DNA from: Gammaproteobacteria bacterium
Lineage (GTDB): Bacteria; Pseudomonadota; Gammaproteobacteria; GCA-002705445; GCA-002716945
DNA: 43,821 nt
Reading direction: 5' to 3'
Assembly: GCA_002718845.1 (NCBI GenBank)
Contig: PBFS01000002.1
Span: 40,051 to 83,871, forward strand
Shown here: positions 1 through 43,821 of the stretch, in pieces
How the letters are laid out: the number at the start of each line of letters is the position of its first letter
Position numbering within the stretch: position 1 is the first letter of the stretch
Made by a program: the position numbers and the translations under genes
Notes under the pieces: generated by a model
Told to the model about the DNA's origin: nothing
Database searches by the model: none
Seen by the model: only the letters and a program-made list of their open reading frames with translations

Positions 1-1118
1 ATGTCTAATTTAGTAATTAGGCCCTCTTCTAGACCATTCGTTATATTATGTAAAGAGTCTTTTAAATTAAATGGGAAAGTGTTTACAATTCTTTTTAAGC
101 TGCTGATGTATAATTTATCAAAATGTATATTGGAGATACCTTTATTATTAAATTTAACGAATAGAGTATTACCCACATAACTCTTGTTCTCAAACTTAGT
201 TTTAATATTATTAAAATTTATAAAGCGATGCTTGTTTGTACGTATATAGGAAAAATTTGCAGAACTTTTATTAATTAATAATTCCTTTTTATTTGTATTA
301 TTTAATACAAGTAAATTACCAAAATTAAATGATCCATTTATATTCGTAATCATGTTTTTTTTGAGTTGTGCCCAAAAAGTATAATGTAAATTTTTAGCTT
401 TTATCGAAAATTCTTGTAATTTAAACGGTGAATTAGAAATATCCATGTTTATGCCTTTTGAATAAACGCTTCCACTTAATTTATTATCAGCATTAAGAGA
501 AAAATCTGATGCTAAATGTATAATTTCTGATTTATTTCCATAATTAAAAGTTGAAAAAAGTTTAAATTTTTTAGTATCTTTAAATAAGACTAGATTTATA
601 TTTTGAAGATAAAGATTATGATTATTAATTTTATCTAGAAGTGAAATATTGGAATCAGTAATTCTTAGTCTTACATTTTTTATGTAATCATTATTATTAT
701 CTGATTTATTTAACTCTAATAAATTATAATTCTTTAAAAAGAAACCATCTTTTTGGTATGAAAGTTTTAAATTAGAACTAACTAAATTAAATTCTTCTGG
801 TATGAACTCTCTTTCTATAATTGTACTTATCGTATTAATTTTAATAATGAATTTTTTGCTTGTTACAATATTGTTATCAGTATCTTTATCAATAATACTA
901 ATATTATCTAAAATAAAATTTGGATTTAATCCATTCCAACTAACAGAGATTTTTTCAACTTTTAATTTAAAATTATACTCAGATTCAACAATATTTATAA
1001 CTCTTGTCTTGTATAAATTATTAATAACTCCTGTATTCTCTGAAATAAATACTATAAAAAATGTAGAAATTAATATGGCGGAAATTAATTTAATGAAATA
1101 TAAGATGAATTTATTCAT
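1..1118 (-). CDS. yhdP: YhdP-like AsmA-family envelope protein, C-terminus cut by window edge
   Basis: The frame is open from an ATG at 1118 to the window edge, giving 372 codons with no stop. Residues about 5-26 form one hydrophobic segment, fitting a signal anchor with the rest in the periplasm. Residues about 35-75 have the family pattern of an amphipathic start followed by S-W-N-G-L-N-P and a strand-rich stretch. Known YhdP proteins are about 1200-1300 residues and act with TamB and YdbH in lipid movement to the outer membrane, so most of the protein lies outside the window. It begins 9 bases after the rsfS stop and is probably cotranscribed. The assignment rests on architecture and N-terminal similarity; another AsmA/DUF3971 protein is possible. 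Confidence 0.68.
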   Translation of the reverse strand, partial: MNKFILYFIKLISAILISTFFIVFISENTGVINNLYKTRVINIVESEYNFKLKVEKISVSWNGLNPNFILDNISIIDKDTDNNIVTSKKFIIKINTISTIIEREFIPEEFNLVSSNLKLSYQKDGFFLKNYNLLELNKSDNNNDYIKNVRLRITDSNISLLDKINNHNLYLQNINLVLFKDTKKFKLFSTFNYGNKSEIIHLASDFSLNADNKLSGSVYSKGINMDISNSPFKLQEFSIKAKNLHYTFWAQLKKNMITNINGSFNFGNLLVLNNTNKKELLINKSSANFSYIRTNKHRFINFNNIKTKFENKSYVGNTLFVKFNNKGISNIHFDKLYISSLKRIVNTFPFNLKDSLHNITNGLEEGLITKLD

Positions 1119-1127
1119 AAAATAAAA

Positions 1128-1472
1128 TTATTGTGTATGTGCTTCTCCAGTATTAATATTTTCATCCCAAAGTTTTTCTAACGAATAAAAATTTCGTGTT
1201 TCGGGATGCATTACATGAACCAGTAAATCTCCATAGTCTATTAAAATCCATTCGGATTTATTATATCCCTCAATTCCAATTGGTTTAACTTTCTTTTTTT
1301 TGAGTTTATTAACTAAATTATCAGCTATAGCCTTTACATGTCTAGTTGATCTACCTGATACAACAAACATTAAATCTGTAACAGATGACTTATTTTTGAC
1401 GTCTATAAGCGATATATTTTCTGCTTTATTATCTTTTAAAATATTTAAGATAGATTTTTTGAGTAATTCCAT
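1128..1472 (-). CDS. rsfS: Ribosomal silencing factor RsfS
   Basis: A 114-residue protein of the Iojap/RsfS family. Such proteins bind L14 on the large subunit and block subunit joining when nutrients are scarce. Family signatures are visible: the D-L-M-F-V-V-S-G-R-S-T-R-H segment (about residues 33-45), G-x-E-G near 63-65, the W-I-L-I-D-Y-G-D patch, and V-H-V-M-H-P-E-T-R-x-F-Y near the C-terminus. Length fits the family (about 105-115). It starts at an ATG 3 bases after the nadD stop, in the conserved order proA-nadD-rsfS. The usual downstream partner rlmH is absent; yhdP follows instead. Confidence 0.95.
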   Translation of the reverse strand: MELLKKSILNILKDNKAENISLIDVKNKSSVTDLMFVVSGRSTRHVKAIADNLVNKLKKKKVKPIGIEGYNKSEWILIDYGDLLVHVMHPETRNFYSLEKLWDENINTGEAHTQ

Positions 1473-1475
1473 AAT

Positions 1476-2120
1476 TTAATATACTTTATTTTCTAACAAC
1501 CATTTCTCAAGTCTTGGGTCAACTAAATCTGATATAGAAGCATAATTTCTTAATTTTCTTCTTATCTCCGTAGAAGATACATTAATAACAGATGTTTGTT
1601 CTATATATATTCTACCATATGGATGACGGTGAAATATAGCTGGGTCAGATAATATTAAAGATTGTAATAGTTTATGTATTAAAGGTTCTTTATTAGGCTT
1701 ATCAATACTATATCTTAAAGAGACAATAATATTACATATTTCAAAAATTTTTTCGAAATCTTTCCACTCTGTAATAGAATTTAATTTATCTAGACCTAAA
1801 ATTAAGTACAATTTACTATTAGGGTTTTCAGAAGATATTTCGCTTAGGGTTTCAAAAGTATAAGAAATACCTCCTCTTGCTATCTCTCTGTCATCAATAA
1901 TATAGCTTTTATTATCAAGGCAAACCTCTAACATTTTAATTCTTTGTTTAGGCGTTGCAAAAAACTTTTTCTTTGAATTGGAAATATTGGTTGGTATAAA
2001 ATATATTTTGCTTAAATCATGAGTTTTTTTAATTTCACTCAATGGTATTGTGTGTCCTAGGTGTATTGGGTCAAACGCTCCACCAAATATTCCGATTCTT
2101 GTATCAGTGTTATTTTTAAT
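1476..2120 (-). CDS. nadD: Nicotinate-nucleotide adenylyltransferase NadD, probable ATT start
   Basis: NadD makes nicotinic acid adenine dinucleotide from nicotinate mononucleotide and ATP in NAD synthesis. The nucleotide-binding motif GGAFDPIHLGH (residues 13-23 from the proposed start) and the C-terminal S-S-T-E-I-R motif (about 182-187) are both present, as is the G-L-D...W segment between them. The motif lies upstream of the first conventional start codon, a TTG at 2042. Between the in-frame stop upstream (2126-2124) and the motif there is no ATG, GTG or TTG. The best start is ATT at 2120, which overlaps the proA stop and sits 6 bases after AAGG (2130-2127). This gives 214 residues, normal for the family. 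ATC or ATA closer to the motif are alternatives. Confidence 0.88.
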   Translation of the reverse strand: MKNNTDTRIGIFGGAFDPIHLGHTIPLSEIKKTHDLSKIYFIPTNISNSKKKFFATPKQRIKMLEVCLDNKSYIIDDREIARGGISYTFETLSEISSENPNSKLYLILGLDKLNSITEWKDFEKIFEICNIIVSLRYSIDKPNKEPLIHKLLQSLILSDPAIFHRHPYGRIYIEQTSVINVSSTEIRRKLRNYASISDLVDPRLEKWLLENKVY

Positions 2121-3372
2121 TTCTTACCTTTCCTAAACTTGTAACAATATATTTAAGATTTGTTAGCCCATCAAGTCCTACCGGTCCTCTTGCATGCAAC
2201 TTATCTGTGCTTATTCCAATTTCTGCGCCTAGTCCATATTCATAACCATCGGCAAATCTTGTTGATGTATTTACCATAACAGAACTAGAGTTCACTAATT
2301 TAGTAAACTTATCTATTGCTTGTTTATCTGATGAAATTATAGCATCTGTATGCATTGAGCCATATTTTTGTATATGGATGATTGCTTCATCAATATTTTT
2401 AACAATTTTAACCGCAACAATAGGAGCCAAATATTCTTCATACCAATCATTTTCAGATGCACGTATAACTTTTTTATTAAGTTTTTTTGTTGAGTTACAT
2501 CCTTTAATTTTTACTCCTAATTCAAGAAATTTAGAAAGTATTTCTTGAGTTGCTGTTTTCGAGAAATTTTTATGGATTAATAAAGTTTCCATAGCATTAC
2601 AAACTCCATATCTTTGTGTTTTTGAATTTATGCTTATATTAATTGCTTTTTGTTTTTGAGCAGATTTATCTATGTACACATGACAATTACCATCAAGATG
2701 TTTAATCATAGGTATTTTTGAATATTTTATAATTTTCTCAATTAATCCTTTTCCTCCTCTAGGAATAATAACATCGATATATTTATCCATTAATAATAAA
2801 CTTGTAACTGCTTCTCTAGATGTAGTCTCAACTAATTGCACTGTATTAACATCAAAACGATTTAATTGTAGCGCTTTCTTTATTAGTTTCATGAGTGCCT
2901 TATTTGTATTTATGGACTCTGATCCACCTCTCAATATAACACTATTACCTGATTTTAGACAAAGGCCTGCGGCATCAATAGTGACATTAGGCCTTGATTC
3001 ATAAATCATTCCAATTACACCTAATGGGACTCTCATCTGAGAAAGATTAATTCCATTCTTTTGTTTTTTTGACTTTGTTTGTTTATATAATGTATCAGGA
3101 ATTTTAATTATTTTATTTAAACCATCAACCATTGCATCCATTCTTTTTTTATCAATGATTAATCTATCTATCATACTATCTTTCAATCCTTTATTATTAG
3201 CATTCTTAACATCAATAAGATTATTTTTTAATATAATATTTGTATTTTTATCTAACTCTTTGCATATTGATTTAAGCACTTTATTTTTTTGATCAGCAGA
3301 ATAAGTGCCTGACTTTTTTGATGCAAGCAATGCGCGTGAACATAATTTTTGTATATAATTCTTAATCTGCAT
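2116..3372 (-). CDS. proA: Gamma-glutamyl phosphate reductase ProA
   Basis: ProA reduces gamma-glutamyl phosphate to glutamate-5-semialdehyde with NADPH, the second step of proline synthesis. The 418-residue length is standard. The aldehyde-dehydrogenase-like fold shows R-V-P-L-G-V-I-G-M-I-Y-E-S-R-P-N-V-T at 114-131, the P-R-G-G-K-G loop near 204-209 and the catalytic cysteine C258 in G-V-C-N-A-M-E-T. The ATG at 3372 overlaps the end of holA by 11 bases and its stop overlaps nadD, so translation is probably coupled. The partner proB is not in the window. Confidence 0.97.
   Translation of the reverse strand: MQIKNYIQKLCSRALLASKKSGTYSADQKNKVLKSICKELDKNTNIILKNNLIDVKNANNKGLKDSMIDRLIIDKKRMDAMVDGLNKIIKIPDTLYKQTKSKKQKNGINLSQMRVPLGVIGMIYESRPNVTIDAAGLCLKSGNSVILRGGSESINTNKALMKLIKKALQLNRFDVNTVQLVETTSREAVTSLLLMDKYIDVIIPRGGKGLIEKIIKYSKIPMIKHLDGNCHVYIDKSAQKQKAINISINSKTQRYGVCNAMETLLIHKNFSKTATQEILSKFLELGVKIKGCNSTKKLNKKVIRASENDWYEEYLAPIVAVKIVKNIDEAIIHIQKYGSMHTDAIISSDKQAIDKFTKLVNSSSVMVNTSTRFADGYEYGLGAEIGISTDKLHARGPVGLDGLTNLKYIVTSLGKVRN
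2118..2130 (-). promoter_or_regulatory. Shine-Dalgarno and ATT start of nadD
   Basis: On the minus strand AAGG (2130-2127) is followed by six bases and then ATT (2120-2118). The site lies inside the last codons of proA, and the ATT shares two bases with the proA TAA stop. It supports translation of nadD from ATT, coupled to the end of proA translation. No other start codon with a ribosome binding site lies upstream of the NadD catalytic motif. Confidence 0.5.
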
Positions 3373-4372
3373 AAAATGTATTTTTATTATTAAAAGAGTT
3401 ATTTATAAGTTTTCTCATTACAAAACAGCTTACTAGAGTTTCCAATTGATGCCAAATGTTAATATTATTAGAACCTAGTTTAATTGATTTATCTATGGAA
3501 TAACAAAATTCTAACATACCCTCTAGCGTATTTTTATCAAATTCATTAACTAAAGAATTATATAGGCCTTTTTTATAATTTGATATAAAAGGCTTTGGTG
3601 ATAAATCAAACATTAAATAATATACTTTTTTAATTTCATTATGTATTAAAAAAAGTATATAAGGCTCTGGGGATTTAACCATATTTAAATATTGAAGAAT
3701 CTTTAAAGATTTAGAAAGATTGCCTTCTAGGGCCACATCAATCAAATCATATTCTGTATACTTGTAAGATTTTTGTGTATATTTTATATATGAATCCACG
3801 TTATCTAATTTTAATAGTGACATTTTATATAACTCTTGTGCAATTGCAGAAGTATTTCCTTCATTTTTTTCTAAAATTTTAGCTAAAGATTCTTTTGTAA
3901 ATTTTACTTTATTTCTTTGAAACTTATTTTCAATCCATTTTTGTAATATTTGCCCCTTCAATTCTATAATTTCAATTACGCAATGATTCTTTTCTATATA
4001 TGAATAAAATTTATTTCTTTTAAATGCACTAGTTTGCGGCCTAACCTTAATAATTATTTTTAAATCTTTTGGTATAGCAGTATTTAAGATAAAATCCAAC
4101 AATAATTTAGGTATGGTATTGCTCAACACGTTTAAAATAATTAATTTTTTTTCACTAAATAATGATAATGTTTCAAAGTCATTCCTTATTAAGTCGAGAT
4201 TAAAATCTGAATCAATTAAATAAGTCTTAATATCAAGACCTTCAGACTTGAGTTTAAATTCAATATGGAATTGTACTTCACTTTGTAAATGGTAAGGCTT
4301 GCCAACCAACAAATATATAGAAGACTCGGGTATACTACGATGTTCAAAGAATTGTTTATAATTAATTTTCAT
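3362..4372 (-). CDS. holA: DNA polymerase III delta subunit HolA
   Basis: This 336-residue protein matches the delta subunit of the clamp loader, which opens the beta sliding clamp and loads it on DNA. The start (Y-K-Q-F-F-E, then I-Y-L-L-V-G-K-P-Y-H-L) and the L-K-I-I-I-K and W-I-E-N-K segments fit the AAA+-like but non-ATP-binding delta fold, and no Walker A motif is expected or seen. A C-terminal helical collar follows. In relatives it usually follows leuS-lptE; here it heads its own operon, with proA overlapping its end by 11 bases. Its promoter must lie in the few bases before, or inside, the divergent reductase gene. Confidence 0.92.
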   Translation of the reverse strand: MKINYKQFFEHRSIPESSIYLLVGKPYHLQSEVQFHIEFKLKSEGLDIKTYLIDSDFNLDLIRNDFETLSLFSEKKLIILNVLSNTIPKLLLDFILNTAIPKDLKIIIKVRPQTSAFKRNKFYSYIEKNHCVIEIIELKGQILQKWIENKFQRNKVKFTKESLAKILEKNEGNTSAIAQELYKMSLLKLDNVDSYIKYTQKSYKYTEYDLIDVALEGNLSKSLKILQYLNMVKSPEPYILFLIHNEIKKVYYLMFDLSPKPFISNYKKGLYNSLVNEFDKNTLEGMLEFCYSIDKSIKLGSNNINIWHQLETLVSCFVMRKLINNSFNNKNTFYAD

Positions 4373-4405
4373 ATGATAAATTTACTAGATTCTATACAAT
4401 ATATC

Positions 4406-5296
4406 ATGGATGAAAAAAAACCTCATAGTGAAATTGGATTTATTGGTCTTGGGATTATGGGAAAGCCCATGGCTAAAAACCTTATAGATTCGGGTTTCAA
4501 AGTATATTTTTTTGCTAGAAAGCAAAAAATAATAAAAGAGATGGTTTCATATGGTGGCAAGTATCTTAATAAAATTAAAGATATTTCTGAAAAATGTAAA
4601 GTTATATTTTTAAATTTACCAAATTCTAAAGATGTAAAAAACGTAGTGCTAAGTAAAAATGGGTTATGGCATAGCCTACAAAAAAATACAATTATTATTG
4701 ATATGAGCACTATATCCCCTGAAACAACAAAAGAAGTTTCTAAAAAACTAAAAACTAAAAATGTTTTTTTGATTGATGCTCCTGTTTCTGGGGGTGAAAT
4801 TGGAGCCATTAATGGCGATTTATCTATTATGGTTGGTGGTAATAAAAAAATATATAATAAAATAAAAAGTTTATTATCAATACTAGGGGAAAATATTACA
4901 TATATTGGTCCTACAGGTTCTGGACAAATAACAAAGTCATGTAATCAAATACTTGTCGCTGGAACAATGGTTGCAGTAAGCGAAATATTTCTATTAGCTA
5001 AAAAATCAAAATGTAATTTAAATTTGATACAAAAAGCTTTATTGGGAGGTTTTGCAAATAGCAAAATATTAGAGATTCATGGCAAAAGAATGATTAAAAA
5101 AAATTATAAGCCAGGCTTTAAAGCTGGGCTGCATTTAAAAGACTTAAACATAGCTTTAAATCTTTCAAGGAGTTTAAACATTGACTTAAAAAGTGCTAAA
5201 TATTCTAAAAAGCTTATGTTAAATGCAGTAAACAGTGGTGAACAAAACAAGGATTCTTCAATAATTAATAAAATAATACAAAAAAATAATAAATAA
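4406..5296 (+). CDS. GarR/GlxR-type 3-hydroxyacid dehydrogenase (tartronate semialdehyde or 3-hydroxyisobutyrate type)
   Basis: A 296-residue NAD(P)-dependent beta-hydroxyacid dehydrogenase. It has the Rossmann motif GFIGLGIMGKPMAKN (11-25), D-A-P-V-S-G-G-E-I-G-A (124-134), the catalytic lysine K177 in G-S-G-Q-I-T-K followed by N180-Q181, and K245-D246-L247. The motif set favours 2-hydroxy-3-oxopropionate reductase (GarR/GlxR), but the substrate cannot be fixed and succinic or methylmalonic semialdehyde reductases are close relatives. I chose the ATG at 4406 because it leaves only a short lead before the Rossmann strand. An in-frame ATG at 4373, touching the holA start, is the alternative. 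Neither has a clear Shine-Dalgarno. No glyoxylate-pathway genes are nearby; the irr-like gene follows after 37 bases. Confidence 0.85.
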   Translation: MDEKKPHSEIGFIGLGIMGKPMAKNLIDSGFKVYFFARKQKIIKEMVSYGGKYLNKIKDISEKCKVIFLNLPNSKDVKNVVLSKNGLWHSLQKNTIIIDMSTISPETTKEVSKKLKTKNVFLIDAPVSGGEIGAINGDLSIMVGGNKKIYNKIKSLLSILGENITYIGPTGSGQITKSCNQILVAGTMVAVSEIFLLAKKSKCNLNLIQKALLGGFANSKILEIHGKRMIKKNYKPGFKAGLHLKDLNIALNLSRSLNIDLKSAKYSKKLMLNAVNSGEQNKDSSIINKIIQKNNK

Positions 5297-5333
5297 ATTT
5301 TTAAAAAATATAAACTTAGCATATACTATTTAT

Positions 5334-5729
5334 ATGAGAAAATTTGAAACTCTGTTAATAGAAAATAATATAACACCAACAAAGCAGCGACTTGATTTGG
5401 CAGAGATAATATTTGTAAGGAATCAACATTTTACAGCAGCTGATTTGATTAATACTGCTAACGAATCTAAGCTATTTATTTCACAAGCAACAATTTATAA
5501 CACTCTATGTATATTTGAAGAAAAGGGGTTGTTAAAAACAATAAATTTACAAAATGAATGTAAATTCTACGACACAAACCTTAACTCTCATCACCATGTT
5601 TATAATACTAGTACAAATACTTTAACAGATATAAGTAATGATCAAATTAAGTTTTCTAAAAAACCTGATATACCACAACATCTTGAACTAGAAACAACAG
5701 AAGTATTAATTAAAGTAAAAAATAAATAA
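5334..5729 (+). CDS. irr: Irr-type Fur-family regulator
   Basis: A 131-residue winged-helix regulator of the Fur superfamily. The N-terminal DNA-binding domain contains T-P-T-K-Q-R-L (14-20) and the recognition helix S-Q-A-T-I-Y-N-T-L (50-58). The dimerisation half has F-Y-D-T-N (78-82) and H86-H87-H88, but the C-x-x-C zinc motif that follows this histidine cluster in Fur, Zur and PerR is absent, replaced by V-Y-N-T-S-T-N. That pattern (S-H-H-H, then L-x-D-I and a K-x-P-x-x-P run) is characteristic of Irr, the heme/iron-status regulator known from Alphaproteobacteria. No N-terminal heme-regulatory motif is seen. The stop abuts the stop of the convergent DUF3501 gene. A TATACT -10 (5322-5327) six bases before the ATG and no Shine-Dalgarno suggest a leaderless mRNA. 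Confidence 0.8.
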   Translation: MRKFETLLIENNITPTKQRLDLAEIIFVRNQHFTAADLINTANESKLFISQATIYNTLCIFEEKGLLKTINLQNECKFYDTNLNSHHHVYNTSTNTLTDISNDQIKFSKKPDIPQHLELETTEVLIKVKNK

Positions 5730-6311
5730 CTATAAAAAATCTTTGCGGAGAGATTTAATAATTAATTTATGTATTTGTATAGAATCATTATAATCCTTGT
5801 GATCGCAACCTAAAAATATTTCGTAAGAATTCTGGAAATCCTGAACACATTCTTCATCTAATTGAAACCTTAAAAAATGGACCGCAGATGTTTTTTCGTC
5901 ATTTGATCTTTCTAAATCTTCGTCAGGTATTGCATAGCATTTTTGTGAGTTATTAACTGTAAGCCAAATATTATTTTCAATACCGTTCAATTTATTCAGC
6001 ATTATTTTTCTATGATTTACATCTGAATACATTATTAACATAGTAGCCTTTAAATTATTGCCTTCGGGTATTAAAGGTTGATAAGCGTTTATTTCAGCCT
6101 GAATCTCTTCTTCGTTAAAAATTTTTTCAATTCTGAGCATTTCTTGCACCTGATATTTAATAGTTTCAAAATCTTCAAATAATAGAACTATATGTTCTCC
6201 AATAGAGACCGCTCTATTTTTTTTATGATTGATTAAGTTAGATTTAATAGTTTCTCTTTGTTTGTCATAATCTTCGAGCGATAATAAGTCATTAGTGGTT
6301 AATTTACGCAT
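5730..6311 (-). CDS. DUF3501 family protein
   Basis: A 193-residue protein with the full DUF3501 pattern: L-T-x-x-D-L-L-S-L-E-D-Y at the N-terminus, the Y-Q-V-Q-E-M-L-R-I-E-K-I-F helix (about 74-86), A-Y-x-P-L-I-P-x-G-x-N-x-K-A-T, and D-E-D-L-E-R-S-N-D-E-K-T-S-A-V-H-F-L-R-F. No function is established for this family. It starts 8 bases after the stop of the iron-sulfur protein gene. As recalled knowledge, DUF3501 genes often neighbour rubrerythrin and CCG-domain iron-sulfur genes, which suggests a shared pathway. No transmembrane segment or signal peptide is visible, so it is likely cytoplasmic. Confidence 0.88.
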   Translation of the reverse strand: MRKLTTNDLLSLEDYDKQRETIKSNLINHKKNRAVSIGEHIVLLFEDFETIKYQVQEMLRIEKIFNEEEIQAEINAYQPLIPEGNNLKATMLIMYSDVNHRKIMLNKLNGIENNIWLTVNNSQKCYAIPDEDLERSNDEKTSAVHFLRFQLDEECVQDFQNSYEIFLGCDHKDYNDSIQIHKLIIKSLRKDFL

Positions 6312-6319
6312 AATTTTCT

Positions 6320-7624
6320 CTAATTTATCCCGTAAGCGCGTTTAAATAAACTAATTGGATGTGTTGTCGGAATTTTATTACCGACAGCATTTACAATATG
6401 ATGTGCTGCTAACGTGCAATCACTGGTTAAAATTTCTGCTTTATCCTTATTAAATTCTCTTACTATTGGTTTTGCTATCTTTATTGCAATTTCATGAGTC
6501 TCTTTTTTAACACCATAAGTTCCATCATGCCCAGAACATTTTTCTATAGCATTAACATTGGTATTTGGTATAAGTTCTAAAACTTTTTTAGTTACTTGTC
6601 CAATATTTTGTACTCTCTGATGGCATGCAACTTGATAAAAAATAGAGCCGAGATCTTGTTTAAAATCAGTTTTAAGCTCACCAACTTCATGAAGGTTTAA
6701 TAAATATTCAAAAGGATCATAGATTGAGTCTGCAATTTTTTTAATTTTTATATCATTAGGAAATAATAGTGGCAGTTCTTGTTTAAACATCAATACGCAT
6801 GAAGGGACTGGCGCTATAATTTTAAATCCTTTTTCAATATAACGCATTAATTTGACAGAATTTTGTTGTATTACTTTTTCTACTGTCGCCAAATCTCCTA
6901 ATTCCAGCTTTGGCATACCACAACATTTATCATCTTTTATAATTTCAACGTTAATATTATTGTGTTGTAATACTAACACTAAATCATCAATCACTCTTGG
7001 CTCATTATAATTATGATAACAAGTTGTATATATTGCTATCTTATTCGCAAAATTGTCATTACTTGAAAGTTTTCTAAATTTGGATTTAGCTGTTACAGCA
7101 GAAAATTTTGGCAATACAGCATTTTTATGAATATGTAAAATTTTCTCTAATAATATTCTAAACGGTTTTAATTTATTAAAGAAATTAACTATGTGCGAAA
7201 TAATTTTTCTAGAAAAAATTGCGCCTAAAATATCCGTAGATGTTAATAGCTTATCTCTAAAAGATGGCTTTAATTTATTAAATTTTATTGCTTTGCCTCT
7301 TAGCATTAAGTGTGGAAAGTCAATTTCCCAATCATGAGGTGGAACATATGGGCATTTCGTCATAAAACATAAGTCACATAAATAACAATGACTAATGACA
7401 GACTCAAAATCATTATATTCTACACCATCAACCTCAAATGTTTTCGAGTTATCTATTAAGTCAAATAAGGTAGGGAAAGAATTACATAAACTAACACATC
7501 TTCTGCATCCATGGCATGCATTTGCAACCCTTCTTAATTCCTTTTCAAATAATTCCTCATTATAATAATCGGTATTTTTCCAATCGATGCCATATCTTTC
7601 AGGTTTTTGTAGACCACCTTCCAT
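6320..7624 (-). CDS. GlpC-like (Fe-S) oxidoreductase with two 4Fe-4S clusters and two CCG domains
   Basis: A 434-residue heterodisulfide-reductase/GlpC-type electron-transfer protein. The first ferredoxin-like motif is C37-x2-C40-x2-C43-x3-C47 and the second is C80-x2-C83-x2-C86-x4-C91-P, with one extra residue before the last cysteine. Two CCG-type domains follow: the first has D-K-C-C-G-M-P, and the second carries C-S-G-H-D-G in place of C-C-G. No flavin- or NAD-binding domain is visible, so electrons must come from a partner or the quinone pool. The ATG at 7624 has GGAG shortly upstream. It lies 65 bases after the rubrerythrin stop with no convincing terminator between, and 8 bases before DUF3501. 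Supplying electrons to rubrerythrin is an inference from context. Confidence 0.87.
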   Translation of the reverse strand: MEGGLQKPERYGIDWKNTDYYNEELFEKELRRVANACHGCRRCVSLCNSFPTLFDLIDNSKTFEVDGVEYNDFESVISHCYLCDLCFMTKCPYVPPHDWEIDFPHLMLRGKAIKFNKLKPSFRDKLLTSTDILGAIFSRKIISHIVNFFNKLKPFRILLEKILHIHKNAVLPKFSAVTAKSKFRKLSSNDNFANKIAIYTTCYHNYNEPRVIDDLVLVLQHNNINVEIIKDDKCCGMPKLELGDLATVEKVIQQNSVKLMRYIEKGFKIIAPVPSCVLMFKQELPLLFPNDIKIKKIADSIYDPFEYLLNLHEVGELKTDFKQDLGSIFYQVACHQRVQNIGQVTKKVLELIPNTNVNAIEKCSGHDGTYGVKKETHEIAIKIAKPIVREFNKDKAEILTSDCTLAAHHIVNAVGNKIPTTHPISLFKRAYGIN

Positions 7625-7689
7625 CGCTACTCCAGTCTTTTGGATTTAATATATTGGTAACTCTCTTTAAAAAGAAAATAAAAAATATT

Positions 7690-8109
7690 TTATGATAATG
7701 TCTCTAGAGCTTTAGAAAATCTATTTGCGTGAGATCTTTCAGCTTTTGCTAAAGTTTCAAACCAATCGGCTATTTCATCAAAACCTTCATCTCTAGCAAT
7801 TTTGGCCATACCGGGGTACATATCACTATACTCATGCGTTTCACCGGCTATCGCTGCTTTAAGATTTGCATTGCTGTCTCCAATTGGCTCACCAGTTGCA
7901 GGATCACCGCATTCTTTTTCAAGATATTCAAGATGTCCATGTGCATGTCCAGTTTCACCTTCAGCAGTTGATCGAAAAACTGCAGCAACATCATTTTGGC
8001 CTTCAACATCAGCCTTTGCTGCAAAATATAAATATCTTCTATTTGCTTGTGATTCACCAGCAAATGCATCTTTAAGACTTTGTTCAGTTTTGGAACCCTT
8101 TAAATTCAT
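7690..8109 (-). CDS. Rubrerythrin, diiron domain only
   Basis: A 139-residue ferritin-like diiron protein; rubrerythrins reduce hydrogen peroxide in the cytoplasm. All expected ligands are present with normal spacing: E19, E52-x-x-H55, E90, E93, and E124-x-x-H127. The C-terminal rubredoxin domain of classical rubrerythrin (two C-x-x-C pairs, about 45 residues) is missing, so it needs an external electron donor. The adjacent iron-sulfur protein is the obvious candidate, by inference. AGGAG sits just before the ATG. The gene reads less AT-rich than its neighbours, consistent with strong expression or a different history. Its promoter carries an Irr-type and an FNR-type site. Confidence 0.92.
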   Translation of the reverse strand: MNLKGSKTEQSLKDAFAGESQANRRYLYFAAKADVEGQNDVAAVFRSTAEGETGHAHGHLEYLEKECGDPATGEPIGDSNANLKAAIAGETHEYSDMYPGMAKIARDEGFDEIADWFETLAKAERSHANRFSKALETLS

Positions 8110-8133
8110 TTTATTCTCCTTTGTTTAAATAAC

Positions 8134-8148
8134 TTAGAATCATTCTAA
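8134..8148. promoter_or_regulatory. Irr/ICE-type operator over the rubrerythrin -10
   Basis: The sequence TTAGAATCATTCTAA is a perfect inverted repeat of seven bases on each side of one central base. It matches the TTAGAA-N3-TTCTAA layout I recall for the iron control element bound by alphaproteobacterial Irr. It covers the -10 hexamer of the rubrerythrin promoter (8147-8142), a position that would block RNA polymerase. An Irr-type regulator is encoded at 5334-5729, at the far end of the same gene group. Binding is inferred; the palindrome and its position are seen directly. Confidence 0.68.
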
Positions 8149-8170
8149 ATTTAATTATAACGGTTGTCAA
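8142..8170 (-). promoter_or_regulatory. Sigma70-type promoter of rubrerythrin
   Basis: On the minus strand a perfect TTGACA (8170-8165) is followed by exactly 17 bases and TAGAAT (8147-8142). Transcription would start near 8135, giving a leader of about 26 bases that contains the AGGAG ribosome binding site. It is one of the best consensus promoters in the window and probably drives rubrerythrin, the iron-sulfur protein and DUF3501. Confidence 0.75.
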
Positions 8171-8184
8171 TTGATCAATATCAA
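8171..8184. promoter_or_regulatory. FNR/ANR-type site upstream of rubrerythrin
   Basis: TTGATCAATATCAA matches the FNR/ANR consensus TTGAT-N4-ATCAA at all ten defined bases. It abuts the -35 hexamer of the rubrerythrin promoter, and its centre (8177.5) is 41.5-42.5 bases upstream of the predicted start. That is the classic class II activator position for FNR/CRP-family regulators. It could instead act on the divergent pyrD gene. No FNR-family gene lies in the window. Confidence 0.62.
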
Positions 8185-8216
8185 AAAAACACGGAAGTAT
8201 GATAAACTAATATTTT

Positions 8217-9254
8217 ATGGAAATTAAAAAAATTTTTTTTTCGATATATAAACAGTTAATTTTTCTTCTACCCCCAGAAACAGCTCATTCTGTTACTTTG
8301 TCTATGGCAGAAAAAATCTATAAATCATTTTTAAAAAATATAGTTTCTTCTAAAATGACGATTAATGAGAAAAAAGTTATGGGAATTACTTTCCCTAATA
8401 TGCTTGGACTTGCCGCAGGTTTTGATAAAAACGGTGACTATTTAAATTTTATAAATAATATAGGATTAGGCTTTGTTGAGGTAGGCACGATAACACCAAA
8501 ACCGCAATATGGAAATAACAAACCTAGAATATTTAGAGTTGCCAGCGAAGAAGCAATTATTAATCATCTTGGTTTTAATAATAAAGGAGTATCTTACTTA
8601 AAAGAAAAACTGAGACATTTTAATAGGAATATACCAATTGGTATAAATATTGGTAAAAATAGTAGTACTCCAATTGATAAAGCTTATGAAGACTATGAGT
8701 ACTGTATGCATGAAATTTTTGAATTTTCTGATTATCTTACGTTAAATATATCTTCACCTAATACTCTCAAGCTCAGAGAGCTTCATTCCAAAGATTATTT
8801 AGATAATTTTTTAAAAAAAATTAAAACTACTCATGAAAAATTATCAAAAAAATATAAAAAAAATGTTCCTTTATTACTAAAAATATCTCCAGATATTATT
8901 CAAGAAGACCTTAATAATATTTGTAATTCTATAAAACATTATGGCATTGATGGTGTCATAGCAACAAATACTACTACAGATAAATCAATTTTAAAAAATA
9001 AAAAACTTTTAAGCTATAGTGGCGGTGTTAGTGGGAGGCCATTATTAACAAAATCTAATAAAATTATTGAATTATTAAAAAAACTTGTGGGAAGCAATGT
9101 GGCTATTATTGGTTGTGGAGGTGTATCATCAAAAGAAGCGGCTTTAAATAAAATTGCATTAGGCTCTGATTTAATACAGTTATACACTGGTCTTGTTTAT
9201 TCAGGAACAAGTCTGATTCAAGAAATTACAGGTTTAAATAATAAATCTATTTAG
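8217..9254 (+). CDS. pyrD: Dihydroorotate dehydrogenase (quinone), class 2
   Basis: PyrD oxidises dihydroorotate to orotate in pyrimidine synthesis and passes electrons to quinone at the inner membrane. The 345-residue length fits class 2. The N-terminal amphipathic segment with L-L-P-P-E-T-A-H (17-24) is the membrane and quinone tunnel region. A-A-G-F-D-K-N-G (66-73) contacts FMN, N-I-S-S-P-N-T (177-183) supplies the catalytic serine S180 typical of class 2, and G-G-V-S-G-R-P-L is near the C-terminus. It starts at ATG 8217 without an obvious Shine-Dalgarno and diverges from rubrerythrin. Its last 8 bases overlap the convergent 93-residue gene. Confidence 0.97.
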   Translation: MEIKKIFFSIYKQLIFLLPPETAHSVTLSMAEKIYKSFLKNIVSSKMTINEKKVMGITFPNMLGLAAGFDKNGDYLNFINNIGLGFVEVGTITPKPQYGNNKPRIFRVASEEAIINHLGFNNKGVSYLKEKLRHFNRNIPIGINIGKNSSTPIDKAYEDYEYCMHEIFEFSDYLTLNISSPNTLKLRELHSKDYLDNFLKKIKTTHEKLSKKYKKNVPLLLKISPDIIQEDLNNICNSIKHYGIDGVIATNTTTDKSILKNKKLLSYSGGVSGRPLLTKSNKIIELLKKLVGSNVAIIGCGGVSSKEAALNKIALGSDLIQLYTGLVYSGTSLIQEITGLNNKSI

Positions 9255-9528
9255 GTTTCCAGGTTCCAAAGGCTTCTTGGTTATTATCAGGCTTTTTATC
9301 AGGAATAGCTTGAGTCTGCTGCTTATATACATACCTAATAAAATCTAAAATTTGATTTAGTATTTCATCCTGTTGCTCCTTTGGTAAGTTTGATGTAGCA
9401 ATAATTGACCCTACTACAGCTGATAAATATTGCGCAGCAAGAATAGGGTCTTCATTAGCAGGCTCATAATCTACAAGCACTTTCTGCAATCCCTTAATTA
9501 ATTCAGGTTTTAAAACTATCTCGGTCAT
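9247..9528 (-). CDS. Small protein of unknown function (93 residues)
   Basis: I do not recognise this protein. It starts at an ATG at 9528 and reads as a real gene: it fills the space between pyrD and the hydrolase, and has balanced, mostly helical composition with a mildly hydrophobic stretch (about residues 35-47) and a polar, glutamine- and proline-containing tail ending F-G-T-W-K-P-K. There are no cysteines, no signal peptide and no clear transmembrane helix. It is convergent with pyrD (8-base overlap) and divergent from the hydrolase with only 50 bases between the starts. No function is proposed. Confidence 0.6.
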   Translation of the reverse strand: MTEIVLKPELIKGLQKVLVDYEPANEDPILAAQYLSAVVGSIIATSNLPKEQQDEILNQILDFIRYVYKQQTQAIPDKKPDNNQEAFGTWKPK

Positions 9529-9538
9529 AAAATTATTG

Positions 9539-9557
9539 TATAATGATAATCATATAA
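9539..9557 (+). promoter_or_regulatory. Extended -10 with a Fur-box-like element
   Basis: TGTATAAT (9537-9544) is an extended -10 that could start transcription near 9551 for the hydrolase at 9579; no good -35 is present. Overlapping it, 9539-9557 agrees with the 19-base Fur box GATAATGATAATCATTATC at positions 2-15 but not at the ends. In such AT-rich DNA this could be chance. It lies in the 50-base gap shared by two divergent genes. Confidence 0.3.
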
Positions 9558-9578
9558 ACTATTACAAATTAATTTAAT

Positions 9579-10274
9579 ATGCAAGATTTAAAATCTTATA
9601 CAATAAAAACTTTTGAAGTTGGACCGATGTTAAATTTCATATATTTAATAATTGATAATAAAACTAAATATACAGCAATAATAGATCCAGCTTGGGATTT
9701 ATCTGAGATATACAAATATATTGAAAACAATAATTTAATTTTACAAAAAATACTATTAACGCATAGCCATCATGATCATGTTAATGCGATTGATGAGATT
9801 CTAAAAATTTATGATGTACCTGTGCACATAAATGATAAAGAAAAGTCTTTTTGGGGGGAAAATTATGATAATTTTTTAATAAATCATGGTGGCGATACAA
9901 TAAAATTAGGCGATTTAGATATTAAATCTATCCATAGTCCGGGGCATACTCCAGGCTCTACATGTTATCATCTAGATAAAAATCTAATTGCTGGTGATAC
10001 TCTTTTTGTTTTTGGTTGTGGGAGATGTGACTTACATGGAGGAAGCCCAGAAGAAATGTTTAAAACTTTGGGTCATATAAAATCATCGTTAGATAAAAAT
10101 ACAGTAATACTACCAGGCCATAATTATTCAATAAAAAAAGAGTCTACGCTAAATGAAGAGATTAAAGGTAATCCATTTTTTCATTTCACTCAATTAGAAA
10201 ATTTTATCGAATATAGAATGAAGGTGCATGATAACATACGATCATCTCCCTATTCTCCAGTAGAAAAAAATTAA
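9579..10274 (+). CDS. Metallo-beta-lactamase-fold hydrolase, glyoxalase-II-like
   Basis: A 231-residue metallo-beta-lactamase-fold protein. The metal motif is T-H-S-H-H-D-H (61-67), with H123 in G-H-T-P-G-S, D140 in A-G-D-T-L-F, and H181 in L-P-G-H-N-Y. The stretch F-G-C-G-R-C-D-L-H-G-G-S-P-E-E-M (145-160) is typical of hydroxyacylglutathione hydrolases and their YcbL-like or persulfide dioxygenase relatives. The sequence does not decide whether the substrate is lactoylglutathione, another thioester or glutathione persulfide. It is convergent with lptE, one base between the stops. No Shine-Dalgarno precedes the ATG. Confidence 0.87.
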   Translation: MQDLKSYTIKTFEVGPMLNFIYLIIDNKTKYTAIIDPAWDLSEIYKYIENNNLILQKILLTHSHHDHVNAIDEILKIYDVPVHINDKEKSFWGENYDNFLINHGGDTIKLGDLDIKSIHSPGHTPGSTCYHLDKNLIAGDTLFVFGCGRCDLHGGSPEEMFKTLGHIKSSLDKNTVILPGHNYSIKKESTLNEEIKGNPFFHFTQLENFIEYRMKVHDNIRSSPYSPVEKN

Positions 10275-10275
10275 A

Positions 10276-10770
10276 TTAATTATTATTATTTATTTTAGCT
10301 ATTAATTTATTAAAAATTAATGATGATGCTGTAGATATCATCTGGTCTTGTATATAAGCTTCTCTATCAGAATTTCCCATTATATTATTTTCATCAAATG
10401 AATAATCTCTATACAAAACTATTGAATCAGTCGATTTCTCAATAGGAGAATTTATTTCAAAATTAACTCTATAAATAATTTCATATTCATTTACTCTGCC
10501 AGTAATATTCATGGATAGCTGTCTTCGATCAAATTTTTCTGATAAAATTACAATTCTATTTAAATCCTTATTTTTGCTACTTGTAACTTTTATATTATTG
10601 TTAATTAAAATTTTATTTATTGAGTTTACTATAGGGCTATATTCATTTGCGCTAACTGATATTTCTTTAACGTTGCCTGGCATATTAATGCTTCCTCTTA
10701 AAGTATATCCACATGATGTGATAATTAAGATTAGGCAAATTGGTAATAATTTTTTACAAAATAGATTCAT
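10276..10770 (-). CDS. lptE: LPS-assembly lipoprotein LptE
   Basis: A 164-residue outer-membrane lipoprotein that plugs the LptD barrel and helps insert lipopolysaccharide in the outer leaflet. The signal peptide ends in a lipobox I-T-S-C with acylated C20, followed by the family start G-Y-x-L-R-G. The body is strand-rich as in other LptE proteins. It begins 2 bases after the leuS stop, the standard leuS-lptE order. holA, the usual next gene, is displaced by about 5.9 kb. Its own maturation would depend on Lnt, encoded upstream in the same operon. Confidence 0.9.
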   Translation of the reverse strand: MNLFCKKLLPICLILIITSCGYTLRGSINMPGNVKEISVSANEYSPIVNSINKILINNNIKVTSSKNKDLNRIVILSEKFDRRQLSMNITGRVNEYEIIYRVNFEINSPIEKSTDSIVLYRDYSFDENNIMGNSDREAYIQDQMISTASSLIFNKLIAKINNNN

Positions 10771-10772
10771 TT

Positions 10773-13205
10773 TTAAATTACATAGTTTATTAATTTATTC
10801 TTAATATAAATAATTTTTTTTATGTCTTGGTTTTCAAGATATTTATATATTTGTTTATCTTCTTTAATAATATTATTAATTTGATATTCACTAAACTCAA
10901 CATCTATAATAATTCTGCCTCTAAGCTTACCATTTATTTGAACAATAATCTCTTTTTTGGTTTCTATAAGTGCTTCTGAATCTACTATTGGCCAAGATTC
11001 ATTCATTATTAAATTGTTATTACCTAAAGCTGTCCATAATTCTTGAGTAATATGTGGGACAATAGGTGATAATAATTTTAGCATTGCCTTTAAACCTTCA
11101 TTACAAACCTCTTTATTACTTTCATCTGATTGTTCGTACTTAATTAAATCATTAGATAACTCCATAACTGCTGCAATAGCAGTATTAAAGTTTTGTCTAT
11201 CAAAAATGTCTCTTGATACTTTTTCAATTGTTTTGTGTATCTTTGTTAAGATTGTCTTAGAAAATTTATTATGTTTTTTGTCTTTTTCATCACTTCTATT
11301 TATAACTTTATAACTAAAAGCCCAAAGACGTTTTAAAAACTTGTGTGAACCTTCTATTGCAGAATCTGACCATTCTAAAGTTTGTTCTGGGGGAGCAGCA
11401 AAAATTATAAATAATCGTAAAGTATCAGCTCCATATTTTTTTATAATATCATCTGGGTTTATAGTGTTTCCTTTAGATTTAGACATTTTTACTCCATCTT
11501 TTAAAACCATGCCTTGTGATAACAATGATGTAAATGGTTCAGAACTGGTTACAATACCTATGTCACGCATCAATTTATGAAAAAAACGGGCATATAATAA
11601 ATGCAAAATTGCATGTTCTATGCCTCCAATATATTGGTCAACAGGTATCCATTTTTCTTTTGATTTATCTATTAAGCCTTTATTATTTTTTGGAGAAAGG
11701 AAGCGCAAATAATACCATGATGATTCAAAAAATGTATCAAATGTATCTGTTTCTCTTATGGCATTTTTCCCAGTATAAGGACATTTTATGTATTTCCATG
11801 TTGGATGATTATCTAAAGGATTTCCGTCTTTTTCAAAATTTATATCTTCAGGTAACTTTACAGGCAAGTCTTTTTCTGGAACAGGATAAACCGTTCCGTC
11901 ATCATGATAAAAAACAGGTATAGGACATCCCCAGTATCTTTGTCGAGAAATTCCCCAATCTCTCAAACGAAAATTTGTTTTTGATTTTCCACAATTAATA
12001 TTAACAAGGGACTTAATAATTTCTTTTTTTGCAATATCAGATGACATATTATTAAATTTATTAGAATTTATGAGAATTCCTTCTCCTGTGTAAGCGCCTT
12101 TGCTATTTTCTTTATTTGTTGGTTTAATAACTTCTTTAATTTTTAGATTATATTTTGTTGCAAATTCAAAATCCCTTTCATCATGAGCGGGTACAGACAT
12201 AACGCATCCTGTTCCATAGTCTGATAAAACATAATTAGCGACCCAAATAGGTATAACTTCATTGTTTATTGGGTTAATAGCCTTAAGACCAGTATCCATT
12301 CCTTCTTTTTCAAGATTACTAATAGTTTCTTCTGAAATTTTTAAACTAGAACATTTTTCTATAAAAGATGTTATTTTATCATCTAGATTGGTAAGGCTCT
12401 TAAAAAATTTATGATTTGGAGATATAGCTAAAAAACTTACTCCAAACAATGTGTCAACTCTAGTAGTATAGACATCTAAAAGATTATTTGTTCCTTGAAC
12501 TTTAAAACTAATTAAGGCTCCTTGCGATTTGCCAATCCAATTTTTTTGCATAACCTTAACTGATAATGGCCATTTATCTAAACTATCAATACTGGTAAGT
12601 AATTCTTCAGAATATTTTGAAATCTTTAGGAACCATTGAGGTATTTCCTTTCGCTCAATAACTGCTCCTGACCTCCATCCTTTGCCATCAATAACTTGTT
12701 CATTTGCTAATACTGTTTTGTCGACTGGATCCCAATTAACTTCAGATTTTTTTCTATAAACTAAATCATTTTTTAGTAATTGTATAAAAAACCACTGCTC
12801 CCATTTATAATAGTCTGGGTCAGATGTTGATAATTCATGATTCCAATCATAAGCATAACCAAGTCTTCTTAATTGTTTTTTCATATGGTTAATATTACTT
12901 TCTGTCCACTTTGCTGGATGAATTTTATTGCTAATAGCTGCATTTTCAGCTGGTAAGCCAAAAGCGTCCCAGCCCATAGGTTGAAAAATATTTTTTCCTG
13001 CCATTTTATTAGCCCTAGAAATCACATCGCCAATGGTATAATTTCGTACATGTCCGATATGAAGTTTACCGCTGGGATATGGAAACATGCTTAAACAATA
13101 GAATTTATTGGATGTATCATTTAAATCTGAAGCAAATGCATTATTGGTATCCCAATATTTCTGAATATTTTTTTCTATGGTTTCTGGGTTATACTCTTTA
13201 TTCAT
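10773..13205 (-). CDS. leuS: Leucyl-tRNA synthetase
   Basis: Class I aminoacyl-tRNA synthetase charging tRNA-Leu with leucine. The 810 residues are slightly short against the usual 860. HIGH is at 49-52 inside F-P-Y-P-S-G-K-L-H-I-G-H, and K-M-S-K-S is at 573-577. The editing domain between them shows T-T-R-x-D-T-L-F-G and Y-G-x-G-C-V-M-S-V-P-A-H-D-x-R-D. The C-terminal anticodon and leucyl-specific regions follow. The ATG at 13205 overlaps the end of lnt by 8 bases, and lptE follows after 2 bases. Confidence 0.98.
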   Translation of the reverse strand: MNKEYNPETIEKNIQKYWDTNNAFASDLNDTSNKFYCLSMFPYPSGKLHIGHVRNYTIGDVISRANKMAGKNIFQPMGWDAFGLPAENAAISNKIHPAKWTESNINHMKKQLRRLGYAYDWNHELSTSDPDYYKWEQWFFIQLLKNDLVYRKKSEVNWDPVDKTVLANEQVIDGKGWRSGAVIERKEIPQWFLKISKYSEELLTSIDSLDKWPLSVKVMQKNWIGKSQGALISFKVQGTNNLLDVYTTRVDTLFGVSFLAISPNHKFFKSLTNLDDKITSFIEKCSSLKISEETISNLEKEGMDTGLKAINPINNEVIPIWVANYVLSDYGTGCVMSVPAHDERDFEFATKYNLKIKEVIKPTNKENSKGAYTGEGILINSNKFNNMSSDIAKKEIIKSLVNINCGKSKTNFRLRDWGISRQRYWGCPIPVFYHDDGTVYPVPEKDLPVKLPEDINFEKDGNPLDNHPTWKYIKCPYTGKNAIRETDTFDTFFESSWYYLRFLSPKNNKGLIDKSKEKWIPVDQYIGGIEHAILHLLYARFFHKLMRDIGIVTSSEPFTSLLSQGMVLKDGVKMSKSKGNTINPDDIIKKYGADTLRLFIIFAAPPEQTLEWSDSAIEGSHKFLKRLWAFSYKVINRSDEKDKKHNKFSKTILTKIHKTIEKVSRDIFDRQNFNTAIAAVMELSNDLIKYEQSDESNKEVCNEGLKAMLKLLSPIVPHITQELWTALGNNNLIMNESWPIVDSEALIETKKEIIVQINGKLRGRIIIDVEFSEYQINNIIKEDKQIYKYLENQDIKKIIYIKNKLINYVI

Positions 13206-14682
13206 ATTTATTAGAAGTAAAAAAATAAAAAAACATTATTGAGAATATTAACATCAAAATAGGATAATCTCCAAAATACCTATATGGAGTTTTTCCCTTT
13301 GATGATGTAATTGATGCATTTAAAATGCCTTCATGGTTTAGAGGGATTGCATCAACAATTTCACCATCTTTATTAACTACTGCAGATATACCAGTGTTAG
13401 CAGATCTAACTAAAAATCTCTGGAACTCTAAGGCTCTAGATTGAGAAATTTCTAAATGTTGGTACGGAGCCAATGAATTACCAAACCATGCATCATTACT
13501 AATATTTACAATAATACTAAATTCTTTGTTAGTAGTTTCAATAAGCTGTGGGTATGCAGATTCATAACATATTAAAGGTTCAATAAAAATATCATCAAAC
13601 GATATTCTAGATTGATAATTTTTTCCATGAGATAAGTTAGACATTGGTATGTTAAAAACTTTCATTATATGAATAAATAAACTTTTAAATGGAATGTATT
13701 CACCAAATGGTACCAAATGCCTTTTATCATAAAATTGCTCCTTATTGTTTAAAACTAAAATACTATTAAATGTTTCGTTTGTAACATTATCATACCTAAA
13801 TACACCTCCAATAATATAGTCTGCACGTGACAACAATTTTTCTTTATAGAAATTCTTGTCGTTTTGATATATTGTTGGTATAGCTGTTTCAGGTAATAAT
13901 ACAATATCGTGCAAATCATCTCTCTTAAAAATTTCTAGATATTTATCCTTAATAGATTTAATTTCATCACTATTAAACTTTAGACGTTGATTAATATTTG
14001 GCTGTATTATTGTAATATTATTCTTTGCTTTTTTATCAGTGGACCAATTATATTCTATAGAATTAATTATATTTACACTCAATAGAACAAGAAATAATAT
14101 AATAGAATGTTTAACAATATTTTTTCCAATCATAATAACAGCAATTAAAGATGAAATTAATATTGTAAGGAAGCTTACAAAATATGTACCAAATAATGGG
14201 TAGAATGCATCAAATATAGTTCCTATTTGACTTGTTCCAACTAAAAGCCATGGAAAACCCCCAAAAATATTGGACCTTATAAGTTCTATTAAAACTAGTA
14301 TTGAAGCAGGCATAAGAAAATTAAATATTTTTTTTGTAACAATATCTTTATTAACCATCATGCCTAGTGGTATAAAAAATATAGAAATAAAAAGAATAAG
14401 AAAAATAGTGACTAGTAATGAGGCAGTTAGATTTTCTCCTCCATAATCATATAAGCTATTAAATATCCATGAAGTACCAAATGAAAATACTGATAAGCCA
14501 AATAAATATGATAAATATATGCTTGTTCTTTTATCTGAATGAAAAAGTATATAAAAAAATAAAGCTAATGATAAATAAACGCCAATTTTAAAACTATATG
14601 GCGCAAATGATATAGTGTATAGGATTCCTAAAATTACAATGACTAGATAATTCAAATATGGCTTATTTTCTAAATATACCAT
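13198..14682 (-). CDS. lnt: Apolipoprotein N-acyltransferase Lnt
   Basis: Inner-membrane enzyme that adds the third acyl chain to lipoproteins. The N-terminal ~210 residues hold several hydrophobic helices, followed by the periplasmic nitrilase domain with catalytic triad E265 (L-L-P-E-T-A-I-P), K320 (Y-D-K-R-H-L-V-P-F-G-E-Y) and C372 (I-C-Y-E-S), matching E. coli E267, K335 and C387. A last membrane helix closes the protein near 475-489. Length 494 is typical. Its start abuts the corC stop and its end overlaps leuS. In the same operon as lptE, whose lipid anchor it would complete. Confidence 0.97.
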   Translation of the reverse strand: MVYLENKPYLNYLVIVILGILYTISFAPYSFKIGVYLSLALFFYILFHSDKRTSIYLSYLFGLSVFSFGTSWIFNSLYDYGGENLTASLLVTIFLILFISIFFIPLGMMVNKDIVTKKIFNFLMPASILVLIELIRSNIFGGFPWLLVGTSQIGTIFDAFYPLFGTYFVSFLTILISSLIAVIMIGKNIVKHSIILFLVLLSVNIINSIEYNWSTDKKAKNNITIIQPNINQRLKFNSDEIKSIKDKYLEIFKRDDLHDIVLLPETAIPTIYQNDKNFYKEKLLSRADYIIGGVFRYDNVTNETFNSILVLNNKEQFYDKRHLVPFGEYIPFKSLFIHIMKVFNIPMSNLSHGKNYQSRISFDDIFIEPLICYESAYPQLIETTNKEFSIIVNISNDAWFGNSLAPYQHLEISQSRALEFQRFLVRSANTGISAVVNKDGEIVDAIPLNHEGILNASITSSKGKTPYRYFGDYPILMLIFSIMFFYFFTSNKYE

Positions 14683-15507
14683 TTAAACTTTATTGGTTTT
14701 TCTATTAACTTGAATTCTATTTATAGTTCTTGAGTCAGCTGATAAAATTTTAAAGGATAAATTGTTAATGGTTATAGTTTCTGATTTATCAGGTACTTTT
14801 TCAAATTTATTAATAAGATAACCGCCTATTGTTTCTACCCCCTCATCTTTGAAATCAGATAAAAAATATTCATTAAATTCTTCTAAAGAAGTTAACGCGT
14901 CAACAATATATTGGTTATTACTCTCTGAAATTATTTTAGACTCTGTTTTTTTATCATGTTCATCATCAATTTCACCAACAATCTCCTCGAGTACATCTTC
15001 TATGGTAACTAGACCAGAAACTCCTCCGTGTTCATCTATCACTATAGCTATATGATTTCGACTAGATTTAAATTCGTTTAATAAAATATTTAATCTTTTG
15101 CTCTCTGGAACAAAAACAGCTGGCCTCAAAAGTCTATGTAAGTCAAAATCATCATCATTTATAGTTCTTTTTAAAAGATCTTTTGCAAGTACAACTCCTA
15201 TGATTTCATCTTTGTTATCATCGATAACAGGAAATCTTGAATGACCGGATGTTGTAACTTTTTCAATAATATCGTCTATAGCATCAGATATATCAATTAC
15301 CTTCATATGCGGCCTTGGAATCATAATGTCCCTAACCTGTACCTCTGAAACTTTAAACACTCCCTCAATCATTTTGAGAGATTCAATGTCTAATAAACCA
15401 TCAAGCACAGCGTCTTTTATAAGCTCTAATAAATCCTCTTTAGCTTTTGGAGAATCTTTAACTATGTCTATAATTTTATTTAACCAGGTGCTTTTTTTAG
15501 TTTGCAT
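14683..15507 (-). CDS. corC: CorC/HlyC-family CBS-domain protein
   Basis: A 274-residue cytoplasmic protein with two CBS domains (about residues 60-185) and a C-terminal CorC_HlyC transporter-associated domain. The V-R-D-I-M-I-P-R start of the CBS pair and the D-E-H-G-G-x-S-G-L-V-T-I-E-D-V-L-E-E-I-V-G-E-I segment are hallmark. Members are linked to magnesium and cobalt efflux, but their exact role is uncertain. It has no DUF21 membrane domain. It overlaps ybeY by 11 bases and abuts lnt, the standard phoH-ybeY-corC-lnt order. Confidence 0.93.
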   Translation of the reverse strand: MQTKKSTWLNKIIDIVKDSPKAKEDLLELIKDAVLDGLLDIESLKMIEGVFKVSEVQVRDIMIPRPHMKVIDISDAIDDIIEKVTTSGHSRFPVIDDNKDEIIGVVLAKDLLKRTINDDDFDLHRLLRPAVFVPESKRLNILLNEFKSSRNHIAIVIDEHGGVSGLVTIEDVLEEIVGEIDDEHDKKTESKIISESNNQYIVDALTSLEEFNEYFLSDFKDEGVETIGGYLINKFEKVPDKSETITINNLSFKILSADSRTINRIQVNRKTNKV

Positions 15508-15967
15508 AATAAGGGTTCTGATATCCTAGTGTATCCATTAAAATCATTTCTTTTTCTTCCATAATAACTCTTTTCTCACTTATTTGATGCGTATAACCTT
15601 GTAAATGTAGCATTGAGTGAATAATCATATGAGCCCACCTACTGTCATTATTAATTTTATATTTGACAGATTCTTTGTTAACAATGTCAGCACAAATAAT
15701 AATATCTCCTAATATATATTCTCCAGAACTAACAATAGAATTATGCGGAAATGATAAAACATTGCAGGCTGCATCTTTCTTAAAAAATTTTTTATTCAAA
15801 ATATTTATTTCATCTTTCGTTGCAATTTTAATTGACGCAACAGAACGTTTTTTACCAAAAAAAGCAATTTTAGCCCATTTTGTTATTTTATATCTACTAG
15901 GAATATATCCTTTGCAATTATTTTGTATTATTTTAACTATTAGCAAGTTACTTTTCTCTTTTTTCAT
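15497..15967 (-). CDS. ybeY: Endoribonuclease YbeY
   Basis: YbeY is a metal-dependent RNase needed for 16S rRNA 3'-end maturation and ribosome quality control. The zinc site H117-x3-H121-x5-H127 within H-S-M-L-H-L-Q-G-Y-T-H is intact, as is the conserved N-V-L-S-F-P near 69-74 and G-D-I-I-I near 87-91. The 156-residue length is normal. It overlaps phoH by 20 bases at its start and corC by 11 bases at its end, implying coupled translation. Confidence 0.96.
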   Translation of the reverse strand: MKKEKSNLLIVKIIQNNCKGYIPSRYKITKWAKIAFFGKKRSVASIKIATKDEINILNKKFFKKDAACNVLSFPHNSIVSSGEYILGDIIICADIVNKESVKYKINNDSRWAHMIIHSMLHLQGYTHQISEKRVIMEEKEMILMDTLGYQNPYYAN

Positions 15968-16904
15968 ACTCTTTAATAATATCCTTAACTATTTTATGTC
16001 TCATGACATCGCTAGATCTAAATTTTGTTACGTGAGTATCTTTTATCTTTGGTATAAATTCCAGACAATCTATTAGTCCAGACTTAATATCTTTTGGTAA
16101 GTCTATTTGGCTCGTATCCCCGGTAACTACAGTCTTGGAACCAAATCCAATTCTAGTTAAAAACATTTTCATTTGGGCTATAGTGGTATTTTGAGCTTCA
16201 TCTAAAATTATAAATGCATCATTTAAGGTTCGTCCTCTCATATATGCAAGCGGGGTTATTTCAATTATATTATTTTCTATTAATTTATTCACAGCTTGAA
16301 ATCCTAATATCTCATAAAGTGCATCATATACAGGTTGCAGATATGGATTAACTTTTTCGCTTAAATCACCTGGCAAGAAACCTAGTTTTTCTCCAGCTTC
16401 AATTGCTGGTCTAGCTAAAAATATTTTTTTTACTATATTTTTTTCTAAGCAATACACAGCACTCGCAACTGCAAGATATGTTTTTCCTGTACCTGCAGGC
16501 CCTATGCCAAAAATAAGATTATTTGAGAAAATTGCATTAATATAATCATGTTGAGACTTAGAGTTTGGTTTTATAATATGCTTTTTACACTTAAGTATCC
16601 CTTTTTCATCATCTAGCTCAACAGATTTATTTTCTGAAGTATCATTCATATACATATGCAATTGTTTTGGTGTTAATTCTTCGCTAGCAGATATGGTATA
16701 AAGTCTTTCAATTAATTCTGATGTTCTTGGAACATTTTTTTCATTACCTTTTATAATAAAATTATTTCCTCTGTTTGAAATCTGAACATGCATATGTGAT
16801 TCTATCTGTCTTAAGTTTTCATCCAACGTTCCACATAAATTTGCAAGCCTATCATTATCTTGTGGTTGTAGGGTAATATTTTTATGTGTTATTTTTTCTG
16901 TCAA
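15948..16904 (-). CDS. ybeZ: PhoH-like ATPase YbeZ, TTG start
   Basis: A 318-residue P-loop ATPase of the PhoH family, a helicase-like partner of YbeY in rRNA processing. Walker A G-P-A-G-T-G-K-T is at 135-142 and Walker B F-I-I-L-D-E-A-Q at 231-238. The start codon is TTG at 16904, preceded by AGGAG about 10 bases upstream; no ATG gives a better N-terminus, and the start aligns with the E. coli YbeZ beginning (x-x-I-T-L-x-P-x-D-N-x-R-L). It follows miaB after 48 bases, a gap in which I found no tRNA. Confidence 0.95.
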   Translation of the reverse strand: MTEKITHKNITLQPQDNDRLANLCGTLDENLRQIESHMHVQISNRGNNFIIKGNEKNVPRTSELIERLYTISASEELTPKQLHMYMNDTSENKSVELDDEKGILKCKKHIIKPNSKSQHDYINAIFSNNLIFGIGPAGTGKTYLAVASAVYCLEKNIVKKIFLARPAIEAGEKLGFLPGDLSEKVNPYLQPVYDALYEILGFQAVNKLIENNIIEITPLAYMRGRTLNDAFIILDEAQNTTIAQMKMFLTRIGFGSKTVVTGDTSQIDLPKDIKSGLIDCLEFIPKIKDTHVTKFRSSDVMRHKIVKDIIKEYEKREK

Positions 16905-16952
16905 ATTATTTTATCTCCTTTGTTTTTTTATGCTAGACATACGATGCTATTA

Positions 16953-18311
16953 TTAATTACAAGCTTTCTTTTTCTCAACTGTATCAATAACCTCTCCATA
17001 TAAAGAATTGAGTCTAACTTCTGTAATATAAATATCAACAAAATCTCCTATATGTTTTGTGCCAGCATTAAAATTTATAACTTTATTATTATCTGATCTA
17101 CCATATAACTCATTATTTCTTTTTACAGATATCCCTTCCACTAATACACGTTGTTTTGTATCTAGCATTTTTTTAGCGTAGGACAAAGATTGGTTTTTGA
17201 TTAATTCCTGAAGATTTTTAAGTCTTTTCTTTTTAGTATCCATTGAGATATTATCTTTTTCAAAAGATGCTGGTGTTCCTGGTCTTGGGCTGTATATAAA
17301 ACTATATGCATTGCTAAAATTTAATTCCTCAATAAAATCTAAAGTTTGCTGGAACTGATAATCACTTTCACCCGGATAACCTACAATGAAATCAGATGTT
17401 AAGTTAATATCTGGCCTTATCTTTCTAACTTTTTTTATTATATTTTTATACTCTAATACAGTATGCTTTCTTTTCATCCTTGAAAGTATAAAATCTGATC
17501 CAGATTGTACTGGCAGATGAAGATTATTAGCTAATTTAGTATTATGGTGTTCCTGAATAAGGTCATCAGTAAAATCTACAGGATGAGAAGTGCTATACCT
17601 GATTCTCTCAATTCCCTTTATATGTGATATATATCGTATAAGGTCTGAGAATGATACATGTTGTTTTTTATTATTTAATGATCTGTAAGCATTTACATTT
17701 TGTCCAAGCAATGTAATTTCTTTTGCCCCTAATTTAATTAAAGAGTTTGCCTCACACAAAATATCATCAAATCTTCTATTTACCTCTTCTCCTCTTGTAT
17801 ATGGGACAACACAAAATGTGCAATATTTACTGCAACCCTCCATTATGGATAAACAAGCAGTTGGCGCACTCTTTGTAGAAAAAGGCAGATAATCAAATTT
17901 TTCGATTTCAGGAAAATTTATGTCAATCTCTATTTTTTTTCTTTTATAAACTATATTTTCAATCATCTTCGGCAATCTGTGTATTGTCTGAGGTCCAAAA
18001 ATTATATCTACTTCAGGTGATCTAGATCTTATTTTTTTACCCTCTTGAGAGGCAACACAGCCTCCTACGGCAATTAATAGGTTAGGTTTTTTTATTTTTA
18101 GTTTTTTCCATCTTCCTAATTGATGAAAAACTTTTTCTTGAGCTTTTTCTCTGATGGAGCAAGTATTGAGAAGCAACATGTCTGCATCCTCGGGATTATT
18201 TGTTTCCATCATTTTTAAGTTATGTTGTAAAACATCACCAAGTCTGTCTGAATCATATTCATTCATTTGACAACCTTGAGTTTGTATAAAAAATTTTTTA
18301 TTTTCGAGCAT
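16953..18311 (-). CDS. miaB: tRNA-2-methylthio-N6-isopentenyladenosine synthase MiaB
   Basis: Radical-SAM methylthiotransferase that adds the methylthio group to i6A37 in tRNAs reading UNN codons. Three cysteines of the N-terminal auxiliary cluster are C14, C51 and C85; the radical-SAM motif is C160-x3-C164-x2-C167 in C-S-K-Y-C-T-F-C. A C-terminal TRAM domain follows. The 452-residue length is typical. It starts 5 bases after the ssb stop, an unusual neighbour upstream; phoH follows as in relatives. MiaA is not in the window. Confidence 0.97.
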   Translation of the reverse strand: MLENKKFFIQTQGCQMNEYDSDRLGDVLQHNLKMMETNNPEDADMLLLNTCSIREKAQEKVFHQLGRWKKLKIKKPNLLIAVGGCVASQEGKKIRSRSPEVDIIFGPQTIHRLPKMIENIVYKRKKIEIDINFPEIEKFDYLPFSTKSAPTACLSIMEGCSKYCTFCVVPYTRGEEVNRRFDDILCEANSLIKLGAKEITLLGQNVNAYRSLNNKKQHVSFSDLIRYISHIKGIERIRYSTSHPVDFTDDLIQEHHNTKLANNLHLPVQSGSDFILSRMKRKHTVLEYKNIIKKVRKIRPDINLTSDFIVGYPGESDYQFQQTLDFIEELNFSNAYSFIYSPRPGTPASFEKDNISMDTKKKRLKNLQELIKNQSLSYAKKMLDTKQRVLVEGISVKRNNELYGRSDNNKVINFNAGTKHIGDFVDIYITEVRLNSLYGEVIDTVEKKKACN

Positions 18312-18316
18312 TTACT

Positions 18317-18742
18317 CTAAAATGGTATGTCATCATCTTGCTGGGCTGGTGAACTCTGGTCAAAATTATCATTATTCTTTGAATACTGATTATCTGTGCC
18401 TGCAGAATCAGATTTGGAGCCAATAAAAGTAAAATTATCAGAAATTATATCAGTTGAATATTTTTCAACTCCATCTTTGTCCTGCCACTTTCTGGTTTGC
18501 AATCTGCCTTCAACATATAGTTGTTGCCCTTTTTTTACATACTGCCCAATTGTTTCGGCAGGTTTATTAAAGAATACAACTCTATGCCATTCTGTCTTAT
18601 CTTCATAATTTCCTGATTCTTGGTTTTTAAACTTTCTGTTTGTGGCAAGCGATAGATTTAAGACTGCGTTACCGCTAGGCATGTACTTGACCTCGGGATC
18701 AGCTCCAACTCGACCTAATAATATTACTTTATTTACTGACAT
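18317..18742 (-). CDS. ssb: Single-stranded DNA-binding protein
   Basis: A 141-residue SSB with one OB-fold (about 1-108), starting S-V-N-K-V-I-L-L-G-R-V-G and including the W-H-R-V-V segment, then a low-complexity N, Q and S-rich linker and the acidic tip D-D-D-I-P-F (136-141) that recruits repair and replication partners. It is somewhat shorter than the E. coli protein (178) because the linker is short. It diverges from uvrA as in many gammaproteobacteria. Confidence 0.97.
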   Translation of the reverse strand: MSVNKVILLGRVGADPEVKYMPSGNAVLNLSLATNRKFKNQESGNYEDKTEWHRVVFFNKPAETIGQYVKKGQQLYVEGRLQTRKWQDKDGVEKYSTDIISDNFTFIGSKSDSAGTDNQYSKNNDNFDQSSPAQQDDDIPF

Positions 18743-18905
18743 TAAATTTCATTATGATATTCATTGACTGAGCATTTACTATAACTTAAATATTATCTTA
18801 CGGACAGCAAAAATTCCACCTAAACTAATAAAATGGTTAAATTTATGCTATAAATTGCAATTTTCTTAGGTGCAATTAAACTATAGATGATATCATTTCT
18901 CTACC
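18743..18905. promoter_or_regulatory. ssb/uvrA divergent intergenic region, no SOS box seen
   Basis: This 163-base gap must hold promoters for both genes. For uvrA an extended -10 TGCTATAAA (18846-18854) is plausible, with a leader of about 45 bases. For ssb a TATAGT-like -10 can be read on the minus strand near 18777-18782 but lacks a good -35. I searched for the LexA box CTGT-N8-ACAG that E. coli uses here and found none. The palindrome AATTGCAATT (18853-18862) is of unknown meaning. Confidence 0.4.
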
Positions 18906-21770
18906 ATGAAAAAGAATATTTTTGTTAAAGGTGCTCGCACACACAATTTAAAAAATATTAATATAGAAATTCCTCGAGATAAGCTAACAACTATAACAGG
19001 CTTGTCGGGCTCCGGAAAATCATCATTAGCTTTTGATACAATTTTTGCAGAAGGACAGAGGCGTTATATGGAATCTTTATCGTCTTATGCTAGGCAATTT
19101 TTATCCATGATGGATAAACCTGATGTAGATGTCATTGAAGGCTTATCTCCAGCAATATCTATAGAACAAAAGTCATCGTCGCATAATCCTAGATCAACAG
19201 TGGGTACAGTAACTGAAATTTATGATTATCTAAGGTTATTGTTTGCAAGAGTAGGCTCACCGAAATGTCCAGAACATTCTATAGAATTAAAAGCTATGAC
19301 CTTTAGCGATATAACTGAAAAAATAATTAAAGATAATAGTGGGGAAAAAATTATGTTGTTAGCTCCTGTGGTAAAACAACAAAAAGGAGAACATGCTAAA
19401 TTAATACAGTCATTTGCTCAACAGGGGTATAAAAGAATAAGAGTAAATGGAGAAGTTATAAATATTAATGATATGTCTAAACACATGATTAATCATATTA
19501 TAGATCCTAAGAAAAAAAATAATATTGAATTTGTTATAGACAGGTTAAGCTCTGTAGAAAAAAATGATACTCAAAGAATTATAGAGTCAGTAGAATTAGC
19601 TTCGAAGTTTTCTGATGGTTTAATTTATTGTTGTAACGTTGAAACAAATAATATAGAAAATGTTTTCTCTACAAAATATGCATGTCCCCACTGCGGTTAT
19701 TCAATAGGAGTATTAGAGCCAAAATTATTTTCATTTAATAGCCCTGTGGGTGCATGTGAATCCTGTGATGGCTTAGGTGTAAGTGAATTTTTTGATCCAG
19801 AGAAAATAATTGTTAATCAAGAGCTGAGCCTAGCAAAGGGCGCTATATATGGATGGGATGATAAAAGTGCCTATTATAATTTATTATTAGAAAGCTTATC
19901 TAATCATTATAAAATAGATTTAAATACCCCATATAAAAAACTACCAAAAAAATTCAAAAAAATACTATTTTATGGTAGTGAAAATGAAATTATACAAATG
20001 AAATATGTAAAAGGGTTTAGAAGCAAAAATAAAGAAAATTATGTTGTTAAAGAAGAAGTTTGGGAGGGTATAATTGAAAAATTTGAAAGACAATACGAGA
20101 ATGGTTCCTTTGCGGCACAAAAAAGATTATTCAAATACTTAAATATAGCTAAATGTAATGATTGCGAAGGGAAAAGGCTAAACAAAAAAAGTAGGAATGT
20201 ATTTATATTTAATAAGTCTATTAGCGATATTACAGAATTAACTATTGAAGAATGTTTAGGTTTTTTTAAAAAAATAAAATTTGAAGGTATGCTAAAAGAA
20301 ATATCTAATAAAATAATTTTAGAAATAATAAGCAGATTAAATTTTTTGAATGATGTTGGATTAAATTATCTCGCTATTAATCGCAGTGCTGAAACTTTAT
20401 CTGGTGGAGAAGCTCAAAGAATAAGGTTGGCTAGTCAAATTGGTTCTGGTTTAGTTGGAGTTATGTATATCCTAGATGAGCCGTCTATTGGTCTTCATCA
20501 AAGAGACAATAGTAAATTACTTAAGACGTTACGCAATCTACGTGATTTGGGGAATACAGTTATAGTTGTAGAGCATGATGAAGATACTATTCTATCATCA
20601 GATTATATTGTAGATGTGGGTCCTGGAGCTGGTGATTCTGGTGGTGAAATTGTCTTTGTTGGCAAACCAAATGATATTAAGAAAATAAAAAACTCATATA
20701 CTGGGCAATATATTTCAGGAATAAAGAAAATATCAATTCCAAAACAAAGATTAAAATTTAATTCAAAAAAAACATTAATTATACACAAAGCAACTACAAA
20801 TAATTTAAATAATCTTAATATTAAAATACCTCTTGGTTTGTTAACTTGTATAACTGGCGTATCAGGATCAGGTAAATCAACCTTGGTTAATAATATTCTT
20901 TATGAATATATTTATAATGAATTTTCAGAAAAGGATAATTCTCAAACAGGTTGTGAAAAAATAACTGGATTAGAACATATTGATAAAATTATTGAAATAG
21001 ACCAAAGCCCTATAGGAAGAACTCCTAGGTCAAATCCTGTAACATATACTGGAATTTTTACACATATTAGAGATTTGTTTGCACTCACCAAAGAATCTAG
21101 GGTAAGAGGTTATAGTCCTGGAAGATTTAGTTTCAACGTTAAAGGGGGTAGATGCGATGCGTGTGAAGGTGACGGTGTTATTAAAGTAGAAATGCACTTT
21201 TTGTCAGATGTATATGTTAAATGTGATAAATGTAATGGAAAAAGATATAATGATCAAACTTTAGAAATTAATTTAAAATCTAAAACTATTAGCGATGTTT
21301 TAAATTTTACAGTTTCAGAAGCTTTAAAATTCTTTCATAATTATCCAAATATAAAGCGGAAATTAGAAATTTTAGATGAAGTCGGTCTCTCATATATAAA
21401 ACTTGGACAAAATGCCACAACATTATCAGGAGGAGAGGCTCAGAGAATAAAATTAGCTAAAGAGCTTATAAAAAGAGATACGGGGAAAACTATATATTTA
21501 TTAGATGAACCCACAACAGGTCTTCACTTTCATGATGTGGCTAAACTGCTAAAAGTTTTAGATAAACTCAAGGCTAGAGGTAATACTCTTATTATTATAG
21601 AACATAATTTGGAAGTTATAAAAACAGCTGATTGGCTTATAGATTTAGGGCCCGAAGGGGGCATTGGTGGAGGCAATGTTGTTGCTGAAGGTACGCCTGA
21701 AGAGGTTTCTAAAAATAAAAAATCTTTTACTGGGGTGTTTCTAAAAAATAAGCTTAACTGTTCAAACTAG
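18906..21770 (+). CDS. uvrA: Excinuclease ABC subunit A
   Basis: UvrA finds DNA damage for nucleotide excision repair and loads UvrB. The 954 residues carry two ABC ATPase modules. The first Walker A is G-L-S-G-S-G-K-S at 32-39, the second is G-V-S-G-S-G-K-S in the second half, and both signature motifs read L-S-G-G-E-A-Q-R-I. The zinc finger C-D-A-C...C-D-K-C-N-G-K-R-Y needed for damage recognition is present, and C-P-H-C...C-E-S-C lies in the first half. Length is close to the E. coli protein (940). Its last 17 bases overlap convergent rplQ. Confidence 0.98.
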
Positions 21771-22125
21771 GCTTTTCTGTTAATTCTACATACGCTTGAG
21801 GAGACGCATCCCCTAATTTACAACCAAACTTAAGAATTCTCATATATCCTCCTGGTTTGTTTTTAAACCTAGGACCAAGATCTTCAAATAGTTTTTTAAC
21901 TATTTTTTTATTTCTAATTTTAGAATAAGCCAATCTTCTTCTCATTAAGTTATCTTGTTTAGCTAAAGTTATAAGAGGCTCTGCAACTCTACGTAATTCC
22001 TTAGCTTTAGGAATAGATGTTTTGATTTTTTCAAACTCAAACAAAGATAGGGTGAGATTCTTCATCATAGCTTTTCTATGCGACGAATTCCTATTTAACT
22101 GTCTTCCGCTTTTTTTATGCCTCAT
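21754..22125 (-). CDS. rplQ: 50S ribosomal protein L17
   Basis: Last gene of the alpha operon, 123 residues against 127 in E. coli. The start [20 protein letters not shown] is canonical, and the C-terminal G-G-Y-x-R-I-L-K and A-Y-V-E-L segments are intact. It overlaps rpoA by 4 bases (ATGA), implying coupled translation. Its 3' end overlaps the convergent uvrA gene by 17 bases, leaving no room for an ordinary terminator between them. Confidence 0.98.
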
Positions 22126-23108
22126 ACTCTCTTCTCAATACCTTTAGGAGGCCAATCTTCAAGTTTTATTCCTAAAGATAAGCTATGTGTTGCTAATACA
22201 TCTTTAATTTCAGTCAATGATTTTTTACCTAGGTTAGGAGTTTTTAATAATTCATTTTCACTGCGTTGAACTAAATCTCCAATATAATAAATATTTTCAG
22301 CCTTTAAGCAATTAGCTGACCTTACTGTTAGCTCTAAATCATCTACTGGTCTTAATAATACTGGGTCTATTTGTGGTATATCAGTATCTTCAATGGCTTC
22401 TTCTTGGACTTCTAAATATGTAAATACGTCTAATTGATTTCTGAGAATTTGCCCAGCTTTTCTAATTGCATCCTCTGGCTCAATTGTCGCGTTAGTTTTT
22501 AAATCTATAACTAATTTATCTAAATCAGTTCTTTGTTTAACTCTTGCGGTATCAACATTATAAGTTACTTGAACCACTGGACTAAATGAAGCATCTAATT
22601 GCATTTTTCCAATACCTAAATCTTCTTGTTCATTAAATTTTCTTTTCTGTGCTTGTTGATAACCTCTTCCTTGGCTTACTGTCATATTAATAATTAATTC
22701 GGTTTTTTCATTTGTAATATTAGCAATACAAAACTCAGGATTTTTAATTTCTAAATCTGGATTATCGGTTATATCAGAGGCAAGAACTGGTCCAATGCCT
22801 TTTTTTCTTAACGTAACCTCTAGCGAATCTTTTTCATGTAAAACCAATGCTAATTTTTTAATGTTTAATAGTATTTCCAATACATCTTCTTGCACACCTT
22901 CTATAGTGCTATATTCATGTAAAATATTATCTATCGTGACCTCTGTTACAGCGCTACCTGGCAATGATGATAATAGCACTCTTCTTAAAGCATTACCCAG
23001 TGTATGTCCAAAACCCCTTTCAAGAGGTTCTATGCTTATTTTTGCATGCGTTGGACTTATAGCTTCTATGTCTACAAGTTTTGGTCTTAGAAAGTCATTT
23101 TTATTCAT
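22122..23108 (-). CDS. rpoA: RNA polymerase alpha subunit
   Basis: Alpha subunit, 328 residues (E. coli 329). The N-terminal assembly domain shows [20 protein letters not shown]. The C-terminal domain, which contacts UP elements and activators, has [21 protein letters not shown] and [13 protein letters not shown]. This C-terminal wording is gamma/beta-proteobacterial rather than alphaproteobacterial and is one of the best lineage clues in the window. It follows rpsD after 7 bases. Confidence 0.98.
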
Positions 23109-23115
23109 ATTTCAC

Positions 23116-23739
23116 CTATTTTGAGTATAATTCTACAATTAACGATTCATTTATTTCTGAAGGTAATTCTTTGCGTTCAGGTATCCTTATAAAGGTTCCT
23201 TCACACTTTTTAGAATCAACTTCAATCCAGTCATTAAAACCTCTTGTTTCAGCTAAACTCATAGCAAACTTAATTCTAGTTTGTTCTTTTTTACTATTTC
23301 TAACTGAAATTTTATCTTTAGGGCTAACTTGATAAGATGGTATATTAACAATATCTCCATTAACTTCAATATTTTTATGGTTAACAAGTTGCCGAGATTC
23401 TGCTCTAGTAGATCCAAACCCTAGTCTATAAACCACATTATCTAATCTCGATTCCAACATGGTCAACAGATTTTCTCCAGTCGAACCTTTTTTGCTTGCT
23501 GATTTTTTATAATAATTTCTAAATTGTTTCTCTAAAATCCCATATATTCTTTTGACTTTTTGTTTCTCTCTTAGCTGCATTGAATAATCAGAGCTTTTTA
23601 CTCTTCTTGCGTCTGCTGATTGGCCAGGTTTTTTTTCTAAATTACATTTTGTTTCCAGTGATCTGCTTCCTGACTTTAAATAAAGATCCGTGCCTTCTCT
23701 TCTCATCAATTTACATTTAGATCCTATAAATTTAGCCAT
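23116..23739 (-). CDS. rpsD: 30S ribosomal protein S4
   Basis: S4 nucleates 16S rRNA folding and in E. coli represses the alpha operon. The ATG at 23739 gives 207 residues and has GGAGAG about 9 bases upstream; an open extension to 23778 would add 13 residues overlapping rpsK and is rejected. The S4 RNA-binding domain is recognisable around residues 93-155 ([19 protein letters not shown]-like Q-L-V-N-H). The two N-terminal cysteines (C9, C32) do not form a zinc site. Confidence 0.97.
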
Positions 23740-23743
23740 AATA

Positions 23744-24130
23744 TTAAACTCTCCTCTTTTTAGGTGGTCTGCAACCATTATGAGGCAATGGTGTTATATC
23801 TGTTATATTTGTAATTTTATACCCTGCGCTATTTAAAGCTCTAACTGCAGAATCTCTACCTGGACCTGGTCCTTTTACTAATACCTCTAATGTCTTTACT
23901 CCAAACTCAGAAGCTTTATTTGCTGCTTTCTCTGCGGCTATTTGTGCGGCAAACGGCGTACTCTTTCTGGAACCTCTAAATCCAGATCCTCCTGAAGTTG
24001 CCCAAGATAAAGTATTACCCTGTTTATCAGTAATGGTTACTATTGTGTTATTAAAAGACGCATAAATATGAGCCACACCTTCACTTACTATTCTTTTTTC
24101 TTTTTTCTTTTTTGGTTTAGTTGATACCAT
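23744..24130 (-). CDS. rpsK: 30S ribosomal protein S11
   Basis: A 128-residue S11, part of the platform of the small subunit next to the mRNA exit. [18 protein letters not shown] near the N-terminus, [13 protein letters not shown], and the C-terminal [20 protein letters not shown] are canonical. It lies 1 base after rpsM and 4 bases before rpsD. Confidence 0.98.
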
Positions 24131-24131
24131 A

Positions 24132-24491
24132 TTATTTAGCCTTTAATAGTTTTCTTGGTCCTTTTCTAGTTCTACTATTATTCTTAGTTTTTTGTCCTCT
24201 TAAAGGCAAGCTTTTACGATGTCGTATGCCTCTGTAAGACCCTATATCCATTAGTCTTTTTATATTTATTGAAGTCTCTCTTCTTAGGTCACCTTCCAAT
24301 TGATATTTTTCAACAAAATTTCTTAAAACCTCGAGATCTTTTTCATTTAAATCCTTGACTTTTTTAGTTCTATCTACGCCAGAATCAGAGCAAATTTTAT
24401 TCGCTCTTGTTATGCCAATACCATATATAGCGGTCAATGCTATCCAGATATGCTTATTATTAGGTAAATTTATTCCTGCTATTCTAGCCAT
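24132..24491 (-). CDS. rpsM: 30S ribosomal protein S13
   Basis: S13 of 119 residues, which bridges the head of the 30S subunit to 50S protein L5. [14 protein letters not shown], the helix-two-turn-helix region with Y-G-I-G, and the C-terminal [13 protein letters not shown] are standard. First gene of the alpha operon, with a candidate promoter in the 55-base gap after rpmJ. Confidence 0.98.
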
Positions 24492-24512
24492 TTATTACTC
24501 TCTCGAACGATG

Positions 24513-24541
24513 ATTTTATATTTCATTTGATATTAATACAA
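24513..24541 (-). promoter_or_regulatory. Candidate alpha-operon promoter
   Basis: In the 55 bases between rpmJ and rpsM the minus strand reads TTGTAT (24541-24536), 17 bases, then TAAAAT (24518-24513). The hexamers match four of six and five of six consensus bases with ideal spacing. AT-rich DNA makes such matches common, so this is a candidate only. I could not identify an S4-binding pseudoknot by eye. Confidence 0.35.
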
Positions 24542-24546
24542 CCTCT

Positions 24547-24660
24547 TTAACCTTGTCTTTGCTTATGTCTTGGATCTTTGCATATAATCCTAACAACTCT
24601 ATTTCTTCGAATTACTCTACAATTTCTACAAAGCTTTTTAACAGATGCGCGAACTTTCAT
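24547..24660 (-). CDS. rpmJ: 50S ribosomal protein L36
   Basis: A 37-residue gene read directly from the minus strand, starting ATG at 24660, 2 bases after the secY stop, and ending TAA at 24547. The start [10 protein letters not shown] and the zinc ligands C11, C14, C27 and H32 identify the zinc-binding (C+) form of L36. Its place between secY and rpsM is the normal gammaproteobacterial one. Confidence 0.97.
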
Positions 24661-24662
24661 AA

Positions 24663-26012
24663 TTATCTTAATCCTCCGCCAATTCCTTTAAGATTAGCCT
24701 TTTTCATCATTCCCTCATATTGATGAGATAAAAGATGAGATTGGATTTGTGCCATTAAATCCATAACAACTATCACAACAATTAATAAAGACGTTCCTCC
24801 AAAATAAAATGGTACATTAAAGTACAGGATTAAAAATTCTGGTAATAAACAAACAGAGGTAATATATATGGCTCCGATAGTTGTTAATCTTGTTGTAATA
24901 TCATCAATATATCTTGCTGTCTGATCTCCTGGTCTAATCCCAGGAATAAATGCTCCTGTTTTTTTTAAGTTATCTGCTGTTTCATTAGAATTAAAAACAA
25001 GTGCAGTATAGAAATAACAAAAGAAAATAATTGCTAAAGAATATAATAGTATATATAAAGGTTGCCCTGGAGTAAGTGATAGCGCAATATTTTGAACGAT
25101 GCCGCCATCCGAACCTGTTCCACTCCAACTTGCTATAGTTGCGGGAAATAAAATTATAGCTGATGCAAAAATGGGAGGTATTACACCTGCCATGTTTATT
25201 TTTAATGGAAGATGAGTGCTTTGTGCTGCATACATTTTTCTACCTTGCATTTTTCTAGCATAATTAATTGGAATTTTTCTTTGCCCTCTTTCTATAAAAA
25301 TAACAAATGCTGTTATAACAAGAACCAATAAGAATATTAAAATTACAGTAAAATTTTGTAGCTCGCCATTTCTAGCAAGATCTATTGTATGTCCTATAGC
25401 AGAAGGTAAACCTGCAACTATACCCGCAAAAATCAATATTGAAATACCATTACCTATTCCTCTTTCTGTTATTTGTTCACCAAGCCATACCAAAAACATT
25501 GTTCCTGTAACCAATGTTATAATTGCTATAAACAAAAAATTTATACCTGGATCAAGAACCAGTGTTGTGCTTGATGTATTTTGATTTTGAAGCGCATTCG
25601 CTACTCCAGTTGACTGTAGAACTGCTAATAAAACAGTAAAATACCTTGTGTATTTAGTTATTTTTTTTCTTCCTCTTTCACCTTCCTTCCTAAGCTGTAT
25701 TAATGGTGCATATACATGAGTCATCATTTGCATAATTATAGATGCTGATATATATGGCATAACTCCTAATGCAAAAATAGACATTCTTGATAAAGATCCA
25801 CCCGAGAACATATTAAACATATCAAGTATGCTACCTCGTTGTTGTTCAAACAAAAATTTCATTACAGAAGGGTCTATTCCGGGTAAAGTTATAAAACTAC
25901 CTAATCTAAATATAATTAAAGCAAAAATAACAAAAAATACTCTCTGTCTTAACTCATTTGATTTAGTTAAACCTCCTAATCCTCCAGTCATATTTGATTT
26001 TGATTTAGCCAT
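24663..26012 (-). CDS. secY: Preprotein translocase subunit SecY
   Basis: Main channel subunit of the Sec translocon in the inner membrane; 449 residues with about ten hydrophobic helices. Recognisable are the start of the core (L-R-Q-R-V-F-F-V), [22 protein letters not shown] in helix 2 with its plug, and the long cytoplasmic loop [10 protein letters not shown]. The C-terminus ends K-G-I-G-G-G-L-R. Last large gene of the spc operon, 4 bases after rplO. Confidence 0.98.
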
Positions 26013-26016
26013 AATT

Positions 26017-26436
26017 CTATTTACTTATAAACTCCGATACAGATTTTGTGCAAGATATATCCTTAAGAGTTTTCTTGCCTTTTATTGTGCAAGGTCCAAT
26101 CACTTTTACTTTTTTTATTTTAGATTTAATAAGTTTATATTTTTTTAATATATCAAGCGTTATTTCTTTTTCTTTTATAACTGACAGTCTGTCATATTTA
26201 ATATCTATAGACAGAAGGTTTGTCCTAGAGGAAAAGCCTACTTTTGGTAATCTTCTTTGTAATGGCATTTGTCCGCCTTCGAAACCAATTTGAATCTTGC
26301 CTCCTGTTCTAGATTTTTGTCCTTTGTGACCACGACCACAGGTTTTCCCACTACCAGAAGCCATGCCTCTGCCAACTCTTTTCTTTTTATTTTTACTATC
26401 AATATTTGGTTTTAATTTATTTAATAAGCTAGTCAT
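26017..26436 (-). CDS. rplO: 50S ribosomal protein L15
   Basis: L15 of 139 residues. The glycine-rich basic start with [24 protein letters not shown] is diagnostic, and [14 protein letters not shown] follows. It binds 23S rRNA late in 50S assembly. It begins 8 bases after rpmD and is followed by secY, the conserved spc order. Confidence 0.98.
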
Positions 26437-26444
26437 ATCAACAC

Positions 26445-26636
26445 CTAAATATTTATCTCCACCATATGATTAACTACTTTTATCATTCCTCTATTCTCCG
26501 GAGTATCTTTAATAGTTACTGTATGATTTATCTTTCGTAAACCTAATCCTTTTATACAAGATATTTGTTTTTTTGTGCAACCTATGAGACTTCTAGTTTG
26601 TTTTACATTTATTTTTTTTAATTCTTTTTTAACCAT
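26445..26636 (-). CDS. rpmD: 50S ribosomal protein L30
   Basis: A 63-residue L30. The segment [23 protein letters not shown] fits the family (usually S-x-I-G-x-x-x-x-Q-x-x-T-L-x-G-L-G-L-R), followed by V[10 protein letters not shown]. It starts at ATG 26636, 2 bases after rpsE, with its normal neighbours. Two cysteines (C20, C27) replace commoner residues. Confidence 0.96.
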
Positions 26637-26638
26637 AA

Positions 26639-27130
26639 TTACAACTCACTAGTTTTTTTGCCTCTTTTTGCGGCTATATATGCTGGATAATACATTGCCT
26701 CTAAACCTTTTACCGTTGCTTTTACAACATTAATTGGGTTTGTTGACCCAATGCTCTTTGCAAGAACATTATGTATGCCTGTTGCTTCAAATACAGCTCT
26801 CATAGCGCCGCCAGCTATCACGCCAGTACCTTCTCCAGCGGGTTGCATATAAACTTTTGCTGATCCATAGGAATGAGTAATAGAATGATAGAGAGTCCCT
26901 TTTTTTAAAGCTACTGTTATCATACTTTTTTTAGCTTTTTCCATAGCTTTTTGTATAGCTACAGGTACCTCTTTGGCCTTCCCATATCCATATCCAACTC
27001 TACCGTGTCCATCGCCCACTACAGTTAAAGCAGTGAACCCAAATTGCCTTCCACCTTTAACAACTTTAGCTGTTCTATTGACGGCTACTAATTTTTCTAT
27101 ATAATCAGATTTTTTTTCATCAAACGCCAT
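26639..27130 (-). CDS. rpsE: 30S ribosomal protein S5
   Basis: S5 of 163 residues, at the mRNA entry site and important for decoding accuracy. The N-terminal double-stranded RNA-binding domain shows [22 protein letters not shown] and [12 protein letters not shown]. The second domain has [15 protein letters not shown]. Its start overlaps the rplR stop by one base (TAATG). Confidence 0.98.
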
Positions 27131-27495
27131 TATATTTTTACTCCATTTTCTCGAATTGACTCAGCTAACGCTTTTATTTTTCCATGATATTTATAACCAG
27201 ATCTATCAAATGCTACTTTTTCAATTTTTTCTTTTTTCACAAACTCTGCAATAATTTTTCCTATTATTTTAGATGTTTCAATATTATTAGATTTAACTTT
27301 TTTCCTAATATTTTTTTGATTAGTTGACACTGTTGTTAGAACCTTATCGCCATTTGATGTAAGTAATTGTACATACATATGCTTAATAGACCTGTAAACA
27401 CTTAATCTGTGTGCGCCTGATTGCCCAATTCTTTTTCTAGTTTTACAAGCTCTTCGTAAACGTGAATTTTTCTTATTTTGGTTTATGCGAATCAT
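27130..27495 (-). CDS. rplR: 50S ribosomal protein L18
   Basis: A 121-residue L18, which carries 5S rRNA into the large subunit with L5. The basic start, [15 protein letters not shown] in the middle, and the C-terminal [17 protein letters not shown] are typical. It overlaps rplF by 4 bases (ATGA) and rpsE by one, indicating tight coupling. Confidence 0.98.
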
Positions 27496-28019
27496 TTTTT
27501 CTTAGCCTCTTTTTTAACAATATGTTCATCTTCATATCTAATTCCTTTTCCTTTGTAAGGCTCGGGGGATCTAATTGATCTTATTTCTGCCGCAGCTTGC
27601 CCTACTTTTTGTCTATCTACTCCAGATATTACAATTTCTGTTTGAGATGGTGTCTCAATTTTTAAATCATCAGGGATAGGATAGTTTACAGGGTGTGAGT
27701 AACCAACAACTAATTCAAGTGATTTGCCCTGGGCTTTAGCTCTATATCCTACGCCCACAAGTTTTAATTTTTTTATCCAACCTTTTGATACTCCATGAAT
27801 CATATTATATAAGAGAGCTCTAGTTGTTCCAGACAATGGTTTGAAGCTTTCATCTTTAGTGTTGACGCTAAGTTCTCCATCTTTTTCAGTTATAGTTATC
27901 TTGTCATTTTTAATAAAAGATAATTTTCCTAATGGCCCCTCAACTTGTACTTCATTTAGATTAATACTAAACTTTATATTTTCTGGTACTGCTACTGGTT
28001 TTCTTGCAACTTTAGACAT
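27492..28019 (-). CDS. rplF: 50S ribosomal protein L6
   Basis: L6 of 175 residues, with the two repeated domains of the family and contacts near the sarcin-ricin loop and factor-binding site. The conserved C-terminal half contains V-G-V-G-Y-R-A, G-Y-S-H-P-V-N-Y and the signature P-E-P-Y-K-G-K-G-I-R-Y. The last residues are lysine-rich. It starts 6 bases after rpsH and overlaps rplR by 4 bases. Confidence 0.98.
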   Translation of the reverse strand: MSKVARKPVAVPENIKFSINLNEVQVEGPLGKLSFIKNDKITITEKDGELSVNTKDESFKPLSGTTRALLYNMIHGVSKGWIKKLKLVGVGYRAKAQGKSLELVVGYSHPVNYPIPDDLKIETPSQTEIVISGVDRQKVGQAAAEIRSIRSPEPYKGKGIRYEDEHIVKKEAKKK

Positions 28020-28025
28020 ATTTTT

Positions 28026-28418
28026 TTATGAGACAAAACAAATTATCTCTCCTCCACAATTTTTTTCACGCGCCTGTTTATCAGTCATTACTCCATGAGA
28101 CGTAGACACAATACAAATACCAAGGCCATTATTAACAATAGGGATTTGATTAGCTTGTTTAAATATTCTGAGTCCTGGTCTACTAATTCTTTTAATTTCT
28201 TCAATAACAGGTTTTCCTTCATAATACTTTAAGCGAACTTTTATATTCTTTTTTGTATCACCACCTATTTCAGATGATTCAATATATCCTTCGTCTTTCA
28301 GTACATTGCATATTGAAAATTTCATCTTGGAATACGGAATACTTACATCAACTTTGGATGATGTTTGTGCATTTCTTATTCGTGTAAGTAAATCTGCTAT
28401 TGTATCACTCATGCTCAT
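28026..28418 (-). CDS. rpsH: 30S ribosomal protein S8
   Basis: S8 of 130 residues; it binds helix 21 of 16S rRNA and in E. coli represses the spc operon. [17 protein letters not shown] at the start and the C-terminal [13 protein letters not shown] are standard. A second ATG two codons in is possible, but the longer start matches relatives. It lies 4 bases after rpsN. Confidence 0.98.
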
Positions 28419-28422
28419 AATT

Positions 28423-28728
28423 TTACCAACTCGCTTTTGTTAAACCAGGTATATCCCCACGCATAGCGGCCTTTCTAAGTTTAGATCTGCCTAATGTAAA
28501 TTTTCTATAAACTCCTCTAGGTCTTCCAGTTAATGCACATCTATTTCTTTGCCTAGTTGGAGATGAATTTAATGGTAGTTTCTGTAGTTTTTTTCTAAGC
28601 ACAGCAGCTTCCTCTGTAGATATACCTGAGGTTTTTAATTTTTCTTTTAAAGCCTTTCTCTTGTGTGAATGCTTCAACACCAACACTGCTCTCTTTTTTT
28701 CTCTTTGAATTATAGATGATTTAGCCAT
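28423..28728 (-). CDS. rpsN: 30S ribosomal protein S14 (zinc-free form)
   Basis: A 101-residue S14 starting [13 protein letters not shown] at ATG 28728, one base after the rplE stop. An open extension to 28791 would run back inside rplE and is rejected. The C-terminal half reads [16 protein letters not shown] without C-x-x-C pairs, the C-minus form usual in Proteobacteria. Position between rplE and rpsH is normal. Confidence 0.97.
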
Positions 28729-28729
28729 G

Positions 28730-29266
28730 TTATTTAAATGGAAAGTTAAACTGTTTGAAAAGTTCCATTGCCTCCTGATTATTTTTTGCACTTGTTATTA
28801 TACAGATATCTAATCCTTTAATTTTATCTATCCTATCAAAATTAATTTCAGGAAATATAATATGTTCTTTTATTCCTAGTGTATAATTTCCTCTTCCATC
28901 AAAAGAACTTGTGCTTAAACCTCTGAAATCTCTAGTTCTAGGTAATGATATTTTTATAAGTTTCTCAAAAAAGTCATACATTTTTTCTTTTCTAAGGGTC
29001 ACCTTACACCCTATGGGCATACCTTCTCTTAATTTAAAATTAGCAATAGATTTTTTTGCGTATGTTAGAACTGCTTTTTGACCACTGATTTGAGTTAATT
29101 CTTGTTGCGCAGACTCTAATACTTTTTTATCGCTAACAGCAGAACCTAGTCCCATATTTAATGTTATTTTCATAAGTCTTGGTACTTCCATGGGAGATTT
29201 CAACTTAAATTGTTCCATTAAAGAAGGCACTATATTTTCTTTATAATATTCTTGATATGTATTCAC
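28730..29266 (-). CDS. rplE: 50S ribosomal protein L5, GTG start
   Basis: L5 of 178 residues, which holds 5S rRNA and forms the bridge to S13. Y-x-E-x-I-V-P-S-L at the start, [13 protein letters not shown], and T-L-R[11 protein letters not shown] are conserved. The start codon is GTG at 29266, one base after the rplX stop; the N-terminus so obtained aligns with relatives. Confidence 0.97.
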
Positions 29267-29267
29267 T

Positions 29268-29585
29268 TTAAATATCTATTACCTCTTTATTAGATTTATA
29301 AACTCTGACCTTTTTACCATCTTCAAGTTTTTTAAAACCAATTTTATCTCTTTTTTTTGTAATAGGATTAAGCATCATAACGTTTGAAATATGTAGGGGC
29401 ATCTCTCTTTCAATAATGCCTCCTGTTTCTTCTTTATTAGGATTTGGTTTTACATGTTTTTTTGCTAGATTTATATTAGTTACTAACAATTTATCAGGCT
29501 CAATAACTTTTATTATTTCTCCCTTCTTTCCTTTATCTTTCCCAGATATAACAATCACTGAGTCACCTTTTTTTAATTTATTCAT
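29268..29585 (-). CDS. rplX: 50S ribosomal protein L24
   Basis: L24 of 105 residues, an early assembly protein near the tunnel exit. The KOW motif is seen in [23 protein letters not shown], followed by N-I-x-x-K-H-V-K-P-N and [15 protein letters not shown]. It follows rplN after 12 bases and is one base from rplE. Confidence 0.98.
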
Positions 29586-29597
29586 AATAAAATCTAC

Positions 29598-29966
29598 CTA
29601 TAGAACCTCAGGAGCCAAGGATATTATTTTCATAAACGTTAGCGCTCTTAGTTCGCGCGTAACAGGACCAAAAATTCTAGTTCCTAGTGGCTCTAACTTA
29701 TTATCAAGCAAAACAACAGCGTTGCTATCAAACCTTATTGCAGAACCATCAGATCTTCTAATACCTTTTTTTGTTCTAACAATTACAGCATTATAAACTT
29801 CTCCTTTCTTAACTTTACTTTTTGGTATTGCATCTTTTACCGCAACTTTTACAACATCCCCAATTGTTGCAAACTGCCTATGAGATCCTCCCAAGACCTT
29901 AATACACATTAATTTCTTAGCACCACTATTGTCTGCTGATTGTAAAGTTGTTTGCATTTGTATCAT
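29598..29966 (-). CDS. rplN: 50S ribosomal protein L14
   Basis: L14 of 122 residues at the subunit interface; it is the docking partner of RsfS, also encoded in this window. [18 protein letters not shown], the [10 protein letters not shown] segment, and the C-terminal R-E-L-R[15 protein letters not shown] are canonical. First gene of the spc-type segment, 16 bases after rpsQ. Confidence 0.98.
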
Positions 29967-29982
29967 AATATTTCTAACCTAC

Positions 29983-30222
29983 TTATTCCTTAGCCAATAA
30001 CCATGATTTTGTTTTTGAAATTGGCTTAGATTGTTTTATAAGAACTTGTTGCCCAATCTGACATTCGTTATTTTCATCATGTATATGGAATTTACTTGTT
30101 CTTTTAATATATTTTCCATTAACAGGATGCTTTACCTGTCTCTCAACAATCACTGTGGCAGACTTATCCATTTTATTGCTAATAACTCTTGCTAATAAAG
30201 TTTTAGTTTTTTTATTTTCCAT
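29983..30222 (-). CDS. rpsQ: 30S ribosomal protein S17
   Basis: A 79-residue S17 with the OB-fold pattern [19 protein letters not shown] and the basic loop H-P-V[15 protein letters not shown]. I chose the ATG at 30222 (M-E-N-K-K), which overlaps the rpmC end by 11 bases. A GTG at 30237 would add five residues and is less likely. Last gene of the S10 operon in the standard order. Confidence 0.95.
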
Positions 30223-30409
30223 TTTTTTTATTCTCACTTAAAATTGTTTTGACTCTGGCTATATTTTTTTTATTTACAGAAAATAAATGTGGTTTTGGAT
30301 TTAATCCAGAACCTCTTTGCATGCGTAAATCAAACTTTTCTTTCATTAATTTTTTTAATTCCTCTGAAAGTTCTTGGTTAGTCTTTTTCTTATAATCTTC
30401 AAACTTCAT
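30212..30409 (-). CDS. rpmC: 50S ribosomal protein L29
   Basis: A 65-residue two-helix L29 at the tunnel exit, next to L23, where trigger factor and SRP dock. [21 protein letters not shown] and the following R-V-K-T-I-L-S-E are typical. It shares one base with the rplP stop (TAATG) and overlaps rpsQ by 11 bases. Confidence 0.97.
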
Positions 30410-30822
30410 TACATTATCGCTCTATTTACAAATGTTGTTATTACAGGTAATTTTGCAGCTGCCAATCTAAATGCTTCTCGCGCTATATCTTCGGTAACTC
30501 CTTCCATTTCATATAAAACTTTACCGGGCTGTACCTTTGCAACCCAATATTCAACATTACCTTTTCCTTTACCCATTCTTACTTCTACTGGTTTTTTTGT
30601 TATTGGCACATCAGGAAAAATTCTTATCCAAACTTTGCCTCCACGCTTAATATGCCTTGTCATGGCTCTTCTTGCCGCTTCAATTTGTCTCGCAGTTATT
30701 CTTCCTCTGGTCATAGCTTTCAATCCAAATTCTCCAAAACTTACTTTAGCTCCTGAAGTTGCAACACCTCTAAGCTTGCCTTTTTGTTGTTTTCTAAATT
30801 TTGTTTTTTTTGGTTGCAACAT
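30409..30822 (-). CDS. rplP: 50S ribosomal protein L16
   Basis: L16 of 137 residues near the A-site tRNA. The start [15 protein letters not shown], then F-G-x-x-G-L-K-A-M and [12 protein letters not shown], and the C-terminal [12 protein letters not shown] are standard. The residue equivalent to E. coli R81, the arginine hydroxylated by YcfD, lies in the M-G-K-G-K-G region. It overlaps rpsC and rpmC by one base each. Confidence 0.98.
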
Positions 30823-31517
30823 TATTTTTCACCATTATTATTTTTATTAGGATTACCTTTGGTTTGTTCTTTTTCATTACCTTGCTTTTCATCTTCATGA
30901 AAAATCCAAACCTTAATACCTATAATCCCATATGTTGTTAACGCCTCTGAAAAACCAAAGTCAATCTTTGCTTTTAAAGTATGCAGAGGTACTCTACCTT
31001 CTCTATACCATTCGCTTCTAGCAATTTCTGCTCCATTAAGCCTGCCTGCAACATTTACTTTAATACCAAATGCTCCTAGTCTCATGGTGTTAGTAACCGC
31101 TCTTTTCATAGCTCTTCTATACATAATTCTTCTTTCTAATTGCTGGGCGATACCCTCTGATACTAATTGTGCATCTAGTTCAGGCTTCCTAATTTCTTTT
31201 ACATTTAGTTTTACTTGGTCTTTTGACGCACCTAAGATAGAAGATATTTTTTCTCTATATTTCTCAATATCTTCGCCTTTTTTCCCTATAACAATTCCGG
31301 GTCTTGAAGAGAAAACTGTAATTACAACTTCTTTTGTAGGGCGTTCAATTAAAATTTTACTTACTGAAGCATGCTTTAATTTTTTCTTTAAATAGTCTCT
31401 TATTTTTATGTCTTCCATCAAAAATTTAGAAAATTCTTTTGAATTTGCATACCATTTAGAATTCCAGTCAGTTGAAATACCTAATCTAATACCAGTTGGG
31501 TGAACTTTTTGTCCCAT
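30822..31517 (-). CDS. rpsC: 30S ribosomal protein S3
   Basis: S3 of 231 residues, part of the mRNA entry tunnel and its helicase. [13 protein letters not shown] at the start, the KH domain with [14 protein letters not shown], and the second domain [13 protein letters not shown] are conserved. The last ~20 residues are a polar tail rich in N, K, E and G. It follows rplV after 2 bases. Confidence 0.98.
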
Positions 31518-31519
31518 AA

Positions 31520-31861
31520 TTATACCTCTTTCCCATCAGATACAATCACGGTTATGTGGCTGCTTCTTTTTAAAATTTGATTAACCCTTCCTCTCGCTCT
31601 AGGCATATGTCTTTTTGCTGTAGGTCCTTCATCTACAAGAATATTTTTTATAATTAAATCGTCAATATCTAAAGAATTATTATTTTCTGCATTAGCTACT
31701 GCTGACTCTAAGACTTTAAGAATCATTTTAGAGGCTTTTTTATTATTAAAATTTAAAAACTCTAGAGCTTTATCAACTCTTAAGCCTCTCACAGCATCAG
31801 CTACTAGACGACATTTTTGTGCTGATATCCTTTGGTATTTTAATATTGCTTGTGTATCCAT
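31520..31861 (-). CDS. rplV: 50S ribosomal protein L22
   Basis: L22 of 113 residues. The globular part shows [15 protein letters not shown] and A-E-N-N-N; the beta-hairpin that lines the exit tunnel contains [16 protein letters not shown]. The hairpin is intact, with no sign of macrolide-resistance deletions. It shares one base with the rpsS stop. Confidence 0.98.
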
Positions 31862-32160
31862 TATTCTGCTTTGCCTTTACTTTCTTTTACCTTTGCTTTT
31901 CTATCACCTGAGTGACCTTTAAAAATTCTGGTCGGAGAAAATTCTCCTAATTTATGGCCGACCATATTTTCGCTAACATAAACTGGGACATGTTGTTTGC
32001 CATTATGAACGCTTATTGTTAGTCCAACCATGTCAGGCGAAATAACAGATCTTCTTGACCATGTTTTTATGGGTTTTTTGTCATTATCTCCAATTGCTTT
32101 ATCTATTTTAGATTGAAGATGATAATCAATAAACGGTCCTTTTTTAAGTGATCTAGCCAT
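31861..32160 (-). CDS. rpsS: 30S ribosomal protein S19
   Basis: S19 of 99 residues (E. coli 92), in the head of the small subunit with S13. [29 protein letters not shown], and [10 protein letters not shown] are canonical. The C-terminus is a few residues long and lysine-rich. It follows rplB after 4 bases. Confidence 0.98.
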
Positions 32161-32164
32161 AAGT

Positions 32165-33004
32165 TTATTTCCTTTTCCTCTTATTTACTCTTCGTCTAAC
32201 TATCATCCCATCTGTTCTTTTATTAGAACGTGTCTTATACCCTTTTGTAGGAGTTCCCCATGGAGATACAGGGTCTCTTCCACCAGAAGTTTTACCTTCT
32301 CCACCACCATGTGGATGGTCAACTGGATTCATTGCAACACCTCTTACTGTTGGTCTTACTCCTAACCACCTTTTTGCTCCTGCTTTACCATAAGATTGTA
32401 AATTATATTCGCTATTGCCAACTTCACCAATTGTTGCTTTACAATTTGAATGAATCTTTCTCATCTCTCCAGATTTTAGTTTTAAAGTTACATAATCACC
32501 CTCTAGTGCTGCAATTTGTGCAACTGTTCCTGCGCTTCTTGCAATCTGCGCGCCTTTTCCAGGCTTCATTTCTATACAATGAACTTGTGTTCCCACTGGT
32601 ATATTTTTTAGCGGCAAAGCATTTCCAACTGAAATTGAGGAGTCCTTACCTGACATTACTGAATCCCCTTTTTTTAAGTTTTTTGGAGAAATTATATATC
32701 TGCGTTCGCCGTCAATATATAGCAATAAAGCAATGTTTGCATTTCTATTAGGATCGTATTCTAATCTTTCGACTTTTGCAGATATATTATCCTTATCTCT
32801 TTTAAAATCTATTAAACGATATTTTCTTTTATGCCCGCCACCTATATGTCTAGTGGTTATTCTCCCCTGATTATTTCTTCCGCCAGATTTCTTTGATTTA
32901 ACAACCAATGAAGTACAAGGCTTGCCTTTATGTAAGTCATGGTTTTGGATTTTAACTCTAAACCTTCTGCCTGGTGATGTTGGTTTTGATTTAATTAAAC
33001 TCAT
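32165..33004 (-). CDS. rplB: 50S ribosomal protein L2
   Basis: L2 of 279 residues, needed for subunit association and peptidyl-transferase structure. The two central beta domains are recognisable, with [17 protein letters not shown] and the C-terminal signature [15 protein letters not shown] that contains the conserved histidine. It overlaps rplW by 4 bases (ATGA). Confidence 0.98.
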
Positions 33005-33306
33005 GATTTAGCCTCTGCTTCACCATAACTAATATCAAAACCTTCTTTAAGTTTAACGTATGCTTTTTTCCAGTCTTTTGTTTTCCCATATGTTCTTCCT
33101 TGTCTTTTAAGCTTCCCATTTACATTTAGAAGCCTTACATTGTCTACTTCAACTGAAAACATCATTTCCACAGCTTTTTTAACTTCTAGTTTTTTAGCAT
33201 CCTTGACAACAGAAAAAACATGTTGGTTCTCGTTATCGGCTTTAGTTGCAGCCTTCTCTGATACTCTTGGGGCAAGTATAATACTCATTAACCTTTCCTT
33301 GTTCAT
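33001..33306 (-). CDS. rplW: 50S ribosomal protein L23
   Basis: L23 of 101 residues at the tunnel exit, the docking site for trigger factor. [10 protein letters not shown] at the start, V-K-K-A-V-E-M-M-F[12 protein letters not shown] and the G-K[10 protein letters not shown] segment are typical. It overlaps both rplD and rplB by 4 bases, the ATGA arrangement of translational coupling. Confidence 0.97.
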
Positions 33307-33881
33307 GATGTAATACCTTCTATTTTATCTATTATTTTTGAATCAATGATTACATTATCATATCTCATCAAATTATAAGGGTTCATGCCAAGCGGACTAA
33401 CAACCTCGATATTTTTTAAATTCCTTCCTGCTAAGAAAACATTAATTTTTTTCTCATCTATTATTAACAATGAATTTGTAATTTTAAGCTTTGATATTTT
33501 ATCTAAGAAGTCTTTTGTTTTTGGTTTTGTAACGTTAAAATTATCAACACAAACTAACCTCTTCTGACGAACTAGTTCTGATAAAATACAATTAAGGGCA
33601 TTTTTATACATTTTTTTATTAATTTTTTTATTATATTTTTTTGGTGATGCTGCAAAGGTAACTCCCCCTCCTTTCCATATAGGACTTCTTATAGTACCTG
33701 CTCTTGATCTACCAGAACCTTTTTGTGGTCTAGGCTTTGCTCCACCCCCACTAACTGCTGATCTATTTTTTTGTGCTTTTGTTCCAGCTCTATGATTAGA
33801 CAAATAATCAGTGGTAACTTGATGAACCAATGATTCATTAAATTTTTTATTAAATATTTTTTTTAAGTTTACTTCTGCCAT
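33303..33881 (-). CDS. rplD: 50S ribosomal protein L4
   Basis: L4 of 192 residues (E. coli 201). The extended loop reaching the exit tunnel has H-R-A-G-T-K-A-Q-K-N-R-S-A-V-S-G-G-G-A-K-P-R-P-Q-K-G-S-G-R-S-R-A-G in register, followed by S-P-I-W-K-G-G-G. In E. coli L4 represses its own S10 operon; I could not recognise that leader here. It follows rplC after 3 bases and overlaps rplW by 4. Confidence 0.97.
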   Translation of the reverse strand: MAEVNLKKIFNKKFNESLVHQVTTDYLSNHRAGTKAQKNRSAVSGGGAKPRPQKGSGRSRAGTIRSPIWKGGGVTFAASPKKYNKKINKKMYKNALNCILSELVRQKRLVCVDNFNVTKPKTKDFLDKISKLKITNSLLIIDEKKINVFLAGRNLKNIEVVSPLGMNPYNLMRYDNVIIDSKIIDKIEGITS

Positions 33882-33884
33882 ATC

Positions 33885-34718
33885 TTACTCTTTATCTTTC
33901 TTTTCTGAATCAGGCAAATTTTTTTCTGTGGTTTGTTTTGTTTCGGTGGGCTCTTTTACTTCTTCTTTAACTTCTTTTGCTTCTTCTTTTGCTTCTTTTG
34001 CTTCTTTTTTAGCTGATTTTTTAACTTCTTTTGTTTCTTCTTGAAGTTCTCCATCTTTTGTTAGAATCTCTTTTAAGGTATATTTTTTCTGAGTGTGTTT
34101 AATAATTACGTTTGATCCATCATGTCCAGGTATTGAGCCTTTTACTAATATAATATTATCTTCCGTAAATATTTTTACTATAACTAAATTTTGTATTGTG
34201 TTTTTTACATTTCCTAATTGACCAGCCATTTTTTTACCTTTGAATACACGTCCTGGATCCTGACATTGCCCAGTTGATCCTAAAGCTCGGTGAGATAATG
34301 AATTACCATGAGTCGCATCTTGCATTGTAAAATGGTGCCTCTTTACACCACCTTGAAAACCCTTTCCAATTGTTGTTCCAGTAATATCAACGTGCTCACC
34401 TTCTTTAAATAAGTTTAAATTAATTGATTTGCCAATTTCTAGGCCTTCAATTTCTTTATCATTTAATCTAAATTCAGTTAATACTTTTCCAGGAGTTGCA
34501 GATGCTTTTTTATAATGCCCTAAAACAGCTTTATTGGTTCTTGACTCTTTTTTTTGACCAAAAGAGACTTGGATTGCTTGATATCCATCTTTTTCGAGTG
34601 TTTTTATTTGAGTTATAGTATTTGGAGACACATTAATAGCTGTAACTGGTACTGATACACCAGAATTATCAAAAACCCTTGTCATTCCAGCCTTTTGGCC
34701 AATTATTCCCAAACTCAT
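33885..34718 (-). CDS. rplC: 50S ribosomal protein L3 with charged C-terminal tail
   Basis: L3 of 277 residues, against about 209 in E. coli. The core is intact: G-I-I-G-Q-K-A-G-M-T-R-V-F at the start, G-K-G-F-Q-G-G-V-K-R-H-H-F in the middle, and S-R-A-L-G-S-T-G-Q-C-Q-D-P-G-R-V-F-K-G-K-K-M-A-G-Q-L-G. After the normal end (V-I-I-K) there is a tail of about 70 residues made mostly of K, E, A and T, with K-E-A-K-E-E-A-K-E-V-K-E-E-V suggesting a charged helix. The tail is in frame with ordinary codon use. The gene starts 119 bases after rpsJ, an unusually long gap inside the S10 operon. Confidence 0.96.
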   Translation of the reverse strand: MSLGIIGQKAGMTRVFDNSGVSVPVTAINVSPNTITQIKTLEKDGYQAIQVSFGQKKESRTNKAVLGHYKKASATPGKVLTEFRLNDKEIEGLEIGKSINLNLFKEGEHVDITGTTIGKGFQGGVKRHHFTMQDATHGNSLSHRALGSTGQCQDPGRVFKGKKMAGQLGNVKNTIQNLVIVKIFTEDNIILVKGSIPGHDGSNVIIKHTQKKYTLKEILTKDGELQEETKEVKKSAKKEAKEAKEEAKEVKEEVKEPTETKQTTEKNLPDSEKKDKE

Positions 34719-34837
34719 TTTTTTATCCTCAAAATGATAAAGTTAATATTTTCTTAAAGTTTTATGCAAAATTTTTGCAAAATGTGCTGAATCTTAACAT
34801 AAATTAAGGGTTTTATGTATGATTTTTAAAGAAAAAG
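34719..34837 (-). promoter_or_regulatory. rpsJ-rplC intergenic region with candidate promoter
   Basis: The gap of 119 bases contrasts with the few-base gaps in the rest of the operon. On the minus strand TTGCAA (34780-34775), 17 bases and TTAAGA (34757-34752) form a candidate promoter. The -35 lies in TTTTGCAAAA, a perfect palindrome, and TTTTGCA is repeated just downstream, so an operator is possible. GAGG precedes the rplC ATG. Nothing coding was found. Which of several AT-rich -10 choices is used cannot be decided by eye. Confidence 0.38.
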
Positions 34838-35407
34838 CTAATTTAATTCAATTTGAACATCAACGCCTGCAGCTAAATCAAGCTTCATTAAAGCGTCAAC
34901 AGTTTTATCTGTAGGCTCTACTATATCCATTAACCTTTTATGGGTTCTTATTTCATACTGGTCTCTAGCATCTTTATCTACATGAGGAGATATTAATATG
35001 GTAAACCTTTCTTTTCTGGTTGGTAAAGGTATTGGTCCTAAAACTCTAGCTCCTGTTCTTTTTGCTGTTTCAACAATTTCTTTTGCAGAAATATCTATTA
35101 ATTTATGATCAAAAGTTTTTAACCTAATTCTTATTGTTTGTGTTTTAGGTTTTGTAGATGTAGTTTTTTTAATTGATACATTAGTTTTCGTTTCAATTAT
35201 TTTTGGTTCTTTTTTTTCAACAACTTTAGCAGCTGTTTTCTTTTTTATAGTTTTTGAAACTTTTTTTGGAGCAGCGGCTACTTTCTTTTTAGTTGTAGTT
35301 GTTTTTTTCTTTGTAGTTTTTGAAACTTTCTTTGAAGCAGCAACTACTTTCTTTTTACTTGAAGTTTTTTTCTTTTTCGTGGTTTTTGAAACTTTTTTTT
35401 CTACCAT
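34838..35407 (-). CDS. rpsJ: 30S ribosomal protein S10 with 86-residue lysine-rich N-terminal extension
   Basis: S10 (also NusE in transcription antitermination). The C-terminal ~103 residues are a complete S10, from [15 protein letters not shown] (91-105) through [13 protein letters not shown] to D-V-Q-I-E-L-N. In front lie 86 extra residues, mostly K, T, S, A and V, with a 22-residue repeat starting K-K-V-S-K-T at residues 4, 26 and 48. I read the DNA between the extension and the core and found no ATG, GTG or TTG that could start a normal S10. The ATG at 35407 lies 2 bases after the fusA stop, where tuf would normally come. The tail resembles histone-H1-like basic proteins; its role is unknown. 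Confidence 0.95.
35201..35398 (-). repeat. Three 66-base tandem repeats encoding 22-residue lysine-rich units in rpsJ
   Basis: Units lie at 35333-35398, 35267-35332 and 35201-35266 (residues 4-25, 26-47 and 48-69). Units 1 and 2 are close copies, while unit 3 keeps K-K-V-S-K-T and K-K-K and then diverges. The period is a multiple of three, so copy number could change without breaking the S10 frame. Confidence 0.8.
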
Positions 35408-35409
35408 TT

Positions 35410-37509
35410 TTATGACGCCTGTTGAACTAATGTTTCTGCTACACTATTTGGCAGCTCTGCATATTTAGTAAATTCCATTGTATAAGTAGCTCTTCCTTGT
35501 GACATTGATCTTAATGATGTTGCATAACCAAACATTTCAGATAAAGGAACTTCTGCTTTAACAACATTTCCTGCAACAGTGTCTTCCATCCCTAACACGA
35601 TACCACGTCTTCTGTTTAAGTCTCCTGTAACATCTCCAAGATAATCTTTTGGTGTAACAGCTTCTACAGACATTACCGGTTCTAATATTACAGGTTTTGC
35701 TTTTTTAGCGCCTTCTTTAAAAGCTTGAGAAGCTGCAACTTTAAATGCTACTTCACTAGAATCAACATCATGAAAAGATCCATCGTAAAGTGTTACTTTT
35801 ACATCAACAACTGGAAAACCTCCAATAACGCCATTTTCCATTTGTTCTTTAACACCCTTTTCCACTGGGTTAATAAATTCTCTTGGTATTGTGCCTCCAA
35901 CTATAGAGTTAACAAACTCAAACCCCTTTCCAGACTCTTGTGGTTCTAGTTTTAGCCAAACATGCCCATATTGCCCTCTTCCTCCACTTTGTTTGATATA
36001 TTTGGCTTCTTGTTCTACGGTAGATCTAATAGTTTCTCTATATGCAACCTGAGGTTTTCCAACATTTGCTTCTACGGAAAATTCTCTTTTTAATCTATCA
36101 ACAATAATTTCTAAGTGTAATTCTCCCATTCCAGATATAATAGTTTGATTAGATTCTTGATCAGTTGCAACTTTAAAAGATGGGTCTTCTTGTGCTAATT
36201 TTCCAAGCGCTAATCCCATTTTTTCTTGATCTGCTTTAGTTTTAGGTTCTACGGCAATAGATATAACAGGGTCTGGAAACTCCATTCTTTCAAGAGTTAT
36301 AATTGATTCTGGCGCACATAAGGTGTCACCAGTTGTTACATCTTTTAATCCAACAGCAGCAGCTATATCTCCTGCTCTAACTTCTTTTACATCTTCTTTT
36401 GAGTTTGCGTGCATTTGTAAAATTCTTCCAATTCTTTCTTTTCTTTGAGTAACAGCGTTATATACGGTATCGCCTGCTTTTAATATTCCTGAATAAACTC
36501 TAAAAAAAGTTAATGATCCGACAAATGGGTCTGTTGCAATTTTAAATGCTAATGACGAAAAAGGTTCTTCATCTGAAGGTTTTCTGTCTGCTGGTGTTTC
36601 GTCTTTGTCATCAAGTATCCCTTTGATTGCGGGCACGTCTGTAGGTGAAGGCATAAAATTTATTACAGCGTCAAGCATAGCTTGAACACCTTTATTTTTA
36701 AAGGCAGTTCCACACATTGCAAGAACAATCTCGTTTGATAAAGTTCTTATTCTTAATCCTTCTATAATCTTATCTGTTGGTAAGTCACTATTAGTAAGAT
36801 ACTCATCCATAAGTTCTTCGCTTGCTTCCGCTGCAGTCTCTAGTAGTTGTTCTCTTAATTCATTTGCTTTATCAACTAATTCGGCTGGTATATCAGTAGT
36901 TTCAAATTTCATTCCCATAGATTTTTCGTCCCAGATAATTGCTTTCATAGCAATTAAATCAACAACACCTTTAAAAGTATCTTCTGCTCCTATCGGTACC
37001 TGTAGTGCTACTGGGTTAGAACCAAGTCTTGTTTTTATTTGTTCAACTACTCTAAAAAAATCTGCTCCTGCTCTATCCATTTTATTAACAAAAACCATTC
37101 TTGGTACATTATATTTGTTAGCTTGTCTCCAAACAGTTTCTGATTGTGGTTCTACACCTCCAACAGCGCAAAATACAGCAACAGCACCATCTAATACTCT
37201 AAGCGATCTTTCAACTTCAATAGTAAAGTCGACGTGACCGGGGGTATCAATAATATTTATTCTATGTTCAGGGAATTGAGATGTGCTTCCTTTCCAAAAG
37301 CATGTTGTTGCAGCAGATGTAATTGTTATACCTCTCTCTTGTTCTTGCTCCATCCAATCCATTGTTGCGGCGCCATCATGTACTTCTCCAATTTTATGAG
37401 ATACACCCGTATAATATAGAACTCTTTCAGTTGTTGTGGTTTTACCCGCATCTATATGAGCCATGATACCAATATTTCTATAATTTTCTATTGAAGTTTT
37501 TCTAGCCAT
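35410..37509 (-). CDS. fusA: Elongation factor G
   Basis: EF-G of 699 residues, the GTPase that drives translocation. G1 is A-H-I-D-A-G-K-T (17-24), the D-T-P-G-H-V-D-F switch II motif and N-K-M-D follow, and domains II-V are complete through the C-terminal [11 protein letters not shown]. It lies 3 bases after rpsG. tuf, which normally follows, is absent: rpsJ begins 2 bases after the fusA stop. Confidence 0.98.
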
Positions 37510-37512
37510 TTT

Positions 37513-38363
<851 letters not shown>

Positions 38364-38399
38364 AATATTTCCAAATTACTTGCAAAATTCTATTCGCAC

Positions 38400-38428
38400 A
38401 GCATATAGCTGTAAAGAAGAGAATGCAA
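38400..38428 (-). promoter_or_regulatory. Candidate promoter of rpsL-rpsG-fusA
   Basis: On the minus strand TTGCAT (38428-38423), exactly 17 bases, and TATGCT (38405-38400). The start would be near 38393, leaving a leader of about 30 bases before rpsL. The rest of the 113-base gap after rpoC holds only an all-AT inverted repeat (38439-38459) and nothing coding. Confidence 0.55.
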
Positions 38429-38476
38429 CAAACATATTAATAAAACATGGTTTTTTATTGTAAGTAGAATTTATAT

Positions 38477-41400
38477 TTATACGGGCTTAATTGGAGATTC
38501 TTCTTCTACAGGAACTTCTTTTTTAACATCAGTAAATGCTGTCATTTCTTCGGCTAATTCTTGTTCTATCAAGGCTGTCTTATCAAATTTAGCCTCATTG
38601 CGTTGCGCTGACAGATTTGTTCCACAAGGAATTAATCTTCCAACTACAACATTCTCTTTCAAGCCTCTTAAAAAGTCTTTTTTTCCATTAACAGCTGCAT
38701 CAGTTAAAACCCTTGTAGTTTCTTGGAATGAAGCTGCTGATATAAATGAGTTTGTAACTAACGAAGCTTTTGTTATACCTAACAATACAGGTCTATACGT
38801 TGGCAAATTAGCATCTGGGTTCGCAGACTTAAGATCATCTATTATTTCTAAAACTGTATTCCTTTCCATTTGTTCCCCAATAATTAATTCTGAGTCTCCT
38901 ACAGATTCTATTTCTACTTTCTTAAGCATTTGTCTTAATATAACTTCGATATGTTTATCATTGATTGCTACGCCCTGCAATCGATAAACATCTTGGACTT
39001 CTTTAACTATATGTTCGGCTAATTGTGTCACACCTCTATACCTTAAAATATCATGCGGATCTAATTCTCCCTCAGAAATTATTTCACCTTGTTCAACATT
39101 CGCGCCTTCAAAAACATTCAATAATTTTGTTTTTGCAAGCATTTGAATATGTTTTTGCTCGTCATTAGCTTCATCTTTATAAGTAATTTCTAATCTTCGT
39201 TTACCTTTTGTTTCTTTCCCAAATGAAACAACGCCTGTTTTTTCAGCAAGTTCTGCTTTATCTTTAGGTTGTCTAGCCTCAAAAAGATCTGCTACTCTTG
39301 GTAAACCACCAGTTATATCACGTGTACCTGATGTTTCTCTTGGTGTTCTAGCAATAGTGTCTCCTATTCCAACTTTCATGCCATCTGTTAGTGCCACAGA
39401 AGATTTTGACGGTAGAATATAATGCGCTGGTAAGCTTGAATTTGTAATATTTAACTCTTTACCCTTTTCGTCAACAAGGGTTACCATTGGTTTTAAATTT
39501 TTATCAAAAGACATGCTAGACTGATCTCGGATTATTATAGAGGAGATACCTGTTAATTCATCAGTCACTTGCTCTGTGCTCACTCCATCAACAAAATCAT
39601 CAAATCTTGCGATTCCTGCAGTTTCAGTAATAATTGGAGTAGTGTATGGATCCCACGTTACAGTGGATTGGCCCATTTCAACTTTTTCTCCATCATTAAT
39701 GGTAATCACTGCTCCATATGGAATTTTATACCTTTCTTTTTCTCTTCCGCTACCGTCTGTTACTCCAAGTTCTCCAGATCTTGAAACAATTACATTGTCT
39801 CCTTTTGTATTCTTCACTACTTTTAAGTTATGATATCTTGCTGTTCCAGAGGTTTTGACTTCAATACTATTAGCAGCTACCGCTCTAGAAGCTGCTCCAC
39901 CAATATGGAAAGTTCTCATTGTTAACTGTGTTCCAGGCTCACCAATTGATTGTGCTGCTACAACTCCAACAGCCTCTCCAACTGACACTACTCTTCCTTT
40001 TGCTAAATCTCTTCCATAACATTTTGCGCAAATTCCATGTCTAGTTGCACAAGTAATTGCAGAACGCACCCAAATTTCATCGATAGCATTCTTTTCAAGT
40101 AAATCTACATTTTTTTCATCTAATGTCATGCCTCTTTTTAAAATCACACCTTTTGTATTAGGTGCAGTTAAATTACTAAGTAAGCTTCTACCTAATACTC
40201 TTTCTCTTAAAGGCTCAACTATATCTCCACCCTCAATTAGTGGTTTCATTAATATTCCATTTTTAGTATTACAATCTTCTTCGGTTACAACCAAATCTTG
40301 AGATACATCTACAAGTCTTCTGGTTAAATAACCCGAGTTTGCTGTTTTTAAAGCTGTGTCTGCTAAACCCTTTCTTGCTCCATGAGTTGATATAAAATAC
40401 TGCATAACATCCAGGCCTTCTCTAAAATTAGCTGTAATAGGCGTTTCAATGATAGAACCATCAGGTTTTGCCATTAGGCCTCTCATTCCAGATAACTGTC
40501 TAATTTGTGCAGCTGATCCTCTAGCTCCTGAATCAGCCATCATATATATTGAATTAAATGATTTATGTTCGATTGTTTTTCCAGAAGAAAGTTTGGTTGT
40601 CTCATTCCCCAATTGTCTCATCATAGCTTGTGAAACTTGGTCATTAGTATGTGACCATATATCAACAACTTTATTATATCTTTCACCAGAGGTTAACAAT
40701 CCTGAGTTATATTGTTTTTCTATATCCTTAACTTCTTTCTCTGCGTTTGAAACCATTTTTGCTTTTTGTGTAGGTATTACCATATCGTTTACGCCTATAG
40801 AAACACCAGAAATTGTAGAATATTTAAAGCCCGTATACATAATTTGATCTGCAAGTATTACTGTTGCTTTTAAACCAGCGAGACGATATGAAGCGTCAAA
40901 TAATTCCGATATTGCGCGCTTATCCAAATCTTTATTAATATATGAAAAAGGTATAGCTTTTGGAAGCATTTCCGCAAGAACTGACCTACCAACTGTAGTA
41001 TCTACAACTTTTTTGCTAATCGGTGCTTCATCACCTTCATCTTTTATTTCAATTCTTACCTTAATCCTAGCTTGCAAATCAACTACTTTCTGTTGATAAG
41101 CTCTGTGAACCTCTTCAACATCACTAAAAATCATACCTTCGCCTAATGCATTAGGTTTCTCTCTAGACATATAATAAATACCCAATACTATATCTTGTGA
41201 TGGCACAATTATTGGACTTCCGTTTGAAGGCGAAAGTATATTATTACTTGACAACATAAGTACTCTGGTTTCAACCTGAGCTTCTAACGATAATGGTACG
41301 TGTACGGCCATTTGGTCGCCGTCAAAATCTGCATTAAATGCGGCACAAACCAAAGGATGTAATTGTATTGCTTTTCCTTCAATTAATATTGGTTCGAATG

Positions 41401-42706
41401 CTTGTATTCCAAGTCTATGTAGTGTTGGTGCTCTGTTTAATAATACAGGATATTCTTTTATAATTTCATCCAAAATATCCCATACTTCCTCTCCTTCTTT
41501 TTCAACTACTTTCTTTGCAGCTTTTATAGTTGTAGTAATACCTCTAAGATGTAACTTACCAAAAATATGAGGCTTAAATAATTCTAAAGCCATTTTTTTT
41601 GGAATACCGCATTGATGAAGCCTCAATGTTGGGCCTACTACAATTACAGATCTACCAGAATAATCTACGCGCTTCCCTAATAGGTTTTGTCTAAACCTAC
41701 CTCCTTTCCCTTTAATCATATCAGCAAGAGATTTTAAAGGTCTTTTGTTAGTTCCTGTTATAGCTCGTCCTCTTCTACCGTTATCTAATAAGGCATCGAC
41801 AGATTCCTGTAACATTCTTTTTTCATTTCTAACAATAATTTCTGGCGCTTTTAACTCAAGAAGACGTTTTAGTCTATTATTTCTATTTATAACTCTTCTA
41901 TATAAATCATTTAAATCTGAAGTTGCAAACCTACCTCCTTCTAATGGCACTAAAGGCCTTAAGTCTGGAGGTAAAACAGGCAATACAGTTAATATCATCC
42001 ACTCAGGTCTATTACCAGATTTAATAAATGATTCTATTAATTTTAATCTTTTTACATTACGTTTATTTTTAGCTTGAGATTTAGTGTTTGCTATATCCTC
42101 TTTTAATTCTTTGAATACTGTATCAAGATCAATTTCAGATAATAGATCCATTATTGCTTCTGCTCCCATACCCACCTTTACATCATGTCCATGTTCTTCA
42201 ATTATTTTTTGATAACCTTCCTCAGATAGTAACTGACCTTTTTCTAGAGGTGTTAAACCTCCGTCAATAACTATATATGCTTCAAAATATAATACCTTTT
42301 CAATTTCTCTTAATGTCATATCAAGCATTAATCCTATTCTTGATGGTAATGATCTTAGATACCAGATGTGCGCCACAGGGGAAGCAAGTTCTATGTGTCC
42401 CATTCTGTCACGTCTTACTTTAGATAAAGTAACTTCTACTCCACATTTTTCACAAATTACTCCTCTATGTTTTAATCTTTTATATTTGCCACATAAACAT
42501 TCGTAATCTTTTATTGGTCCAAAAATTTTAGCGCAGAACAAACCATCTCTTTCAGGTTTAAATGTTCTATAGTTGATAGTTTCTGGTTTTCTAACTTCTC
42601 CATAAGACCATGATCTCATTAAATCAGGGGATGCTAATGATATTTTAATATGATCAAAATTATCTTCTTTAGTAGTCCTTTTAAATAAATTTATCATGTC
42701 TTTCAT
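38477..42706 (-). CDS. rpoC: RNA polymerase beta-prime subunit
   Basis: Beta-prime of 1409 residues (E. coli 1407). The first zinc site C70, C72, C85, C88 and the catalytic NADFDGD at 458-464 fall at the same numbers as in E. coli. The second zinc site ([11 protein letters not shown]), the bridge helix and trigger loop ([13 protein letters not shown]) are present. It starts at ATG 42706, 9 bases after rpoB. The C-terminus ends in a short acidic tail. Confidence 0.98.
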
Positions 42707-42715
42707 TGTAAACTC

Positions 42716-43821
42716 CTAAGATTCTTTATTTTCCAAATCTAAATCTATGTTAATACCTAATGACCTTATTTCTTTTAAAAGAACATTAAAAGATTCTGGG
42801 ACATGAGGGTCTGCAGAAAAATCACCATCAACAATATTTTTATATATTTTATTTCTACCCGCTACGTCATCAGATTTTACTGTTAACATTTCTTGCAATG
42901 TATGAGATGCTCCATATGCTTGAAGAGCCCAAACTTCCATCTCTCCAAATCGTTGTCCACCAAATTGAGCTTTACCGCCTAAAGGTTGTTGAGTAACAAG
43001 ACTATATGGTCCTGTTGAACGAGCGTGCATTTTATCATCAACCAAATGATTTAATTTAATCATATACATATATCCAATGGTTACCGGCCTTTCAAACTTC
43101 TCGCCTGTTCTGCCATCAACCAAAGTAGCTTGTCCGCTTTCTGGTAAATCTGCAAGGTCTAACATTGATTTAATTTCTTGCTCAGATGCTCCATCAAATA
43201 CAGGAGTAGCCATTGGTACTCCATTTTTTAAATTTGATGCAAGCGTAGATATCTCTACGTCAGTTAATGTTTTAAGATCGTGTTTATCAAAACCTGGGCA
43301 TGATCCATACACTTCATTTAAGTATGTTCTAACTTTTTTGACCGGGGCTTTCTCTTCCATTAAAGATGCTATTTTAAATCCTATTCCTTTTGCGGCCCAA
43401 CCTAAATGAGTTTCTAGAACCTGTCCTACATTCATTCTAGAAGGCACTCCAAGTGGGTTTAATACTATATCAACTGGTCTTCCATCTTCTGTATGGGGCA
43501 TATCCTCTACCGGAACAATTTGTGATATAACTCCTTTATTACCATGCCTACCTGCCATTTTATCTCCAGGCTGCAATGTTCTTTTAACTGCAAGATAAAC
43601 TTTCACCTTTTTCTGTATACCTGGGCCTAAATCATCATGCTGAGAAAGTTTTTGTGTAGTTTCTTCTAGGTCTTCAGAAAATTTTTGACTTAACTTATCT
43701 AGTTGATTTTGCATACTTGCAAGAGCAATATTTCCTGACTCCGTTTTCAAAATAAATTTAAATAAGTCTTCATCTTCAAGGTTATCTAAAATTGACTGTA
43801 ATATTTTACTTCCAGCTTTAA
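42716..43821 (-). CDS. rpoB: RNA polymerase beta subunit, N-terminal part outside window
   Basis: The last 367 residues of RpoB are in the window; the frame stays open to the edge at 43821. The conserved [15 protein letters not shown] segment, [15 protein letters not shown], and the C-terminal [27 protein letters not shown] are all intact. The rifampicin-binding region lies upstream of the window, so nothing can be said about it. rpoC follows after 9 bases. Confidence 0.98.

Follow-up and report, generated by a model that had tools for sequence, protein, structure and literature searches.

The window, by which we mean the whole analyzed stretch of 43,821 nucleotides, contains an aerobic-type rubrerythrin cluster, all members of which were recognized by profile matches: a rubredoxin-less rubrerythrin (rbr), the Fe-S oxidoreductase RFO and a DUF3501 protein, arranged in this order in one operon (Table 1). 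Clusters of this type were defined by Cardenas et al. 2016 (PMC5114695), who described the same three genes with a rubredoxin-less rubrerythrin and named no Irr, PerR or operator for them; the control element is the addition made here. Between rubrerythrin and the divergent pyrD gene lies a gap of 107 bp (8110-8216). At the other end, the irr gene (5334-5729) is convergent with the rubrerythrin operon, the stop codons abutting at 5729/5730. An Irr-type gene had been noted initially about 2.4 kb from the operator, at the end of the same gene group; the distance is correct, but irr, being convergent, stands outside the operon.

Table 1. Features of the rubrerythrin locus, with positions in the window
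Feature	Position	Strand	Evidence or remark
Irr/PerRA-type FUR-family regulator, 131 aa	5334..5729	+	NF045677 5e-31, PF01475 3e-18
DUF3501 protein, 193 aa	5730..6311	-	PF12007 5e-68
RFO Fe-S oxidoreductase	6320..7624	-	NF008369 4e-67 (under equivalog cut-off), PF02754; RFO name from PMC5114695
Aerobic-type rubrerythrin of 139 aa, no rubredoxin domain	7690..8109	-	NF045767 5e-38, PF02915 8e-29
Operator, perfect 7-1-7 palindrome TTAGAATCATTCTAA, ICE/PerR-box type	8134..8148		exact match
-10 hexamer TAGAAT, within left half-site of operator	8142..8147	-	17 bp from perfect TTGACA
-35 hexamer TTGACA	8165..8170	-	6/6 in 21/21 family rbr promoters
pyrD, quinone dihydroorotate dehydrogenase	8217..9254	+	TIGR01036 3e-113; divergent neighbor of rubrerythrin

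The rubrerythrin promoter reads TTGACA-N17-TAGAAT, and its -10 region is covered by the palindrome at 8134-8148. Sequence and coordinates of this inverted repeat had been given exactly in the initial annotation, which also described it as lying over the -10 region of a near-consensus promoter. This was borne out, the promoter with its perfect -35 hexamer and 17-bp spacer being even better than noted. Both the 17-bp spacer and the location of the -10 region inside the operator recurred in 20 of the 21 rubrerythrin promoters of the window's family, the remaining one having a spacer of 16 bp. The palindrome matches the ICE consensus TTTAGAA-N3-TTCTAAA and is a predicted Irr-type site. The divergent neighbor pyrD is a possible second target.

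Conservation of the operator and its association with irr

Seven perfect 7-1-7 palindromes occur in the AT-rich window versus 6.4 expected from base composition, which ruled out the palindrome as a statistical oddity in itself, and matches with up to three mismatches were at shuffle level. Within the 107-bp rubrerythrin/pyrD gap, however, only 0.016 perfect palindromes are expected. It is therefore the placement in this gap together with its conservation, and not the number of palindromes, that makes the site real. A lack of conservation upstream of rubrerythrin in related genomes had been named beforehand as evidence against the operator, but all 14 specified bases were unchanged in each of the 20 family promoters compared, although the flanks and the distance between promoter and start codon vary. 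Columns beyond the operator and the -35 region mostly fell to a conservation of 0.3-0.8. The right arm ATTCTAA, which is not part of the -10 region, was as invariant as the left one. Because the non-promoter arm is equally fixed, -10 conservation alone is insufficient, and it was discarded as the whole explanation. The equal fixation of both arms points to a dimeric protein, and, as judged from this comparison, the palindrome is a genuine, strongly conserved operator on the rubrerythrin -10 region. In its own genome (82.6% complete) it was the only exact site. Another 30 sites with one or two mismatches were nearly all intragenic and comprised no convincing promoter site; a wider regulon in this genome was rejected, only the rubrerythrin site being convincing.

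The initial annotation had regarded Irr as mainly alphaproteobacterial, and according to a recent review it is, few exceptions aside, limited to Alphaproteobacteria (PMC7762939). This view did not hold for a set of 276 GTDB-Gammaproteobacteria genomes (Betaproteobacteria included), most of which were at least 90% complete. Irr-like genes were present in 116 of them and rubrerythrin in 125, both occurring together in 89 (p = 1e-19). One carrier of an Irr-like gene (L277) is the cultured non-pathogen Ectothiorhodospira mobilis. Counting rubrerythrin promoters as site-positive when at least 11 of 12 positions agreed (pattern TTAGAmTnAkTCTAA-like), we found the palindrome at 62 of 73 loci in Irr-positive genomes versus 7 of 37 in Irr-negative ones (p = 1e-11), genomes that are not independent of each other. 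Kinship is addressed, roughly, by the family-level test alone, in which families of uniform state were counted once and the palindrome was present in 35 of 39 Irr-positive versus 3 of 23 Irr-negative families (p = 1.5e-9). The exceptions are four Irr-positive families without a recognizable palindrome and three Irr-negative families possessing one. In GC-richer genomes the site turns into TTAGACTnAGTCTAA, both arms often being changed. The rubrerythrin promoter carried the sole exact site in seven genomes of the class, 1.7-3.9 Mb in size, and a control with the reversed pattern gave no match. On the basis of these counts, the palindrome is seen to track the Irr/PerR-type regulator across many Gammaproteobacteria.

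Other genes carrying the site

Whether further sites fall at iron and heme genes had been posed initially as a check. Those detected reside at peroxide-defense genes, at ftsH and at one iscR; no heme-synthesis or iron-uptake gene was among the sites found in the family and in 52 class genomes. Within the window's own family, ftsH carried the site in 17 genomes of five genera. FtsH was identified by the family model in one genome and elsewhere assigned from its location after rlmE and a shared N-terminus; the ftsH promoters of genus g5 are devoid of a good -35 region. In five genomes of genus g6 the site belongs to a peroxiredoxin gene. One peroxiredoxin promoter (G014:C32:9449-9483, L102) exhibited two tandem sites 20 bp apart, and another double site was observed at rubrerythrin in G192 (L244). 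In G002 (L117, G002:C4:41000-47000) katG takes the place of the rubrerythrin operon beside irr and bears the same operator on its -10 region. The iscR site was found in G019, where the palindrome has no recognizable -35 region. Two sites were shared by contigs C9 and C25 of genome G000, reflecting assembly redundancy, and its contig C20 contains a response regulator of foreign appearance, possibly a contamination.

The class-wide scan for exact sites at genes other than rubrerythrin comprised 52 genomes, nearly all Irr-positive, and included four sites without an assigned gene. Sites belonged to a di-heme cytochrome c peroxidase in G141 and G284 and to an AhpC-type peroxiredoxin in G299. Exact sites were also seen at gpmI, encoding the cofactor-independent phosphoglycerate mutase, in members of two different families (G141, L228; G196, L242), possibly through a link to manganese. 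In the rubrerythrin-less genome G103 (L238, G103:C7), an exact site precedes pyrD by a few bases and is either a relic of the rubrerythrin-pyrD gap or a true control element of pyrD. Taken together, the target set is of the peroxide-defense type (rbr, katG, prx, ccp and ahpC), with ftsH, gpmI, pyrD and iscR in addition.

The regulator and its relatives

Irr models were the closest to the window regulator, which scored below both cut-offs (NF045677, 107 bits versus 170; NF045678, 106 versus 150). In the FUR tree, the gamma proteins, alpha Irr and Leptospira PerRA formed one group apart from PerR, Fur and Mur with a support of 96/90, the inner order of the tree not being fixed and the Leptospira branch being long. 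The tree does not decide whether the gamma branch is related to alpha Irr by transfer or by vertical descent. The closest solved structure was that of Leptospira PerR (5nl9), at 9e-16 in the sequence comparison and 8e-10 in the fold comparison; the structure model of the regulator had a pLDDT of 93, and the fold match to 5nl9 showed 27% identity.

Residues H32, D80, H86, H88 and D99 of the regulator correspond to the PerR ligands H37, D85, H91, H93 and D104 (numbering according to PMC4700492). All five are conserved across the gamma set, the last acidic ligand being Asp, not Glu; the Fur protein of the same genome has Glu at both acidic positions. An HxH motif is formed by H86 and H88, which every one of the 31 gamma-set sequences compared possessed; the residue between them varied in two. 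Because the same residues are PerR ligands, HxH is not diagnostic of Irr. Nor can the ligand set alone separate peroxide from heme sensing, since heme-sensing Irr possesses the same five ligands in full (PMC4700492). N56, the Asn in the DNA helix of PerR and Irr, is conserved as well. The window regulator contains no CxxC and hence no structural Zn(Cys)4 site, and it also lacks the N-terminal heme regulatory motif (GCPxH) of Bradyrhizobium-type Irr. This motif occurred in 3 of 19 alpha sequences and is not universal in Irr; in Bradyrhizobium Irr it makes H2O2, which is then activated by the His cluster (PMC4700492).

Three known systems lend themselves to comparison. Bacillus subtilis PerR, whose targets are of the peroxide-defense type, resembles the window regulator in these targets and in the five regulatory ligands, but possesses the Zn(Cys)4 site and falls outside the Irr/PerRA clade. 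With Irr of Alphaproteobacteria (Bradyrhizobium, Rhizobium, Rhodobacter), the window regulator shares the clade, an ICE-type operator, five metal ligands, the recognition-helix Asn and the lack of CxxC; moreover, the targets in R. sphaeroides include the rubrerythrin-like mbfA and the peroxidase gene ccpA (PMC3413700). It differs from alpha Irr in having no heme regulatory motif and in scoring below the NCBIfam equivalog cut-offs, and its family mostly possesses a separate Fur and has sites without any iron-uptake or heme gene among them. Leptospira PerRA (5nl9), as noted the closest solved structure, likewise has no structural zinc site, and its autoregulatory site is similar to Irr boxes (PMC8638967); the identity in the fold match is only 27%, however, and phylum and gene setting are different.

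Probable peroxide signal and rival explanations

Of the 25 family genomes, 19 contained a separate canonical Fur, the other six being incomplete assemblies. An OxyR-like protein was found in none of the 25, the same query being positive in 179 of the 276 class genomes. Among the matches listed, an OxyR-type gene lies directly beside rubrerythrin at at least 11 loci without palindrome and Irr (G039:C53, G061:C2, G070:C547, G079:C35, G158:C20, G199:C13, G249:C4, G251:C127, G256:C1, G280:C23 and G287:C198); again among the matches listed, the 69 scored loci that bear the palindrome have no such neighbor (p = 7e-6). This is apparently an exchange of regulators. An exchange at one operon of two unrelated regulators, of which one is known to sense peroxide, argues for a peroxide signal.

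We infer direct binding, the sign of regulation and the signal from this evidence as follows. The product of the convergent gene, a FUR-family repressor belonging to the Irr/PerRA clade, would bind the palindrome as a homodimer, cover the -10 and start regions and block RNA polymerase, by which rubrerythrin, RFO and DUF3501 would be kept low. Fe(II) held by the five ligands would react with H2O2, leading to oxidation of ligand histidines as in PerR; the oxidized repressor would release the DNA, turning on the peroxide-reducing rubrerythrin operon. That this Irr without heme regulatory motif is such a PerR-like repressor, relieved by peroxide and acting at the rubrerythrin -10 region, appears to us fairly likely. 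The initial annotation had proposed an Irr-type operator with an Irr-clade regulator beside it, which stands, and repression of rubrerythrin through the covered -10 region, which the position of the site supports. Its further proposal that rubrerythrin and the downstream genes are repressed when iron is short found no support. Because the sites lie at peroxide-defense genes and the regulator has a full PerR-type iron site and no heme motif, the peroxide signal is better supported, and the operator probably serves as a switch responding to hydrogen peroxide and not to iron shortage. Against this reading it may be held that ftsH, gpmI, iscR and pyrD are not classical peroxide genes.

A true Irr would behave differently: apo-Irr would repress at heme or iron shortage and heme would relieve repression, so that rubrerythrin, an iron protein, is made when iron is plentiful. 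Membership in the alpha Irr clade, an operator equal to the ICE consensus and the retained HxH heme site agree with this mechanism, and peroxide enzymes are compatible with Irr, as the Irr boxes of R. sphaeroides at mbfA and ccpA demonstrate (PMC3413700). We nevertheless consider it unlikely, given that heme and iron-uptake genes were missing among the sites found, most family genomes have a separate Fur, the heme regulatory motif is absent, and OxyR takes the regulator's place at loci without Irr. That canonical Fur, the genome's other FUR-family protein, binds the palindrome is highly improbable. Fur is indeed present, and in many relatives a site resembling a Fur box lies some 67 bp away from the palindrome, but across the class the palindrome tracks the Irr-like gene, and in these relatives it coexists with the Fur-box-like site as a distinct element. 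Of the 20 family rubrerythrin promoters, 17 have the latter, a 19-mer (14-16/19), at a fixed distance of 64-67 bp on the upstream side of the palindrome (L047-L065); the window genome (11/19, p = 0.94) and two g6 relatives lack it. Its position would be activator-like for rubrerythrin, or it may belong to the pyrD leader, and in the relatives iron control of rubrerythrin via Fur, additional to the Irr-like operator, is plausible. Least probable of all is an extended promoter merely conserved as such and bound by no repressor: the -10 region does lie within the left arm, yet the right arm beyond it is as invariant, the site is usually absent where the regulator is absent, and the iscR palindrome has no recognizable -35 region.

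The gamma Irr branch could be a dedicated peroxide sensor that replaces OxyR on the aerobic rubrerythrin operon in dozens of families and that, in the OxyR-less streamlined marine family of the window, has extended its reach to katG, peroxiredoxin and ftsH, a generalization for which we see about equal grounds for belief and doubt. If it is true, Irr and PerR would appear to be alternative uses to which a single ancestral iron/peroxide sensor has been put. In the open-access literature searched, no prior report linking a gamma Irr to peroxide was found. Among Gammaproteobacteria, a regulator of the Irr clade is widespread whose operator is predictable and which is tied to peroxide defense. It is a candidate regulator for the aerobic rubrerythrin cluster, for which none was named in the defining paper (PMC5114695), and may account for the regulation of peroxide defense in OxyR-less marine bacteria. 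It also offers a testable link between heme-sensing Irr and peroxide-sensing PerR.

Follow-up and report, generated by a model that had tools for sequence, protein, structure and literature searches.

Ribosomal protein S10 (uS10, NusE) is small and of near-constant length in bacteria, and it is a meeting point of translation and transcription through the ribosome head, NusG and NusB. The E. coli protein has 103 amino acids, and the PDB lists intact bacterial S10 chains of about 101 to 110, beside one further uS10-domain chain of 169 amino acids (28jw_j); chain 7ooc_I, of 108 amino acids, is presumably the S10 of Mycoplasma pneumoniae. In eukaryotes, uS10 (RPS20) bears an N-terminal tail of only about 20 residues, which is a target of ubiquitination, a pathway that bacteria, to our knowledge, do not possess. 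In yeast, where Hel2 ubiquitinates this tail, the residues closest to it that can be seen in the structure are found near the interface between two collided ribosomes, the tail itself being unresolved (PMC6224477). During transcription-translation coupling, S10 contacts the KOW domain of NusG (PMC10931766), and the KOW domains of MutS2 bind uS10 at collided disomes (PMC10897456). Chloroplast uS10c has been located in nucleoids (PMC11260468).

Here we describe a bacterial S10 of 189 amino acids. In the window (the whole stretch of 43,821 nucleotides that was analyzed, part of a gammaproteobacterial draft genome that is 0.97 Mb long and 82.6% complete), the open reading frame list places rpsJ, a 189-codon gene, on the reverse strand at 34838-35407 between fusA and rplC. 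The gene heads the S10 operon, before rplC, and directly follows fusA without an intervening tufA. The main features are as follows.

34838-35407, reverse strand: rpsJ, ribosomal protein uS10 (NusE), 189 amino acids plus stop codon (open reading frame; Pfam PF00338, 1.6e-33; NCBIfam PRK00596, 5.8e-48)
35150-35407, reverse strand: N-terminal lysine-rich extension, residues 1-86 (composition; outside the NCBIfam and Pfam S10 matches, which start at residue 89-93; no predicted secondary structure, low pLDDT)
34838-35149, reverse strand: standard S10 core, residues 87-189, plus stop codon (about 83-96% identity to other gammaproteobacterial S10 cores)
35410-37509, reverse strand: fusA (EF-G), stop codon 2 nt ahead of the S10 ATG, no tuf gene between

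The protein satisfies both bacterial S10 equivalog models (PRK00596, 161 bits against a cut-off of 85; TIGR01049, 144 bits against 72.75). Because the NCBIfam models cover residues 89/90 to 187 and begin at model position 1-3, the usual S10 start falls at residue 87, which leaves residues 1-86 as the extension. These 86 residues include 33 lysines (38%), no arginine, four acidic residues and no aromatic residue, with a pI of about 10.7; threonine, valine, serine and alanine are also present. They run 86 residues past the E. coli terminus, in the range (>20 residues) that defines a disordered ribosomal-protein extension. AlphaFold, run on a shallow alignment of 20 sequences, modelled the S10 core at moderate confidence from residue 91 on (pLDDT 55-80) and assigned no secondary structure to the residues ahead of it (pLDDT about 35-55); the extension is predicted to be intrinsically disordered. 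By homology, it would be expected to project from the part of the 30S head that bears the eukaryotic uS10 tail and the NusG and MutS2 contacts.

A 66-nt (22-residue) tandem repeat was detected by TRF at 35234-35399 (2.5 copies, 85% matches, score 248), and comparison of the units extended it by a third, degraded one.

35333-35398, reverse strand: repeat unit 1, 22 residues (TRF; unit comparison)
35267-35332, reverse strand: repeat unit 2, 22 residues (TRF; unit comparison)
35201-35266, reverse strand: decayed repeat unit 3, 22 residues (unit comparison)

Units 1 and 2 differ from each other at 11 of 66 nucleotides and 5 of 22 amino acids (17 of 22 residues are the same). Unit 3 differs from them at 12-13 of 22 amino acids, 9-10 agreeing, and the final 17 residues of the extension are non-repeating. 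The description of the extension as 22-residue repeats, made by a sequence-only reading of this DNA, therefore applies to most of its length (two good units and one decayed) and not to the last 17 residues. The same reading had proposed a 189-residue S10 with an in-frame, basic and repeated N-terminal extension of 86 residues, which is borne out by the open reading frame, the start of the NCBIfam match, the composition and TRF. It had also stated that no usable internal start exists; indeed, the first codon of the gene is the sole in-frame ATG, GTG or TTG ahead of the S10 core in the source genome.

Translation of the extension can be judged from the nine genomes that, as detailed below, carry such a tail (the source genome included in the count of carriers). 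All nine share an ATG just past the fusA stop. Six have no alternative ATG, GTG or TTG before the core, and the other three have an internal GTG or TTG at unrelated positions. The other five frames of the 258-bp extension contain 5, 7, 6, 0 and 9 stops. By itself, an open frame is unavoidable, since S10 is essential and cannot start elsewhere. None of the nine tails contains a stop codon, versus a simulated open fraction of 3% at 0.5 substitutions per site if translation began further in, at a rare codon, and left the tail untranslated. That no stops have accumulated in nine tails at the divergence seen argues for, though short of proof, translation from the first ATG. Since the fusA stop lies 2 nt before this ATG, translation of fusA and rpsJ is probably coupled.

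We examined a family sample of 25 genomes from six genera, in which S10 is present in 16; those relatives that bear names are uncultured Gammaproteobacteria, most of which seem to come from ocean surveys. As the sequence-only reading had suggested, the extension and its repeat number were sought in these relatives: a tailed S10 occurs in all nine gene-bearing genomes of three genera (one in g1, three in g2 and five in g6), with tails of 51-91 residues and a variable number of repeats. A short S10 occurs in all seven gene-bearing genomes of two genera (one in g3 and six in g5), with 9-11 residues ahead of the core IRIRL motif, among which a small basic cluster is already present. In three g5 relatives (L010, L011 and L013), S10 has an apparent GTG start directly after the fusA stop. 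The nine remaining genomes (G003, G006, G009, G012, G015, G016, G020, G022 and G023) lack both S10 and L3, so that the operon is missing from these drafts, not the tail; one of them is 94% complete, which suggests that assembly or binning often loses the S10 operon. In a tree built from EF-G, the S10 core and L3, the carriers grouped apart from all short-S10 relatives (IQ-TREE ultrafast bootstrap 100, FastTree 1.000). This distribution would most simply reflect a single gain of the tail in one clade, with no loss observed. The carrier clade consists of small-genome (about 1 Mb), mainly marine gammaproteobacteria.

Wider surveys covered 369 genomes of the class and 399 genomes of the phylum; among the best-scoring matches listed, which may pass over rare cases, no comparable S10 tail was found. 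The long open frames that do precede S10 elsewhere (24 loci in Gammaproteobacteria and the phylum) correspond to upstream read-through, the normal start lying 5-7 codons ahead of the core, and an apparent EF-G/S10 fusion in one family genome (G004, open frame 810) is interrupted by a TAA between the two genes. A search of the 25 family genomes with just the tail as query returned no other convincing copy, in an insensitive comparison that also missed the tails of the relatives; a second match in the genome itself is the same DNA read in another frame, with stops.

All nine tails contain 31-40% lysine, no or one arginine and no aromatic residue. The earlier label "histone-H1-like" thus fits the lysine content and low complexity of the nine tails; as a statement of kinship it falls, since the S10 protein had no match to linker-histone or HC2-type profiles in Pfam or NCBIfam at E <= 1.

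Comparison of the carriers indicates that the tail sequence and repeat number turn over fast, while the tail stays in frame and strongly positive. L003 and L006 form the closest informative pair: the core shows 2 amino acid changes in 98 codons and the tail 23 changes in 76 aligned codons, plus gaps; lysine sites are kept in 27 of 31 cases, versus 26 of 45 for other tail sites. Two further carriers, L005 (genome G018) and L008 (genome G001), share the same core protein sequence from the IRIRL motif onward and have tails of 51 and 84 residues, made of about 4 versus 7-8 units of 10 residues. Third codon positions of the core differ by 12-62% between carriers. The net charge of the nine real tails lies between +0.23 and +0.34 per residue; a neutral tail simulated under an assumed mutation model started at +0.33 and had dropped to about +0.12 once 0.5 substitutions per site had accumulated, so simple neutral drift would not be expected to maintain the charge at this divergence. 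The pattern is that of a disordered region selected for its composition, and selection on tail charge seems likely. We grade it no higher because the simulation rests on an assumed mutation model and because A-rich repeats may retain lysines with the help of slippage; lysines could also persist by mutational bias (AAA codons and slippage) instead of functional selection.

Among the ribosomal proteins encoded in the window whose lengths were compared with E. coli, only S10 (+86) and L3 (+68) are clearly longer than their counterparts; the earlier reading of S10 makes no mention of the L3 tail.

33885-34718, reverse strand: rplC, ribosomal protein L3, 277 amino acids; the TIGR03625 match is confined to residues 4-207, and the C-terminus continues as an E/K-rich extension of some 70 residues (about 33885-34097)

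The L3 tail (about 30-70 residues; 32-66 by the cut applied in the family comparison) occurs in all 16 family genomes that have the gene and is absent from three outgroup loci. Its presence in the short-S10 genomes points to an origin that predates, or is independent of, that of the S10 tail. It is mixed-charge to acidic, with a net charge of -3 here and 0 to -12 in other family genomes. A charge pairing of the two tails was considered and rejected: in most genomes with a short S10 the L3 tail is just as acidic or more so, which speaks against a matched origin. The lack of tufA between fusA and rpsJ (35405-35412) is an arrangement common across the family and found in two records labelled uncultured Thiothrix (L050 and L093); the same contig does contain an EF-Tu gene, truncated where the contig ends (C2:90043-90909).

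What the tail does may be read from its charge and position; the earlier reading suggested that it could project from the 30S head, bind RNA or DNA, or be cleaved off. We propose, with confidence about evenly divided, that it is a disordered polycationic arm on the 30S head that would bind RNA or DNA non-specifically near the contact with NusG, RNA polymerase or a neighbouring ribosome. The longer S10 would be made with this intrinsically disordered arm, which would stay on the protein after synthesis and extend from the 30S head close to where S10 meets NusG and RNA polymerase or another ribosome; there it would hold nucleic acid by electrostatic attraction, without sequence specificity, be it mRNA entering the ribosome, the rRNA of an assembling subunit or DNA close by. 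Binding of this kind would depend on nothing but charge and disorder, so that the tail sequence would be free to change and the repeats to expand and contract. The tail is missing from sister genera with the same operon and a similar genome size, and is therefore not generally needed. In a further reading that we hold to be distinctly unlikely, the ribosome is a nucleic-acid tether, leading ribosomes holding the RNA polymerase-DNA complex, the nucleoid or incoming mRNA via S10; if true, this would be an alternative or a supplement to NusG-based coupling in small-genome marine bacteria.

The tail could also be the product of nearly neutral expansion, the main rival and a somewhat unlikely account in which an A-rich, repeat-prone stretch after the S10 start grew by slippage in one ancestor and was tolerated at the exposed N-terminus without a specific job; as part of the same account, the charge would be retained since uncharged or hydrophobic versions would be harmful. 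This interpretation is consistent with the unit counts (about 4 versus 7-8) of the two close relatives with identical core proteins, with the small lysine cluster of short-S10 sisters (MATKKKKNTQ, MARRKKAQT), a possible seed of the tail, and with the fact that ribosomal protein extensions are common in bacteria and of largely unknown function (PMC9534751). It is harder to reconcile with the presence of a long tail in all nine carriers, in genomes of about 1 Mb, with a composition rich in K, T, S, A and V and nearly devoid of the hydrophobic and aromatic residues expected from AT-rich drift, and with lysines retained better than other residues. The better conservation of lysines also weighs against a propeptide, that is, a tail made and then removed before or during ribosome assembly, as does the lack of any conserved motif at the tail-core junction beyond the S10 core itself; although many propeptides share the freedom to vary seen in the tail sequence, and lysine-rich disordered segments are generally known to be protease-sensitive, we consider such processing quite improbable.

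It is improbable that the tail works when S10 acts as NusE, by strengthening the binding of NusB-S10 to nascent rRNA (boxA) or RNA polymerase and so aiding rRNA transcription and 30S assembly. E. coli S10-NusB does bind boxA RNA (PMC10931766) and NusB is encoded here and in 20 of the 25 family members, but short-S10 relatives have it too. A 16S rRNA gene was matched in none of the 25 family genomes, including one that is 99% complete in three contigs; these genes are probably missing from the drafts or withheld. It is very improbable that the tail acts in cis, through lysine-codon runs at the gene start that slow ribosomes and tune expression of the S10 operon after fusA: the first 86 codons hold 27 AAA and 6 AAG lysine codons, yet this AAA share is like that of other window genes (308 AAA to 54 AAG), and a pause signal would probably require much less than the length of this tail. 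The probability of an assembly or annotation artefact is practically negligible. Repeats are prone to misassembly and the draft genome is 82.6% complete; against this, always-in-frame tails occur in nine separately assembled genomes from separate projects, including CACOMO01, JAQWOB01, CAJWMM01 and PBHH01. An assembly error next to normal-length relatives was the objection foreseen by the earlier reading, and it fails, a short S10 being found only outside the carrier clade and the tail in independently assembled genomes. Neither a replacement of HU/IHF by the tail nor a link to SMR-domain rescue proteins was retained: ordinary-length HU/IHF genes and SMR-domain proteins are encoded in carriers and non-carriers alike.

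A polycationic arm on S10, apparently selected, together with tailless sister genera as natural controls, offers a direct route to learning what disordered ribosomal-protein extensions do and whether they influence coupling, collisions or rRNA assembly. The S10 tail is also a case of a core ribosomal protein altered by tandem-repeat gain and loss.

The S10 tail resembles the disordered extensions of 11 ribosomal proteins of Mycoplasma pneumoniae, which likewise run more than 20 residues past the E. coli terminus, are predicted to be disordered and are lineage-specific (PMC9534751). Here, however, the extension is N-terminal, lysine-rich, built of repeats and located on uS10, a protein not named in the main text of that study (PMC9534751). 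Eukaryotic uS10 (RPS20) shares with it a flexible, lysine-bearing N-terminal tail on the same protein (PMC6224477), a likeness that need not imply homology of the tails. Chloroplast uS10c also has extra N-terminal sequence (PDB chains of 122-197 amino acids) but, unlike the tailed S10, is nuclear-encoded. Much of its extra length is transit peptide. The bacterial H1-like proteins AlgP and HctB/HC2 have similar lysine-rich low-complexity repeats, those of AlgP being made of K, A and P; the S10 tail differs from them in lacking a family match, in its K/T/S/V composition and in its fusion to a ribosomal protein. In an open-access collection that covers only part of the literature, no earlier description of bacterial S10 with a long lysine-rich extension was found. 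Disordered extensions are already known on other bacterial ribosomal proteins, and the long lysine-rich one on S10 is a new variant.
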